A DNA stretch of 50,805 bases from Rhodanobacter sp. 7MK24 (GTDB lineage: Bacteria; Pseudomonadota; Gammaproteobacteria; Xanthomonadales; Rhodanobacteraceae), in assembly GCF_014842995.1 (NCBI RefSeq), contig NZ_JACYXL010000016.1:1-50805 (forward strand), read 5' to 3'. The notes beneath the pieces are model-generated. The model ran no database searches. It was not told where the DNA came from and saw nothing but the letters and a program-made list of their open reading frames with translations. A program made the translations under genes and the position numbers. Shown here one piece after another: positions 1 through 50,805 of this stretch (positions within the stretch are counted from its first letter, which is position 1; each line of letters starts with the position of its first letter).

Positions 1-1
1 C

Positions 2-115
2 ATGACCGAGGACTGGCGCCACCGCTACAACCATCAACGTCCCCATCGCTCACTCGGCGGACTCTCGCCCGTCGCGTTTGCCATGGCATCATCAACTACC
101 TCTATTTCCGGGTGA
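2..115 (+). CDS. IS3-family transposase OrfB, C-terminal end (partial)
   Basis: Reading from base 2, the frame gives about 37 residues ending in TGA at 113-115. It carries the typical IS3/IS407-group OrfB tail: an EDWRHRYN block, then QRPHRSLGGLSP and VAF. This is the end of the DDE integrase domain, after the catalytic glutamate. The rest lies left of the window, so I cannot tell whether the element is intact. It sits next to the Tn7-like module and so marks an insertion-prone edge. No right inverted repeat could be fixed with confidence. Confidence 0.8.
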   Translation: MTEDWRHRYNHQRPHRSLGGLSPVAFAMASSTTSISG

Positions 116-420
116 CTCGGGAAAACGAGGACGCTTCAGAAGCCCAAGTGAGGACCGGAACAGCAGCCGCGAAGCGTTCTCCGCTGCATAGGTGTTGCAC
201 GCAGCCGACTAGGGGAAATCTAGGTTGTTGATTCGTAAGGAATGGAGTTCGGGATTGGCCTTCAAGGCAACGTTGCCGATCGCGAACATTTCTCCCCAAC
301 GTTCAACGCTACGCACCTATTGATCCTCAGTGTCCACCCGCCGCGGTAGCGGATCCCCACGCATCAACGCAAGGCACTCATTGCTCCCCAGCTTTCGTAG
401 GCGGTGATCAGTCCAGTCCG
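116..420. other. Non-coding gap, possible transposon end region
   Basis: About 305 bases lie between the IS3 fragment and the tniQ stop codon. I see no convincing gene. In Tn7-like elements one end, with repeated TnsB-binding sites, normally lies just beyond tniQ, so this stretch is the expected place for an end. I could not identify clear 20-22 bp direct repeats by eye. Confidence 0.4.
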
Positions 421-1773
421 TTATCGACGGTAGGGTCTCGCCTGAATCAAGGTATCTGAGGCAGCCTCCTGCCGGTTGATTGGGGTAAAGGCAGTCCAGA
501 CGGTGTACGGGGACTCAGTCTCAATCAGACACCACGCCGCCGTCAGGCGAGGACGATCGCGCTTCATGGTGTACAGCGACGGCACGTAGCGAGACAGAAC
601 GGTTCGAATACCCTCGGCGTAACCACGACATAGCAGACCGCCTTCGACCCGCAGCCGCATCGAGTTCGCCTGCACATGGTCAGTCCCGGTGGCCCGAGCG
701 AAGCACGGAGCGGTCTGCAGTTTTGCGATCATACGAATCACTATCGGATGGATCGACGAGAGCTCAAGAAAGCGCCTGGGACCCACGAGCAAGGGAGGGA
801 GGTACCCGATGGTGCCGGAGCTCGAGCGGTCGGCTGCTTCAAAGGATGACAAATCAGCCTCCGGTGTCCCTAGGAAAAGCAGCTGCTCACGCTCGGTAAG
901 GCTTCCTGCCGGAAGCTTCGCCGCCACATCGCGTGCAACGGCCTGTGTGCCTTTAATTAGAAATGCAGGTAGTTCAAGCAGTTTCGGGAAATCGCCCGAG
1001 AGTCCGCCCAATAATTGAGCATCATCCAGCAACGCTTGACGCGGTGGCGCCTGGCGATATTGACGCCGGTGGATTGATATTCGGTCAGGCGGATCAGTGG
1101 CCGCGGCAAAGAACTTTGGAGGCTGTATGAGAGCGGCGGCCGCCTCGTGTGTGATGGGCGTGTCGGGTGGGCCTGCTAGCCATCGGTTACGCCGCAATGG
1201 CTCGGCCCAATTCAAGTACGCGGAGACTGCTTTCTCTGCATTGGCCGGTGCAGCGTTCAGACGTGCGGTGGCCGTCTCGTTCAGGAGGTCAAACCCACAT
1301 ACGCAGGTCAGCAGCTTACGTCCGGCGTCGCCGCTGACTGCGATGACACCGCCACATCTTGGACAGCCGTGGCGTAATCGCACACCGTGCCATGGACAAG
1401 AGGAGAGCCATGGCATCTGGTGCAGTCCGCAGTGGTAGCCCACGCGTATGCACCCGATGCAATAACGAAACACTTCGAGACCTATCGTGGGCATGCCGCC
1501 CGTAAAAGGGTGCCAAGCGATCGGATTCCACGTCTTGGGTATCTCGAAGTTCAGCGCCTCCGCAAGCGCTTCCTGGCATCGCCGCGAAAGCACAAGGTGC
1601 TCGAGAAGGTTGACGCTGCGATGTACTCGCAACCCGAGTACACCGTGGAAGTCGCCTGACGAAAGCAGGTTGAGACGAGCCAGGCGGGCGACGTAGCCGA
1701 AAGGGGACTGGCCTGGTAAGGCCTCAATTCGATCGCCCACCAGACGACTGGCATATCTACGGAACGCGGTCAC
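421..1773 (-). CDS. tniQ: TniQ/TnsD-like target-selection protein
   Basis: Last gene of the Tn7-like operon, about 450 aa from a GTG that overlaps the tnsC stop (GTGA). The N-terminus has the TniQ-type pattern (SPFGYVARLARLN near residue 23). Cys/His zinc-binding motifs follow: CIGC at about 105-108, CPWH at about 126-129, CPRC at about 137-140, then a CVCG. TniQ/TnsD proteins bind the target DNA or a targeting complex and recruit TnsC. An upstream ATG at 1965 would add residues lying entirely inside tnsC and is unlikely. The C-terminal two thirds is not recognisable by eye, so the attachment site cannot be predicted. Confidence 0.8.
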   Translation of the reverse strand: MTAFRRYASRLVGDRIEALPGQSPFGYVARLARLNLLSSGDFHGVLGLRVHRSVNLLEHLVLSRRCQEALAEALNFEIPKTWNPIAWHPFTGGMPTIGLEVFRYCIGCIRVGYHCGLHQMPWLSSCPWHGVRLRHGCPRCGGVIAVSGDAGRKLLTCVCGFDLLNETATARLNAAPANAEKAVSAYLNWAEPLRRNRWLAGPPDTPITHEAAAALIQPPKFFAAATDPPDRISIHRRQYRQAPPRQALLDDAQLLGGLSGDFPKLLELPAFLIKGTQAVARDVAAKLPAGSLTEREQLLFLGTPEADLSSFEAADRSSSGTIGYLPPLLVGPRRFLELSSIHPIVIRMIAKLQTAPCFARATGTDHVQANSMRLRVEGGLLCRGYAEGIRTVLSRYVPSLYTMKRDRPRLTAAWCLIETESPYTVWTAFTPINRQEAASDTLIQARPYRR

Positions 1774-2756
1774 CGCTTGAATCCTTGGCGCGCGCGCTCG
1801 AATTCGATGAACGCAGAGGCACGGAGACCAGCCTTGATGTGATCCTTTGAGAGCTTGGAAAAATTGGAATCGGACCCGGCAACCCGGACAAGCACGTAAT
1901 ACACAAACGGCTCGAACGACGCCATGAGCCAATCGGGCATAAACATGAGATTGTCTGTCGCACACATCGCTTCGATTTCGCGCCGGATGTCATCGACTTG
2001 CTGCTCGAGTCGCCAGCCTTCGGCATAGGCTTTTGGTGCGAATGCTTCGGTATAAGTCGGTCCGTCGTCTTCGGGCCAGCGAAGATCTCGGTCGTAAACA
2101 CGCATGGCGAGCGCGACGTCGTTTGCGTCTTGTTCGGTTTGTTCTGACTCGGGGATCGACCACAGCAATCCGGTGACATAGTGCCGGTCTACGAAGAAAC
2201 GCCCTTTGATGTGTGGCGGGGCGAGCGCTGCCAGTGCTTCCGAACCTTCTGGGCGTGCGTCGATCTGACAGATGAAAAGGAAGAAAAGCCGTAGTTCTCC
2301 CGCAAACATCGTGTGCAGTCGGACGAGGTGGTTATAGTCCTCGATCTGTAGCAGTTCGGCGTTATCGATGCTGAGGATGACTGTGGATGCGTTAGCGCGA
2401 CCTGCTTCCTCCTCGATCGCGTTGGCCATGCGTAACAATGCTTCCGTGCCCGTCGAACTTTTCGGCTGGCGCAACTTCAGACCGAGCGCCAGATCGCGAA
2501 AAAGAGCCGATTCTGTATGACGATCTGGGTTGCCGGCGATGGTTCTCAAAAAGCCGATGTTGAAGGGCCGCCAACCGCGCAGTTCGGCCAGCAGTTCATT
2601 CGCTGTGGACTTCCCGGTACGGGCGTGACCAATCTCGCGCAGGCTCGGACGGCCGAACTCAAGCGCTGTAGCGACTGCAAGTGCAAGGCGGTAGTTTGGG
2701 CGGATCAGGATGTTGGGTCGATGCTCCCGTCGCATCGGGTGGTCACGCAGGTCCAT
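1770..2756 (-). CDS. tnsC: TnsC/TniB-like AAA+ transposition regulator
   Basis: AAA+ ATPase of about 328 aa that would link TniQ-marked target DNA to the TnsB transposase. Walker A is GHARTGKS at about residues 43-50. The Walker B strand is TVILSIDNAELL at about 125-136, where the usual acidic pair DE reads DN, so the usual catalytic glutamate is absent. The start chosen is the ATG at 2756, ten bases after the tnsB stop with a GAGG upstream. A longer reading from 2873 would run back into tnsB. The stop overlaps the tniQ GTG, indicating translational coupling. Assignment rests on motifs and gene order. Confidence 0.8.
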   Translation of the reverse strand: MDLRDHPMRREHRPNILIRPNYRLALAVATALEFGRPSLREIGHARTGKSTANELLAELRGWRPFNIGFLRTIAGNPDRHTESALFRDLALGLKLRQPKSSTGTEALLRMANAIEEEAGRANASTVILSIDNAELLQIEDYNHLVRLHTMFAGELRLFFLFICQIDARPEGSEALAALAPPHIKGRFFVDRHYVTGLLWSIPESEQTEQDANDVALAMRVYDRDLRWPEDDGPTYTEAFAPKAYAEGWRLEQQVDDIRREIEAMCATDNLMFMPDWLMASFEPFVYYVLVRVAGSDSNFSKLSKDHIKAGLRASAFIEFERARQGFKR

Positions 2757-2766
2757 GACGAATACC

Positions 2767-4632
2767 TCAGCGGAGAGAGAATTTGCCCGACAGCGGGCGT
2801 AGGCCGGCCAAAGGGGCTTGGGTTGGGACGGTCCGCGAAGCCTCCAGTCGACCGGGGATGGCGCCACCAGCAATCAGTCCGGTGGCCCACGGCGTCGTGG
2901 CAGCGGCAGCGCGTACCGCTTCGTGGTACGCCAGAACGTTGTCTTGGACGACCTCAGCAGCTTCAGAGGGGCGGTGGGGGCGTGCGCCGTTGGCACGGTT
3001 CCAGGCAGCTGCGCGCTGGCGTATCTTGAACGTGTGTGGAGCCGACGCATATGGTGCTAGGGCGTGCAGCGTGAAAAGCCGCTTGCCTTCGTCATCCCAG
3101 AGTGTGAGTTCCCGAATGTCGGACGGATTTTCGTACGTGGCGTTGAACGTCCGACCGATGAGTGACCACTGGCCCATCAATTGGGGCGACCGGTACCGGG
3201 CGTAGTCCTGATAGACGACCGGGGGTACTTTGTTTCTCTTGGAACCCCTGATCGTGACCCTCATGCGGCGAACCGTTAGTCGCCGTACTTGTTCCTGTGT
3301 ATTTGGACTTTGCCAAAGTAGTGCACCCGACCCTACATATTCGTCGATGAGCATCTTCGGAGTTCGAGTGTCGCGAGTGCTGCGGTCACTGACGTTTGCA
3401 GCAGTGAAGTAGGTGTCGTAGAGATCCTCCAGCACGTTCACCAAGATCGGGTAGCGGTCACCCGGGAGCGTTGAGACCACGATTCGCTCGTTCTGGTGTG
3501 TCTCCGGTCGATAGCCGCCAGCGATATAGCGGCTGATCTCATCCTCAAATAGTTTGAAGCGACTTTCGACACAGGCGCGGGTCTCAGCAATGCCTGCGCG
3601 GCCGTAGTGCGTGATGCCGAGGCGAAAGTCGGTAACGTTTTCACGTGTCATGTTGCTGATGTGCGAGCTGTCGTTATCCATCGCGAGGAGCAATCCACGT
3701 GGAGCGACACCATCCACGGCCAGGTGTGAGGGCATCCAGGCGCGTTCCGAGTAGCGCATGCTTGGCACCACGAGCTCTCGTGGTTCCCAAACCTTCAGCG
3801 AACGCGCAATCAAATCGCAGACATCGTCGCTGTCGTATTTGCGGCCAACGACGAGTGAGGTAGCAACGCTAGAAGCGCTCGCCACATCGAAGATCGCGAG
3901 CAGCCATATGCATTTCACGAGCTCCAAGCGGAATGTTCCGTCAGAGAGCGGTAGCGCAAACCAAGCATCGAGATCGATGCGATGCTCGTCGTATTCGAAC
4001 CGATCGAACGGTCGCAAAGTGAAGATATGGTCGACTCGTGTGATCGACCCCGTCTCGGGTTGTTCCGCTCCTGCTTCGGACTCAAGCCTAGCCCGATACC
4101 GTTTCAGGTAATCCTGGATGGCTCGTCGTCCTCCATCCGTGGTGTTCAGCGGATAATGGTGGTCGTAACCACGTTGGCGGAGAATGGCTGCGATCGAATG
4201 GTAGAGGCGATTGAAAGCTGGACTCTTGCAGCTTCGGGTCGGAAGCGCCTTCTTGAATGCGTGCAGCATTTCTGCGACGACCGGTAGCGCTCGTAGCAGC
4301 ATTTCAAGGGCAAAAGCATGCGCGTTGGCTGGAACCTCGGCACTCTGTGGCGTCGGCGGCGCAAATCGCTTGAACGGGATACAAGCCTGATAGCCGATGT
4401 ATCGTCCGTCCACCCCGCGTTCGACGGCATTCCGTAGGAGACGACTGATCGTCTTACGGTCAATTGAGTGGCGTGTGGCGACTGCACTGATCGTGGCTCC
4501 AGATAGGAGATCATCCAATGCCTTGATTCGGTCGTCGATTGCAGGCCATTCCTCTGCCACAAAGGCTTTTTCATCGGGTTTTGGCGTCGCGCGGATGTGC
4601 TCGACGAGCTCCTCGGTGAGACGCAGCTTCAT
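2767..4632 (-). CDS. tnsB: TnsB/TniA-like DDE transposase
   Basis: About 621 aa. An N-terminal helix-turn-helix (SAVATRHSIDRKTISRLL, around residues 50-70) precedes an rve/Mu-type catalytic core. Candidate acidic triad: an aspartate in the YDEHRIDLD segment, the aspartate of LLLAMDNDSSH, and the glutamate of ACVESRFK. The order and context match TnsB. A Mu-transposase-like C-terminal beta domain follows (MGQWSLIGRTFNATY region), and the basic tail probably contacts TnsC. TnsB binds the transposon ends and performs 3' strand cleavage and joining. The ATG at 4632 overlaps the tnsA-like stop (ATGA) and has a GGAGG-type site about ten bases upstream, so it is preferred over the ATG at 4647. Confidence 0.85.
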   Translation of the reverse strand: MKLRLTEELVEHIRATPKPDEKAFVAEEWPAIDDRIKALDDLLSGATISAVATRHSIDRKTISRLLRNAVERGVDGRYIGYQACIPFKRFAPPTPQSAEVPANAHAFALEMLLRALPVVAEMLHAFKKALPTRSCKSPAFNRLYHSIAAILRQRGYDHHYPLNTTDGGRRAIQDYLKRYRARLESEAGAEQPETGSITRVDHIFTLRPFDRFEYDEHRIDLDAWFALPLSDGTFRLELVKCIWLLAIFDVASASSVATSLVVGRKYDSDDVCDLIARSLKVWEPRELVVPSMRYSERAWMPSHLAVDGVAPRGLLLAMDNDSSHISNMTRENVTDFRLGITHYGRAGIAETRACVESRFKLFEDEISRYIAGGYRPETHQNERIVVSTLPGDRYPILVNVLEDLYDTYFTAANVSDRSTRDTRTPKMLIDEYVGSGALLWQSPNTQEQVRRLTVRRMRVTIRGSKRNKVPPVVYQDYARYRSPQLMGQWSLIGRTFNATYENPSDIRELTLWDDEGKRLFTLHALAPYASAPHTFKIRQRAAAWNRANGARPHRPSEAAEVVQDNVLAYHEAVRAAAATTPWATGLIAGGAIPGRLEASRTVPTQAPLAGLRPLSGKFSLR

Positions 4633-5375
4633 CCAGGAGCCCTCCACACCAGGGAGTTGTTTCGAAGCCGCGTCGTTGCGTCGGTCTCGATGGCGCCGAG
4701 GTAGAACAGTTCAGCGACGACGATGTGGATCTGGGCCTGCGGGAACCGCGCCAGTTCACGCACGACCTGTTCCACGCGGACTCGTGGGTAGAGCGAAATG
4801 ACGCTCAACACTTCGTGGCGGAGCACAAGGTCCGAATTGAGATCCCGGGCCGATTGCACGAAAGGTAGTAGGTGGTAGTACAGCTCGATCCGCGTTGAGC
4901 GCTCCCGGAGTTCCGGCTCGGTGATAATCTTCAGATGGATGCCTGCATCGTTGGCAGCCGTTGTGAGTCGCTCGAGCTGGCGCGGCCGGCGTTTACCATC
5001 GGTTCCTGGGAGCGTGTCAGGGTCTGCTACCAACAGAGCATGCTGTTCTCGCCCGGAGCGTTCTCGCCACCAAAAGGAGAGTTCGACCGGCTTGCCGCCG
5101 ACCGTTAGTTTGCGGGGGCGCTCGGTCGCAGCAGTCACTTGGGGATCAAATTCAAGACAAAGGCGAAATCCGAGTTCAAATGGCCCACACACGTTGACGG
5201 GGCGGTTCTCCTTTGGGCTTACAAAGCGGTAGACATCCCTTTTCTTAAATTCACTATGGCTAAGCAGACGAGGTGAAAAGGGCCGTTCGCGGCCATCGTG
5301 GAGAGGCGTGGCGAGGTCAAACGCGTGCCGGGAGGGGGCGGCTGATGCCGCCCCCTTTGTCGAAGATGAAGACAT
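4629..5375 (-). CDS. TnsA-like protein, catalytic motif apparently degenerate
   Basis: 248 aa, sitting where tnsA lies in Tn7-like operons and overlapping tnsB by 4 bases; a clear GGGAGA site precedes the ATG. The block GPFELGFRLCLEFDP (about residues 64-78) resembles the TnsA endonuclease start, with Glu67 as the possible first catalytic acid. The downstream PDF and Q/ExK motifs expected of this restriction-like nuclease are not evident; the equivalent strands read VELSFWW and HALLVAD. The C-terminal part looks like a winged-helix segment (VEQVVRELARF), as in the TnsA domain that contacts TnsC. TnsA normally cuts the 5' strand. Identity is by position plus weak motif match. Confidence 0.6.
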   Translation of the reverse strand: MSSSSTKGAASAAPSRHAFDLATPLHDGRERPFSPRLLSHSEFKKRDVYRFVSPKENRPVNVCGPFELGFRLCLEFDPQVTAATERPRKLTVGGKPVELSFWWRERSGREQHALLVADPDTLPGTDGKRRPRQLERLTTAANDAGIHLKIITEPELRERSTRIELYYHLLPFVQSARDLNSDLVLRHEVLSVISLYPRVRVEQVVRELARFPQAQIHIVVAELFYLGAIETDATTRLRNNSLVWRAPG

Positions 5376-5394
5376 GGAAATCTCCCTGCGTTTA

Positions 5395-5685
5395 TCAGGC
5401 AGTCGTCGAGGCGGTGCCGGGGCGTGGCATGCGCGGGCGAACCGACCAAATGCGGAAGGCTTCGACGGTGCCGTTACTCGTCAGCCAAAACTCGGCGATG
5501 GCCGAGAGCTCGCCACACGCCAACTCGTGCCGAAAGCGCCGAAGCCCACTCGGTGGCTCGACAGGCGACAGACCATAGCCAGAGAAAATCTCGTGCAGGG
5601 AGCTACCCCTCGGGATACCCGGCAAATCGGCCTGGGGCTGAGGAGCAGAATCGGAGTGCAAGTTGTCAGCGATCAGATCGATCAT
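5395..5685 (-). CDS. Hypothetical protein at head of transposition operon
   Basis: 96 aa, not recognised. The ATG is preceded by a strong TGGAGGTAA site, and the stop lies 19 bases before the tnsA-like gene, so it probably opens that operon. The N-terminus is acidic and proline-rich; the middle (RRFRHELACGELSAIAEFWL) could form helices and a strand. No signal peptide or membrane segment is seen. It could be a small accessory or regulatory factor of the transposon; this is inference from position only. Confidence 0.6.
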   Translation of the reverse strand: MIDLIADNLHSDSAPQPQADLPGIPRGSSLHEIFSGYGLSPVEPPSGLRRFRHELACGELSAIAEFWLTSNGTVEAFRIWSVRPRMPRPGTASTTA

Positions 5686-5723
5686 CGTGTTACCTCCAGT
5701 AGGCCCCGGATGCGGGGCAGGGC

Positions 5724-5751
5724 TTGACCCACCGACTGAACGGGTTATGCT
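5724..5751 (+). promoter_or_regulatory. Sigma70-like promoter candidate
   Basis: TTGACC at 5724-5729 and TATGCT at 5746-5751 are separated by 16 bases. A transcript would begin near 5758 and run straight into the terminator at 5782-5807. It faces away from the tns operon. Confidence 0.45.
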
Positions 5752-5756
5752 GGAGG

Positions 5757-5807
5757 TGTTCGAGGCCTCCGGGCATCGCCGGCCCCTGTTAGCGCAGGGG
5801 CTTTTTT
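5757..5807 (+). ncRNA. Candidate short RNA or terminated leader
   Basis: Between the promoter-like boxes at 5724-5751 and a strong intrinsic terminator there are only about 50 bases and no credible reading frame. The transcript contains a GC-rich segment (GGCCTCC, GCCGGCCCC) and ends in the terminator hairpin. It may be a small RNA of the transposon or the attenuated leader of the plus-strand gene further right. It matches no RNA family I know, so this rests only on promoter plus terminator spacing. Confidence 0.35.
5782..5807 (+). terminator. Rho-independent terminator
   Basis: A 7-bp stem GCCCCTG/CAGGGGC with loop TTAGCG is followed by six T residues. It works only for plus-strand transcription, yet no plus-strand protein gene ends here. 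Confidence 0.75.
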
Positions 5808-5855
5808 GTGCGCGCGATCGGTGAAATTTTTCTGTTCGAGTTGCGGCAGCTGGGC

Positions 5856-6137
5856 TTAGACACCTCCTTTTTTCGTGGTGGGATACGGTGGCTCGAGTGG
5901 ATGACAGGCGCTCCAGAGCCAGGCGGCGATGTCAGCAGTCGCCGCAAATTTTCCGCGGCGCCCGTTGATGGCAAACGTCCGAACTGGCATGTTCCCCCTC
6001 TTCACAGCTTGTCGAAAAGCCTCCTGAGTCGAAAAACCGAGGACGCGACCGAGCTCACGGCCACCGATCAGCGGCCCATAAAGCGTCGTCAGTTCGAGGC
6101 GGTACTCACCGAGCGATTGTGGTGTGTCGAGCGACAT
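5856..6137 (-). CDS. Small DNA-binding (excisionase/HTH-like) protein
   Basis: 93 aa, soluble. The central block GGRELGRVLGFSTQEAFRQAVKRGNMPV looks like the winged-helix fold of excisionase/MerR-type DNA-binding proteins, followed by a basic turn (NGRRGKFAATADIAAWL). Such proteins are common in mobile islands, where they choose a prophage or plasmid helix site or regulate integration genes. It is divergent from the gene on the plus strand at about 6183, and a perfect inverted repeat (6152-6166) lies just upstream of its start. It may repress itself and the divergent gene. The family assignment is by pattern only. Confidence 0.6.
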   Translation of the reverse strand: MSLDTPQSLGEYRLELTTLYGPLIGGRELGRVLGFSTQEAFRQAVKRGNMPVRTFAINGRRGKFAATADIAAWLWSACHPLEPPYPTTKKGGV

Positions 6138-6151
6138 GTGGGATCTGCCTT

Positions 6152-6166
6152 GTTACGGCACGTAAC
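6152..6166. promoter_or_regulatory. Inverted repeat in divergent intergenic region
   Basis: GTTACG-GCA-CGTAAC is a perfect 6-3-6 palindrome. It lies 15 bases upstream of the HTH gene at 5856-6137 and ahead of the plus-strand gene, the usual place for an autoregulatory operator. Chance occurrence is possible. Confidence 0.4.
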
Positions 6167-6182
6167 GCTTTGTACACATAGC

Positions 6183-7211
6183 GTGGAGGGACGGTACTCA
6201 GCTCTTAACCTGGACGTCGAGGATTCGAAATTGGGGAATTTCAAAGACAGAGGTCGCCCCGCGGAGCATCCCATTGCGCGCTTGTCCCGCCGCGTTTGGG
6301 CAGCCATGTTCCGAGCGGCCGCGGCGGAAGATAACAGCGCAAAGGGGCAGCCTCCGGCAACGAGTTGGGCCACACTTGAGCACCGACTGGTCTGCGCAAA
6401 ATTTTCTAAGCCATTGCCACCCCAGCCCGAGGCGAAGGGATTGCGCGGTGTGGCTAGAGAGGGCAATGATCCCAGGCAGCTGGTGTGGAGGGTTGAAGAG
6501 GCGTTTGACCTAGGGGCTGAGGCACAAGAGCTCCCCACGGTGAAAAGGCGGGTATCGGGGCCGAGACAAGGTGGTCCTATGCAGTTGGCAAAGGCGTACC
6601 GGCAAATCTCGTTTGATGCGGTTGAGTTGGGTGAGCAACTGGTTCCAGGGAGCAGCCGTTGGTTGGATAAGCCGCTTTGGTGGTTGTTAGCCAGACGAAA
6701 CCCCACCGTTGAAGAGGTGCGTCACTGTCTGGCGTTGTCCCTGCGGAGTCTTGGGCTGGTACGCCCAACGTTGGCCGAGCGTCGACCCATCATCGGCGAC
6801 GTGGCGTATCAAGCTGCACTTGCAGCACCCCGCAGCGAGGTCCTCTCAACCTACCGCGCCGCTCTGGAAAATGTGTCCACAGCGATTGCGCCAGAACTTC
6901 TCGCGCTTCTGATCGCCCTCGTCAATGAAAGCTACCTGACGGACGAAGATGACCTGTATCGATTGCACAGCGCTGTGTTGCTAGACGTGCTAAAGCGGTG
7001 GTTGAGCAATCCGGCCCTTGAGCCGTTACTCCCCGAACTCGTGGAGCATGTCCTTTGTCCTTGCCTCGATATGAGACCGATTCATCACCTGCCGCCCACC
7101 GATCCCCTCCATGTACCGATGTTCAAAGCAGAATGGATAGCGGCTACTCGGACGATGTACCCCGGGGCGTTAGACCCGACGGAACTGCCATCTTTGGACA
7201 GCATTGAATAG
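6183..7211 (+). CDS. Hypothetical cargo protein
   Basis: Open frame with convincing codon structure, about 342 aa from an in-frame GTG. The frame continues further upstream but there lies antisense to the HTH gene. The start is uncertain because no good ribosome site is visible. Sequence is soluble and helix-rich in the second half (EELLALLIALVNESYL-like runs, then LEPLLPELVEHVLCPCLD). No signal peptide or known catalytic motif. Position inside the Tn7-like segment, divergent from a small DNA-binding gene, suggests cargo, but its function is unknown to me. Confidence 0.6.
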   Translation: MEGRYSALNLDVEDSKLGNFKDRGRPAEHPIARLSRRVWAAMFRAAAAEDNSAKGQPPATSWATLEHRLVCAKFSKPLPPQPEAKGLRGVAREGNDPRQLVWRVEEAFDLGAEAQELPTVKRRVSGPRQGGPMQLAKAYRQISFDAVELGEQLVPGSSRWLDKPLWWLLARRNPTVEEVRHCLALSLRSLGLVRPTLAERRPIIGDVAYQAALAAPRSEVLSTYRAALENVSTAIAPELLALLIALVNESYLTDEDDLYRLHSAVLLDVLKRWLSNPALEPLLPELVEHVLCPCLDMRPIHHLPPTDPLHVPMFKAEWIAATRTMYPGALDPTELPSLDSIE

Positions 7212-7415
7212 GTCGCCATCCAAGATTCATCCAGCAAGGGGAGGCGAACTCGTAGGTCCCGCCGGTCTAGAGCGTTGACGCAACGACGCTGCGCATGATG
7301 GGTGACCAGCAATTGCTTCTAGGTGATCGAATTCAATCAGCTCCGAACTTCCGATAAGTGATAAACCCGGACTTCTTCGCGGGCGCGCCGTGAGGTCACG
7401 GCCCATCGGTGCCCG

Positions 7416-7733
7416 CTACGCGTGTTCAATGGCCTTTAGAAGCCTATCTTGCTCAGTGGCATCCATCGCGCTGAAGGCACGAATCATGCGTGCAAGGCGA
7501 TCGGAATCGGCATAGAGATAGGCGAGTGGAACCCCAAGCGCTTTGGCGAGGCGCTGTGCGGTGGCCTTGTCCGGTGCGTGGACGTCGAGCTCATAACGAT
7601 TGACGCGAGTGCTGGCCACAAACGGATCCAAACCGGCGAGGAGGCCCAGTTCCCGCTGGGAAAGGCCGGCATCCAAGCGCGCCTCCTTCAAACGTTTGCT
7701 GAAGACGGATGTCGGTTCACCTGCGCAAAGCAT
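7416..7733 (-). CDS. XRE-family helix-turn-helix regulator
   Basis: 105 aa. The HTH_3 domain covers about residues 10-70: FSKRLKEARLDAGLSQRELG is the first helix pair, VNRYELDVHAP the recognition end, and LAKALGVPLAYLYAD the closing helix. The C-terminal tail (RMIRAFSAMDATEQDRLLKAIE) probably dimerises. Such Cro/cI-like proteins repress promoters in mobile islands. A 17-bp perfect palindrome at 7790-7806, 57 bases upstream, is a likely operator for this gene and perhaps the divergent gene at 7861. Confidence 0.85.
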   Translation of the reverse strand: MLCAGEPTSVFSKRLKEARLDAGLSQRELGLLAGLDPFVASTRVNRYELDVHAPDKATAQRLAKALGVPLAYLYADSDRLARMIRAFSAMDATEQDRLLKAIEHA

Positions 7734-7789
7734 CGAAATCTCGTGGAAGAGGACTCCTGCGAGATTCGTTGCTTTGCCGTGTCGTCGAT

Positions 7790-7806
7790 ACTACGATATT
7801 CGTAGT
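7790..7806. promoter_or_regulatory. Palindromic operator candidate for the XRE regulator
   Basis: ACTACGA-TAT-TCGTAGT is a perfect 7-3-7 palindrome between the divergent XRE gene (start 7733) and the gene starting at 7861. Size and symmetry fit a dimeric HTH repressor site. Confidence 0.55.
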
Positions 7807-7860
7807 TTCGCCGATAGCCTCGCACTTGGTCACCGTACCGACCGATGGGAAGCCAGACCC

Positions 7861-8226
7861 ATGCCCCTGCAACTGGTGTTCGAAGATCAGTGGTCCATCC
7901 CCGTGCCGATGGACGATCGGCTCGAGGAAGCGCTTGGGGTGCAGCGTGAGCGGGCCTGCCGCGACGAGTTCGACCTCACATTTGTCGAGCGCCTATCAGA
8001 ATGTTTTGCGAACTCGCTCGCAGCGTGCCTTGATACCGACCTGCAGCTACCGACCGACAGTCAAGTGAAGTACGCCATGGACATCGCTCGCGAGCTACGT
8101 GTGTCGTTACCTGCCGATGCGCTACGTTTCCGCGGCGCAGCGCACGAGTTCATCGACCGCTTCGAAGATACCTTCCGCGCCAGCCGCGAACGACGCCGAC
8201 GCGTGACGGGCCCCGCCAGTGGATAG
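7861..8226 (+). CDS. Hypothetical protein
   Basis: 121 aa, charged and soluble, with no recognised family. The ATG at 7861 follows a GGGAAG about nine bases upstream. Helices are likely through FVERLSECFANSLAACL and YAMDIARELRVSL, and the C-terminus is strongly basic (RASRERRRRV). It is divergent from the XRE regulator, sharing the region with the 17-bp palindrome, and lies 81 bases ahead of a BPSL0761-type gene. Probably part of the accessory block. Confidence 0.6.
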   Translation: MPLQLVFEDQWSIPVPMDDRLEEALGVQRERACRDEFDLTFVERLSECFANSLAACLDTDLQLPTDSQVKYAMDIARELRVSLPADALRFRGAAHEFIDRFEDTFRASRERRRRVTGPASG

Positions 8227-8307
8227 CTTCGCCCGGATCGCGCGCCAATACGGCGTCAAACAAACCGCAGGGTGTCGATCGCACGCACCACCACGTATCA
8301 GTTGATC

Positions 8308-8577
8308 ATGACCCTACCTTACGAACGCACTTGGGCTGTCGTCGAAACGCGGCGTTTCCTGACAAAAGTGCTGGCCAATCGACGCGTTCCTGTCGCCGTT
8401 CGCGAGCAGGCGCGCACTCTGCTGCGCCACTATCCAAGCCCGAGCGATGTGTTCCATGCGGGGTGGCAAGCGCTTGCCGATCCCCACCTAATCCTGGAGC
8501 CAGTCTTTGACATGAGCATAGACGGATCGCCTTCGCCCAACTGGCCAACGCCACGAGTACCTCGCACCGTGAAATGA
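8308..8577 (+). CDS. BPSL0761-family protein
   Basis: About 89 aa. It begins with the family signature TLPYERTWAVVETRRFL and continues with an AVREQARTLLRHYPS block, which matches the small BPSL0761 family of Burkholderiales/Xanthomonadales. No biochemical role is established to my knowledge. The start at 8308 follows the usual family N-terminus; a GTG at 8272 in the same frame would add twelve residues. The C-terminal extension (FDMSIDGSPSPNW) is unremarkable. These genes are frequent in accessory and mobile regions. Confidence 0.7.
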   Translation: MTLPYERTWAVVETRRFLTKVLANRRVPVAVREQARTLLRHYPSPSDVFHAGWQALADPHLILEPVFDMSIDGSPSPNWPTPRVPRTVK

Positions 8578-8686
8578 CCGCATGAACAAATGTGTGACGG
8601 CCCGCGTGTAGCGGCACGTTTTCTCAGCCGTATTTCCCGCTGCCCATGGAATCGATCTAGCAAATGACCAAGATGACGACCGCCCC

Positions 8687-9385
8687 ATGCCCAAGGTAGC
8701 CGGATCACCACTTGACGCTTTGTTTGAAGCAGCGAGGGCTGCCTCGAACCCCGCAGATATCATGGATGCCGAGCAGGCCTTCTATAAGGCACTTATGGAG
8801 GCCACGGTGTATGCGCACGTCCCTACCGAACCCGCGCAACCCGATCGCATCCGGTTCGTTCAGTTCATCAGGCCTGACAACGGACAGACGGTGCTGCCGT
8901 TTTTCAGTGATCGGGAACAGGCGGAGGTGGTGGCAGCCGCAGGCAAGGTGATGATCGTGGCCATGGCCGGGCGGCGGCTCTTTGAGCTGACCCGTGGCGC
9001 GACCCTGATACTCAACCCTAACCGAGATCAGCTGACGTTCTATCCGCCCGAGATCGGCGCTCTCCTGGAAGGCCGCCCGCTGGGCGTCTTTTCTAAAGAA
9101 ACGCTGGGGGCGAATGAGCAGGTCGGAGTGTGCCCACCATCCGTGCCGACGGATGCGTTGGTGCTGGCGCTCCACGCTCTCTACGAGCGTGAACCCTCCG
9201 TGCGAGCCGGCTATCTGGTGGAAGCCCACCGCGGGCCGGACGATTCGGACGTTTTCTTGCTGCTGACCTTGGTAGTGACGAAAGGGAACACCGAACGTAA
9301 TGGTGCAGCTCACCACGCTGGAGTTGAACTCCGTGTCCCCGCCGTTGGCGCTTCCCGTCACGATGATGTGCGTTCTTCCCGATGA
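8687..9385 (+). CDS. SseB-family protein, C-terminus frameshifted
   Basis: The 232-aa frame matches SseB-domain proteins (enhanced serine sensitivity/type III chaperone-like fold): PFFSDREQAEVVAAA near residues 67-81, RRLFELTRGATLILNP, then the second domain with ALHALYEREPSVRAGYLVEA. After about residue 204 the reading becomes low-complexity and basic. The +1 frame from 9300 continues with a credible beta-strand tail. I therefore think the true protein was about 248 aa and a one-base change breaks it. The ATG at 8687 lacks a strong ribosome site. Function in this lineage is unknown. Confidence 0.7.
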   Translation: MPKVAGSPLDALFEAARAASNPADIMDAEQAFYKALMEATVYAHVPTEPAQPDRIRFVQFIRPDNGQTVLPFFSDREQAEVVAAAGKVMIVAMAGRRLFELTRGATLILNPNRDQLTFYPPEIGALLEGRPLGVFSKETLGANEQVGVCPPSVPTDALVLALHALYEREPSVRAGYLVEAHRGPDDSDVFLLLTLVVTKGNTERNGAAHHAGVELRVPAVGASRHDDVRSSR

Positions 9386-9434
9386 GCCACTGCCCGAGCT
9401 ATGCCATCACGGTATCCAGTTCTACGGAACCTGA
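9300..9434 (+). pseudogene. Out-of-frame C-terminal part of the SseB-like gene
   Basis: 44 codons in the +1 frame relative to the SseB-like gene. They begin MVQLTTLELNSVSPPLALPV and end in QFYGT before TGA. This reads like the missing C-terminal domain. Either a real frameshift mutation or a base-call error near 9299 separates it. Confidence 0.5.
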
Positions 9435-9625
9435 AGCGCCAGGGTCGTTGCTCACCGCCGACACCCCATGACGTCCGCGGCGTCCCGAAGCTGGCATGAG
9501 TACGCGATCCCATGACCTGTTGGTGATTAGGGCGCGTTATCGTAGTTAGGCGGCGCGTACAGCCATATCATTTGGTCAGATCGGACGCACCGTATTCGCG
9601 CTAGCCTGATCATAGATCGAGGCCA

Positions 9626-9784
9626 TCAGATTACCCTCAGTGCCAATAGCACGATCAAGATGATTAACAGGAGACCCAACCCACCCATGGGACGATAGCC
9701 CCATGTGCGGCTATACGGCCACGCAGGCAGCGCGCCGAGCAGTAACAGGATGAGCACGATGATCAGGATGGTGGAGAGCGCCAT
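9626..9784 (-). CDS. DUF3309 small membrane protein
   Basis: 52 aa. Two hydrophobic segments (TILIIVLILLLLGALP and GLGLLLIILIVLLALRVI) flank the family-typical WPYSRTWGYRPMGG loop. This is the DUF3309 pattern found in many proteobacteria, often beside stress genes. It should be an inner-membrane protein; its function is not established. It is too short for most ORF callers but the match is strong. The ATG lies at 9782-9784. Confidence 0.85.
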   Translation of the reverse strand: MALSTILIIVLILLLLGALPAWPYSRTWGYRPMGGLGLLLIILIVLLALRVI

Positions 9785-9857
9785 GGGTGCACCTCATTGT
9801 CGGTATGCCAGAACGGGATGCACGCCTGCCGATGCGGGCGTGCCTGCATAGATCCGA

Positions 9858-10757
9858 TCAATTCAACTCGGTCGAAATCATGGGACGGTATGTTCGCAGG
9901 TGGTACACGCGGTGAACCCGCGCTGCTCCCAAACAGCCACCCAAGGCTGACGCAAGCAGGCCTAGGAATGTACTGAGAAAGACGACCCAAAGCGCAGCGC
10001 TCGTGCATTTGGCGGTCCGTGTAGCAAGCGCTTTCGCTTCAGTTTGATACCGCTGCGCCCGTGCTGTCGCATTGGCGACCGTGACATCGATCTGTGGCGG
10101 TGTCATGGCGGTATAGGCCACGAGGATGTCTTTCGCCGTTTGCGGCTGCGATGACATTATTGCGTCAGTGGCCATGGCAATGGCTCCCGGCTCGGTACGT
10201 ATTGCCATGGCGTATCGAGGGGTGGCATTGGCGGCGCCGTCAGCCGATCGAGCTCCCAACTCCAACTGGGCTTGAATGTCCGCGGAGGCATTTGCCGCTG
10301 GCGAGCCCGGCATTCCATTGATTGGCACATTTGCCTCGTTGGCTTGTCCTGATCCCATGTGATCACCGAACAGCGCAGGTGCATTCATGGCGTGCCCGAT
10401 TCCTGCCGAGAGCAAGAGGCCACTCATCACAACGGCGAGACCCCACACCGTTACTCCGTGCATCGTGCCCATCGTCGTGTCGTTCTTGCCGTCGAACCAA
10501 CTTGCAAACATGCCGCCAAGAAAAAGCGAGACGACCCAGGTAAGGATCATCCAGATAGCCGTTCCTATTCCCATCCCCCTGGCGCTGTTCGCGGCGCGTT
10601 CCGGATCGAACACTGAAAGCCCGACAGCCAGACCGACGATGTACAACAGCGATGCCATTCCGACTGCAATCGCCCACCCAGCGATCACGGCGCCCCAGCT
10701 CATGCGCGGATGTTCCACCCCTGCCGCTGATTCGGTGCTTGCGATGTTCGAATTCAT
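9858..10757 (-). CDS. Multi-pass membrane protein, function unknown
   Basis: About 299 aa. Four predicted membrane spans: WGAVIAGWAIAVGMASLLYIVGLAVGLSV (about 20-50), IWMILTWVVSLFLGGMFASWF, VTVWGLAVVMSGLLLSAGIGHAM, and ALWVVFLSTFLGLLASALGGCLGAARV near the C-terminus. A long alanine-rich segment (about 125-240) lies between spans 3 and 4, probably periplasmic. The second of two adjacent ATGs is best spaced from GGAG. It lies in a minus-strand run with DUF3309, a 42-aa membrane peptide and a PA2169 protein, suggesting a role in envelope stress. Confidence 0.75.
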   Translation of the reverse strand: MNSNIASTESAAGVEHPRMSWGAVIAGWAIAVGMASLLYIVGLAVGLSVFDPERAANSARGMGIGTAIWMILTWVVSLFLGGMFASWFDGKNDTTMGTMHGVTVWGLAVVMSGLLLSAGIGHAMNAPALFGDHMGSGQANEANVPINGMPGSPAANASADIQAQLELGARSADGAANATPRYAMAIRTEPGAIAMATDAIMSSQPQTAKDILVAYTAMTPPQIDVTVANATARAQRYQTEAKALATRTAKCTSAALWVVFLSTFLGLLASALGGCLGAARVHRVYHLRTYRPMISTELN

Positions 10758-10806
10758 CATCTTTCTCCGTCACTGCGTCGATAAGCCATGCAGCCCACGC
10801 CTTACA

Positions 10807-10935
10807 TCAGGCGCAGCCTCGCAACAGAGCGATGAGAACCAATATCGGAAGTGGTACCCCCAGCAACCACAGCAGCACATAGCCGATCCCGCCGCGTTCC
10901 TTTCGACTCGATGGGAAAGCGGAACCTTCGTTCAT
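10807..10935 (-). CDS. Small single-span membrane peptide
   Basis: 42 aa with a good AGGAGA site before the ATG. After a charged N-terminus (SSRKERGGIGY) one hydrophobic span follows (VLLWLLGVPLPILVLIALLRGC). Not assigned to a family. It lies between the membrane protein gene and the PA2169-type gene on the same strand. Confidence 0.6.
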   Translation of the reverse strand: MNEGSAFPSSRKERGGIGYVLLWLLGVPLPILVLIALLRGCA

Positions 10936-10976
10936 GACGGTCTCCTTTGAGAGGGAAGGGGCATTCGGGCCACGAT

Positions 10977-11429
10977 CTAGCCACGCCTCGAACGCTTCAA
11001 GGCACTGGCTTGCTCATGACCGGCGAGGACAGATACGTAGGCGCGTTCAATGACTCGCCGGGTCGGCATGGAGAGGGCGCGATCCCTCAGCGCTTCTTCG
11101 AATCTGTGTTTGATGCGGTCTTCCCCGCACTCGACTTCGTCAACGATCGGGGTGTCCCCCGAGACCAGCGCCTCATGAAGCTTGGCGAACAAGCGATGTG
11201 CAGAGCCAAGGGTGGTGCCTCCAAGTTCGGCATCGCCGCCCAAGGTGCTGACATGGGCTTTCAGTGCACCGACGACCTGACTGCGATCTTCCGACCATCG
11301 TGAAAAGCTGCCACTCAGATAAGCGTCATTTACTTTTCGGGCTGCCTCAGCATAGACGTCAACACTGTCGATCGCGGTTTGAACAAGCCCGTTCAAGACT
11401 GCGATGTCGTGGATATTCGTGGGGGTCAT
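10977..11429 (-). CDS. PA2169-family four-helix-bundle protein (DUF2383)
   Basis: 150 aa. The opening NIHDIAVLNGLVQTAIDSVDVYAEAARKV is characteristic of the PA2169/DUF2383 family, a ferritin-like four-helix bundle. A later segment has ECGEDRIKHRFEEALRD. The family is widespread in stress islands of Pseudomonas and Xanthomonadales, but no activity is proven to my knowledge. Whether it keeps metal-binding residues cannot be decided by eye. Its location among envelope and oxidative-stress genes fits. Confidence 0.85.
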   Translation of the reverse strand: MTPTNIHDIAVLNGLVQTAIDSVDVYAEAARKVNDAYLSGSFSRWSEDRSQVVGALKAHVSTLGGDAELGGTTLGSAHRLFAKLHEALVSGDTPIVDEVECGEDRIKHRFEEALRDRALSMPTRRVIERAYVSVLAGHEQASALKRSRRG

Positions 11430-11527
11430 GACGCATCCAGTCGAAGAAAATTATGGACAGGAAGAATCAGCGATGCGGCGCTTAGTTGACGTGAACGGAC
11501 CGTCCAGAGCACGTGACTGAACTTCAT

Positions 11528-12832
11528 TCACTTTCCCCAAGTCGCGAACATAACGATGGCGGCGGTAGCCATGGCGAGGGTGGCCAACCAACCCAAAATC
11601 TTCATGGCCCATGGGATCGTGAATTCGCCCATTACCTTGCGCCGGGAACTCATCCACATCATCACGACCATGAGTGGAACCGCGGCTACACCGTTGATCA
11701 CCGCGCTCCAGTACAGCGCTTTGATCGGATCAAGCGGCGTCAGATTCAGCCCAAATCCGATCACGGTGGCGACGATCAGAACCCCATAGAAGAATTTCGC
11801 ATGCTGCGGCTTGTGCTGCAGCCCTGAGCGTTGCGCAAAGGCCCCGGAGGCAGCGTACGCTGTGGCGCCGGCGAGTACCGGTACGGCCAAGAGGCCGGTG
11901 CCGATGATGCCGGCCGCAAACAACGCAAACGCTAGCTTTCCTGCCAGGGGGCGCAATGCCTGCGCAGCATCGGATGAGGTCTGGATATCGGTTTTGCCGT
12001 GCGCGTGGAGTACGACGGCCGCGGTCAGGATGATGAAGAAAGCGATCAGGTTGGAAAAAATCATCCCGGTGCTAGTGTCGACTCCAATGCGCCTCAATGC
12101 GTCTGGAGCTTGATGCGGGGCCCTCTTCAAAGGTTTGCGCTCATTGCTAGCGCGAATCTCCTCAACTTCCTGCGAGGCTTGCCAGCAGAACAGATAAGGA
12201 CTGATGGTGGTACCAAGCAATGCCACCAAACCAACCGCATATTTGGCGTTCCAGGCGATCGCTGGTCGCACGATGCTTTTGAGTACCTCTCCCCACGGCA
12301 CGTGGATCACAAGCACTGTGGCGACGTAGGCGAACAAGCTCAGCGTCAGCACTTTCAGGAAAGGCGAGTAACGCGAGAACGGAATGAACATTTGCAGGAG
12401 CAGCGATCCCAAACCGAACACAGCGGCGTAGACGAGTGCCGGTCCGCCCACTAGCAGCTTCAGCGCAGCGCCCATGGCACCAATGTCGGCGGCGAGGTTG
12501 ATCACGTTCGCAACCAGGATGCATGTAGTAAGCGCGTATACCAGGGATTTAGGATGGTGGCGGCGGATGCCGTCCATCAAGCCGTGTCCTGTCACTCGCC
12601 CGATGCCAGCGCTTACCCCCTGGATGGCCACCATCAGCGGCATGGTCAAGAGGATTGCCCAAAGTGTGCTGTAACCGAAGGCGGCGCCCACCTGCGAGTA
12701 GGTCGCGATGCCGCTGGGATCATCGTCCGCCGCCCCGGTAATCAGGCCAGCACTTAAGCGGCCAAAAAATAACTTTCGCCCCTCGTCGGTTTCGAGCGAC
12801 TTGCTTGTCAATGCAGCTGCTTTTGCGACCAT
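11528..12832 (-). CDS. NRAMP-family divalent metal transporter, atypical motifs
   Basis: About 434 aa with eleven or so membrane spans. The first span carries GAADDDPSGIATYSQVG where classical NRAMP has DPGN. The sixth-span region reads TTISPYLFCWQASQEVEE where Mn/Fe NRAMPs have an MPH motif. It thus belongs to the broader NRAMP superfamily, and the substrate metal cannot be assumed to be Mn(II). The start MVAKAAALTSKS at 12832 is preferred over the ATG at 12889, whose extra residues look non-coding. The OprB-type porin gene starts upstream on the same strand, about 370 bases away. Confidence 0.85.
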   Translation of the reverse strand: MVAKAAALTSKSLETDEGRKLFFGRLSAGLITGAADDDPSGIATYSQVGAAFGYSTLWAILLTMPLMVAIQGVSAGIGRVTGHGLMDGIRRHHPKSLVYALTTCILVANVINLAADIGAMGAALKLLVGGPALVYAAVFGLGSLLLQMFIPFSRYSPFLKVLTLSLFAYVATVLVIHVPWGEVLKSIVRPAIAWNAKYAVGLVALLGTTISPYLFCWQASQEVEEIRASNERKPLKRAPHQAPDALRRIGVDTSTGMIFSNLIAFFIILTAAVVLHAHGKTDIQTSSDAAQALRPLAGKLAFALFAAGIIGTGLLAVPVLAGATAYAASGAFAQRSGLQHKPQHAKFFYGVLIVATVIGFGLNLTPLDPIKALYWSAVINGVAAVPLMVVMMWMSSRRKVMGEFTIPWAMKILGWLATLAMATAAIVMFATWGK

Positions 12833-13198
12833 GAGAATCGGATTCCGAAAGGCGCGGGCACCTGACGGAGAGCACCAAGGCAGGCACACTCAGCATCCTC
12901 AGGTGCACGCATCGCCCGCGCGAAACTGAAGTGAACAACGCTTTGATGTGTCCGAATGCGTATCCTTGAAACCGCCATACGGACATTGATGGGCAGGACA
13001 GTGCGATCAGATGGAATCGACGGTTCGCAGACGACGCGTCGTCCGAAGCAAGACCGCCTCGATCAACACGAACGCCAACCTGAATTCCCGGTGTGATGAG
13101 TTCGGCAGCGTGTTTCGCTGGCAACCGTCTTGGGGTGATTTTCCGGGACACTGGCCAGAATCCACCAGCATCTTCAAGTGAGGCCGGAGCAACGAGCA
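12833..13198. other. Gap with a 14-bp palindrome
   Basis: Between the transporter and the porin gene I see no gene. A perfect palindrome GACGACGCGTCGTC lies at 13030-13043, flanked by near-symmetric TTCG/CGAA, and could be a regulator site. I looked for yybP-ykoY (Mn) and M-box elements and did not recognise either. Confidence 0.4.
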
Positions 13199-14518
13199 TC
13201 AGTATTCCAGGTGCACGCGAACGCCAACGAAGCGCGCCGGCCCCCGGTCATGGTTGTAGCCAGGGTTGTGTATTAGCTGCAGATCGGTCGTCACCCACAC
13301 ATGGCCGGCGATAGCGAGATCGTAATAGGTCTCCAGGATCTGTTCAGTGCGATAGTTCAATTGCCCGTCGCCCAAGTTGAAACCCGTGCCGCCTGCAGCG
13401 AGGTAGGCACGATGATCGGGTGACAATCCGTTGACCGCCAGCGCTAGGGCAATGCGGTCATCCGGACGGTGCCAGCGCACTCCGGCGAGCTGTCCACCGA
13501 TACTCAAGCTGCGATCCGCTTCGGTAAAGGCAAACGACTCGGTCTTGCCGTCGTTCCAGCCAAGGCGGCCGAAGAGCCCTGTATCGCCATGATCTGCTAG
13601 GGGCAGGTCAGCACCCAGCGCAATGCCGTACTTGTGCCGGCCACCGTGGTCGTCCTGGCGTATGTCGGGCACGGTTCCGGCTTGCAGCGCACGCGCCAAG
13701 GCAACCTGGTAGATGCCCATGCGTGCGGTGTTGCGATAGAGCAGCAGCCAGACCGCCGGTCCATCCGGGTTCGATTGCCAGGTCGCCTGCGCGTCCATTT
13801 CACGTGCGCGCGAAATGGCGTCGAGTCGTTGTCCGTTGGCGCGATAGGGCATCTGATACAGCCCGTAGCGCCACGTCCACGGTCCGGCTGCATAGGTTAC
13901 GACACCGCCTACGGTATAGCCGCGCGTATCTGCGGCAAAGTCCCACGCCGCATTGTTGAATAGCGCCCAGTTGAGGAACTGGGTACGTGTGGAGTCTGCG
14001 TAGCGGCTCTGGTCGAAATCGTCGTTCACGGCGAACAGGCCTGCCTTGAAGCTCAGGCGATGGTCCGCTTGCTCACCCGGCAGTTGGTCCATTTTTCGTT
14101 TGAGGGGGGTGGTTTTGCCGCCTAGCGGAACGTCGTAGGTAAGGAACACCCGTGCCACATAAGCATCGCGTCCCAGCGATCCGCCACCGCCGCGAACGAC
14201 GTCGCCGTTCGTGAGCCCGGCCAAACCAGTGCTGTGGCTGACGCCGCCGCCGCGAAACATTTCCACGTCCAGATAGGCCGCCCAACGAGGTGTGATCGGC
14301 AGACCGAAGTAAAGGCCAAAGGTATGAGAGCGTGCCTGGTTGGCCTGTGGACGCAGGCTCAATGGCCCTTGATAGGGCGAGTGCAGGCTGTTTTGGCGCT
14401 GATCGATGAAGGTGTACTGCGCACCGATCAACTGCGGCATCAGATAATCTACGTCATCGGCTGCTGCACCTGCCGAACACGCCGGCAGCACGAGGAATGT
14501 TGCAACCGCCAGGCGCAT
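13199..14518 (-). CDS. OprB-family carbohydrate-type porin
   Basis: About 439 aa outer-membrane beta-barrel. Signal peptide MRLAVATFLVLPACSAGAAA at the N-terminus; the internal FGLYFGLPITPRWAAYLDVEMFRGGGVS and KAGLFAVNDDFDQSRYADSTRTQF blocks and the terminal VGVRVHLEY match OprB porins, which pass sugars. The final aromatic residue fits barrel insertion. Start taken at the ATG of 14518; the in-frame TTG two codons earlier is less likely. An AGGAAAT precedes it. Being next to an NRAMP-type gene, it might alternatively pass metal complexes, but that is speculation. Confidence 0.85.
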   Translation of the reverse strand: MRLAVATFLVLPACSAGAAADDVDYLMPQLIGAQYTFIDQRQNSLHSPYQGPLSLRPQANQARSHTFGLYFGLPITPRWAAYLDVEMFRGGGVSHSTGLAGLTNGDVVRGGGGSLGRDAYVARVFLTYDVPLGGKTTPLKRKMDQLPGEQADHRLSFKAGLFAVNDDFDQSRYADSTRTQFLNWALFNNAAWDFAADTRGYTVGGVVTYAAGPWTWRYGLYQMPYRANGQRLDAISRAREMDAQATWQSNPDGPAVWLLLYRNTARMGIYQVALARALQAGTVPDIRQDDHGGRHKYGIALGADLPLADHGDTGLFGRLGWNDGKTESFAFTEADRSLSIGGQLAGVRWHRPDDRIALALAVNGLSPDHRAYLAAGGTGFNLGDGQLNYRTEQILETYYDLAIAGHVWVTTDLQLIHNPGYNHDRGPARFVGVRVHLEY

Positions 14519-14653
14519 GTTCAAGCTAATTTCCTATTCAAACAACTGCGCGTGCGGCGCTCGCGCCATCGAATTTCGCAGATGGCCAGAAACAACCGGA
14601 GCGCCTTGTTGGATGGCGAGGGAGCGATCGATCCAGCCCTGTGATCGCGGCGG

Positions 14654-15109
14654 CTACTCGCCGAGCATCTGTGCCTTTCGTGCCTGCATACGCTCACCTA
14701 ATGCGTCGAGAGCTGCTTTGTCGAAGATGGACTTGGCACGCTTGAACATTCCCTCTTCTTCCTCGTCGGCGTGGTGGACGACAAGTTCTTTGAGTACTTT
14801 CGCTCGACCGGAAAATTGCTCGCTATCGGGTTTTGTGCCCATGAGGTCGGGGAGCACGAGCTCGCCGGCGGCACGATGTTCTTCCATCGCCTCGAAGTAC
14901 GTTTTGGCGTCGTCCTTGTTGCCAGCCTGCTTGAATGCCGGATAGAAGATTTCCTCTTCGATGGTCGTATGGATCTTCAGCATCGTGGCTACCTCGTCCA
15001 GAAGCTGTGCGCGCTTCTTGACCGCGCGAGTGGAGGTGTTAGCCAGTTCTTCGAGCAGTGACTTGATTTTTTTGTGGTCGTCAGTGAGTAGCTGGATGGC
15101 ATTTTTCAT
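14654..15109 (-). CDS. Hemerythrin HHE-domain protein
   Basis: 151 aa. The di-iron ligands are visible: the HKK of LLTDDHKKIKSLLEEL, the HTTIEEE motif, EEHRAAGEL and HHADEEEE. This is the bacteriohemerythrin-type four-helix bundle, binding O2 or NO or sensing iron/oxygen stress. An AGGAG lies 8 bases before the ATG at 15109; longer readings from 15388 add non-coding residues. It faces away from the KGG-like gene and neighbours the porin. Confidence 0.85.
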   Translation of the reverse strand: MKNAIQLLTDDHKKIKSLLEELANTSTRAVKKRAQLLDEVATMLKIHTTIEEEIFYPAFKQAGNKDDAKTYFEAMEEHRAAGELVLPDLMGTKPDSEQFSGRAKVLKELVVHHADEEEEGMFKRAKSIFDKAALDALGERMQARKAQMLGE

Positions 15110-15344
15110 GAGCGGTGCTCCTGATGGGGCGCCCACTTGTAGATGCGGCATGATGCATTCGTCGTGAAACTTGTGCAGCTTTTCGGTCATCACGAACGAC
15201 GCAGACAAGCGCGCTTCATGAAGATCCAAGGAGTTCTCACGCCCCATGCATGCGCGCTTGATGAGTGGAACGCGACACTTGGCGTCCGACGGTGAATTCG
15301 CGCAGCTTCGTCGGTAACGTCCTTGCGCTCTCCGGAGATCACTG

Positions 15345-15548
15345 ATGACACATTCGCATTCCAACCAGAACAACGAACGAGGCGGCAATCACGAGCAGCC
15401 CATCAAGGCTGGTCAACAAAATCCCAAGAACGAAGACCGCAGTTCCAGCGCTGCCAAGGACTCCAAGAACTCAGGCGGTTCTGTGCGTGGCGGCGGCCAA
15501 GAGCAGCATATGAAGTCCGGCCAGCAGAGCCACAAGAACGACCGTTGA
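15345..15548 (+). CDS. Hydrophilic KGG-like stress peptide
   Basis: 67 aa with almost no hydrophobic residues, rich in N, Q, G, K and S. It has two similar copies of a K(A/S)GQQ-(N/S)xKN-type unit (IKAGQQNPKN and MKSGQQSHKN) and a GGSVRGGG stretch. It resembles the stress-induced acidophilic repeat (KGG) peptides. A GGAG site precedes the ATG. A strong hairpin terminator follows. Likely intrinsically disordered and stress-induced; function inferred only from composition. Confidence 0.65.
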   Translation: MTHSHSNQNNERGGNHEQPIKAGQQNPKNEDRSSSAAKDSKNSGGSVRGGGQEQHMKSGQQSHKNDR

Positions 15549-15562
15549 TGGATCAATGGAAC

Positions 15563-15600
15563 GAAGCGAAAGGCGCGGCTTTCCGCGCCTTTCGCTTCTT
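15563..15600 (+). terminator. Intrinsic terminator after the KGG-like gene
   Basis: A perfect 16-bp stem (GAAGCGAAAGGCGCGG, complement at 15583-15598) with loop CTTT. Only a short T run follows, so termination strength is uncertain. The symmetrical stem could serve both strands. Confidence 0.65.
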
Positions 15601-16048
15601 GTGGGTCGAATCAACCGAGCTTGCGTCAATTCGAAGGCGCCAATTCGAAGATCTCGCGCCAAAGGAACTGTCCAAGTCTGCACGCGATGCATCTTCCGAC
15701 GAGGACTAGAGCGCTGGGGACGCGGCCTCGGCTATCAGGGAGTGCCGCCACAACCGCCGGATGGATCCGCGACCCTTCCGTGTACCTGCGCAGCGACAAG
15801 CCCGGTTCCTCCGGTTCATGTGTGGGGAGTCGGGAGGCTGCGCGTGCCGCGCTAGCGAGAGTTGTTCACGGGATGGGTAAAGACCCCTGGATACATGGCC
15901 ATCTGGTTAACCCGGGCAATCTCGGATCACTTTGAGCTCGGTGCAGGACTCACCACAGATTCTTGGCACGGTGGAATGCTATTGAGTCGTGCTCCCTCAT
16001 CGCTTGATGACGGCGGAACCCCGCCATCTTGTGCGAAACGAGGTTGAT
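15601..16048. other. Gap without a convincing gene
   Basis: About 450 bases between the terminator and the minus-strand gene at 16049. Only overlapping low-quality frames are open. No RNA gene or repeat was recognised. It may carry promoters for genes on either side. Confidence 0.4.
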
Positions 16049-16300
16049 CTAGCCGTCGCGATTGCGTGGACGCATCGGGATGGGCGCACCGTCGTCTTGC
16101 GGGCTGCCGGGCGAGACACGGCCCAAGGTAATATTCTTTGAGGCCCGGACGTCCCGGTTGGCAAAGGTCCATATCTCGCCGCTGGCGGTGATCAACACCG
16201 TCCAATACAAGTCCGATTCCGGGCCATAGTCGATGAGGATATGAGCGAACCCTTCTCCCTTGGGCGTATTCATAGGAAGCGGTGGATTGAGTTGAAGCAT
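16049..16300 (-). CDS. Small conserved hypothetical protein
   Basis: 83 aa from the ATG at 16300 (MLQLNPPLPMNTPKGEGFAH). The pattern of a nucleotide- or saccharide-sized beta protein is visible: HILIDYGPESDLYWTVLI, then GEIWTFANRDVRASKNITLGR. I believe this matches a small family of proteins found widely in proteobacteria and phages, with no known function. No membrane segment. Good confidence that it is real, low confidence about role. Confidence 0.65.
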   Translation of the reverse strand: MLQLNPPLPMNTPKGEGFAHILIDYGPESDLYWTVLITASGEIWTFANRDVRASKNITLGRVSPGSPQDDGAPIPMRPRNRDG

Positions 16301-16397
16301 GACAGCATCCCGTGACTTGGTGGTGCGGAAGTCCAATTGCTGCTGGTAGCACTACGGCCACAGCGAAATAGCTGCGGCCGCAGGCGATGCGCATCGT

Positions 16398-16655
16398 CTA
16401 CCGTCGGTCGAGAGTGCCGAGGCCATGGCGCTTGGCGAAGCTCTTGGACGCCTTGTTGGCATGCTCCGTAGCGTATAGTCCGTGGCTGTGAGCCAAATGA
16501 GCGTGATGAGCACCCTCAGCGGTGTTGTGGTCTCGAAGGCGCTTGGCAGCTTCCTCGTGGTGGTGCGCCGCTTGCTTGTGATGTTCGGCAGCCTTGTCGT
16601 GATGTTCGTGCGCTTCGGCGAGTGTCTGAGTGGTGGATTCGGCAGATGAGGTCAT
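16398..16655 (-). CDS. Histidine-rich small protein
   Basis: 85 aa with a GGAGAAATTC site before the ATG. A repeated H-x(2-6)-A/E-A pattern (EAHEHHDKAAEHHKQAAHHHEEAAKRL) gives more than twelve histidines, ending in a basic KSFAKRHGLGTL tail. The region looks like an amphipathic helix able to bind transition metals. Not a named family to my knowledge. It is neighbour to SDR and membrane stress genes and could serve as a metal buffer or a coiled-coil stress protein. Confidence 0.6.
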   Translation of the reverse strand: MTSSAESTTQTLAEAHEHHDKAAEHHKQAAHHHEEAAKRLRDHNTAEGAHHAHLAHSHGLYATEHANKASKSFAKRHGLGTLDRR

Positions 16656-16996
16656 GAATTTCTCCAGTCGCTGTGTTCGGCAAATACCGCTGGGAAGCGG
16701 CTTACTGATACTTACAGAGCAGGGGTTAGCGACGGGTGGGAAGTTCGTCGTGAGCATGCTTGATCATCCTGAACAACAGTCCGCTTGCTGGTCCATCGCT
16801 TCGACCAAAGCTCTGTTGCAACTTCCCATGGGTCTGAACGTAGACGTGCAAGTCGCGCTACCACGGTTCGCGATGCAGTTGCACTAGGAGATGGCATGGA
16901 GTTCGGTATTCGAACTCACGCCAGGTGGGTCTCTCATCTCTTCGAGAAATCGCGTTTTGCAGGTAGTCCTGCAACCTCGCCATTTTTGGCTTGTTG
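16656..16996. other. Gap without a recognised gene
   Basis: About 340 bases between the His-rich gene and the SDR gene, both on the minus strand. Open frames here are short and overlap. Nothing recognised as RNA or repeat. Confidence 0.35.
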
Positions 16997-17989
16997 TTAT
17001 GGGGCAGGACCGCCCATAACCGGAAGAATCGCACCCGAGATGTAGCTGGCGCATGAGGGTGAGGCGAGGAAGACATAAGCTGGTGCGATCTCCTCTGGTT
17101 GGGCAGGGCGGCCCATTGGACTGGATTTACCGAAGTCACGGATCTGTTCAGGCGATTGGTCGGCCGGGTTCAGCGGTGTCCATACCGGCCCGGGTGCGAC
17201 TGCATTCACGCGGATTCCGCGCGAGATCAAGTTCGCTGCCAAGGCTTTGGTGAAGGCATGGATACCACCCTTGGTCATCGAATAATCCAGCAGCTTGTCG
17301 TTGCCGAACAAGCCGGTTTCCGAGCCGGTATTGATGATCGAACAGTTGCTGCCCAAGTGTGGTGACGCCGCCTTGGCCATGTGGAAGTAGCCATAGAGAT
17401 TGGTCTTCAGCGTTTCGTCGAAGTGCGCTTCGGTGAGGTCCTCGATGGCGTCCACGTGTTGCTGAAAGGCGGCATTGTTAACCAGGATGGACAGCTTGCC
17501 GAACTTCTCGACCGTGGCCTCGACAGCTTGCTTGCAGAAGTTGGGGTCCTTGACGTCGCCGCGAATCAGGAGGCAGCGTTGGCCCTCAGCCTGAATGTAA
17601 TCCCGGGTTTCCTCCGCATCGGCGTCCTCACACAGATACACGATAGCTACGTCGGCACCTTCGCGGGCAAACAGCACGGCCACCGCCCGCCCGATGCCCG
17701 AATCGCCACCGGTGATGAGCGCCGCCATGCCGTGCAACTTGCCGCTACCTAAATAGGTGGGCGCCAGGAACTGTGGCCGCGGATCGAGATCGTGCTCCAG
17801 GCCTGGTTTCGTCAGCTGCCGCTCGGGAAACGGTGTTTCCGGATGCTGATGGTCTCCGGTTTTGGTCTTTTTTGTGGATGGCATGGGAGCACGATTTTCT
17901 TTGCTATCGCGCGCTTTGCGTTCAGCCTGCGCCTTTATATCGCGATGCTTCTCGGCGGTTTTGCTGGTGTCTCGCGATTTCGTACTCAT
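16997..17989 (-). CDS. SDR oxidoreductase, YhdF/YghA-like
   Basis: 330 aa. A basic N-terminal tail (about 90 residues, KAERKARDSKENR-rich) precedes the Rossmann fold. NAD-binding motif TGGDSGIG near residue 94; NNAA motif in ILVNNAAFQQ; active-site Ser in NTGSETGLFG; catalytic Tyr/Lys in YSMTKGG; and GPVWTPLNP before SDR family C-terminal residues. It resembles the glucose/ribitol-dehydrogenase-type general-stress SDRs such as YhdF and YghA. Substrate is unknown. The N-terminal extension is typical of these stress homologues. Confidence 0.85.
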   Translation of the reverse strand: MSTKSRDTSKTAEKHRDIKAQAERKARDSKENRAPMPSTKKTKTGDHQHPETPFPERQLTKPGLEHDLDPRPQFLAPTYLGSGKLHGMAALITGGDSGIGRAVAVLFAREGADVAIVYLCEDADAEETRDYIQAEGQRCLLIRGDVKDPNFCKQAVEATVEKFGKLSILVNNAAFQQHVDAIEDLTEAHFDETLKTNLYGYFHMAKAASPHLGSNCSIINTGSETGLFGNDKLLDYSMTKGGIHAFTKALAANLISRGIRVNAVAPGPVWTPLNPADQSPEQIRDFGKSSPMGRPAQPEEIAPAYVFLASPSCASYISGAILPVMGGPAP

Positions 17990-18133
17990 GGTCCCGTGCT
18001 CCGATGGCGGGATGGTTCACGTTATCCGGCAATTTGTTCCGCTCCAGTGAACAATGGATCAGAGCGATGTCTATTGACGACGCATGGACACGCAGGTCGT
18101 GATAGTCGGCACACGTCCTTTGGGAGAATGGTC

Positions 18134-18625
18134 ATGCCTGAACAACGCACTCGTCGCGCCGCAGCTAAGGACAAGAAGGAAGGCAAGTCTCCGGGCACGC
18201 AAGCCGGGGAATATGTGCGGGAGGAAATCGAGCATGTGCGTGAAGGCAAGCACGGCGCGCGATCGACCAAGCAAGCCATCGCCATTGGTCTCTCCAAGGC
18301 ACGCCGTGCCGGAATCAAGGCCCCGATCAGCAAGTCCGCCAGCAAATCGACGAAGAAGAAGGCAGCGCAGGACGAAGCAGCCTCGCATCGTCGCAAACAG
18401 CCATCACGGAAGCGCTCCGCGGCGACCAAGCACGCACTGGAGAAGGAGGGGCACGAGGCGGCTTCCTCATCCGCGCTCTCGTCGAACGCCAAGAAGGCAG
18501 CCGCTAAGCGCACGCCGAAATCGCGTTCGGCGGCCGCCAAGAAGGCGGCACGAACCAAGGGCGCAGCGGGGCGATCAGCTGCTGCCAAAAAGGCCGCCAG
18601 GACGCGGGCTCGGAACGCGTCCTGA
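18134..18625 (+). CDS. DUF6496 protein with histone H1-like tail
   Basis: 163 aa. The N-terminal GEYVREEIEHVREGKHGARSTKQAIAIGLSKARRAG (about residues 20-60) is the DUF6496 signature. The rest is a lysine/alanine/serine/arginine-rich tail with repeated AAAKKAA and KSRSAAAKK, like eukaryotic H1 or bacterial HctA-type proteins, so DNA binding is plausible. A GGGAGA lies 6 bases before the ATG at 18134; the ATG at 18128 is poorly spaced. The repeats make the encoding DNA low in complexity and prone to length change. Confidence 0.8.
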   Translation: MPEQRTRRAAAKDKKEGKSPGTQAGEYVREEIEHVREGKHGARSTKQAIAIGLSKARRAGIKAPISKSASKSTKKKAAQDEAASHRRKQPSRKRSAATKHALEKEGHEAASSSALSSNAKKAAAKRTPKSRSAAAKKAARTKGAAGRSAAAKKAARTRARNAS

Positions 18626-19135
18626 GCAAGGAGTGCCTCACATACCTCAGCTCATCTGGATAGATACGCGTTCCTACGGTCTGCTCAACATGCCGGTATC
18701 GCTTTGAAATTGATCACGCGGCGCATGTGCGGAGAAACGAGCGTTTGTGCATCGGCATCTTTGCCGGCGCTAGGAGCCCAACATCGCCTTCTACGCACAA
18801 CGTTGCGGGTGTCCGCGCGATCTACGATCTGGTTGGCCCAAGTCCCATAAGAACACTTCAATCCTGCCTCCTTCGAGCCGTGTCCATCCGCGCCCAGTGC
18901 TCTGCGCGACGTACTCGATGCCCAATTTGCCGTGGACCGCGAGCAGACCGAAAGCCGCATCCTGACCGAGATGCTGGAGTGGTATTACTTACTCCCTTCT
19001 TTCGGTAGATTCTGATGGACGGATGCTGAAGTGGATTCCAGCGGCCACCGCATAGTCTGCTGCCATTCCACGGAAACGCACGCATCGGCGTCGCGGTTCG
19101 CACTGCTTTCACATCATCTACACGAGGCTTCGTCG
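18626..19135. other. Gap with a possible gene remnant
   Basis: About 510 bases upstream of the hybrid kinase. A plus-strand frame open at 18851-19015 lacks an ATG but reads like protein (ALRDVLDAQFAVDREQTES then TEMLEWYYLLPSFGRF before TGA). It may be a decayed gene. No RNA recognised. Confidence 0.3.
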
Positions 19136-22000
19136 ATGACCTGGCTGCATCGGATACTAGGGAACCGACCCGAAGCGGACGCATGGTTCGGCGATCTTGG
19201 GCGTTGCATGATTCAGGCGATGCCGTGGCCTGCGTGCGTTTGCGACCGGCAAGGCCAATTGCTGGCCTGGAACGAAGATGCGAAGCGTCTGTTGGAGCTT
19301 GTCAGGCCGGATGATTCGACGATCGAAGCCCGGTTCCGGGATCTGTTGCGAAATGGACAGAGAGCCGGGGCAGTCGGAACATCCTTGATTGATGTCTTGC
19401 AGAGCGGCGGTCCAGCATGCGACGCGGTGCTGGAAATCGAAAGTGACCCCAGCGTTCGTCTTTTGTTGCATGCCAGGCTGACGCCACTGGTGGGGAAGGA
19501 CGGTTCCGTCAAAGCCTGCCTGTGCAGCTTTCAGGACCCGCCGCCCTTCAGTGACTTGACCGCGACATTCGGGTGGAAGGGGACCGCAGAGCGCGAGCAT
19601 CGGCAGGACGATCTATTCCGCCAAATGCTGCAAGCTTTGCCTGTCGCGGTATACACCACGGATGTCAATGGAACCATCATGTTCTTCAACGAGGCCGCGG
19701 TCGCTCTTGCGGGACGCCGCCCGTCCGTAAAGGACAAATGGTGCGTCAGCTGGAAGTTGCTTCATCCCGATGGAACACCGCTGCCGCATGACGAGTGTCC
19801 CATGGCGGCCACGCTACGCGATGGGTGTGCCAGGTACGCTAGTCAGATCGTCACCGTGCGGCCAGACGGTAGTCGGGTGGTTTGCGAGGCCTATCCTACG
19901 CCACTGCTCGACAAGTCGGGCGTGCTCGTCGGCGCGTTGAATGTGCTGATCGATATCAGCGGGCGGATCGATGCAGAGCAAGCGCTTCGTAGTCTCAACG
20001 AAACGCTGGAGCAGCGGGTGCTGTATCGGACCAACAGAGCAGAGGCGGCATTGGCGAGGCTGCACCGCCGAGAGCGCGAGTTCGCGTTGTTGGTGGAGAG
20101 CGTGCTTGATTACGCGATCATAATGCTGGATCCGGAGGGCAACATCACCCAGTGGAATCGGGGCGCCGAACGGATCTACGGATATCGGTCCGAGGAAATC
20201 GTTGGCCGGCATTTCTCGACGTTTCACACCCCGGAAGACCGCGCCAACGGGATGCCGGAGAAGGTACTGGCAACTGCCTCGTGCGAGGGTAGACATGAGG
20301 GAGAAGGTTGGCGCCTACGCAAGGACGGCAGCCTTTTCTGGGTGAGCGCCATTGTCGATCCTATCGTCGATAAGGGGCAACTGGTGGGTTTCGCCAAGAT
20401 AACCCGGGACATCACCGAAAGGATGAAAAGCCAGGCAGCTATCGTCGAGAACGAGCGGCGAGCACGCGCTGTGATCGATACCGCACCGGACGGCTTCGTT
20501 CAATTGGATCCCGCGGGCAGGGTAGTCGAATGGAATCCCGCCGCAGTCACGATGTTCGGCTGGTCGCGCGAGGAGGCGATCGGTAAGGAACTCATTCAAT
20601 TGATCGTGCCGGATGACGAACGCGACCGCTTTGTTGAACGTGTTTCGTTGAGCAGCGCCAACATGTTCCAGCATGATGCGGTACCGCTCAAGCTGCGGGC
20701 GAAAGGCGGCGATCTTGTTACTGTCGAGCTTAACTTCGGCACTCGCTCATCCTGGGGCAATGATCCACTCAACCTGTTTATCAGTGATATCGGTGAAAGG
20801 ATTTCGATCGAGGCGCAACTGCGTCAAATGCAAAAAATGGAATCCGTTGGCATGCTGGCAGGAGGCATAGCCCATGACTTCAACAACCTGCTGCAAGGGA
20901 TTATCGGCGCGGTCGAGATCATCGATCTGCGAATCAAGGACAACGATACGCGCGACGTTTCCCGCTTCATCGATGGCGCATTGAATTCCGCCCAGCGCGC
21001 TGCCGCGCTCACGCAGCGACTGTTGAGCTTTTCGCGCAAACAGCCGCTCGATCCGCAGTCGGTCGATGCAAATCAATTAGTCTTGTCCATGAGCGACATG
21101 CTACAGCACACCATGGGGGAAGCAGTCGCGATCGATTTGGAGCTTGCAGACGACCTGTGGTCCTGCCGGTGCGACGCGAACCAGTTGGAAAGCGCATTGC
21201 TCAATCTTTCGATCAATGCCCGCGACGCCATGCCGGAGGGCGGACGCTTGACCCTGCGCTCGGCTAACCTCGATATCGACGAGTCGGCCGCGGCTCATCG
21301 GCCGGACCTCCACTGCGGGCAATTCGTGCTACTGACGATTACCGATACGGGAATGGGCATCCCGAAAGAGATCGTTGACCAAGTGTTCGACCCGTTCTTC
21401 ACCACCAAGGAAGTCGGACGTGGAACAGGCTTGGGATTGTCGATGGTGTACGGGTTTGCACAACAGTCCGGCGGCTTCTGCGAGATCCGCAGCGAGGTGG
21501 ACAAGGGCACCATCGTCAGTATCGGTCTGCCGAGGAACCTTGCGCCTCCGCCGGAAACGCCGCGCGTAGCGCAACTGCACCCTATCAGAGGCGCGGGCGA
21601 ACTGGTTCTGGTGGTGGAAGACGAGCCAGTGGTACGCGGCATCGTCGTCCAGGTGCTGCACCAGTTGGGTTATTCCACCCTGGAAGCGGCTAATGGCGAT
21701 GAGGCGCTCGGTTTGCTCCTGACGCAGGAGTCCGTCGATCTGCTGATATCTGACCTAGGTTTGCCTGGAATGACCGGATGCACTCTGGTGGAGGCCGCCC
21801 ACGTCATGCGCCCGAAACTGAAGATTCTGCTGATGAGCGGCTATGCGCCAGATAAGACCCAAGGCGGCAAGCAAGCGACTCAGAAGTGGCCGCTGATCAC
21901 CAAGCCCTTCAGCACCGCGAAACTTGCCCGCTGCATTCGCGAAGTGATGAGTAAGGAAGAGGACTCGCAACCAGATCCCGTGCAGAAGGACGGCGCTTGA
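19136..22000 (+). CDS. Hybrid sensor histidine kinase with multiple PAS domains
   Basis: 954 aa. Four PAS domains are visible: MIQAMPWPACVCD region, LQALPVAVYTTDVNGTIMFFN, ALLVESVLDYAIIMLDPEGN and VIDTAPDGFVQLDPAGR. The HisKA phosphoacceptor is His580 in GGIAHDFNN, followed by HATPase motifs (NLSINARDAMPEGG, DTGMGIP, GRGTGLGLS). A C-terminal receiver has its aspartate at about 873 (ISDLGLPGM). There is no transmembrane segment, so this is a cytosolic sensor. The ATG at 19136 (MTWLHRILGN) fits best. It converges on the small receiver gene next door, a probable partner. Confidence 0.85.
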   Translation: MTWLHRILGNRPEADAWFGDLGRCMIQAMPWPACVCDRQGQLLAWNEDAKRLLELVRPDDSTIEARFRDLLRNGQRAGAVGTSLIDVLQSGGPACDAVLEIESDPSVRLLLHARLTPLVGKDGSVKACLCSFQDPPPFSDLTATFGWKGTAEREHRQDDLFRQMLQALPVAVYTTDVNGTIMFFNEAAVALAGRRPSVKDKWCVSWKLLHPDGTPLPHDECPMAATLRDGCARYASQIVTVRPDGSRVVCEAYPTPLLDKSGVLVGALNVLIDISGRIDAEQALRSLNETLEQRVLYRTNRAEAALARLHRREREFALLVESVLDYAIIMLDPEGNITQWNRGAERIYGYRSEEIVGRHFSTFHTPEDRANGMPEKVLATASCEGRHEGEGWRLRKDGSLFWVSAIVDPIVDKGQLVGFAKITRDITERMKSQAAIVENERRARAVIDTAPDGFVQLDPAGRVVEWNPAAVTMFGWSREEAIGKELIQLIVPDDERDRFVERVSLSSANMFQHDAVPLKLRAKGGDLVTVELNFGTRSSWGNDPLNLFISDIGERISIEAQLRQMQKMESVGMLAGGIAHDFNNLLQGIIGAVEIIDLRIKDNDTRDVSRFIDGALNSAQRAAALTQRLLSFSRKQPLDPQSVDANQLVLSMSDMLQHTMGEAVAIDLELADDLWSCRCDANQLESALLNLSINARDAMPEGGRLTLRSANLDIDESAAAHRPDLHCGQFVLLTITDTGMGIPKEIVDQVFDPFFTTKEVGRGTGLGLSMVYGFAQQSGGFCEIRSEVDKGTIVSIGLPRNLAPPPETPRVAQLHPIRGAGELVLVVEDEPVVRGIVVQVLHQLGYSTLEAANGDEALGLLLTQESVDLLISDLGLPGMTGCTLVEAAHVMRPKLKILLMSGYAPDKTQGGKQATQKWPLITKPFSTAKLARCIREVMSKEEDSQPDPVQKDGA

Positions 22001-22369
22001 CTACGCTTGGCGAAGCAAGGATCGCACGGTGCGTTGCAGCTCCGCATTGCTCACCGGCTTCATCAGAACACACAACTGCGGGAACTCCGCTACCAGGGCA
22101 GACTGATCGCTGCCGGAGATCACGACGAACGGGACGTTTTGCGCCATCATGGCCAGCAGCACAGGGCGCGCGCTTTCGCCGCGCAGTTCCATATCGAGCA
22201 ACACGGCATCGAATTCGCCCGCGTCAACCTCCGTGAGCGCATTGACCAGACTGAGGTCGACGATGACTTCCAGCCCCAATTTTTGCAGGACGTCCTCCAG
22301 CACCATGGCGACGACGGGGTCGTCTTCGATCACCAACACGCGTCCAAGCATCGATATTTCGCCCTGCAT
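22001..22369 (-). CDS. Stand-alone receiver (response regulator, no output domain)
   Basis: 122 aa, REC domain alone. Acidic pocket VIEDDPVV; phospho-acceptor Asp in VLLDMELRGESARP; the Thr/Ser switch in VVISGSDQ; and conserved Lys in VLMKPVSN. Without an effector domain it must act through protein contacts, for example as a phosphate sink or partner in a kinase phosphorelay. It is convergent with the hybrid kinase and shares no base with it. A longer reading begins MQGEIS; the second ATG (MLGRVLVI) is also possible. Confidence 0.85.
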   Translation of the reverse strand: MQGEISMLGRVLVIEDDPVVAMVLEDVLQKLGLEVIVDLSLVNALTEVDAGEFDAVLLDMELRGESARPVLLAMMAQNVPFVVISGSDQSALVAEFPQLCVLMKPVSNAELQRTVRSLLRQA

Positions 22370-22490
22370 GCCCCCTCCATAGTCCTCTCATACGACCTGT
22401 TCCCGGTGTTCAACCTATCGCCAATCGCAGCATGACACCATCAACATGCATCATGGGGACGAGTGTTCTTCGAACAGTTCCAATATTAGG

Positions 22491-22859
22491 CTACGCGGCT
22501 CGCCCGGCGGCGATCATGCGATCCAAGGCATCCTCGATATGCTTCACGCTATAGGGCTTCAGCAACACTTCGACGTCGCGATATTCGTCCGGTAATCCGT
22601 CGCTTCCATAACCGGAAGCGAATACGAACGGGATCTTTCGGCGGCGCAACTCCGCGGCGAGCGGAAAGCTATCTTCACCTGCGAGATTGATGTCCAGGAT
22701 AGCGGCATCGACCCACTCCGTCGCAGCGAGCTCCATGCCCTGGCTCAATCGGGCCGTCAACAATACGCTGAAGCCGGCGCGCTGAATCACATCCTCCAGC
22801 GTCATTGCTACCAGCATTTCATCCTCGGCAACCAGAATGCAGGGCGTGGCGCTGCTCAT
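22491..22859 (-). CDS. Stand-alone receiver coupled to the CheB/CheR kinase
   Basis: 122 aa REC-only protein. Acidic pair VAEDEML, phospho-acceptor Asp in DAAILDINLAGEDSFP, FVFASGYG and LLKPYSVKHIEDAL follow the family. Its start overlaps the end of the CheB-CheR-kinase gene by four bases, so the two are translationally coupled. It is therefore the probable receiver for that HWE-type kinase. It resembles the small receivers that act downstream of HWE kinases in stress circuits. Confidence 0.85.
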   Translation of the reverse strand: MSSATPCILVAEDEMLVAMTLEDVIQRAGFSVLLTARLSQGMELAATEWVDAAILDINLAGEDSFPLAAELRRRKIPFVFASGYGSDGLPDEYRDVEVLLKPYSVKHIEDALDRMIAAGRAA

Positions 22860-25800
22860 GGTGACGCCTTTTGCGCATCGAGTGGCACGTCGATCGTGCA
22901 GCGAACGCCTTCACGAAGAAATTCGAGCTTAACTTTGCCATCCAGCTCATGCGGCAGGCCATTGGCGATCAGGCGCGCACCGAAACCGCGATGGGTGGGC
23001 TCGACCACGACAGGCCCATCGATTTCCTGCCAGCACAGATGCAGCCGGGGATTGCGACGCGCGGAATCAACCTTCCAGCTCACCTCGATACGTCCATTCG
23101 GGACTGACAAGGCGCCATATTTCACAGCGTTGATGGTCAGTTCGTGCAGCGCCATGCTCAGCGCCAAGGCAGATTTCGGGGCGAGCCTAACGTCCGTGCC
23201 CTGAACCTGCACTCGCGCGTTCGCAGCGACGTCCGGCCCATTGCCTTCCTGATAGGGTGCAAGTTCGTTCAAGAGCAGAGCGTTGAGGTTGACGTCCTCC
23301 CAGGACTTTTGCGCGAGCAGGTTGTGCGTATTCGATAGGGCCTGCAGTCGGGCTAGGAAATCGGTCTGGAATTCTTCGAGACTGGAGGCGCGGCTGAGCG
23401 TTTGCATGACGATGCCTTGCACGCTGGCCAGCGTATTCTTGACTCGGTGATTAAGCTCTCCAATCATCCGGCGGCCATGTTCTTCGGCATGCCGACGTTC
23501 GGTAATATCGCGCGCGATGAGCGCTCCGCCGATGATGCGGTCGTCTGCATCACGCATTAGCGCGTTGGTCACCGATACAGGTATCTGATGATCATCGCTG
23601 GTACGCCAGGTGGCTTCGAACTCGCCGTCGTGCTCGCGCGCAAAGGCGTCGTACGCCCCGCTGCCGGCGCCGGGTGGCAGCAGCGTCGCGATGGGCTGGC
23701 CTAGTATCTGCTCCGCGCGATAGCCGAGAATACGCTCGGCCCCGGCATTCCAACTGGTGATTGTATCGTCCACGGTGTAACCGATGATCGCGTCCTGCGA
23801 ATTGTCGACAATGGCTGCCAACCGTGCGCGTGCGGTCTCGCTGCGATGGTTCTGTGTGATATCCACGAAGGTCAAAACCACACCATCGACGACCTGCTCG
23901 ACGGTGTGGTAAGGCCGTATGCGCAGCAAATAGACCGATTCACCGGGGGAGCCCTCGCCCAACCTCCGCTCGAAAACACCAAGCTCGCTTGTGACGCGCG
24001 CCACGTCACTGGCCAGGTCGGGATAGTTGATGCGCGCGGAAATCTCAGTAATCGGGCGGCCGCGGTCGCCCTCGCGCAAGTGGAAAAGCTCCTTTATCGC
24101 CGGCGTGAAGTTGCGGATGTGCATGCTGCGGTCCAGGAACAGCGTGGCAATCTGGGTGCTGTCCATCAGGTTGACCAAGTCGCTGTTCAGCCGCGTCAGT
24201 ATTTCGTTCTTGCTACTGGCTTCGGCGTTGACGACATTCAGTTCCTCATTGACTGATTGCATCTCCTCCTTGGACGTTTCCAGCTCCTCGTTCGCGGACT
24301 GCAACTCCTCGTTGACCGACTGGTATTCCTCGTTGGCCGACTTCAGCTCTTCAGTGGCTGACTCATGTAGCTCGATGGCCGTATGCAACTGCGTCCGCGC
24401 CGAATCCAACTCATGCTCAAGGGCACGGATACGCTCGAGCGCGTCGGAAGGTGTCCCGTCTACTGTGTCGGCCGGAGGCAATGGCAGACTCCGTTCTTCG
24501 AAAGCAAGCAGGCAGAGGTCATTCTCGTCGGTCAACGGTTCGGCAATCAGCCGAAGAAGCTGCCTTCTCCCGTCGATTTCCACCGAGAGTCCATCGCGGA
24601 CGAGTGCTTGATTGCCGCTGAAAACCTCGCGTATGAGTGCGCGCGCCGGTTCCCGTAGGCCCTTGTGCAGCAATGTATGAACATTGAGATTGGCCGTTCC
24701 TGTGGAAGGCGAGAGATAGCGGCCGGTGTCGCCAGAGAAGCGCAGGATGTCGTGATGCCTATTGATCACTAGATAGGCGGGCGAATATTTCTCCAACACG
24801 CGGCGTACGTTTCGATCAATACTGTCTTCCATACTCCGGGAGGGTGGGGCAGCGATACGTGCACCTATCCGTCCGACCGGACTGCGTTCGTTCGCTTGAA
24901 ACGCCGGTATGCCGGTCACCCGCTGGCTTTCGCGGCGCTGGTACAGGCGTCGCTTCTTGTCGATTTCGGCAAATAGTTGCGCACTGCGGCCAGGGCTTTC
25001 GGATGGCCCGAGCAAGAGGAACCCGCCGGGTTGCAAGGCGTAATGAAAGGTCTGGAAGAGCCGCTCCTGCAGATCAGAATCCATGTAGATCAGCAGATTG
25101 CGGCATGAAACCAGATCCAGCCGCGAGAAGGGCGGATCCTTGATTACGCTGTGTGGCGAGAAGATACACATTTCGCGCAGGGATTTTGCCACGCAGTAAT
25201 CTTCTCCATCCTTGTTGAACCAGCGCTCCAGACGCTCTGGGGTCATTCCCTGCAAGGGCATCCGATAACGCCCGGCTCGAGCGATGTCGATAGCGCGATC
25301 GTCGAGGTCCGTGGCGAAGATCTGCACCTTGGGTGCACTCTGAGCGCCGATAGCCTCGCGCAGCAGTATCGCGATCGAATATGCCTCTTCGCCAGTAGCA
25401 CAGCCGGGCACCCATACGCGCAACGTGTCGGCAGCGCCCTTGTCGGCCAGCATGCGCGGTATCGCCTCGTCGCGCAGCGCGGCAAAAGCGGGAGCATCGC
25501 GGAAGAATTCCGTGACTCCGATCAGCAACTCGCGAAACAGCTGCTGATGTTCCTGTGAGTGCTGCTCGAGGTAGGCGATGTAGTCGGGAACAGTTTCGGT
25601 CTGGCATACCAGCATCCGGCGCTGGATACGTCGCAGCAGGGTGCTGCGCTTGTAATGGCTGAAATCGTGACCGACTTGGGTGCGCAATAGCCGGCACAAC
25701 GTCCGCAGATGCGCTCCCAGATCCCGGCGGATGCCATGGTCGTCATGCCTTTTACGGGTGTCGACAATCTGCTTGCGATAGGTCAACAGCCGCGCTGGCA

Positions 25801-26470
25801 TCGCTTCCACGGGCAGAACGTCGTCGACGTAGCCGGTGGACGCTGCGCTGGCTGGCATGCCGCTCATCGCTAGGTGATCGAAGCCGGACTGAGCCATAGT
25901 CAGGCCACCTCGGTCCTTGATCGCGCGCAAGCCGAGCGCGCCATCGCTACCGGTGCCGGACAACACGATGCTAACGGCACAGTCACCAAGATCCTCTGCC
26001 AGCGACGCAAAGAACGTATTGATCGGCCAGCGATCCTGGCGCGGCGGAGCCGGCTTGCTGACCTTGAGCACGCCGTCTGCGATGGTCAACGTGGCGTTGG
26101 GCGGAATTACGTAAACATGATCAGGGGCTACACGCTCGCCATCGGTTGCTTCGGTCACGGGCATGGTGGTGGCGCGTCCCACAAGTTCAGCAAGCAGGCT
26201 AACGTGTTCTGGCGAGAGGTGCTGTACGAGGACATACGCAAAGCCACCCTTGGACGCGCCTACATCCGTGTGCAGGTTCGAGAAGAAGGCCTTATACGCT
26301 TCCAGACCCCCAGCAGAGGCGCCGATGCCGACTACCAAAAGCGGCGAAAGTTGCTCCGGCGTCGCTGCAGGACGAGGCAAGGAGGCTTTATCCTTGTCCA
26401 TGGATTCGCGCGAAATGGACGACGCTTTCTTCATCGAATCGGTCCGTGGCGGCTTGCGCCGCCTAAGCAT
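22856..26470 (-). CDS. CheB-CheR-PAS-HWE histidine kinase fusion
   Basis: 1204 aa. CheB methylesterase domain (GIGASAGG with catalytic Ser about 52, VQHLSP, then GTGSDGALG), CheR methyltransferase (CRLLRTQVGHDFSHYKR, the SAM-binding GCATGEEAYSIA), a long coiled coil with repeated SANEEYQSVNEELQ heptads, PAS domains (STQIATLFLDRSMH; AIVDNSQDAIIGYT), then an HWE/HisKA_2 kinase with histidine in LNHRVKNTLASVQG and an ATPase domain at the C-terminus. All sit in one cytoplasmic chain. The true start may be one of two inner ATGs; no clear ribosome site chooses. It is coupled to the receiver gene downstream. Confidence 0.85.
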   Translation of the reverse strand: MLRRRKPPRTDSMKKASSISRESMDKDKASLPRPAATPEQLSPLLVVGIGASAGGLEAYKAFFSNLHTDVGASKGGFAYVLVQHLSPEHVSLLAELVGRATTMPVTEATDGERVAPDHVYVIPPNATLTIADGVLKVSKPAPPRQDRWPINTFFASLAEDLGDCAVSIVLSGTGSDGALGLRAIKDRGGLTMAQSGFDHLAMSGMPASAASTGYVDDVLPVEAMPARLLTYRKQIVDTRKRHDDHGIRRDLGAHLRTLCRLLRTQVGHDFSHYKRSTLLRRIQRRMLVCQTETVPDYIAYLEQHSQEHQQLFRELLIGVTEFFRDAPAFAALRDEAIPRMLADKGAADTLRVWVPGCATGEEAYSIAILLREAIGAQSAPKVQIFATDLDDRAIDIARAGRYRMPLQGMTPERLERWFNKDGEDYCVAKSLREMCIFSPHSVIKDPPFSRLDLVSCRNLLIYMDSDLQERLFQTFHYALQPGGFLLLGPSESPGRSAQLFAEIDKKRRLYQRRESQRVTGIPAFQANERSPVGRIGARIAAPPSRSMEDSIDRNVRRVLEKYSPAYLVINRHHDILRFSGDTGRYLSPSTGTANLNVHTLLHKGLREPARALIREVFSGNQALVRDGLSVEIDGRRQLLRLIAEPLTDENDLCLLAFEERSLPLPPADTVDGTPSDALERIRALEHELDSARTQLHTAIELHESATEELKSANEEYQSVNEELQSANEELETSKEEMQSVNEELNVVNAEASSKNEILTRLNSDLVNLMDSTQIATLFLDRSMHIRNFTPAIKELFHLREGDRGRPITEISARINYPDLASDVARVTSELGVFERRLGEGSPGESVYLLRIRPYHTVEQVVDGVVLTFVDITQNHRSETARARLAAIVDNSQDAIIGYTVDDTITSWNAGAERILGYRAEQILGQPIATLLPPGAGSGAYDAFAREHDGEFEATWRTSDDHQIPVSVTNALMRDADDRIIGGALIARDITERRHAEEHGRRMIGELNHRVKNTLASVQGIVMQTLSRASSLEEFQTDFLARLQALSNTHNLLAQKSWEDVNLNALLLNELAPYQEGNGPDVAANARVQVQGTDVRLAPKSALALSMALHELTINAVKYGALSVPNGRIEVSWKVDSARRNPRLHLCWQEIDGPVVVEPTHRGFGARLIANGLPHELDGKVKLEFLREGVRCTIDVPLDAQKASP

Positions 26471-26521
26471 TCCGCATTATGCGTCGTGGCGTGTACTGTT
26501 TCATCCTGCTGGATCGCAAGC

Positions 26522-26704
26522 TCAATGCTCGGGAAGCTTGGCTGCACCGGAAGCGCATGCCGCATGCCTGCAGCGACATTCGGCCGGTTCATCCGAGAGC
26601 GGTGTCTCCACGCGCTTACGGCAGTAGTCGCTGCAATAAGGCTCGTCGCATCGCACCATGCAATGGCAGGCGGGATGGGCACAACGTTGCTCGCGATCGT
26701 TCAT
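26522..26704 (-). CDS. Metallothionein-like small Cys/His-rich protein
   Basis: 60 aa with an excellent CCGGAGAAACCG site before the ATG. Nine cysteines in the pattern CAHPACHC, CDEPYCSDYC, then CRCRHAAC recall bacterial SmtA/BmtA metallothioneins (CxC pairs, a YCSxxC centre, and a terminal CxCxHxxC). Such proteins chelate Zn/Cd. It lies 51 bases ahead of the CheB-CheR fusion on the same strand and near a CDF metal exporter. The protein at 36279 is similar. Confidence 0.75.
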   Translation of the reverse strand: MNDREQRCAHPACHCMVRCDEPYCSDYCRKRVETPLSDEPAECRCRHAACASGAAKLPEH

Positions 26705-27273
26705 CGGTTTCTCCGGTTGGGTGGATCGAGCGCCGCCTTCGGGATTCTCTTAGGAGTCCGCACCTTGCTGAGCGACAGGATTCGCCAGCGAGATCGCGGC
26801 CACGAAGGAAGGCGCTGAAGCCGCCTATCGCATCAGCCATTTCTCGAAACCGGTTCGATCATGATCGCGGCCACGTTGAGTTTTCGTCACAACCGGATGC
26901 CGTCAACTGCTTCCCCACGGTCGATGAGCCGATTAAAGACGCGTGTACGTCACCTATAGTGTCAGTCGCCCTAGCTCACCTTCAACGCGAGGGGACGCAC
27001 ATCGCGCGGCCCCACCTCGCCGTCAGTAAAAAAAAGCCCATGCCTGATGCCGCGTATAGGGTGGAGAGAGTGGTCCTGGCAATCAGTCGGGCAACGTGAG
27101 CAGTACACGGAGCGAACGAGATCGAGATGAAGTCATCCCGGAAGCAGTCCGGAACGGCATGCGAAGTTGGATCGGAAGAGCCACAAGAACAACTGACGCT
27201 CAGTGAGCGAATCGAAGGCGGTTTGTACTCAAAGTCCACAGGCCTTGTGGTGCGGCCAAGCGGAGATGAGAGT
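26705..27273. other. Long gap between metallothionein-like and CDF genes
   Basis: About 570 bases. Frames that are open here overlap the CDF gene on the other strand or run through non-coding sequence. I see no RNA gene. It probably contains the promoter of the minus-strand metallothionein/CheB-CheR genes and the 3' region of the CDF gene. Confidence 0.35.
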
Positions 27274-28236
27274 TCAGTTATCCAGTTCATGCGCGTTCGC
27301 TTCGATCGCGCGGCGGCGATCTTGCCAGACTTTGGCGGTCTGCGGCTTGATGAACAGCGAAATGATCTCCGGGCGAGCCACCTTTGCTCGCTTTTCGATC
27401 CGATGGACGCAGGCTTCGATCTGTGTGGTGGAAAGCACATCCTCGAATTCGGCGCTCAGCGCAGCAACTACCTGATGTGGCCCCATCTGCACGGTCAATA
27501 CGCCATTGGCGGTGCGCACGTCAGCGTCGGCGGCGGCGATCGCCATGATCGCATCGCTTACGGCGGGATGGGCGGTTTCGCCGATTAGCAACCCTTTGGT
27601 TTCCCGTGCGAGCAGCAGAGCCGAGACGGCCAGCACGCAGCCGATGCCAACAGAGGCAATGCCGTCGAACACCGGCAATTTGAGCAGTTGCGCACCTGCC
27701 AGTCCAATCAGCGCAATCAGCAACCCGACCAGAGCCGCACTGTCTTCCAGTAGCACGGTGAAGGTGGTCGGATCCTTACTTAGGCGAAACGCCTCGAAGT
27801 AGCCAAGCTTGCCTTTGCGGGCGCGGAATTCGCGCAATGCGACACACCATGAGCTGCCTTCGAACAGCATCGAAAACAGCAGAACGATGTAATTCACGCC
27901 GGAATGATCGATCGTCTTATTGCGTGCAATGTGGACGACACCTTCGTAGAAGGAGAGACCAGCGCCTATCGCCAGAACCAGCAGCGCCACAATGAAGCTC
28001 CAGAAATACAGTTCGCGACCATGTCCGAACGGATGCAGTGGATCCGGAGGCATAGCGGCGCGGCGCAAACCATAAAGGAGCAGCAATTCATTGGTGGTAT
28101 CGACAAGAGAATGCACGCCTTCGCTCAGCATTGCTGAACTGCCGGAATAAGCTGCTGCCATGAACTTCACGACAGCAATCAGCAGGTTGCCGCCGAGCGC
28201 AACATAGACCACTTTGTGTGAAGCGGAGGGAGGCAT
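27274..28236 (-). CDS. Cation diffusion facilitator (CDF) transporter
   Basis: 320 aa, six predicted membrane spans. Span 1 has LGGNLLIAVVKFMAAAYSG, and span 2 carries SEGVHSLVDTTNELLLLYG with the HxxxD metal site. The fifth span has EDSAALVGLLIALIG where Zn exporters often have HxxxD, suggesting altered metal selectivity. The cytoplasmic C-terminal domain (GVLTVQMGPHQVVAALSAEFED) fits dimerisation. It resembles the SLC30A9/TMEM163-like branch. Likely exports Zn, Cd, Mn or Fe; the metal cannot be told. It lies near the metallothionein-like gene. Confidence 0.85.
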   Translation of the reverse strand: MPPSASHKVVYVALGGNLLIAVVKFMAAAYSGSSAMLSEGVHSLVDTTNELLLLYGLRRAAMPPDPLHPFGHGRELYFWSFIVALLVLAIGAGLSFYEGVVHIARNKTIDHSGVNYIVLLFSMLFEGSSWCVALREFRARKGKLGYFEAFRLSKDPTTFTVLLEDSAALVGLLIALIGLAGAQLLKLPVFDGIASVGIGCVLAVSALLLARETKGLLIGETAHPAVSDAIMAIAAADADVRTANGVLTVQMGPHQVVAALSAEFEDVLSTTQIEACVHRIEKRAKVARPEIISLFIKPQTAKVWQDRRRAIEANAHELDN

Positions 28237-28264
28237 CGGGCAAGGTATCGCCGTGATCGGTGCC

Positions 28265-28498
28265 TCATGCCGTGGGGCGTTCGGGAGGTGGTGGCACGGG
28301 ATCGCCTATTGGTAATGGCGCGGGTTCCGGCTCGACCAGTGGTGGACGCCCCGGTTGCGGAAATGGCGGAGCGGGTGGTGGCATCGGCGCTGGCGGTTCG
28401 CCGGGATGGCTTGGTGGTACGGGCTCTTGTGGCGCAGGCGCAGGTTCCGGTGGAGCCGGCATGCTTTGCAAGAGCGACGACAACGTAAAGGGAAACAT
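28265..28498 (-). CDS. Proline-rich small protein
   Basis: 77 aa; after a short hydrophobic start (MFPFTLSSLLQSM) the rest is dominated by P, with APPEPAPAPQEP and PPPAPPFPQPGRPPL runs. Such proteins are common in Xanthomonadales and of unknown role. Upstream of the CDF gene on the same strand. GC-rich proline codons can create long false frames, so reality is likely but not certain. Confidence 0.5.
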   Translation of the reverse strand: MFPFTLSSLLQSMPAPPEPAPAPQEPVPPSHPGEPPAPMPPPAPPFPQPGRPPLVEPEPAPLPIGDPVPPPPERPTA

Positions 28499-28679
28499 GA
28501 GGGATTCCGATTTTTTCGATGGCTTCCATCATTTCGGGCCGCTTGTTACTTCGCCATGAACTTTGGGTGGGTGAATTGTCGCAGCTGCAAGACATCCAGC
28601 GGGCGCGTCACTTTCACTTGCCCGTCATCTCTTCTCCGCTTAGCTGGTATGTGCAGGGGGCGATATCGCAGGAATTCAC

Positions 28680-29411
28680 ATGAGCATGCGTGATGACCAG
28701 AAAGGTTTGATCTTGCTGGTGGAAGACAATCGCCAGATCTCCGAGCCATTAGGCGAATTTCTCGAAAAAATCGGTTACTCCGTCGACTACGCTGCCGACG
28801 GTCCTAGCGGATTGCATCTTGCAGTGACTGGCAGCTATGACGTCCTCGTGCTCGACCTCTCATTGCCTGGGATGGACGGCCTGGAGGTATGCCGGAAACT
28901 GCGCCGTGAAGCAAACAGAGCCACTCCTCTTCTGATGCTTACAGGGCGCGGCAGCCTGGACGACAAGCTCACGGGTCTGGAAGCAGGTGCTGACGACTAT
29001 CTCGTGAAGCCGTTCCAGTTGAGTGAGCTTGCGGCGCGGGTGCATGCCCTGATTCGACGCGATCGTCGGCAGGTGTCTACCGAGATTCTGACCGTCGGCG
29101 ATATGGTGCTCGATACGGCGATCCTGCGGTTAACGCGTGCTGGCAAGGTGCTCAATGTGTCGCCGATTGGACTGAGGTTGCTGGCGATCCTGATGCGTGA
29201 ATCTCCGCGCGTGGTAAGCCGACGCGACATCGAGCGCGAAATCTGGGGCGATACGCTTCCTGACTCCGATACCTTGCGCTCGCACCTGTACAACCTGCGT
29301 CGCATCATCGACAAGCCATTCGCCAACCAACTGCTCCATACCATTCATTCGGCAGGCTATCGCGTCGCGGATCTTGATACGGAAATGAGCGCTGCGGGGG
29401 ATGCGGCCTGA
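28680..29411 (+). CDS. OmpR-family response regulator
   Basis: 243 aa. The receiver carries LVEDNRQI, phospho-acceptor Asp in VLDLSLPGMDGLEVC, Thr in LMLTGRG and Lys in DYLVKPFQ. The winged-helix output domain ends with LRSHLYNLRRIIDKPF and LLHTIHSAGYRVADLD. A GGAATTC site precedes the ATG. No kinase is adjacent on the same strand; the nearest are those at 19136 and 22856. It is closely similar to the regulator at 41404 and so may be a duplicate with a distinct input. Confidence 0.9.
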   Translation: MSMRDDQKGLILLVEDNRQISEPLGEFLEKIGYSVDYAADGPSGLHLAVTGSYDVLVLDLSLPGMDGLEVCRKLRREANRATPLLMLTGRGSLDDKLTGLEAGADDYLVKPFQLSELAARVHALIRRDRRQVSTEILTVGDMVLDTAILRLTRAGKVLNVSPIGLRLLAILMRESPRVVSRRDIEREIWGDTLPDSDTLRSHLYNLRRIIDKPFANQLLHTIHSAGYRVADLDTEMSAAGDAA

Positions 29412-29566
29412 GTCCGATGTTTCCTGGAACTACCTGTCCTTTCCGCCGAATGCCATAAGCAAATCGTGTGGCGGAAAGAGATGTGGCGAATCAAGTCCAG
29501 ACAATGCCTGCGACGAGTCGAATGCCCCGTCAAGGCCAGAAGTGGCCGCGACGGATAAGCTGTTTT

Positions 29567-29854
29567 CTAGAACTCGTCAACGAATTCGATGCCGACGCCT
29601 AGCCGGCGAGTAAGGTCTTCCGCCTTTCTGCGCACAGTATCGAATACCTCGTCGTCGCGGACCTCGACTTCGACACAATAGACCTTTCCCTCGCTATCAC
29701 TGGCCTGCTCCGACGAGCTGGAATCGTCGCGCATACGAGGTATCAAGTCGTCGACTTCTTCGACATGGTCGACTTCGTCGATGCCGTGCAACGAAGTGAT
29801 GAGAGTGTCTGCATCGTCACGTTGGCCGATGAGTCGAAATCGAACCATGGGCAT
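29567..29854 (-). CDS. Small acidic hypothetical protein
   Basis: 95 aa from the ATG at 29854, preceded by TCGGAGAACTCAC. It opens with MPMVRFRLIGQRDDADTLIT, has an acidic centre (DDLIPRMRDDSSSSEQ) and a second strand KVYCVEVEVRDDEVF followed by a helix (DTVRRKAEDLTRRLGVGIEFVDEF). Fold looks like an alpha-beta ferredoxin-like domain of the DUF family type, but I cannot name it. Acidic, soluble, in the stress block. Confidence 0.65.
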   Translation of the reverse strand: MPMVRFRLIGQRDDADTLITSLHGIDEVDHVEEVDDLIPRMRDDSSSSEQASDSEGKVYCVEVEVRDDEVFDTVRRKAEDLTRRLGVGIEFVDEF

Positions 29855-30392
29855 GTGAGTTCTCCGAAAAATATTCTGTAGATGGATCCTTGCAGGACTC
29901 TTGCATCTTTGAGGTGACGAAACGCCACGCATGTCCTCGTGAGAACGTAACAACCACACCGCGTTAACTTCGCCATTCCTACGCTTAGATTTTTCCTCGA
30001 AGAAATCGTGTGAGTCTTCGTGTTTCCGCTGATCTATTTGGTGAGACGCGCAGGATGAACACTAAACGTTGCCGCTCCAGCGTAGCTGGCCTCGCCATCC
30101 GCATTAGCTAAGCAGATCGACACATTGATCGTGTTGCTGATTTTTCCTGGCGCGAGCAGTGCACTGATTTCTCTTCGGGGTATTCGATGCGTTCACCAAT
30201 CTCGGCATCGCGCAGCACTAGGTATTGCTTATGACGATCTTCATGTGTTTGCGCGGCGGATCGCTGATCTTCACTGCCTCGGCGGCTGGGCTTGCATGGT
30301 CGTCGATGCCGATCGTGCTAGCGGCGGTCGGTATGCCGACGCAAGGAAGCACCGCATGCAGGGTGGTGACATCTGAACGGAGGAGATGAACG
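29855..30392. other. Leader region of the carbohydrate cluster
   Basis: About 540 bases upstream of the GH39 gene. A 52-codon frame at 30231-30389 ends three bases before the GH39 ATG and would encode a hydrophobic peptide (MTIFMCLRGGSL start). It overlaps the GH39 ribosome site AGGAGA, and I cannot decide if it is translated. No terminator or riboswitch was recognised. The promoter for the cluster should lie here. Confidence 0.35.
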
Positions 30393-31853
30393 ATGCCCGA
30401 ATTCCATTGCAATCTCGACCAGACAGGCGACCTCTTGCGCCATGTGTGGTCGCACACCATTGGAAGCGATCACGCGCGTATGGCCTTGCGTGCGGATTGG
30501 CGCGAGCAGATGCGCCGTGTGCGTGAGGAACTCGGTGTCGAATATGTGCGCTTCCATGGGCTGCTCGACGACGATATGGCGATTCTGTTGGATGAGCAGG
30601 ACACGCTGCACTACGGCTTCCACAACGCGGACCTGATCATCGATTTCCTGCGCGAGATCGGCATGCGCCCGTTCGTGGAACTGAGTTTCATGCCCACCGC
30701 GCTGGCATCAGGCCACACCACAGTATTCAGTTATCGCGGCAACGTGACGCCGCCGAAGAAACTGGCCGACTGGGAAGCGCTGATCGATCGACTGCTGCGA
30801 CACTGGGTCGATCGCTACGGACTGGACGAGGTGCGCAGGTGGTACTTCGAAGTATGGAATGAGCCCAATATTTCCTCGTTCTGGACCGGAACCCAGGCCG
30901 ACTATTTCGAGCTGTACCGGCACACCGCGACTACCATCAAGTCGGTCGATGCTCAGTTGCAGGTGGGTGGTCCCGCCACTGCCAATGACGAATGGATCGC
31001 GGACTTCGTGGCGTTCTGCCGGCGAGCGAGGCTGCCGTGTGATTTCGTATCAACCCATCATTACCCAACCGACGCATTCGGCAAGCCGGGCGACGACACC
31101 GAAAAACAGCTTTCGTTGGCAACGCGTGGCATCTTGCATCGGCGCGTGCTGGACAGCTGTGCCGCAGCGGCCACTCTGCCTGTGTACTACACAGAATGGT
31201 GTAGCTCGTCCAATCCGTTCTTCAAGCTTCATGACGAGCCATACGCGGCAGCTTTCATGATCAAGAACTTCTTGGCCGTAGCCGATTTGGTGCAGTGCTA
31301 TAGCTGGTGGACGTTCTCGGACATTTTCGCCGAGAACTACTTTTCCTCGGTACCGTTCCATGGCGGCTTCGGCCTACTCACTATAGACGGCATCCCCAAA
31401 CCTACTTATCGCGCGTTCCAGATGCTGCACCGGCTCGGTCATGAACGGCTTCGGGTGGACGGTGCGCATGTCACAGTGGACGCTGCGGTGGTGCGCGGGG
31501 AGGGCGTCGTGATGGTGCTGCTGAGCAACCACGCGTTCCCAGAACATCCGATCGCGGCCGAGAAAGTGACAATTGAACTTGCCTGCTCACAGCCACCCAC
31601 TGGCGCGTGGCTGGAGCGCATCGACGAAGATCATTGCAATCCGCGCAAGCTATGGGAGGAGCTTGGCTCTCCGGACTATCCAAATGCCGAGCAGCAGCAT
31701 CGGCTGAACGAGGCTGCGCTCCTGCAACGCGAGCCATTGCGGTGGCACGCGAAGACCGGTGGATTCTCACTGAACATCGATCTGCCTCCGCACGCCGTCG
31801 CTGCGATCACGCTGCATGTCCCGAATGACGACAGCACGGGAGAATCTTCGTGA
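30393..31853 (+). CDS. GH39-like glycoside hydrolase
   Basis: 486 aa. A (beta/alpha)8 catalytic domain covers most of the length. WNEPN (about residue 155) carries the acid/base Glu and YYTEW (about 267) the nucleophile Glu, as in GH39 beta-xylosidases and alpha-iduronidases. A C-terminal beta domain follows (VMVLLSNHAFPEHP, then NIDLPPHAVAAITL). No signal peptide is seen, so it acts on intracellular oligosaccharides. GGAGGAGAT precedes the ATG. It is the first gene of the cluster and overlaps the next by four bases. Substrate is not fixed by sequence. Confidence 0.85.
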   Translation: MPEFHCNLDQTGDLLRHVWSHTIGSDHARMALRADWREQMRRVREELGVEYVRFHGLLDDDMAILLDEQDTLHYGFHNADLIIDFLREIGMRPFVELSFMPTALASGHTTVFSYRGNVTPPKKLADWEALIDRLLRHWVDRYGLDEVRRWYFEVWNEPNISSFWTGTQADYFELYRHTATTIKSVDAQLQVGGPATANDEWIADFVAFCRRARLPCDFVSTHHYPTDAFGKPGDDTEKQLSLATRGILHRRVLDSCAAAATLPVYYTEWCSSSNPFFKLHDEPYAAAFMIKNFLAVADLVQCYSWWTFSDIFAENYFSSVPFHGGFGLLTIDGIPKPTYRAFQMLHRLGHERLRVDGAHVTVDAAVVRGEGVVMVLLSNHAFPEHPIAAEKVTIELACSQPPTGAWLERIDEDHCNPRKLWEELGSPDYPNAEQQHRLNEAALLQREPLRWHAKTGGFSLNIDLPPHAVAAITLHVPNDDSTGESS

Positions 31854-33160
31854 AAAAATCAATGACAGGATCCAGCAACGAAGATTTGCTGGACCTGATC
31901 CAGCACGATTCGTTCCGATACTTCATCGATCACCGCCAGCCCGGCAACGGACTGATACCCGACTCGACCGAGCCGCACTCGCCATGCAGCATCGCCGCGG
32001 TGGGGTTCGCCTTGTCTTGTTATCCAGTAGCGGTGGAGCGGAGCTGGATGACACGCGCAGCGGCGCGCAAGCTGGTCTTGGGGACGTTGCGCTTCTTTCT
32101 GATGGCGGATCAGTCCGGCGCGCCCGATGGCGTCGGTTACAAAGGATTCTTCTATCACTTCCTCGATCTCCGGACGGGACGGCGCGCGGGTAATTGCGAG
32201 CTTTCCACTATCGACACCGCATTGCTGGTGGCGGGCATGCTCACCTGTGCGCAGTACTTCAGCGGCGAGCATCGTGAAGAAGCCGAAATCCGCACCGCAG
32301 CGAATGCAATCTATGACAGCGTCGACTGGCGCTGGGCACAACATGGTGGCGCCGGCATCTCGATGGGGTGGAAGCCGGAGCGTGGCTTCCAGCGCGCCAG
32401 CTGGGTGGGTTACAACGAGGCGCTGATCATGTATGCGCTGGCACTCGGTTCAGCAAGCCATCCACCCACCTCCAATGTCTATGCCCACTGGCTGAGCGGC
32501 TACCGCTGGAAGCGGATCTATGAATTGGCCTACGTGTATGCCGGACCGATGTTTATTCATCAGTTCTCGCATGTCTGGATCGACTTCCTGGGAATCCACG
32601 ATGCCTATATGGCGGAGAAGGGTATCGATTATTTCGAGAACAGTCGCCGTGCCACGTATGTGCAATACGAATACGCACGGCGCAACCCGCGAGGTTTCGA
32701 AGGTTATCAGGCGAAGTGCTGGGGGTTGACCGCTACCCATGGCCCAGGGCCGGCGGCGCAAAAGAGGAAAGGTAAGCTGTTGCGCTTCGCCGGCTACGCT
32801 GCACGCGGCGCGCCATTCGGACCGGACGACGGAACGATGGCGCCGTGGGCATCGCTGGCTTCACTGCCTTTCGCACCCGAGTTGGTGGTGCCCACCCTGC
32901 GCCATCTGGTCGAGGAAACTGAGAACCCGCGCAACGACTTCGGGTTCTACGCCTCTTTCAATTCAAGCTTCCATGCCAAACGTGGCGATGTCGGCTGGGC
33001 TTCACCGTGGCACTACGGATTGCACCAGGGTCCCATCGTGCTGATGCTGGAAAACTATCGCAATGGCCTGATCTGGCGCTTGATGCGCGACTGCGCGCCT
33101 TTGGTGCGCGGTCTGCGCCGCGCCGGCTTTCACGGTGGTTGGCTTGATCATGCGTCCTGA
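31850..33160 (+). CDS. GH144-like/glucoamylase-domain protein
   Basis: 436 aa from a GTG overlapping the GH39 stop (GTGA). The (alpha/alpha)6 PF10091 glucoamylase-like signature is seen: SIAAVGFALSCYPVAVERSW, GYKGFFYHFLD, ELSTIDTALLVAGML and the characteristic WVGYNEALIMYALALGS. GH144 members are beta-1,2-glucanases, and the NdvB cyclic-glucan synthase has a related domain. A beta-1,2-glucan or a similar oligosaccharide is the likely substrate. No signal peptide. Coupled to the GH39 gene, so the two probably act on one glycan. Confidence 0.85.
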   Translation: MKKSMTGSSNEDLLDLIQHDSFRYFIDHRQPGNGLIPDSTEPHSPCSIAAVGFALSCYPVAVERSWMTRAAARKLVLGTLRFFLMADQSGAPDGVGYKGFFYHFLDLRTGRRAGNCELSTIDTALLVAGMLTCAQYFSGEHREEAEIRTAANAIYDSVDWRWAQHGGAGISMGWKPERGFQRASWVGYNEALIMYALALGSASHPPTSNVYAHWLSGYRWKRIYELAYVYAGPMFIHQFSHVWIDFLGIHDAYMAEKGIDYFENSRRATYVQYEYARRNPRGFEGYQAKCWGLTATHGPGPAAQKRKGKLLRFAGYAARGAPFGPDDGTMAPWASLASLPFAPELVVPTLRHLVEETENPRNDFGFYASFNSSFHAKRGDVGWASPWHYGLHQGPIVLMLENYRNGLIWRLMRDCAPLVRGLRRAGFHGGWLDHAS

Positions 33161-33329
33161 AGGAAAGAACGTGAGCGCGCCCGTCACTGGTGTGATGAAG
33201 ATACACACAGCGTACTTATAGTCCACTAACGACATGCCGCGCAGGATGACTTTCATTCGCCGACCCTGTTCGGTGCCTGCGCGGGTCGCTTACGGCCCAT
33301 GTCCCCGATCAGAACCGGAGAACCGAGCC

Positions 33330-35126
33330 ATGAGCGAGAACGTCAGCGATTTTCTGTTGCACCGGCTGACCGAATGGGGCATCGAGCGCTTATACGGCTT
33401 TCCCGGCGATGGCATCAATGGACTGATGGGCGCGATCGATCGCGCAGGCGACAAATTCAAGTTGGTGCGCGCAAGGCACGAGGAGATGTGCGCATTCATG
33501 GCCTGTGCGCACGCCAAGTTCACCGGCGAGGTCGGCGTGTGCCTGGCTACTTCCGGGCCAGGCGCCATCCATCTGCTAAACGGCCTGTACGATGCCAAGC
33601 TCGATCACCAGCCCGTCGTAGCCATTGTAGGCCAGCAGGCGCGCGCGGCGTTGGGTGGTCAATATCAGCAGGAGGTCGACCTGGTCTCGTTGTTCAAGGA
33701 CGTGGCCAGCGATTACGTGGAGATGATCACGGTCCCCGCGCAGGTCCGTCATGTGGTGGATCGCGCGCTGCGCATCGCGATCGCCAAGCGTACGGTGACC
33801 TGCATCATCGTACCTAACGATGTGCAGATCCTCGGCGCGGTGCCGGTGCCGCCCCGTGCGCATGGCACCATCCATTCCGGTTTCGGCTATCGCCCTCCAC
33901 GGGTGGTACCGGTCGAGGGCGATCTGCGTCATGCCGCCGATCTGCTGAATGCGGGCAGCAAGGTGGCGATCCTGGTTGGTGCTGGCACGTTGGCGGCCGC
34001 CGACGAGGTGATCGAAGTTGCCGAGCTGCTTGGTGCGGGCGTAGCTAAAGCGCTGCTAGGCAAGGCGGCGTTACCCGACGAGCTGCCGTACGTCACCGGG
34101 TCCATCGGCCTGCTCGGTACCAAACCGAGCTGGGACATGATGATGGAGTGCGACACGCTGCTGATGATCGGATCGCGCTTCCCGTATTCTGAATTCCTGC
34201 CAAAGGAAGGGCAGGCGCGCGGCGTGCAGATCGATCTCGATCCCGCGATGCTCTCGATCCGCTACCCGATGGAGATCAGTCTGGTCGGCGACGCTGCTGC
34301 CACGTTACGTGCGCTGATTCCACTGCTACAGCACAAGACTGACCGTGGCTGGCGCGAGACGATCGAGAAGAACGTTGCCGAATGGTGGCGCGTGCTGGAG
34401 GCGCGGGCGATGCATGAGGCCGTTCCGATCAATCCCGAACGCATGTTCTGGGAGCTGTCCTCGCGACTGCCTGACAATTGCATCCTAGCTTCGGATTCAG
34501 GCTCCTCGGCCAACTGGTACGCACGCGACCTCAAGGTTCGGCGCGGCATGATGGCCTCACTATCCGGTTGCCTGGCAACGATGGGGCCGGGCGTGCCGTA
34601 CGTGATCGCGGCAAAATTCGCGTTCCCCGAGCGCGTCGCCATTGCGATGGTCGGCGACGGCGCAATGCAGATGAACGGTAATGCCGAACTTATCACGATC
34701 GGCGACTACTGGAAGGAGTGGGCCGACCCGCGCCTGGTGATCCTGGTGCTCAACAATCGCGATCTGAACCAGGTGACCTGGGAGCAGCGCGTGATGGAAG
34801 GCGATCCGAAATTCGAAGTCGCCCAGCATGTGCCGGATTTCCCTTATGCACGCTACGCCGAGATGCTCGGGCTGAAAGGCATCATGGTGAATGATCCCGC
34901 ACAGATCGGTGCTGCATTCGACGCCGCGTTGTCCGCGGATCGACCATGCGTCATCGAGGCGATCACCGACCCCGACGTGCCGCCGTTGCCGCCTCATATC
35001 ACGCTGAAAGAGGCCAAAGCGTTTGCCGAATCGATGCTCAAGGGCGACGAGGACACGGGCGGCATGATCCGGCAGTCCGCCAAGGAGGTGCTTGCCACCT
35101 TCCTTCCCGGTCATCGTGGACATTGA
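33330..35126 (+). CDS. ThDP-dependent enzyme, pyruvate-oxidase/acetolactate-synthase-like
   Basis: 598 aa. N-terminal ThDP domain with the conserved Glu in RHEEMCAFMACAHAKF, GPGAIHLLNGLYDAK and an FAD-domain-like middle. The C-terminal diphosphate-binding site reads GDGAMQMNGNAELIT with NN in VLVLNNRDLNQ. It is related to pyruvate oxidase and other decarboxylating members; the exact substrate (pyruvate, glyoxylate or a sugar-derived 2-keto acid) cannot be told. The ATG at 33330 follows CCGGAGAACC; an ORF extension upstream is unlikely. The next gene starts one base after its stop. Confidence 0.85.
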   Translation: MSENVSDFLLHRLTEWGIERLYGFPGDGINGLMGAIDRAGDKFKLVRARHEEMCAFMACAHAKFTGEVGVCLATSGPGAIHLLNGLYDAKLDHQPVVAIVGQQARAALGGQYQQEVDLVSLFKDVASDYVEMITVPAQVRHVVDRALRIAIAKRTVTCIIVPNDVQILGAVPVPPRAHGTIHSGFGYRPPRVVPVEGDLRHAADLLNAGSKVAILVGAGTLAAADEVIEVAELLGAGVAKALLGKAALPDELPYVTGSIGLLGTKPSWDMMMECDTLLMIGSRFPYSEFLPKEGQARGVQIDLDPAMLSIRYPMEISLVGDAAATLRALIPLLQHKTDRGWRETIEKNVAEWWRVLEARAMHEAVPINPERMFWELSSRLPDNCILASDSGSSANWYARDLKVRRGMMASLSGCLATMGPGVPYVIAAKFAFPERVAIAMVGDGAMQMNGNAELITIGDYWKEWADPRLVILVLNNRDLNQVTWEQRVMEGDPKFEVAQHVPDFPYARYAEMLGLKGIMVNDPAQIGAAFDAALSADRPCVIEAITDPDVPPLPPHITLKEAKAFAESMLKGDEDTGGMIRQSAKEVLATFLPGHRGH

Positions 35127-35127
35127 C

Positions 35128-36219
35128 ATGGATGCGGTGAAACTCCAGATGCCAAAAGTGTCTGTGTACACAGTGCCGACTGACCTGCCGGAATCCGATG
35201 GTACCTTGGCGTGGGAATCAACCACGCTTGTGTTGGTCGAGATCGACGCTGGGGGCAAACACGGCCTGGGTTACAGCTACGCCGATGGCGCCACAGCCGT
35301 TTTGGTACGCGACACCCTGGCCAAGGTCGTGACTGGACGCAACGCACTGGACATTGCCGCCGTGTGGGCAGCGATGCTCGCTGCGATCCGCAATCTCGGT
35401 CGCCCCGGCATTGCCTCGATGGCCGTCGCTGCGGTGGATAATGCCTTGTGGGATCTCAAGGCGAAGTTGTTGGACCTGTCTCTGCTGGATTTACTGGGCG
35501 CGGTGCGTGAGGCGATTCCGGTATACGGCAGTGGCGGCTTCACCTCCTATACCGACAAGCAGCTTGCCGAACAGCTTGGCGGTTGGGTGGAGTCGGGCAT
35601 CGGCATGGTCAAGATGAAGGTGGGGCGGAGTCCGGATCGCGACGTGGCGCGTGTACGGACGGCTCGCGGCGCTGTCGGTGGTACGCGCCTGTTTGTGGAC
35701 GCCAACGGCGCCTACACGCGCAAGCAGGCGCTGGCGCTGGCGCATTCCTTCGCCGAACTTGGCGTGAGCTGGTTCGAGGAGCCGCGCCCCTCGCATGACC
35801 TGGATGGCCTGCACCTGCTGCGGGACCGCGCGCCGCCCGGCATGGACATCACCGCCGGCGAATACGGTTACGACGCGGTGTACTTCCGCCGCATGCTCGC
35901 GGCAGACGCGGTGGACGTACTCCAGGCCGACGCCACGCGCTGCGCCGGCATCAGCGGCCTGCTTGGCGTGGCCGCGCTGTGCGAAGCGTTCGACTTGCCG
36001 CTGTCCTCGCATTGTGCGCCGGCTATCCACGTGCAGCCGCTTTGCGCGCTGCGGCCGGCGATCCATGCAGAGTATTTCCACGACCACGTGCGCATCGAGC
36101 AACTGCTCTTCGATGGTGCGCTTTTGCCGGTCGACGGCGTGCTGCGCCCAGATCGAACCCGGCCAGGGTTGGGGTTGGTTTTGAAAGAACACGACGCCGC
36201 GCGCTACGCGGCGCATTGA
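35128..36219 (+). CDS. Enolase-superfamily (mandelate racemase/muconate lactonizing-type) enzyme
   Basis: 363 aa. The (beta/alpha)7-beta barrel shows KMKVG (KxK base), VDANGAY, FEEPRPS and AGEYGY as metal ligands (D, E, E), then QADATRCAGISG and SSHCAPA with the catalytic Asp/His pair. The His-Asp and KxK constellation points to a sugar-acid dehydratase or epimerase of the mandelate racemase subgroup. The start at 35128 (MDAVKLQMPKV) avoids a 35-base overlap with the ThDP gene; an earlier in-frame ATG exists. Its product, a 2-keto-3-deoxy acid, could feed the neighbouring enzymes. Confidence 0.85.
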   Translation: MDAVKLQMPKVSVYTVPTDLPESDGTLAWESTTLVLVEIDAGGKHGLGYSYADGATAVLVRDTLAKVVTGRNALDIAAVWAAMLAAIRNLGRPGIASMAVAAVDNALWDLKAKLLDLSLLDLLGAVREAIPVYGSGGFTSYTDKQLAEQLGGWVESGIGMVKMKVGRSPDRDVARVRTARGAVGGTRLFVDANGAYTRKQALALAHSFAELGVSWFEEPRPSHDLDGLHLLRDRAPPGMDITAGEYGYDAVYFRRMLAADAVDVLQADATRCAGISGLLGVAALCEAFDLPLSSHCAPAIHVQPLCALRPAIHAEYFHDHVRIEQLLFDGALLPVDGVLRPDRTRPGLGLVLKEHDAARYAAH

Positions 36220-36278
36220 ATCGCGACGGTCCGGTGATTCCGGCCAGCGGGCAAGCTCAGGTGAGCGGGGAACATGTC

Positions 36279-36479
36279 ATGCAGATCGATCACGAGCAGG
36301 AACAATGCCAGCGCCACGGATGCCGATGCAGAGTGCCCAATGGGCAGGCGTATTGCAGTGAGGAGTGCCGCTACGCGGCTGAGGGATCTTCAGTGCGCAC
36401 GAGGGCGGGCGACGGTTGCCAGTGCGGTCATGACGACTGCAGCGCTGGTACCCATTCGCTAGCGGAAAACGAGCAGTGA
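36279..36479 (+). CDS. Second metallothionein-like protein
   Basis: 66 aa. Cysteines in CQRHGCRC, YCSEEC, and GDGCQCGHDDC reproduce the SmtA/BmtA-type pattern also seen in the protein at 26522. GGGGA precedes the ATG at 36279. The stop overlaps the GTG of the next gene (GTGA), which is unusual for a metal-buffer gene and suggests cotranscription with a Fe-S dehydrogenase. A metal-chelating role is inferred; a Zn-finger role is an alternative. Confidence 0.75.
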   Translation: MQIDHEQEQCQRHGCRCRVPNGQAYCSEECRYAAEGSSVRTRAGDGCQCGHDDCSAGTHSLAENEQ

Positions 36480-39427
36480 AGGCCGAAGCGTTGAAGCCCG
36501 ATGCGCGCGGCGCTGGGGTAACACAGCCGGCCTACGTCAACGCGTTGGTGCGTGACTTGGCCGGCATCTCAGGTGAGGTGCGCTTCGACGCCGGCAGCCG
36601 CGCGCTATATGCCACCGATGGCTCCAACTACCGGCAAGTGCCGATCGGTGTGGTGTTGCCGAAGTCACTCGAGGACGTGGTGACCACCGTGGCCGCTTGC
36701 CGAAAATATGGTGCACCGCTGCTTTCGCGCGGCGGCGGCACCTCGCTGGCCGGTCAGTGCTGCAATGTCGCCGTGGTGATGGATTTTTCCAAATACCTGC
36801 ACAACATCGTCGAACTCGACCCAGCCAACAAGCGTGCACGGGTTGAGCCGGGTTTGATCCTGGACGATCTGCGCGACGCTGCCGAAAAACACACGCTGAC
36901 CTTCGCGCCCGATCCGTCCACGCATACCCACAACACCCTGGGCGGCATGATCGGCAACAACTCCTGTGGCGTGCACTCGGTAATGGGTGGAAAGACTTCC
37001 GAGAACATCGAGGAACTGGAGATACTGACCTACGACGGCTTGCGCATGCGCGTGGGCGCCACGTCCGATGCGCAACTGGAACGGTTCATCCGCGAGGGCG
37101 GTCGACGCGGCGAAATCTACGCCGCACTGAAGACGCTGCGCGACAAATATGCCGAGCTGATCCGTTCGCGCTATCCGAAAATTCCACGTCGTGTGTCTGG
37201 CTACAACCTCGACGAGCTGCTGCCCGAGAACGGCTTTAACGTGGCACGCGCGCTCGTCGGCAGCGAGGGCACCTGCGTCACCATCCTGGAAGCCACCACG
37301 CGCCTGGTCTACAGCCCGCCGGTACGGTCGCTGCTGGTGCTTGGCTACATCGATGTGTTCTCCGCCGCGGACCACGTAATGGACGCGCTGGCCGCCGGCC
37401 CAGTGGGGCTGGAAGGACTAGGTGAAGAACTGGTCTCCGATATGAAGGCGATTGGTTTGCATCCGGACGACCTTGAGCTGCTGCCCAAAGGCGGCGGCTG
37501 GCTGTTGGTGGAGTTCGGTGGCGAGACCAAGGACGAATCCGACGACAAGGCCCACAAGCTGATGGAGCAGCTCAAGGGCAGGGAAGATGCCCCGTTGGAT
37601 ATGAAGCTGTACGACGACAAGTCCAAGGAAGAGCTGATCTGGAAGGTGCGTCAGTCAGGACTTGGTGCGACTGCCCATGTACCGAACAAGCAGATTACCT
37701 GGGAGGGCTGGGAGGACGCTGCGGTGCCCCCCGAGAAGCTTGGCCCGTATTTGCGCGACTTCCGCGCTTTGCTGAAGCGCTACTCGTACAAAGGCGATCT
37801 GTACGGCCACTTCGGCCAGGGCTGTGTCCATACACGCATTGATTTCGATCTGGAAACCCAGCCGGGCATCGATAAATTCCATCGTTTCCTTGGCGATGCA
37901 GCGGACCTGGTGGTGAGCTATGGCGGTTCACTGTCCGGCGAGCATGGTGATGGTCAATCCAAGGCCGAGTTCCTCGGTCGGATGTTCGGTGCGGAACTGG
38001 TGCAGGCGTTCGGTGAGTTCAAGCGCATCTGGGATCCGGGTTGCCACATGAACCCGGGCAAGATCGTCGATCCTTACCTACCTACTGAAAACCTGCGCAT
38101 CGGCACAGGCTATGCGCCATCAAGGTCGCAGACGCACTTCCATTTTCCCAAGGACGACCACAACTTCGGTCGCACCATCCTGCGCTGCGTGGGAATTGGC
38201 AATTGCCGGCGCACCCATCACGACACCATGTGTCCTAGCTTCATGGCCACCCGTGAGGAGAAGTATTCGACGCGAGGGCGAGCACGGCTGCTGTTCGAGA
38301 TGCTGAAAGGCGAGGTGATTACCGGCGGCTGGCGCGATGAGAACGTACGCGACGCATTAGATTTATGCCTGGCTTGCAAGGGCTGCAAGGGCGATTGTCC
38401 GGTCAATGTCGACATGGCCAGCTATAAGGCCGAGTTCCTGTCCCACTACTACCAGGGGCACCTGCGTCGACGCGCCGCGTACACGATGGGCCTGATCCAC
38501 GTATGGGCACGACTGGCAGCGCATCTGCCGCGTACGGTGAATTACTTCACCCATAGCAGTCTGTGGTCGCCGCTACTCAAGAAGCTGGGCGGCATAGCAC
38601 CACAGCGCGAGATGCCCGAGTTCGCGAAGCAGACCTTCCGCGATTGGTTCGCTCGGCGTAGCGAGGGCAAATCGGACGGCCTTCGCGTGATTCTCTGGCC
38701 GGACACGTTCACCAACCACTTTCTTCCCGAGACCGCGATCGCTGCAGTCGAGGTATTGGAACATGCCGGGTGCACCGTGGTGCTACCCAAACAGCCGCTG
38801 TGCTGCGGCAGGCCGCTGTACGACTGGGGCATGCTCGATCGCGCCACCGAGCTTTGGAAGCGGAACCTCGCCATGCTGCACGAGGATATCCGTGCTGGCA
38901 CGCCCATTGTGGGATTGGAGCCGGCCTGCGTGGCCGCATTCCGCGACGAGCTTGGCAACTTATTCCCGCATGACGAAGATGCCAAGCGGCTGTGCAAGCA
39001 GACGCATACGCTGGCCGAATTCCTGCAGAAGAACGCCTATGTTCCCAACCGTCTTGCGGCGAAAGCCATAGTGCACATGCATTGCAATCATCGCGCGGTG
39101 ATGGGCAAGGAGGCCGACTGCCACGTGTTCGAGCAGCTTGGCCTGGATTACGAGCTGCTCGATTCCGGCTGCTGCGGTATGGCAGGTTCGTTCGGTTTCG
39201 AAACGCACAAATACGCGCTATCGCAAACCATTGGTGAGCGTGTGCTGTTGCCCGCTGTGCGCCGCACTGGCGCCGACACTCTTCTGATCGCCGACGGCTT
39301 CAGTTGCCGCGAGCAAGTGCGTCAGGCCACCGGGCGTATGCCGCTGCACTTAGCCCAGGTACTGCAACGCGCAATCCATGACGGCACGGCGCCGGCCGCC
39401 CCCGCGCCGCAACGCGCCCCCGACTAA
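36476..39427 (+). CDS. FAD-linked oxidase/Fe-S dehydrogenase, D-lactate or 2-hydroxyglutarate type
   Basis: 983 aa from a GTG overlapping the metallothionein stop. FAD_binding_4 domain: RGGGTSLAGQCCN, GGMIGNNSCGVHS, then a C-terminal FAD-oxidase domain. Two Fe-S clusters follow: CVGIGNCRRTHHDTMCP and CLACKGCKGDCP. A CCG domain with CCGRPLYDWG and DSGCCGMAGSFG ends the chain. This layout matches the YdiJ/Dld-type fused D-2-hydroxyacid dehydrogenases that pass electrons to the respiratory chain. It probably oxidises a 2-hydroxy acid from the pathway. No signal sequence. Confidence 0.88.
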   Translation: MKAEALKPDARGAGVTQPAYVNALVRDLAGISGEVRFDAGSRALYATDGSNYRQVPIGVVLPKSLEDVVTTVAACRKYGAPLLSRGGGTSLAGQCCNVAVVMDFSKYLHNIVELDPANKRARVEPGLILDDLRDAAEKHTLTFAPDPSTHTHNTLGGMIGNNSCGVHSVMGGKTSENIEELEILTYDGLRMRVGATSDAQLERFIREGGRRGEIYAALKTLRDKYAELIRSRYPKIPRRVSGYNLDELLPENGFNVARALVGSEGTCVTILEATTRLVYSPPVRSLLVLGYIDVFSAADHVMDALAAGPVGLEGLGEELVSDMKAIGLHPDDLELLPKGGGWLLVEFGGETKDESDDKAHKLMEQLKGREDAPLDMKLYDDKSKEELIWKVRQSGLGATAHVPNKQITWEGWEDAAVPPEKLGPYLRDFRALLKRYSYKGDLYGHFGQGCVHTRIDFDLETQPGIDKFHRFLGDAADLVVSYGGSLSGEHGDGQSKAEFLGRMFGAELVQAFGEFKRIWDPGCHMNPGKIVDPYLPTENLRIGTGYAPSRSQTHFHFPKDDHNFGRTILRCVGIGNCRRTHHDTMCPSFMATREEKYSTRGRARLLFEMLKGEVITGGWRDENVRDALDLCLACKGCKGDCPVNVDMASYKAEFLSHYYQGHLRRRAAYTMGLIHVWARLAAHLPRTVNYFTHSSLWSPLLKKLGGIAPQREMPEFAKQTFRDWFARRSEGKSDGLRVILWPDTFTNHFLPETAIAAVEVLEHAGCTVVLPKQPLCCGRPLYDWGMLDRATELWKRNLAMLHEDIRAGTPIVGLEPACVAAFRDELGNLFPHDEDAKRLCKQTHTLAEFLQKNAYVPNRLAAKAIVHMHCNHRAVMGKEADCHVFEQLGLDYELLDSGCCGMAGSFGFETHKYALSQTIGERVLLPAVRRTGADTLLIADGFSCREQVRQATGRMPLHLAQVLQRAIHDGTAPAAPAPQRAPD

Positions 39428-39439
39428 CGAGGAACGTAC

Positions 39440-40507
39440 ATGACTATCGATTTCAAGAACCAGGTAATAGTGATCACCGGCGCTAGCGCCGGTGTCGGTC
39501 GCGCCACCGCACGCGCCTTCGCCCGTGCAGGAGCTCATGTGGGCTTGCTGGCCCGCGGCGAAGAGGGATTGAACGCCACGGCGCGCGAGCTCGAACTGCT
39601 GGGCGTGCGTGCGCTGGCCTGCAGCGTCGATGTGGCTGACGCGGAGGCAGTGGGCCAGGCAGCACAGAAGATCGAGGACGAACTGGGCCCGATCGACGTG
39701 TGGGTCAACAACGCGATGGTGACGATTTTCGCGCCGGTCAGCGCGATCGATGCAGAGGAGTTCAAGCGCGTCACGGAGGTCACCTATCTCGGCGGGGTCT
39801 ACGGCACAATGGCGGCGCTAAAGCACATGCGGCCCCGTAACCGCGGCACCATTGTGCAGGTGAGTTCCGCGCTGGCTTATCGCAGCATCCCGCTGCAGTC
39901 GGCCTACTGCGGAGCCAAGCATGCGTTGGTGGGGTTCATCGACGCGGTGCGTAGCGAGCTGATTCACGACCGCAGCCGCATCCACATCACCTCGGTGCAG
40001 ATGCCGGCGTTGAACACGCCACAGTTCTCATGGGCACGCAACCGCATGCCGAACCGACCGCAACCGGTACCTCCAATCTTCGAGCCGGAGGTGGCGGCTA
40101 GCGCGATCGTATGGGCCGCAGCGCATCGCCGGCGCAGTGTGCCAGTGGGCGCCCCAACGTTGATGGCTGAGTGGGGACAGAAAATCGCGCCGGGCCTGCT
40201 TGATCGCTACCTGGGCCGCACCGGTTACAGCGGTCAGCAGACCAACGAGCCCGATGATCCCAATCGTGCCGACAACTTGTTTACGCCGGTGGCCGGCGAC
40301 TCTGGCGCACGCGGTCGCTTCAGCCAGCGCGCACGAAACCATAGCGGGGCACTGTGGATAGAAAAGAACCGCTCGCCCTTGCTGGGCGCTGCGTTGTTCA
40401 CCGCGGCTGCGCTGGCCGCAGGTTGCTGGTACGCCGCGAGTCGCCAAGCCAAATCAGACAATTTGCTGCAACGCAGTGCGCGCAAATTGCAGCGGAGGTG
40501 GTCATGA
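39440..40507 (+). CDS. SDR oxidoreductase with C-terminal membrane tail
   Basis: 355 aa. NAD(P)-binding TGASAGVG near residue 15, NNAMVT motif, active Ser in VSSALAYRS and Tyr/Lys in YCGAKHALVG. After about residue 265 a non-SDR extension contains a hydrophobic span (LGAALFTAAALAAGCWYAAS) and a basic tail, so it is probably membrane anchored. The ATG at 39440 has AACGAGGAACG upstream. Its stop overlaps the ASRT gene (ATGA). Substrate is unknown; in the cluster it might reduce or oxidise a sugar or sugar acid. Confidence 0.85.
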   Translation: MTIDFKNQVIVITGASAGVGRATARAFARAGAHVGLLARGEEGLNATARELELLGVRALACSVDVADAEAVGQAAQKIEDELGPIDVWVNNAMVTIFAPVSAIDAEEFKRVTEVTYLGGVYGTMAALKHMRPRNRGTIVQVSSALAYRSIPLQSAYCGAKHALVGFIDAVRSELIHDRSRIHITSVQMPALNTPQFSWARNRMPNRPQPVPPIFEPEVAASAIVWAAAHRRRSVPVGAPTLMAEWGQKIAPGLLDRYLGRTGYSGQQTNEPDDPNRADNLFTPVAGDSGARGRFSQRARNHSGALWIEKNRSPLLGAALFTAAALAAGCWYAASRQAKSDNLLQRSARKLQRRWS

Positions 40508-40881
40508 GCATCGGGATGCGTCGTTGGGCCATCGCCGAGGGCTACATCCCTGGCCAAAGCAGCGACGATGAAGACCGCCGCTTCGTCAGCCATGAGGCCG
40601 CCTGCATGCTCAACGCAAGCGATTGCGATGCCAAGGTGCGCATCATGCTGTATTTCAAGGACCGCGATCCAGTGGGGCCTTACCACGTCATCGTGCCTGC
40701 ACGGCGCAGCTTGCACATGCGTTTCAACGACCTCACCGATCCAGCACCGGTGCCGCGCGACACCGATTACTCCAGCGTGTTCGAATCAGATGTCCCGATC
40801 GTGGTGCAACACACGCGACTGGACTCACGCAAGGATGCCCTTGCACTGCTGAGCACGATTGCATTCGGTGAAAGCGCCTGA
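40504..40881 (+). CDS. Anabaena sensory rhodopsin transducer (ASRT) family protein
   Basis: 125 aa. The chain RRWAIAEGYIPGQS, then SHEAACMLNASDCDAKVRIMLYFKDRDPVGPY, followed by VPARRSLHMRFNDL and DVPIVVQHTRLDSR matches PF07100. These small beta-sandwich domains bind small molecules and often occur with carbohydrate genes; the founding member signals from a rhodopsin, but no rhodopsin is in this window. It is the last gene of the cluster, overlapping the SDR gene. A ligand-sensing or binding role for the pathway product is inferred. Confidence 0.85.
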   Translation: MSIGMRRWAIAEGYIPGQSSDDEDRRFVSHEAACMLNASDCDAKVRIMLYFKDRDPVGPYHVIVPARRSLHMRFNDLTDPAPVPRDTDYSSVFESDVPIVVQHTRLDSRKDALALLSTIAFGESA

Positions 40882-41031
40882 CGTCCCTGATGCGATTCAG
40901 AGCGGTCGAGCCTGCGGATGTTATCAGTATGTCAATTTTCGCCTTCGGGTGATCGACCGGGATTTGATCCCCGGACAGGCAGCATTGTTGCTCCCCGCCT
41001 TTTTGGCCATCACTTCAATTTGGACATCGCT

Positions 41032-41379
41032 ATGACGAACACAAGTACCCAATTCCTTTCGGCTTCGACGCTTACCGGAGATAAGGTAAAGAACCTCAAC
41101 AATGAGGCGCTAGGCGAGCTCAAGGACATCATGATCGACACGCAGAGTGGCGAAGTGAGTTATGGCGTCCTTTCCTACGGTGGAGTCCTCGGCATTGGCG
41201 ACAAGCTCTTTGCTGTCCCGTGGGACGCCTTGACCGTCGATGGCGAAAACAAATGTCTCATCTTGAATGTCAACAAGGACCGTCTCGAGAGCGCCCCTGG
41301 ATTCGACAAAGATCATTGGCCGGATTTCGCCGACCCAGGATTTGAGGATCGGGTGCGGCAGTACTACTCCCAGTTGTAA
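41032..41379 (+). CDS. PRC-barrel domain protein
   Basis: 115 aa. The single PRC-barrel (about residues 8-90) reads TLTGDKVKNLNNEALGELKDIMID, then GVLSYGGVLGIGDKLFAVPWDAL. It ends with DFADPGFEDRVRQYY. PRC-barrel proteins of this size appear in stress islands and may regulate or scaffold. The ATG at 41032 is preferred; earlier in-frame residues look non-coding. It lies 150 bases after the ASRT gene and 24 bases before an OmpR-type regulator. Confidence 0.85.
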   Translation: MTNTSTQFLSASTLTGDKVKNLNNEALGELKDIMIDTQSGEVSYGVLSYGGVLGIGDKLFAVPWDALTVDGENKCLILNVNKDRLESAPGFDKDHWPDFADPGFEDRVRQYYSQL

Positions 41380-41403
41380 GCAGCTATCTGCGGGGGAGGG
41401 GGT

Positions 41404-42111
41404 ATGGATACAAGTGACTACTTGGGCCGCATCTTGTTGGTGGAAGATGACGAGCAGGTCGCATTGACGACCCAAATACTGCTGGAAAGGGCCGGATATA
41501 GAGTAGACCGCGCAGCTGAAGGAGTGTTGGGGCTGCACATGGCGATCGTAGATGACTACGATGCCATCGTCCTCGATGTGATGTTACCCAGGCTGGACGG
41601 CCTGAGCCTGTGTAGCAAGCTTCGAAAGGAGGCAAGAAAGGCCACGCCTATTCTGATGTTGAGTGTCCGCAACAGTACGGATGACAAGATAAGTGGTCTG
41701 GGTACAGGAGCAGATGACTATCTGGCGAAACCGTTTGAATCGAGGGAGCTTGAGGCACGCTTGCTAGCCTTGATACGCCGCGAACGGCGTCAGGTCTTCG
41801 AGAATATCTTGATCGTCAGCGACTTGAAGCTGGAGACCCAGACGCTGCGATTGACGCGTGGCGGCCGCGAACTCAGCCTTTCGCCGATATGCCTCAAGCT
41901 ACTGACGATATTGATGCGAGAGTCACCTCATGTCGTGAAGAGGCGTGATCTAGAACGACAGGTGTGGGGCGGCGTAATGCCCGACTCAGACACACTTCGC
42001 TCGCATCTGTATAACTTGCGACAGGTCATTGACAAACCGTTCGATCTGCCATTGCTCCACACCATACATTCGGCTGGCTATCGTCTCGCGAATTTGGAGT
42101 CGATGCGGTGA
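41404..42111 (+). CDS. OmpR-family response regulator, paralogue
   Basis: 235 aa. Receiver with LVEDDEQV, phospho-acceptor Asp in VLDVMLPRLDGLSL, Lys in DYLAKPFE; winged-helix domain with LRSHLYNLRQVIDKPF and LLHTIHSAGYRLANLE. The end is nearly identical to the regulator at 28680, so they form a paralogous pair. A GGGGGAGGGG site precedes the ATG. No kinase gene adjoins. It lies between PRC-barrel and trehalose genes and is a likely controller of this stress block. Confidence 0.9.
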   Translation: MDTSDYLGRILLVEDDEQVALTTQILLERAGYRVDRAAEGVLGLHMAIVDDYDAIVLDVMLPRLDGLSLCSKLRKEARKATPILMLSVRNSTDDKISGLGTGADDYLAKPFESRELEARLLALIRRERRQVFENILIVSDLKLETQTLRLTRGGRELSLSPICLKLLTILMRESPHVVKRRDLERQVWGGVMPDSDTLRSHLYNLRQVIDKPFDLPLLHTIHSAGYRLANLESMR

Positions 42112-42351
42112 CATTCTTCGCAAACGGTTGATTCGCAGGGTATCGAGCATTGGGAGCAGGTGGCTGGAGCGCACCCTGCGGATAGCGCGAGGGAGGCGGC
42201 ATCTTGGTAAGCGTGACATAGACCAACCGCGAAAATTTCGTTGCAAAGAGGCAGCCTGGGTCATGTCGATGGGCAACGAAGAATTCACTACTGCGCGGAT
42301 ATCACTTAGGACCCTGCCAAGCAGGCATCGAACCCAGGAATGACATTTGCC

Positions 42352-43233
42352 ATGCATGCGCTACTCGCCACACCTGAGGACCGACCGGAAATGCGTCCTG
42401 CCATTCTGCTGGACATCGATGGGACTCTGCTTGGCGCCGTCAAGGGCTCGCGTGAACCGTGCGCAGACAAAAAGCTGCTGGCGCTCCTCATGGAGCTGCG
42501 CCAAGCGTTGGACGGTGCACTGGCATTCGTGAGTGGTCGCAGCATCGAGGATATCGACTGCTTGTTCGGCAATACAGACTGGAACGTCGCTGGTCTTTAC
42601 GGCATGGAGATCCGTTGTGGCGGCCGGCTTCGGCGCCTGGCGATACCGATCGTGGATCGCCCACGCATGCGTGCTGCAGTGACGGAACTGGCGCTGAAGA
42701 TCCCTGGCGTCATATTGCAAGACAAGGGGATCATGATGACCTTGCATGCGCACGATGACGATGCTGCCTGGATGGAATTGCTGCTACAGGCGAGCCTGCT
42801 GGCCCCCGCGCTGCCCGGATGCGACATCCAATTGAGGGACAGGGCGATCGAGTTCAGGCCACTCGGCATCACCAAGGCGTATGCGGTCGAGCGATTGCTC
42901 AGACTCGCTCCATTCGCGGATCGCAAGCCATGGTATTTCGGTGACGATCACTCCGATGAGGCAGCCTTCGCGCATGTACGCAGTCTAAGTGGCAACGCCA
43001 TCCTGACAGGCAGTCGGGCGGCAAGCTGGGCAACTCAGCATCTGGCAGAGCCGGCCGAAGTTCGCGGCTACCTGTGCGATCTGCTTGGGACCTTGCGTCG
43101 CTCGGCACCCGCGAAGCTCCATCCGGACAAGCCCTATGTGTGTGTGCCTTCAGATCAAATGAACTTCTTTGCGGATGTGATGGTGCATACCAGCTCTTAC
43201 GAAGAGCGTGATCTCGAACGGCTGAGCCTCTAG
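42352..43233 (+). CDS. otsB: Trehalose-6-phosphate phosphatase
   Basis: About 293 aa HAD-fold phosphatase that would release trehalose from trehalose-6-phosphate. Nucleophile motif LLDIDGTLLG at about residue 17-26, FVSGRSIEDID as motif II, and GDDHSDEAAF as the metal-binding motif near residue 195. No trehalose-6-phosphate synthase (otsA) is found in the window, although it usually follows otsB. Starts are possible at 42340 and 42352; the latter is 12 bases past AGGA. The trehalose theme fits osmotic and desiccation stress. Confidence 0.85.
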   Translation: MHALLATPEDRPEMRPAILLDIDGTLLGAVKGSREPCADKKLLALLMELRQALDGALAFVSGRSIEDIDCLFGNTDWNVAGLYGMEIRCGGRLRRLAIPIVDRPRMRAAVTELALKIPGVILQDKGIMMTLHAHDDDAAWMELLLQASLLAPALPGCDIQLRDRAIEFRPLGITKAYAVERLLRLAPFADRKPWYFGDDHSDEAAFAHVRSLSGNAILTGSRAASWATQHLAEPAEVRGYLCDLLGTLRRSAPAKLHPDKPYVCVPSDQMNFFADVMVHTSSYEERDLERLSL

Positions 43234-43359
43234 GTACCGTTGATCCAACCTTCATCTTATTTACTCGACAGCGTCATCGAAACCAGGACCGGCAACATGC
43301 TTGGCTACATCGAGGAAGCAGTCCAGAAGGCGCAGATCCAGAAGAAGGAAGACTTTGCG

Positions 43360-43539
43360 ATGACCAAGAGCTCGAACCACTGTTCTACGTATGAAGTGGA
43401 CACGTCCAAAATTCCCAGAAAGCCGGAAGATACGGATCGCAGCGGTGATGCCAAGAACGGCACAGGTGAGGACAACCACACTCCGGGTGGCGGGCATAAA
43501 AGCCGAAATAGTGAAGGCGACGAGGTCAAGGAAGATTGA
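43360..43539 (+). CDS. Small hydrophilic stress-type protein
   Basis: 59 aa from the ATG at 43360 (AAGAAGGAAG upstream); an ATG at 43297 in frame would add 21 residues. Rich in D, K, S, G and T: YEVDTSKIPRKPEDTDRSGD, NHTPGGGHKSRN. No hydrophobic core, so probably disordered. Lies between the trehalose phosphatase and topoisomerase genes. Not assigned to a family. Confidence 0.5.
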   Translation: MTKSSNHCSTYEVDTSKIPRKPEDTDRSGDAKNGTGEDNHTPGGGHKSRNSEGDEVKED

Positions 43540-43639
43540 GCAGGGGTAAGCGTGGCGGTGATCATGCAAACAAGCCCAGACTTTGCCATTGCTGCGTCCA
43601 AAAGCGAGCCACTGTCATGCGCCCTCTCTCTTTATAGAA

Positions 43640-44692
43640 ATGGCAGATGTAGAAAAGCGGATCCATAAAAGACTGGAACGAACCCGCAAAGTGGCAGGGC
43701 CTTTGGTGTATTCCAGCGATGCCCAGGCAGGGTATCGCCGCGCTCGCAAGGGAAAGGGGACTATCTACTACGATACCCGCGGGCGGCGGGTTACGCGTGC
43801 AGATGTTCTGGAGCGAATCCGCCTGCTGGCCATCCCTCCGGCTTACACCGATGTGTGGATCTGCGCCGATCCGCGCGGCCATCTGCAAGCGACGGGGCGT
43901 GATGCGAGGGGACGCAAACAGTATCGCTATCATGCCGACTGGCGGCGGCATCGCGATGCGGACAAGTTTGATCATATGCGCGAGTTCGGGGCTATCCTTC
44001 CAAGTCTTCGTCGTCGCGTGCGCGCCGACTTGGCATTGCCAGGTTGGCCTAAAAGCAAGGTGCTAGCGTTGGTGGTCCGCTTGCTCGATGAGACGCTTGT
44101 CCGAGTGGGTAACGAGGAATACGCCCATGACAACGGAAGCTATGGTCTTACCACCTTACGCACGCGACATCTCAAGCGGGAACATGGATGCTTGCGGTTG
44201 CGCTTTCGTGCCAAGAGCGGTCGGCACGTCGAATTGATGCTGTCGGATAACCGCTTGGTCCGGTTGTTGCGTCGTGTACAGCAATTGCCCGGGCAACGCC
44301 TTTTTCAGTATTTAGATGCTGAGGGAGGACGCCACGCTGTGGACTCCGGAATGGTCAATGCTTATCTGCAGCAGGCGTCGGTGGGCAATTTCACCGCCAA
44401 AGACTTTCGCACTTGGTCGGGCACGGTAAGGGCCGCTGGATTGCTAACACAAACACCGGTGCGTGCCCGGGAGCGGTCTAATCAGGCTGCACTGAACGCT
44501 GTCATGACCAAAGTAGCAACCCTACTGCGCAATACGCCCAGTGTATGCCGCGCTTCCTACGTCCATCCCTACGTTTTAAGGGGTTGGAAAGAGGGAACCT
44601 TGCAACACTTCGTTCCAGCCGAGATCGTCAACTTTCCACGGAAACTAGAGGCCGGCGTCCTGCGCTTTCTTCACCACATGGCTCGGTCCTGA
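43640..44692 (+). CDS. DNA topoisomerase IB (poxvirus type)
   Basis: 350 aa. N-terminal domain with RRARKGKGTIYYDTRGRRV; core VLALVVRLLDETLVRVGNEEYAHDNGSYGLTTLRTRH; LRFRAKSGR and NFTAKDFRTWSGT; catalytic Tyr in CRASYVHPYVL near residue 313. Relaxes supercoils by a 3'-phosphotyrosine intermediate. It follows the hydrophilic protein gene; its start at 43640 lacks a clear ribosome site, and a longer reading from 43583 exists. Ku/LigD, its common companions in stress islands, are not in the window. Confidence 0.88.
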   Translation: MADVEKRIHKRLERTRKVAGPLVYSSDAQAGYRRARKGKGTIYYDTRGRRVTRADVLERIRLLAIPPAYTDVWICADPRGHLQATGRDARGRKQYRYHADWRRHRDADKFDHMREFGAILPSLRRRVRADLALPGWPKSKVLALVVRLLDETLVRVGNEEYAHDNGSYGLTTLRTRHLKREHGCLRLRFRAKSGRHVELMLSDNRLVRLLRRVQQLPGQRLFQYLDAEGGRHAVDSGMVNAYLQQASVGNFTAKDFRTWSGTVRAAGLLTQTPVRARERSNQAALNAVMTKVATLLRNTPSVCRASYVHPYVLRGWKEGTLQHFVPAEIVNFPRKLEAGVLRFLHHMARS

Positions 44693-44964
44693 GAAGCAAA
44701 CCACCGCTGCTGACACGAGGAGGCGATGCGCCACTCAGAATGGCGCGGCCGAGTTGCACTCTTGATGCCACTGCTGGGTGAGTGTCGTATTGTCAAAGAG
44801 AATAGACGGCCATTGGGCCACCAAGAACAGATTTGCCTGGCAAACTCTCCGCTTCACCACCCGAACTATGTGGGCTGCTTTTCGACAAAGATTCACGCGA
44901 GGAAGACCAGTTCGCGCCTATAAGAAATGGCCGCGCCCCTGCGGCCAAAGCGAGCAACCGCACC

Positions 44965-45150
44965 ATGGACAAGAACCGGACAGAAGGCACCAAACACGAA
45001 GTCAAAGGCGCCATCAAAGAGGTAGTAGGCAAAGTAACTGGCAACAAGGCGAAAGAAGCGTCTGGCAACATTGAGAAGAACGCTGGCAAAGTTCAGAATG
45101 CCGTAGGGAAGGCTGCAGATCGCGCCCGTGACGAAGCCAAAAAGCATTGA
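44965..45150 (+). CDS. CsbD-family stress protein
   Basis: 61 aa. KGAIKEVVGKVTGNKAKEASGNIEKNAGKVQNAVGKAADRARD matches CsbD/YjbJ repeats, small alpha-helical stress proteins of unknown action. The ATG at 44965 gives the standard family N-terminus (MDKNRTEGTKHE). A strong terminator follows. In the same strand as topoisomerase IB, 270 bases apart. Confidence 0.9.
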   Translation: MDKNRTEGTKHEVKGAIKEVVGKVTGNKAKEASGNIEKNAGKVQNAVGKAADRARDEAKKH

Positions 45151-45164
45151 GTGAGTTAGTAGTG

Positions 45165-45200
45165 AAAAAGGCCGGTCGGAGTTCGACCGGCCTTTTTCTT
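45165..45200 (+). terminator. Intrinsic terminator after csbD
   Basis: A perfect 14-bp stem AAAAAGGCCGGTCG/CGACCGGCCTTTTT with loop GAGTT, followed by CTT. It works on both strands, so it may also end transcripts from the minus-strand gene at 45248. Confidence 0.9.
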
Positions 45201-45247
45201 GGGCGCCCGCAGGGCCGACAATACGCTCGTTATGGAAGAGCCCAACC

Positions 45248-45733
45248 TCACGACGGCAACCACGGCCGGGGCACCTGTTCAAAGATACGAGAAACCATGG
45301 CTCGATCATTTTCGTTTGTGAGGGCTCGGATGACACTTTCTGCTGAAGCGTACGAGCTTGCGTGCTGGGCATGCTCCCCCGCGGCATGCGCTGCGCGCGC
45401 ATGAACAGCATGCATGAAAGCCTGCTCCCATTCCGGGGTGGAAGCTTCACTCAAAAAGTACGCGCGCATTTCGTCTGCATATAGCAAAGCGCTTTGCCCC
45501 AGGCCAGCCACAGCGTGCGCCTGGGCAAGAAGCATGAGGGCGCGCATGTGGTTCAAGACGTTGCCGACAGCCTGCCAATGCCAAGCCGCGGCATGCGCAG
45601 CATTGAGAAGCGTTAAAACATCATCCATCCGAGACAGTGGCGCTTCAGCCAGTGTCCACGCTTCATTGTTCGCGTAGGCCGCGAAGAATCGATGCCAGCT
45701 CTCAAGCCGGGTGTCTTCGGGTGTTTTGGGCAC
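45248..45733 (-). CDS. Conserved helical hypothetical protein
   Basis: 161 aa, soluble and almost wholly helical: WHRFFAAYANNEAWTLAEA, LLNAAHAAAWHWQAVGNVLNHMRALMLLAQAHAVAGL, ALLYADEMRAYFL, and a C-terminal AQHASSYASAESVIRAL. The pattern recalls TPR-like or helical-repeat proteins. I do not recognise a named family. Its stop converges with csbD, sharing the two-way terminator. Confidence 0.65.
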   Translation of the reverse strand: MPKTPEDTRLESWHRFFAAYANNEAWTLAEAPLSRMDDVLTLLNAAHAAAWHWQAVGNVLNHMRALMLLAQAHAVAGLGQSALLYADEMRAYFLSEASTPEWEQAFMHAVHARAAHAAGEHAQHASSYASAESVIRALTNENDRAMVSRIFEQVPRPWLPS

Positions 45734-46379
45734 AGCACTCTCCCGTCACTAGGACGACGCAGGTAAATAGTGCGATTTCGCGCATCCACGGATCTTCGAC
45801 GCATAAACCCCCTGATCACTGTACCGGCATCAATGCTTGGATATTCCAGATTCTGGTCAACCCTGACGACAGCCACTCGCGCTATCAACTCAAAACTGCC
45901 AGTAGCAGTTCCTTTGGCGAAGCGGGTGCTCGCGGGCAGCTCTCCCTCACGCTTCATGTTGTTGAGTTTGATTGAGCCGGGTAAGCTGAACCAGAACGCT
46001 TACATTGAATCGTTCAACGGGCGTCTGTGCAACGAGCTGCCTCAGCTGTGTGTTCAACCTGATGCGGCGATGGTTACGCCATCTGTAACGAAACCACCGG
46101 GCAGCTCGCGCCATTCTTCAAGGACAAGATGTGACACTCGGCAGCTGCGATGGAACGCCAGCTGTCGCTCGCCGCAATGGAGGCGATGAGCTGACTTTGG
46201 CCAAGGGATAGCTTTCGGCAAAGCACAACGTAAAAGCGAACCGATTAGCCCGTGTTATCGGGGGTAGGGGGCAACCTGAAGCGATCGAAGGGACCACAGG
46301 GCAGCGTTAACCCGTTGCCTTCGCGAAGCAGGGTTGCTGTCAGCTAGGATTGAGCGTGACCACAGGGGAGTTGGAGTGC
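45734..46379. other. Junction between stress block and defence-like operon
   Basis: About 645 bases with a transposase fragment (45956-46060) and otherwise broken frames. A broken frame after the fragment reads YAICNETTGQLAPFFKD in another phase. The stretch looks like scar tissue from insertion events. No RNA gene seen. It should hold the promoter of the PLD-ATPase-HNH operon. Confidence 0.5.
45956..46060 (+). pseudogene. IS3-family transposase remnant
   Basis: IEPGKLNQNAYIESFNGRL followed by CNELPQ is the catalytic-glutamate block of an IS3 OrfB (usually IEPGKPNQNAxxESFNGxxRDE). Only about 30 residues survive, without the rest of the DDE domain. It marks an old insertion at the left edge of the defence-like operon. 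Confidence 0.8.
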
Positions 46380-47540
46380 ATGAGTGACCTAATTTTGCTT
46401 CCGAAAGCGGAAGCAAAGAGTCTGGAGGAGCACTACAAGCGTGCTTTCAAGTGCTCAGTAGAGCTATACATTCTCTCCGCATATCTCACCGAATGGTGTC
46501 CACCGTCCAAGCTTAGTACTGCCTGCGTCACCTTCCGTATGATCATCGGAAAGGACTATGGAATTACTCGAAAAAAAGCTTGTCGCGACGTAACTCGCTG
46601 GCTACCCCGGGAGAAGAAGAGCTGCTTTCTCGTAGCTCAGCGCATCGGCGGATTCCACCCTAAAGCCATGTTTTGGAGGGAAGCCGATGGAAGTTTGCAT
46701 GCTCTGGTTGGCTCTTCGAATTTAACGCGTGCTGCGTTCTCGACCAATTACGAGGCAAATTTCTATCACCACCTCAAGAAAGAACAATTCAACGAAGCGC
46801 GGAACTGGGTCGAACGCATCTCAGGTGATTGCATTGACGCCGATGAAAATTGGTTGAAGACCTATCGGGAAGCCCCAAATGGTGGCCCGACCAACTCCAA
46901 GGGCAAGACCGCGTCAGAAGAGTTCGACGAGGCGCTGACGTTGCCGAGCCCCGCCGACGCGAGACGTTTGGTGAGGCAGCGTCGCAAGCAAATACAAGAG
47001 TATCAGCTACGTAAAGCCGGCCTTGTCCAGCTTTTTAAACAGTGCGCCAACGGAAAGATAAGCTCTGCTGAGTTCTATGAGAAGCTCCCCTTGCATTGGG
47101 GCCATAAGTGGAAGAATCGCCTTCAAGGCGCCGGGTGGGAACGGTCGGGCAGCACGGGTGATTTTAAAGCTCTGAGCCAAGCGTTCCTGGCCATACTTCA
47201 GGCATCCGATACGGAACGTGATGATGTCGTGGTTACGAAGATTGACGAGCTGCATGCCAGGAAGGTGGCGGCTCGAGGCGCGTTCCTTTCGGAAATGCTG
47301 TGCTTGGCTTTCCCTTCGCTTTATCCCGTCAAGAACGATCCCATTCGGAAGTTTATGAAGGCGATCGACTTCAGGGTTACGCGCGGAGCATCCGAGGGCG
47401 CCTCCTATCTTTCCCTTGCCCGATTGTTGCGGGCTGCCGTCCAGGCGGATCGACGTGGCCCTGCCAAAAACCTCGCTGAGCTGGATGCATTACTTTGGCG
47501 TACTTACGGGAGGAGCTCTGGTGACCTCTACCAAATCTAG
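46380..47540 (+). CDS. PLD-like (HKD) nuclease-family protein
   Basis: 386 aa. One PLD motif: FHPKAMFW (HxK) followed by ALVGSSNLTRAAF and NYEAN, as in PLD-type restriction and defence nucleases. The HKD aspartate is not obvious in the classic place. The N-terminal half (LEEHYKRAFKCSVELYILSAYLTEW) fits the first strand/helix of the fold. The C-terminal part is a basic helical region. The ATG at 46380 with GGGG-AG upstream is chosen over a TTG at 46350. First gene of the defence-like operon, overlapping the 51-aa gene by 20 bases. Confidence 0.75.
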   Translation: MSDLILLPKAEAKSLEEHYKRAFKCSVELYILSAYLTEWCPPSKLSTACVTFRMIIGKDYGITRKKACRDVTRWLPREKKSCFLVAQRIGGFHPKAMFWREADGSLHALVGSSNLTRAAFSTNYEANFYHHLKKEQFNEARNWVERISGDCIDADENWLKTYREAPNGGPTNSKGKTASEEFDEALTLPSPADARRLVRQRRKQIQEYQLRKAGLVQLFKQCANGKISSAEFYEKLPLHWGHKWKNRLQGAGWERSGSTGDFKALSQAFLAILQASDTERDDVVVTKIDELHARKVAARGAFLSEMLCLAFPSLYPVKNDPIRKFMKAIDFRVTRGASEGASYLSLARLLRAAVQADRRGPAKNLAELDALLWRTYGRSSGDLYQI

Positions 47541-47676
47541 GGGCGCTATAGGGCGAAGGAGGCAGGCCGGATTTACGGACGCACGCCCAGGTGAGGCCAA
47601 GGCGATTGATGATCCGGAGCTTCGGCGCAGAATCAGCAAATTTTTGCTATCGGCCGACCCTTACGACGCACGTTGA
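47521..47676 (+). CDS. 51-aa protein between PLD and ATPase genes
   Basis: From GTG at 47521 with a near-perfect GGGAGGAG ribosome site that lies inside the end of the PLD gene. Basic N-terminus (TSTKSRGAIGRRRQAGF) and helical C-terminus (DDPELRRRISKFLLSADPYD). Not recognised. The overlap plus strong site argue it is translated as part of the operon; a small regulator, antitoxin-like or bridging protein are options. Confidence 0.6.
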   Translation: MTSTKSRGAIGRRRQAGFTDARPGEAKAIDDPELRRRISKFLLSADPYDAR

Positions 47677-47694
47677 CGTTTCAAAGGAGGAAAT

Positions 47695-49227
47695 GTGTTC
47701 TTTACCATCCTAGGTGCAGGGGTACGCCCACCCGCGGACGCTCCCGCCAATTCTGCCTACCTCAGGACTGACTATTGGGATGACTGGGGCAAGTACCGCA
47801 CCATGTTTACGCTGGTCGTCGTTGACGACCGCGGCCTGGTGCAAGAAATTGGCTCAGTCAAAATTGGCGAAGTTGGCCTGAAGCCTTCGCGCACCGCCGC
47901 CGAAGGGGAGCGTGCACCGTCGCTGCTGCCCACCTTTGATCGATTGGACGACCGCTTCTTTTCTGTTGGACAGGGCGAAGACTACTACGCCACCTTGAAT
48001 CAATTGGCTCCGACCCTGCGCCAACGTGTGTTGGAAGGCCTGAATGACTGCGCCTTCAATCTTTTGATCTTTGACGCCCATCTCGACGAATACGTGATGG
48101 GCGAATCGCTGTTGCGTGACGTGCGAGCCGCGAACGTACGAGGCCGCCTCAATCGGCTGTCGCGTGGTGATGCCCAACTCACCGAATTTCGATTCAACTA
48201 CACGTTACCGCACCCGGCCGACGTGCCTACCGCGACGCTCACTTTCGAGGTGGTTCCGGAGTCACACCCTCCGACCAATGTGCATGTCCTGATTGGACGC
48301 AACGGTGTGGGAAAGACGCGATGCATGCGGCAACTGGCACTGGCTCTGCTGGGGCGCCAAGCGCCGGAGGGCGAGTCGTATGGTGAGATCGCGCTGCTCG
48401 ACGAAGGGTGGGCATTCGCCGGCGTCATCCTTATTTCATTCAGCGCCTTCGACTCTTTTGACCTGAAAGGCGATTCCGATGATCGCCTGACCGCCCATCA
48501 AGTCGGCTTGCGCCACCATGTGGAAGGGCAAGGCGCAGTGGCCGGCATTGCGGATGCGCTCACGCTCGCGCAGGATTTTCGGCAAAGCTTTGAGCGCTGT
48601 CGAGTGGGCCTAAAGGCTGAGCGTTGGCGCGCGGCCCTTCTGACCCTCGAAGTCGATGATCTTTTTCGCGATCTCAACGTCGCGGTGCTGCTGGAAATCG
48701 AGGAAGAAGAGCGGCGCAGGATCGAAGCTGAGGCGCTCTTTAGGCGGCTGAGCTCGGGACACGCCATCGTGTTGTTGACCGTGACTCGGCTGGTCGAGTT
48801 GGTCGATGAAAAGACGCTCGTTCTCTTGGATGAACCCGAGGGGCACCTCCATCCCCCGCTGTTATCCGCCTTCATTCGCTGCCTTTCGGACCTTCTCGTC
48901 AAGCGTAATGGCGTCGCCATCGTCGCCACCCATTCGCCGGTCGTTCTGCAGGAAGTGCCTCGCTCAGCAGCTTGGAAGCTCCGCCGCGCGCGTGCCGTCT
49001 CGGTGGTCGAACGTCCAACCCTCGAAACGTTCGGTGAAAGCATAGGACTGCTTACGCGTGACGTCTTTGGTCTGGAAGTCACCCGCTCGGGCTTCCACCA
49101 AATGCTCCAAGCAGCGGTCGACCAGAACCTCGACTACGACGCGATCGTCCGCCGGTTCAACAGCCAGCTCGGCGCGGAAGCTCGTTCCATCGTCCGTGCA
49201 TTGGTCGCTGAACGCGACGAGGAATGA
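47695..49227 (+). CDS. ABC/SMC-type AAA ATPase, PtuA-like
   Basis: 510 aa from a GTG next to AAAGGAGG. A unique N-terminal part (about 1-195) precedes the ATPase core: Walker A GRNGVGKTR near residue 203, a signature-like FRRLSSGHAIVLL, Walker B TLVLLDEPEGHLHP, and the ATHSPVVLQEV switch His. This is the OLD/PtuA-type nucleotide-binding head found in Septu, Gabija-like and retron-linked defence systems. Without a fused TOPRIM domain, it most resembles PtuA. It is followed three bases later by an HNH nuclease gene, the Septu arrangement. Confidence 0.8.
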   Translation: MFFTILGAGVRPPADAPANSAYLRTDYWDDWGKYRTMFTLVVVDDRGLVQEIGSVKIGEVGLKPSRTAAEGERAPSLLPTFDRLDDRFFSVGQGEDYYATLNQLAPTLRQRVLEGLNDCAFNLLIFDAHLDEYVMGESLLRDVRAANVRGRLNRLSRGDAQLTEFRFNYTLPHPADVPTATLTFEVVPESHPPTNVHVLIGRNGVGKTRCMRQLALALLGRQAPEGESYGEIALLDEGWAFAGVILISFSAFDSFDLKGDSDDRLTAHQVGLRHHVEGQGAVAGIADALTLAQDFRQSFERCRVGLKAERWRAALLTLEVDDLFRDLNVAVLLEIEEEERRRIEAEALFRRLSSGHAIVLLTVTRLVELVDEKTLVLLDEPEGHLHPPLLSAFIRCLSDLLVKRNGVAIVATHSPVVLQEVPRSAAWKLRRARAVSVVERPTLETFGESIGLLTRDVFGLEVTRSGFHQMLQAAVDQNLDYDAIVRRFNSQLGAEARSIVRALVAERDEE

Positions 49228-49230
49228 TCG

Positions 49231-50070
49231 ATGCGCCGACTTCCATGCCCTACGGTCACCGCCAAAGAGATTCTCGACCTCTGCATTGAGAGCATTCAGG
49301 ACTCATCGCTGAAGAATCGCCTGCAAAATGTGACTCCGCTCATCGAAACGGCAGAACAGAACTACGTGTCCAAAGGTGCGCTTGGGACCTTGCACGACAT
49401 CGCCGGTACCAGCGACGTCGGAGGTGAGGTCACCACGGCAGAGATGAAGCGTGTCTACAACGGCACCTTCGTTAAGAGTAAGCGCACCCGCAATATCTAC
49501 GACACCATCAAAAAGGCTCCGGAGAACGATACCTGTCCGTTGTGCGGACAGCGGACCGTGTCCACGCTGGATCACTATCTCCCGCAGACAAATCACCCCT
49601 TCCTCGTCACCACGGCTCCAAACCTGGTACCCGCATGCGCGGAATGCAACTTCATCAAACGGGCGCAGGAAGCGGCAAGCCAAGAGGAGCAAACCCTCCA
49701 TCCGTACTTCGATGTCGTGGAGGCGGACCGATGGCTGTTCGCAAAGGTGATCGAGAAGCGACCAGCAGCGCTCACATTTTCCGCGAATCCACCTAGGAAC
49801 TGGGGTGGGTTGGGACAGCGGATCGAAACTCACTTCCGCGTTTTTCAACTGGCGCCACTCTATGCATCGCATGCAGCCGTAGAAATCAACGATATTAGAT
49901 TCGCCTTGGAGCGCATTTTGCGCAGCGGCTCTGCCCAAACCGTTCGTGAGCACCTGGCGGAGCAAGCGCGGAGTCGAGCACAGGCGCAGATGAATTCGTG
50001 GCAGCGTGCTACCTATGAGGCGTTGGCCACGTCGGATTGGTTTTGCGAAGGCGGATTCCTTCCTGAGTAG
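49231..50070 (+). CDS. HNH endonuclease, PtuB-like
   Basis: 279 aa. CPLCGQRTVSTLDHYLP, then PNLVPACAECNFIKR, gives a zinc-supported HNH motif (CxxC, DH, N, CxxC) in the central part of the protein. The N-terminal 90 residues are helical and the C-terminal 110 are helical and basic. GAGGAATGATCG precedes the ATG. Downstream partner of the PtuA-like ATPase, giving a Septu-like pair in which PtuB supplies nuclease activity. Length is in the range of known PtuB proteins. Confidence 0.85.
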   Translation: MRRLPCPTVTAKEILDLCIESIQDSSLKNRLQNVTPLIETAEQNYVSKGALGTLHDIAGTSDVGGEVTTAEMKRVYNGTFVKSKRTRNIYDTIKKAPENDTCPLCGQRTVSTLDHYLPQTNHPFLVTTAPNLVPACAECNFIKRAQEAASQEEQTLHPYFDVVEADRWLFAKVIEKRPAALTFSANPPRNWGGLGQRIETHFRVFQLAPLYASHAAVEINDIRFALERILRSGSAQTVREHLAEQARSRAQAQMNSWQRATYEALATSDWFCEGGFLPE

Positions 50071-50141
50071 TCTCGACGTCCCCCCGGTTTTGAGTAGCAC
50101 CGTGGTTTGGAGTCCAATCCCCCATCCGAAGGAGATTGGAC

Positions 50142-50405
50142 GTGAAGAAGCGCTTTTCCGAAGAACAGATCATCGGTTTCCTGCGTGAGGCGGACGCCGG
50201 CCAGCCGATCAAGGAGCTGTGCCGCAAGCACGGCTTCAGCGAGGCCTCCTACTACCTGTGGCGGAGCAAGTTCGGCGGCATGAGCGTGCCGGATGCCAAG
50301 CGCCCGAAGGAGCTGGAGACGGAGAACACGCGGCTGAAGAAGCTGCTGGCCGAGCAGATGCTTGAGAACGAGGTGATCCGGGACGTCCTGCGAAAAAAAC
50401 CGTAG
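50142..50405 (+). CDS. IS3-family OrfA (IS407-like)
   Basis: 87 aa from GTG at 50142 with AAGGAG upstream. The HTH part (SEEQIIGFLREADAGQPIKELCRKHGFSEASYYLWRSKFG) is followed by a leucine-zipper helix (LETENTRLKKLLAEQMLENEVIRDVL) used for dimerisation with OrfAB. Ends CGA AAA AAA CCG TAG, a -1 slippery site. The element is cut by the window edge. Confidence 0.9.
   Translation: MKKRFSEEQIIGFLREADAGQPIKELCRKHGFSEASYYLWRSKFGGMSVPDAKRPKELETENTRLKKLLAEQMLENEVIRDVLRKKP
50393..50399 (+). promoter_or_regulatory. -1 ribosomal frameshift slippery site
   Basis: A run of seven A residues (A-AAA-AAA) at the end of OrfA lets ribosomes move back one base into the OrfB frame, which continues without a stop. 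This is the standard way IS3 elements make the OrfAB transposase. Confidence 0.8.
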
Positions 50406-50805
50406 GCGCACCGGCCCGACGCGCGTTGGTGCGCCAGATGATCGACAAGGGGCTGAGCGAGCGGTGCTCGTTGCGTATCGTGGGCATGAGCGCCAGCGCG
50501 TACCGCTATCAGGCGCAGCCAGACCGCAACGTGGCGCTGCGGCGGCGGATCGTGGAGCTGGCGCAGCGACACAAGCGCTATGGCGTAGGGATGATCCACC
50601 TGAAGCTTCGGCAGGAGGGCAACGAGCCGGTGAACTACAAGCGTGTGGAGCGGCTGTATCGGGATGAGCGGCTGCAGGTGCGTCGGCGCAAGCGGAAGAA
50701 GGTGCCGGTGAGCGAGCGGCAACCGCTGGTCCGTCCATCGGCGCCCAACGAAGTGTGGTCGATGGATTTCGTGTTCGATTGCACCGCCGACGCCCGCGTC
50801 CTCAA
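50402..50805 (+). CDS. IS3-family OrfB transposase, N-terminal part
   Basis: In the -1 frame after OrfA: APARRALVRQMIDKGLSE, SLRIVGMSASAYRYQ, HKRYGVGMIHLKLRQEG (HTH_21) and, near the edge, EVWSMDFVFDCTADAR, which carries the first DDE aspartate. The gene runs off the right edge. Members of the same broad group left the fragment at 2-115, but identity of the two cannot be checked. Confidence 0.85.

Follow-up and report, generated by a model that had tools for sequence, protein, structure and literature searches.

Septu and its relatives, in which an ABC-type ATPase works with an HNH nuclease, are anti-phage systems related to the locus described here. In the Septu system of Escherichia coli B88, protection is lost on mutation of the Walker A and B motifs or of the H-N-H residues, and cleavage falls in the variable loop of tRNA-Tyr (PMC13096335). 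In retron type I-A, or Septu type II, a reverse transcriptase gene precedes ptuA (PMC8565338). A survey of the Bacillus cereus group ranks a further kind, PDC-M01, with unpublished candidates and has Septu and PDC-M01 calls coinciding at some loci (PMC11811056). Phage lambda carries ea31 and ea59, both tabulated as non-essential (PMC10695390). In the open-licence literature of PubMed Central, we found no defence role for the Ea59-Ea31 pair, judged by title, and nothing combining Septu, PtuA, and phospholipase D. PDC-M01 is named in two papers of that literature, and the six papers retrieved for Ea59 with Septu are, judged by title, unrelated.

The window that we analyzed is one whole contig of 50,805 nucleotides from Rhodanobacter sp. 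7MK24 (NZ_JACYXL010000016.1). Toward its right end, four open reading frames (ORFs) follow one another on the forward strand, encoding a phospholipase D (PLD)-type protein, a 51-aa product, an ATPase, and an HNH nuclease. A preliminary description had read them as a four-gene operon, and its coordinates were reproduced, with a 20-base overlap between the PLD gene and the 51-aa ORF, an 18-base gap from there to the ATPase gene, and a 3-base gap between the ATPase and HNH genes. The order and spacing of that operon are confirmed, whereas the 51-aa ORF as a gene and the four ORFs as one unit are not. IS3 sequences do flank the genes, as had been proposed. The left border is an IS3-type transposase remnant (positions 45770 to 46189, forward strand; Pfam rve_3 at 2.4e-6), and the right border consists of IS3-type transposase ORFs (50142 to 50805, forward strand; HTH_Tnp_1 and HTH_21) cut by the contig end, 735 bases past the HNH gene. 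The right insertion sequence is matched by seven other stretches of this genome and is still running where the contig stops, so that the true extent of the island is not given by the window. The left flank is partly matched in 9 of 17 relatives' genomes (own genome included) and over its whole length only in its own genome, and it is thus uninformative about when the island arrived.

The ATPase and HNH genes form a further member of an already known two-gene kind, classified by homology as the lambda Ea59-Ea31 type, which corresponds to the PADLOC candidate PDC-M01A/B and overlaps Septu. The ABC/OLD-type ATPase (47695 to 49227, forward strand) has PDC-M01A as its top PADLOC match (1.4e-185, residues 15 to 509 of 510) and is also matched by PtuA1 (PDLC00282; 1.2e-163); the HNH nuclease (49231 to 50070, forward strand) has PDC-M01B as its top match (4.7e-102, residues 1 to 276 of 279). 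All 25 PADLOC matches listed for the HNH protein are to PDC-M01B, with 22 further families beyond those listed. The arrangement is also that of PDC-M01, a PDC-M01A-type ATPase followed directly, after the 3-base gap, by a PDC-M01B-type HNH protein. The ATPase contains the motifs GRNGVGKT, LSSGH, LVLLDEPE, and ATHSP, and the HNH protein contains CPLC, DH, and CAEC, with two CxxC motifs among them. Searching phage records with the ATPase retrieves lambda Ea59, and in PHROGs the two proteins match phrog_8066 (unknown function; 1.2e-138) and phrog_10378 (HNH endonuclease; 1.6e-59), respectively. The earlier identification of a Septu-like ATPase with an HNH nuclease is therefore borne out by the PADLOC search that had been suggested as a check, which left the 51-aa ORF unmatched, and by the homologous pair in lambda. 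Against the NCBIfam PtuA equivalog, the ATPase scores 34.8 bits (cut-off, 500); it matches a solved retron PtuA at 2.9e-8 over 86 positions only, and the HNH protein matches solved PtuB weakly (E of 0.087 or worse, 45 positions). The reverse transcriptase gene of retron type I-A is absent from its place before the ATPase, where the PLD gene lies, and a scan of 10 other proteins from the window gave no reverse transcriptase family.

The PLD protein (46380 to 47540, forward strand; 386 aa) is predicted to be a single-HKD nuclease whose N-terminal half is related to the PLD domains of SauUSI and NgoFVII. It carries HPK at residue 93 and GSSN at residue 111, and H93, K95, N114, and E125 are invariant in all 29 aligned members of the family; we assume that these residues are catalytic, as in BfiI-type enzymes. 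All 29 members match RE_NgoFVII and PLDc_2 (E of 0.01 or better), with the window protein itself just below the Pfam cut-offs (23.3 versus 23.8 and 25.5 versus 27 bits). The family profile retrieves PDB entry 7clg at 7.3e-12, which is listed as a putative helicase of 953 aa and which we take to be SauUSI, and the PADLOC model for type IV methyl-directed restriction endonucleases matches 24 of the 29 members. PADLOC also returns ZacB, presumably a component of the Azaca system, at 1.5e-7 (28.7 bits) over 103 of 586 profile positions. These links to SauUSI, NgoFVII, and Azaca appear to reflect a domain relationship rather than system membership. We rejected Azaca because the ZacB match is short and not full length, a type IV SauUSI-like system because the 386-aa protein has PLD-type Pfam matches only and no fused helicase, and a type II NgoFVII-like restriction-modification system because no methyltransferase was found among the neighbours scanned, on a contig that ends soon after the HNH gene. 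For the C-terminal half, searches of Pfam, PADLOC, NCBIfam, PHROGs, and PDB sequences yielded no credible match, and no library searched provided a full-length model of the family, which is the least described part of the region.

The 51-aa ORF (47521 to 47676, forward strand; GTG start) is most likely spurious, contrary to its earlier reading as a gene and system component. It has no family match in PADLOC, Pfam, NCBIfam, or PHROGs and no match in plasmid or phage records at E values up to 1. Matches at an E value of 0.1 or better occur in 18 of 274 genomes (own genome included). The best of these in its own genome, apart from itself, has an E value of 0.0049 and lies inside a 933-aa frame, and the best in the 273 other class genomes, with an E value of 0.0075, covers 26 residues and falls within an open frame of 212 aa; both are weak given the number of trials. 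With no convincing relative in genomes, plasmids, or phages, the product was rejected as a conserved component. GC content at the three codon positions is flat (0.58/0.60/0.56), without codon periodicity, compared with a lower second-position GC content (0.42 to 0.52) in the nine other genes tested. Its length is within reach of chance, since, when the 154 nt between the PLD stop and the ATPase start were put through 2000 dinucleotide shuffles, 1138 contained an ORF of 51 aa or more with its end at the same site. In favour of a gene, the frame is open further upstream, giving an 86-aa ORF from a TTG, a length reached in only 84 of 2000 shuffles, and a Shine-Dalgarno-like stretch, GGGAGGAG, read by eye, precedes the GTG, so that translation is possible.

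To see the company that the ATPase keeps elsewhere, we screened 59 loci (9 from plasmid, phage, and viral records, 38 from a scan of viral contigs, 8 further plasmid loci, and 4 stretches of whole genomes) with profiles built from alignments of the ATPase, HNH, and PLD families. The ATPase matched 89 plasmid records, some resembling lambda itself, and 14 plasmid loci were chosen from the 40 records listed. In 55 of the 59 loci, an HNH gene lies downstream in the same orientation, and in the other four (L090, L096, L097, and L105) the sequence ends before it; at 90% identity, the loci collapse into 49 clusters, 45 of which have the HNH gene. In one locus (L022), the HNH gene lies beyond an IS3 transposase gene, and elsewhere no more than 162 nt separate the two profile matches. 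The PLD profile matched in none of the 59 loci (E of 1e-3), 52 of which include 1.5 kb or more of sequence before the ATPase gene, where the PLD gene of the window would sit. The upstream genes instead vary, including an ATP-binding protein, a very short patch repair endonuclease, and icd. Among the cellular genomes sampled, the ATPase was found in one other of 369 class genomes (own genome included) and in 3 of 397 other genomes of the phylum. The spread of the ATPase over lambda, the 38 loci of the viral-contig scan, and the 89 plasmid records, together with the listing of lambda ea31 and ea59 as non-essential in the table cited above, suits a nuclease module that serves a mobile element in homing, competitor exclusion, or DNA processing, and not in defence. 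We nevertheless consider that role unlikely, as the pair matches both the PtuA model and PDC-M01, a candidate called together with Septu at some of the loci in the survey introduced above, and as prophage carriage is also usual for defence genes.

The 35 PLD loci (31 from one scan of genome contigs, together with L003 from Neisseria, L004 from a viral record, and L013 and L014 from whole genomes) are partly redundant, as L014 and L049, on contigs of equal length, are apparently the same place and L003 and L043 both come from gonococci. Neither the ATPase nor the HNH profile matched in 34 of them, and the remaining one (L051) has two weak pieces matching the ATPase profile (1e-4), more than 5 kb from the PLD gene. 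In tblastn searches, the ATPase gave short, weak matches in L026, L036, L050, and L051 (0.059 to 5.6e-6), none beside the PLD gene, and the HNH protein gave one in L056 (0.082), away from it; these are probably other P-loop proteins or chance matches. The PLD gene is followed by 1 kb or more of sequence in 29 of the 31 genome loci (exceptions, L037 and L050). The neighbours that we scanned were 101 of the 103 called genes of at least 100 aa, from 28 of these 31 loci, and no Pfam family occurred in more than four. PADLOC matches among the neighbours, as listed for 25 of 58 families, include type I restriction, BrxC, the PglX/type IIG/DrmMI group, and Tmn, each in one member, with members perhaps shared between them. 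The PLD gene thus has no conserved neighbour and at times sits amid defence genes. The Neisseria gonorrhoeae relative stands alone, flanked by respiratory-complex genes that we take to be nuoL and nuoM. These neighbourhoods also bear on whether the PLD gene of the window is left over from a restriction-modification or Azaca-type system that decayed, losing its other genes at the IS3 remnant. The weak ZacB match and the NgoFVII-type N-terminal half would fit such an origin, but we regard it as quite improbable given the lack of a recurrent family among the neighbours of 28 relatives and the solitary gonococcal gene.

In samples of 369 class genomes each for the PLD protein and the ATPase (own genome included), near-full-length PLD relatives occur in two other genomes and weak partial ones in five more, and only the window's own genome is common to the PLD and ATPase lists. 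Elsewhere, we found PLD relatives in one plasmid record, one viral contig, and one weak match among 98 relatives, and none in phage records. The family has a single HKD motif, is conserved in its C-terminal half, and occurs sparsely in Proteobacteria and in a small number of other phyla.

Taken together, the locus very probably consists of two independent modules that have become neighbours between IS3 sequences, an Ea59-Ea31-type pair and a single-HKD PLD nuclease. The preliminary description had made the PLD and 51-aa proteins components of a four-part system and had held that their consistent absence from the vicinity of related ATPase-HNH pairs would speak against it. This is what we found, as the PLD gene is absent from 59 ATPase loci and the pair from 34 of 35 PLD loci, and the gene order did not recur; a four-component Septu variant was rejected in view of this context. 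A true three- or four-component system, with the PLD protein as added effector of a Septu-like pair and the 51-aa protein as regulator, is highly improbable on these counts and on the chance-like look of the ORF, despite the shared strand, tight spacing, and lack of a promoter-like site between the genes on that strand. That last result comes from a simple scan of the coding strand of the 154-nt gap, which is compatible with one transcript, so that coupling in this strain is possible. Shared transcription of the PLD gene and the ATPase-HNH pair is feasible, and unnecessary for the explanation.

As for function, a further-reaching reading, which we consider less likely than not, is that the PLD protein represents an uncatalogued family of single-gene anti-phage nucleases and that lambda Ea59-Ea31 is a prophage-borne defence of the Septu type. 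Beyond the observed homology, pairing, and motifs of the pair, likeness to Septu suggests a trigger, a target, and a protective effect: the ABC-type ATPase would sense, or be triggered by, infection and would then license the HNH subunit, as in an ATPase-gated nuclease, and the licensed subunit would cut nucleic acid and stop phage growth, perhaps at the expense of the cell. In the Septu and retron pairs studied, the targets are nicked phage DNA or tRNA, and the cleavage target of Septu is not transferable to the Ea59-Ea31 type by homology alone. One-HKD enzymes form dimers and cleave without metal. The PLD protein would probably dimerise to build one active site and, because it is related to SauUSI and NgoFVII, may cut foreign DNA. 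Our analysis removes a false new four-gene system and gives the pair a firm identity, that of the lambda Ea59-Ea31 type overlapping Septu. It also raises two questions, one being whether the dispensable pair of lambda confers protection on lysogens and the other whether the PLD family acts in defence by itself.

Among the known systems close to the pair is that of lambda, in which ea31 (annotated as an HNH endonuclease) directly follows ea59 in the same order. Lambda Ea59 is 39% identical to the ATPase over residues 3 to 509, and Ea31 is 27% identical to the HNH protein (E of 2e-32); lambda's own proteins fall in the same PADLOC families (PDC-M01A at 3.9e-201 and PDC-M01B at 5.8e-113). The lambda genes overlap by 4 nt, whereas those of the window are separated by 3 nt, and the lambda stretch examined has no PLD match, in contrast to the window, where a PLD gene lies upstream of the pair. 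From PDC-M01, which matches both window proteins over nearly their full length, the locus differs by this PLD gene, which happens to lie there. Septu type I has an ABC-type ATPase and an HNH nuclease in common with the pair, but NCBIfam PtuA and solved PtuA and PtuB are matched weakly. SauUSI and NgoFVII share with the PLD protein a PLD domain with the conserved HxK, N, and E residues. SauUSI, at 953 aa in 7clg, includes a helicase, whereas the 386-aa window protein has no helicase match, and NgoFVII-like type II systems have a cognate methyltransferase, whereas the window neighbours scanned include none.

Relatives of the PLD-type nuclease gene with a single HKD motif were found in several settings. 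In Neisseria gonorrhoeae (L003:7962-9125 and a second locus, L043), the relative is a lone gene flanked by two other genes, which we take to be nuoL and nuoM. The source record of L003 is labeled a plasmid, but at 2.17 Mb it is probably a chromosome. In a viral contig (L004) and in Pseudomonas lactis (L048), the PLD relative adjoins ORFs that, judged by eye, are filamentous phage-like, including secretin-like and assembly ATPase-like ORFs.

The ATPase and HNH genes of one pair, in Roseinatronobacter (L022:3953-7660), are separated by an IS3 family transposase gene. Three plasmid records of ~48.5 kb each, named Stenotrophomonas, Paenibacillus, and Salmonella, were also recovered with the window ATPase; among the plasmid matches listed (40 of 89 matching records), these three share the match score of lambda Ea59 and are close to lambda in size. 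They may represent lambda control DNA deposited as plasmids.

In phage lambda itself, ea59 and ea31 are given as nonessential in a table in PMC10695390, and the two genes (L016:3992-6456) strongly match the candidate defense families PDC-M01A and PDC-M01B.
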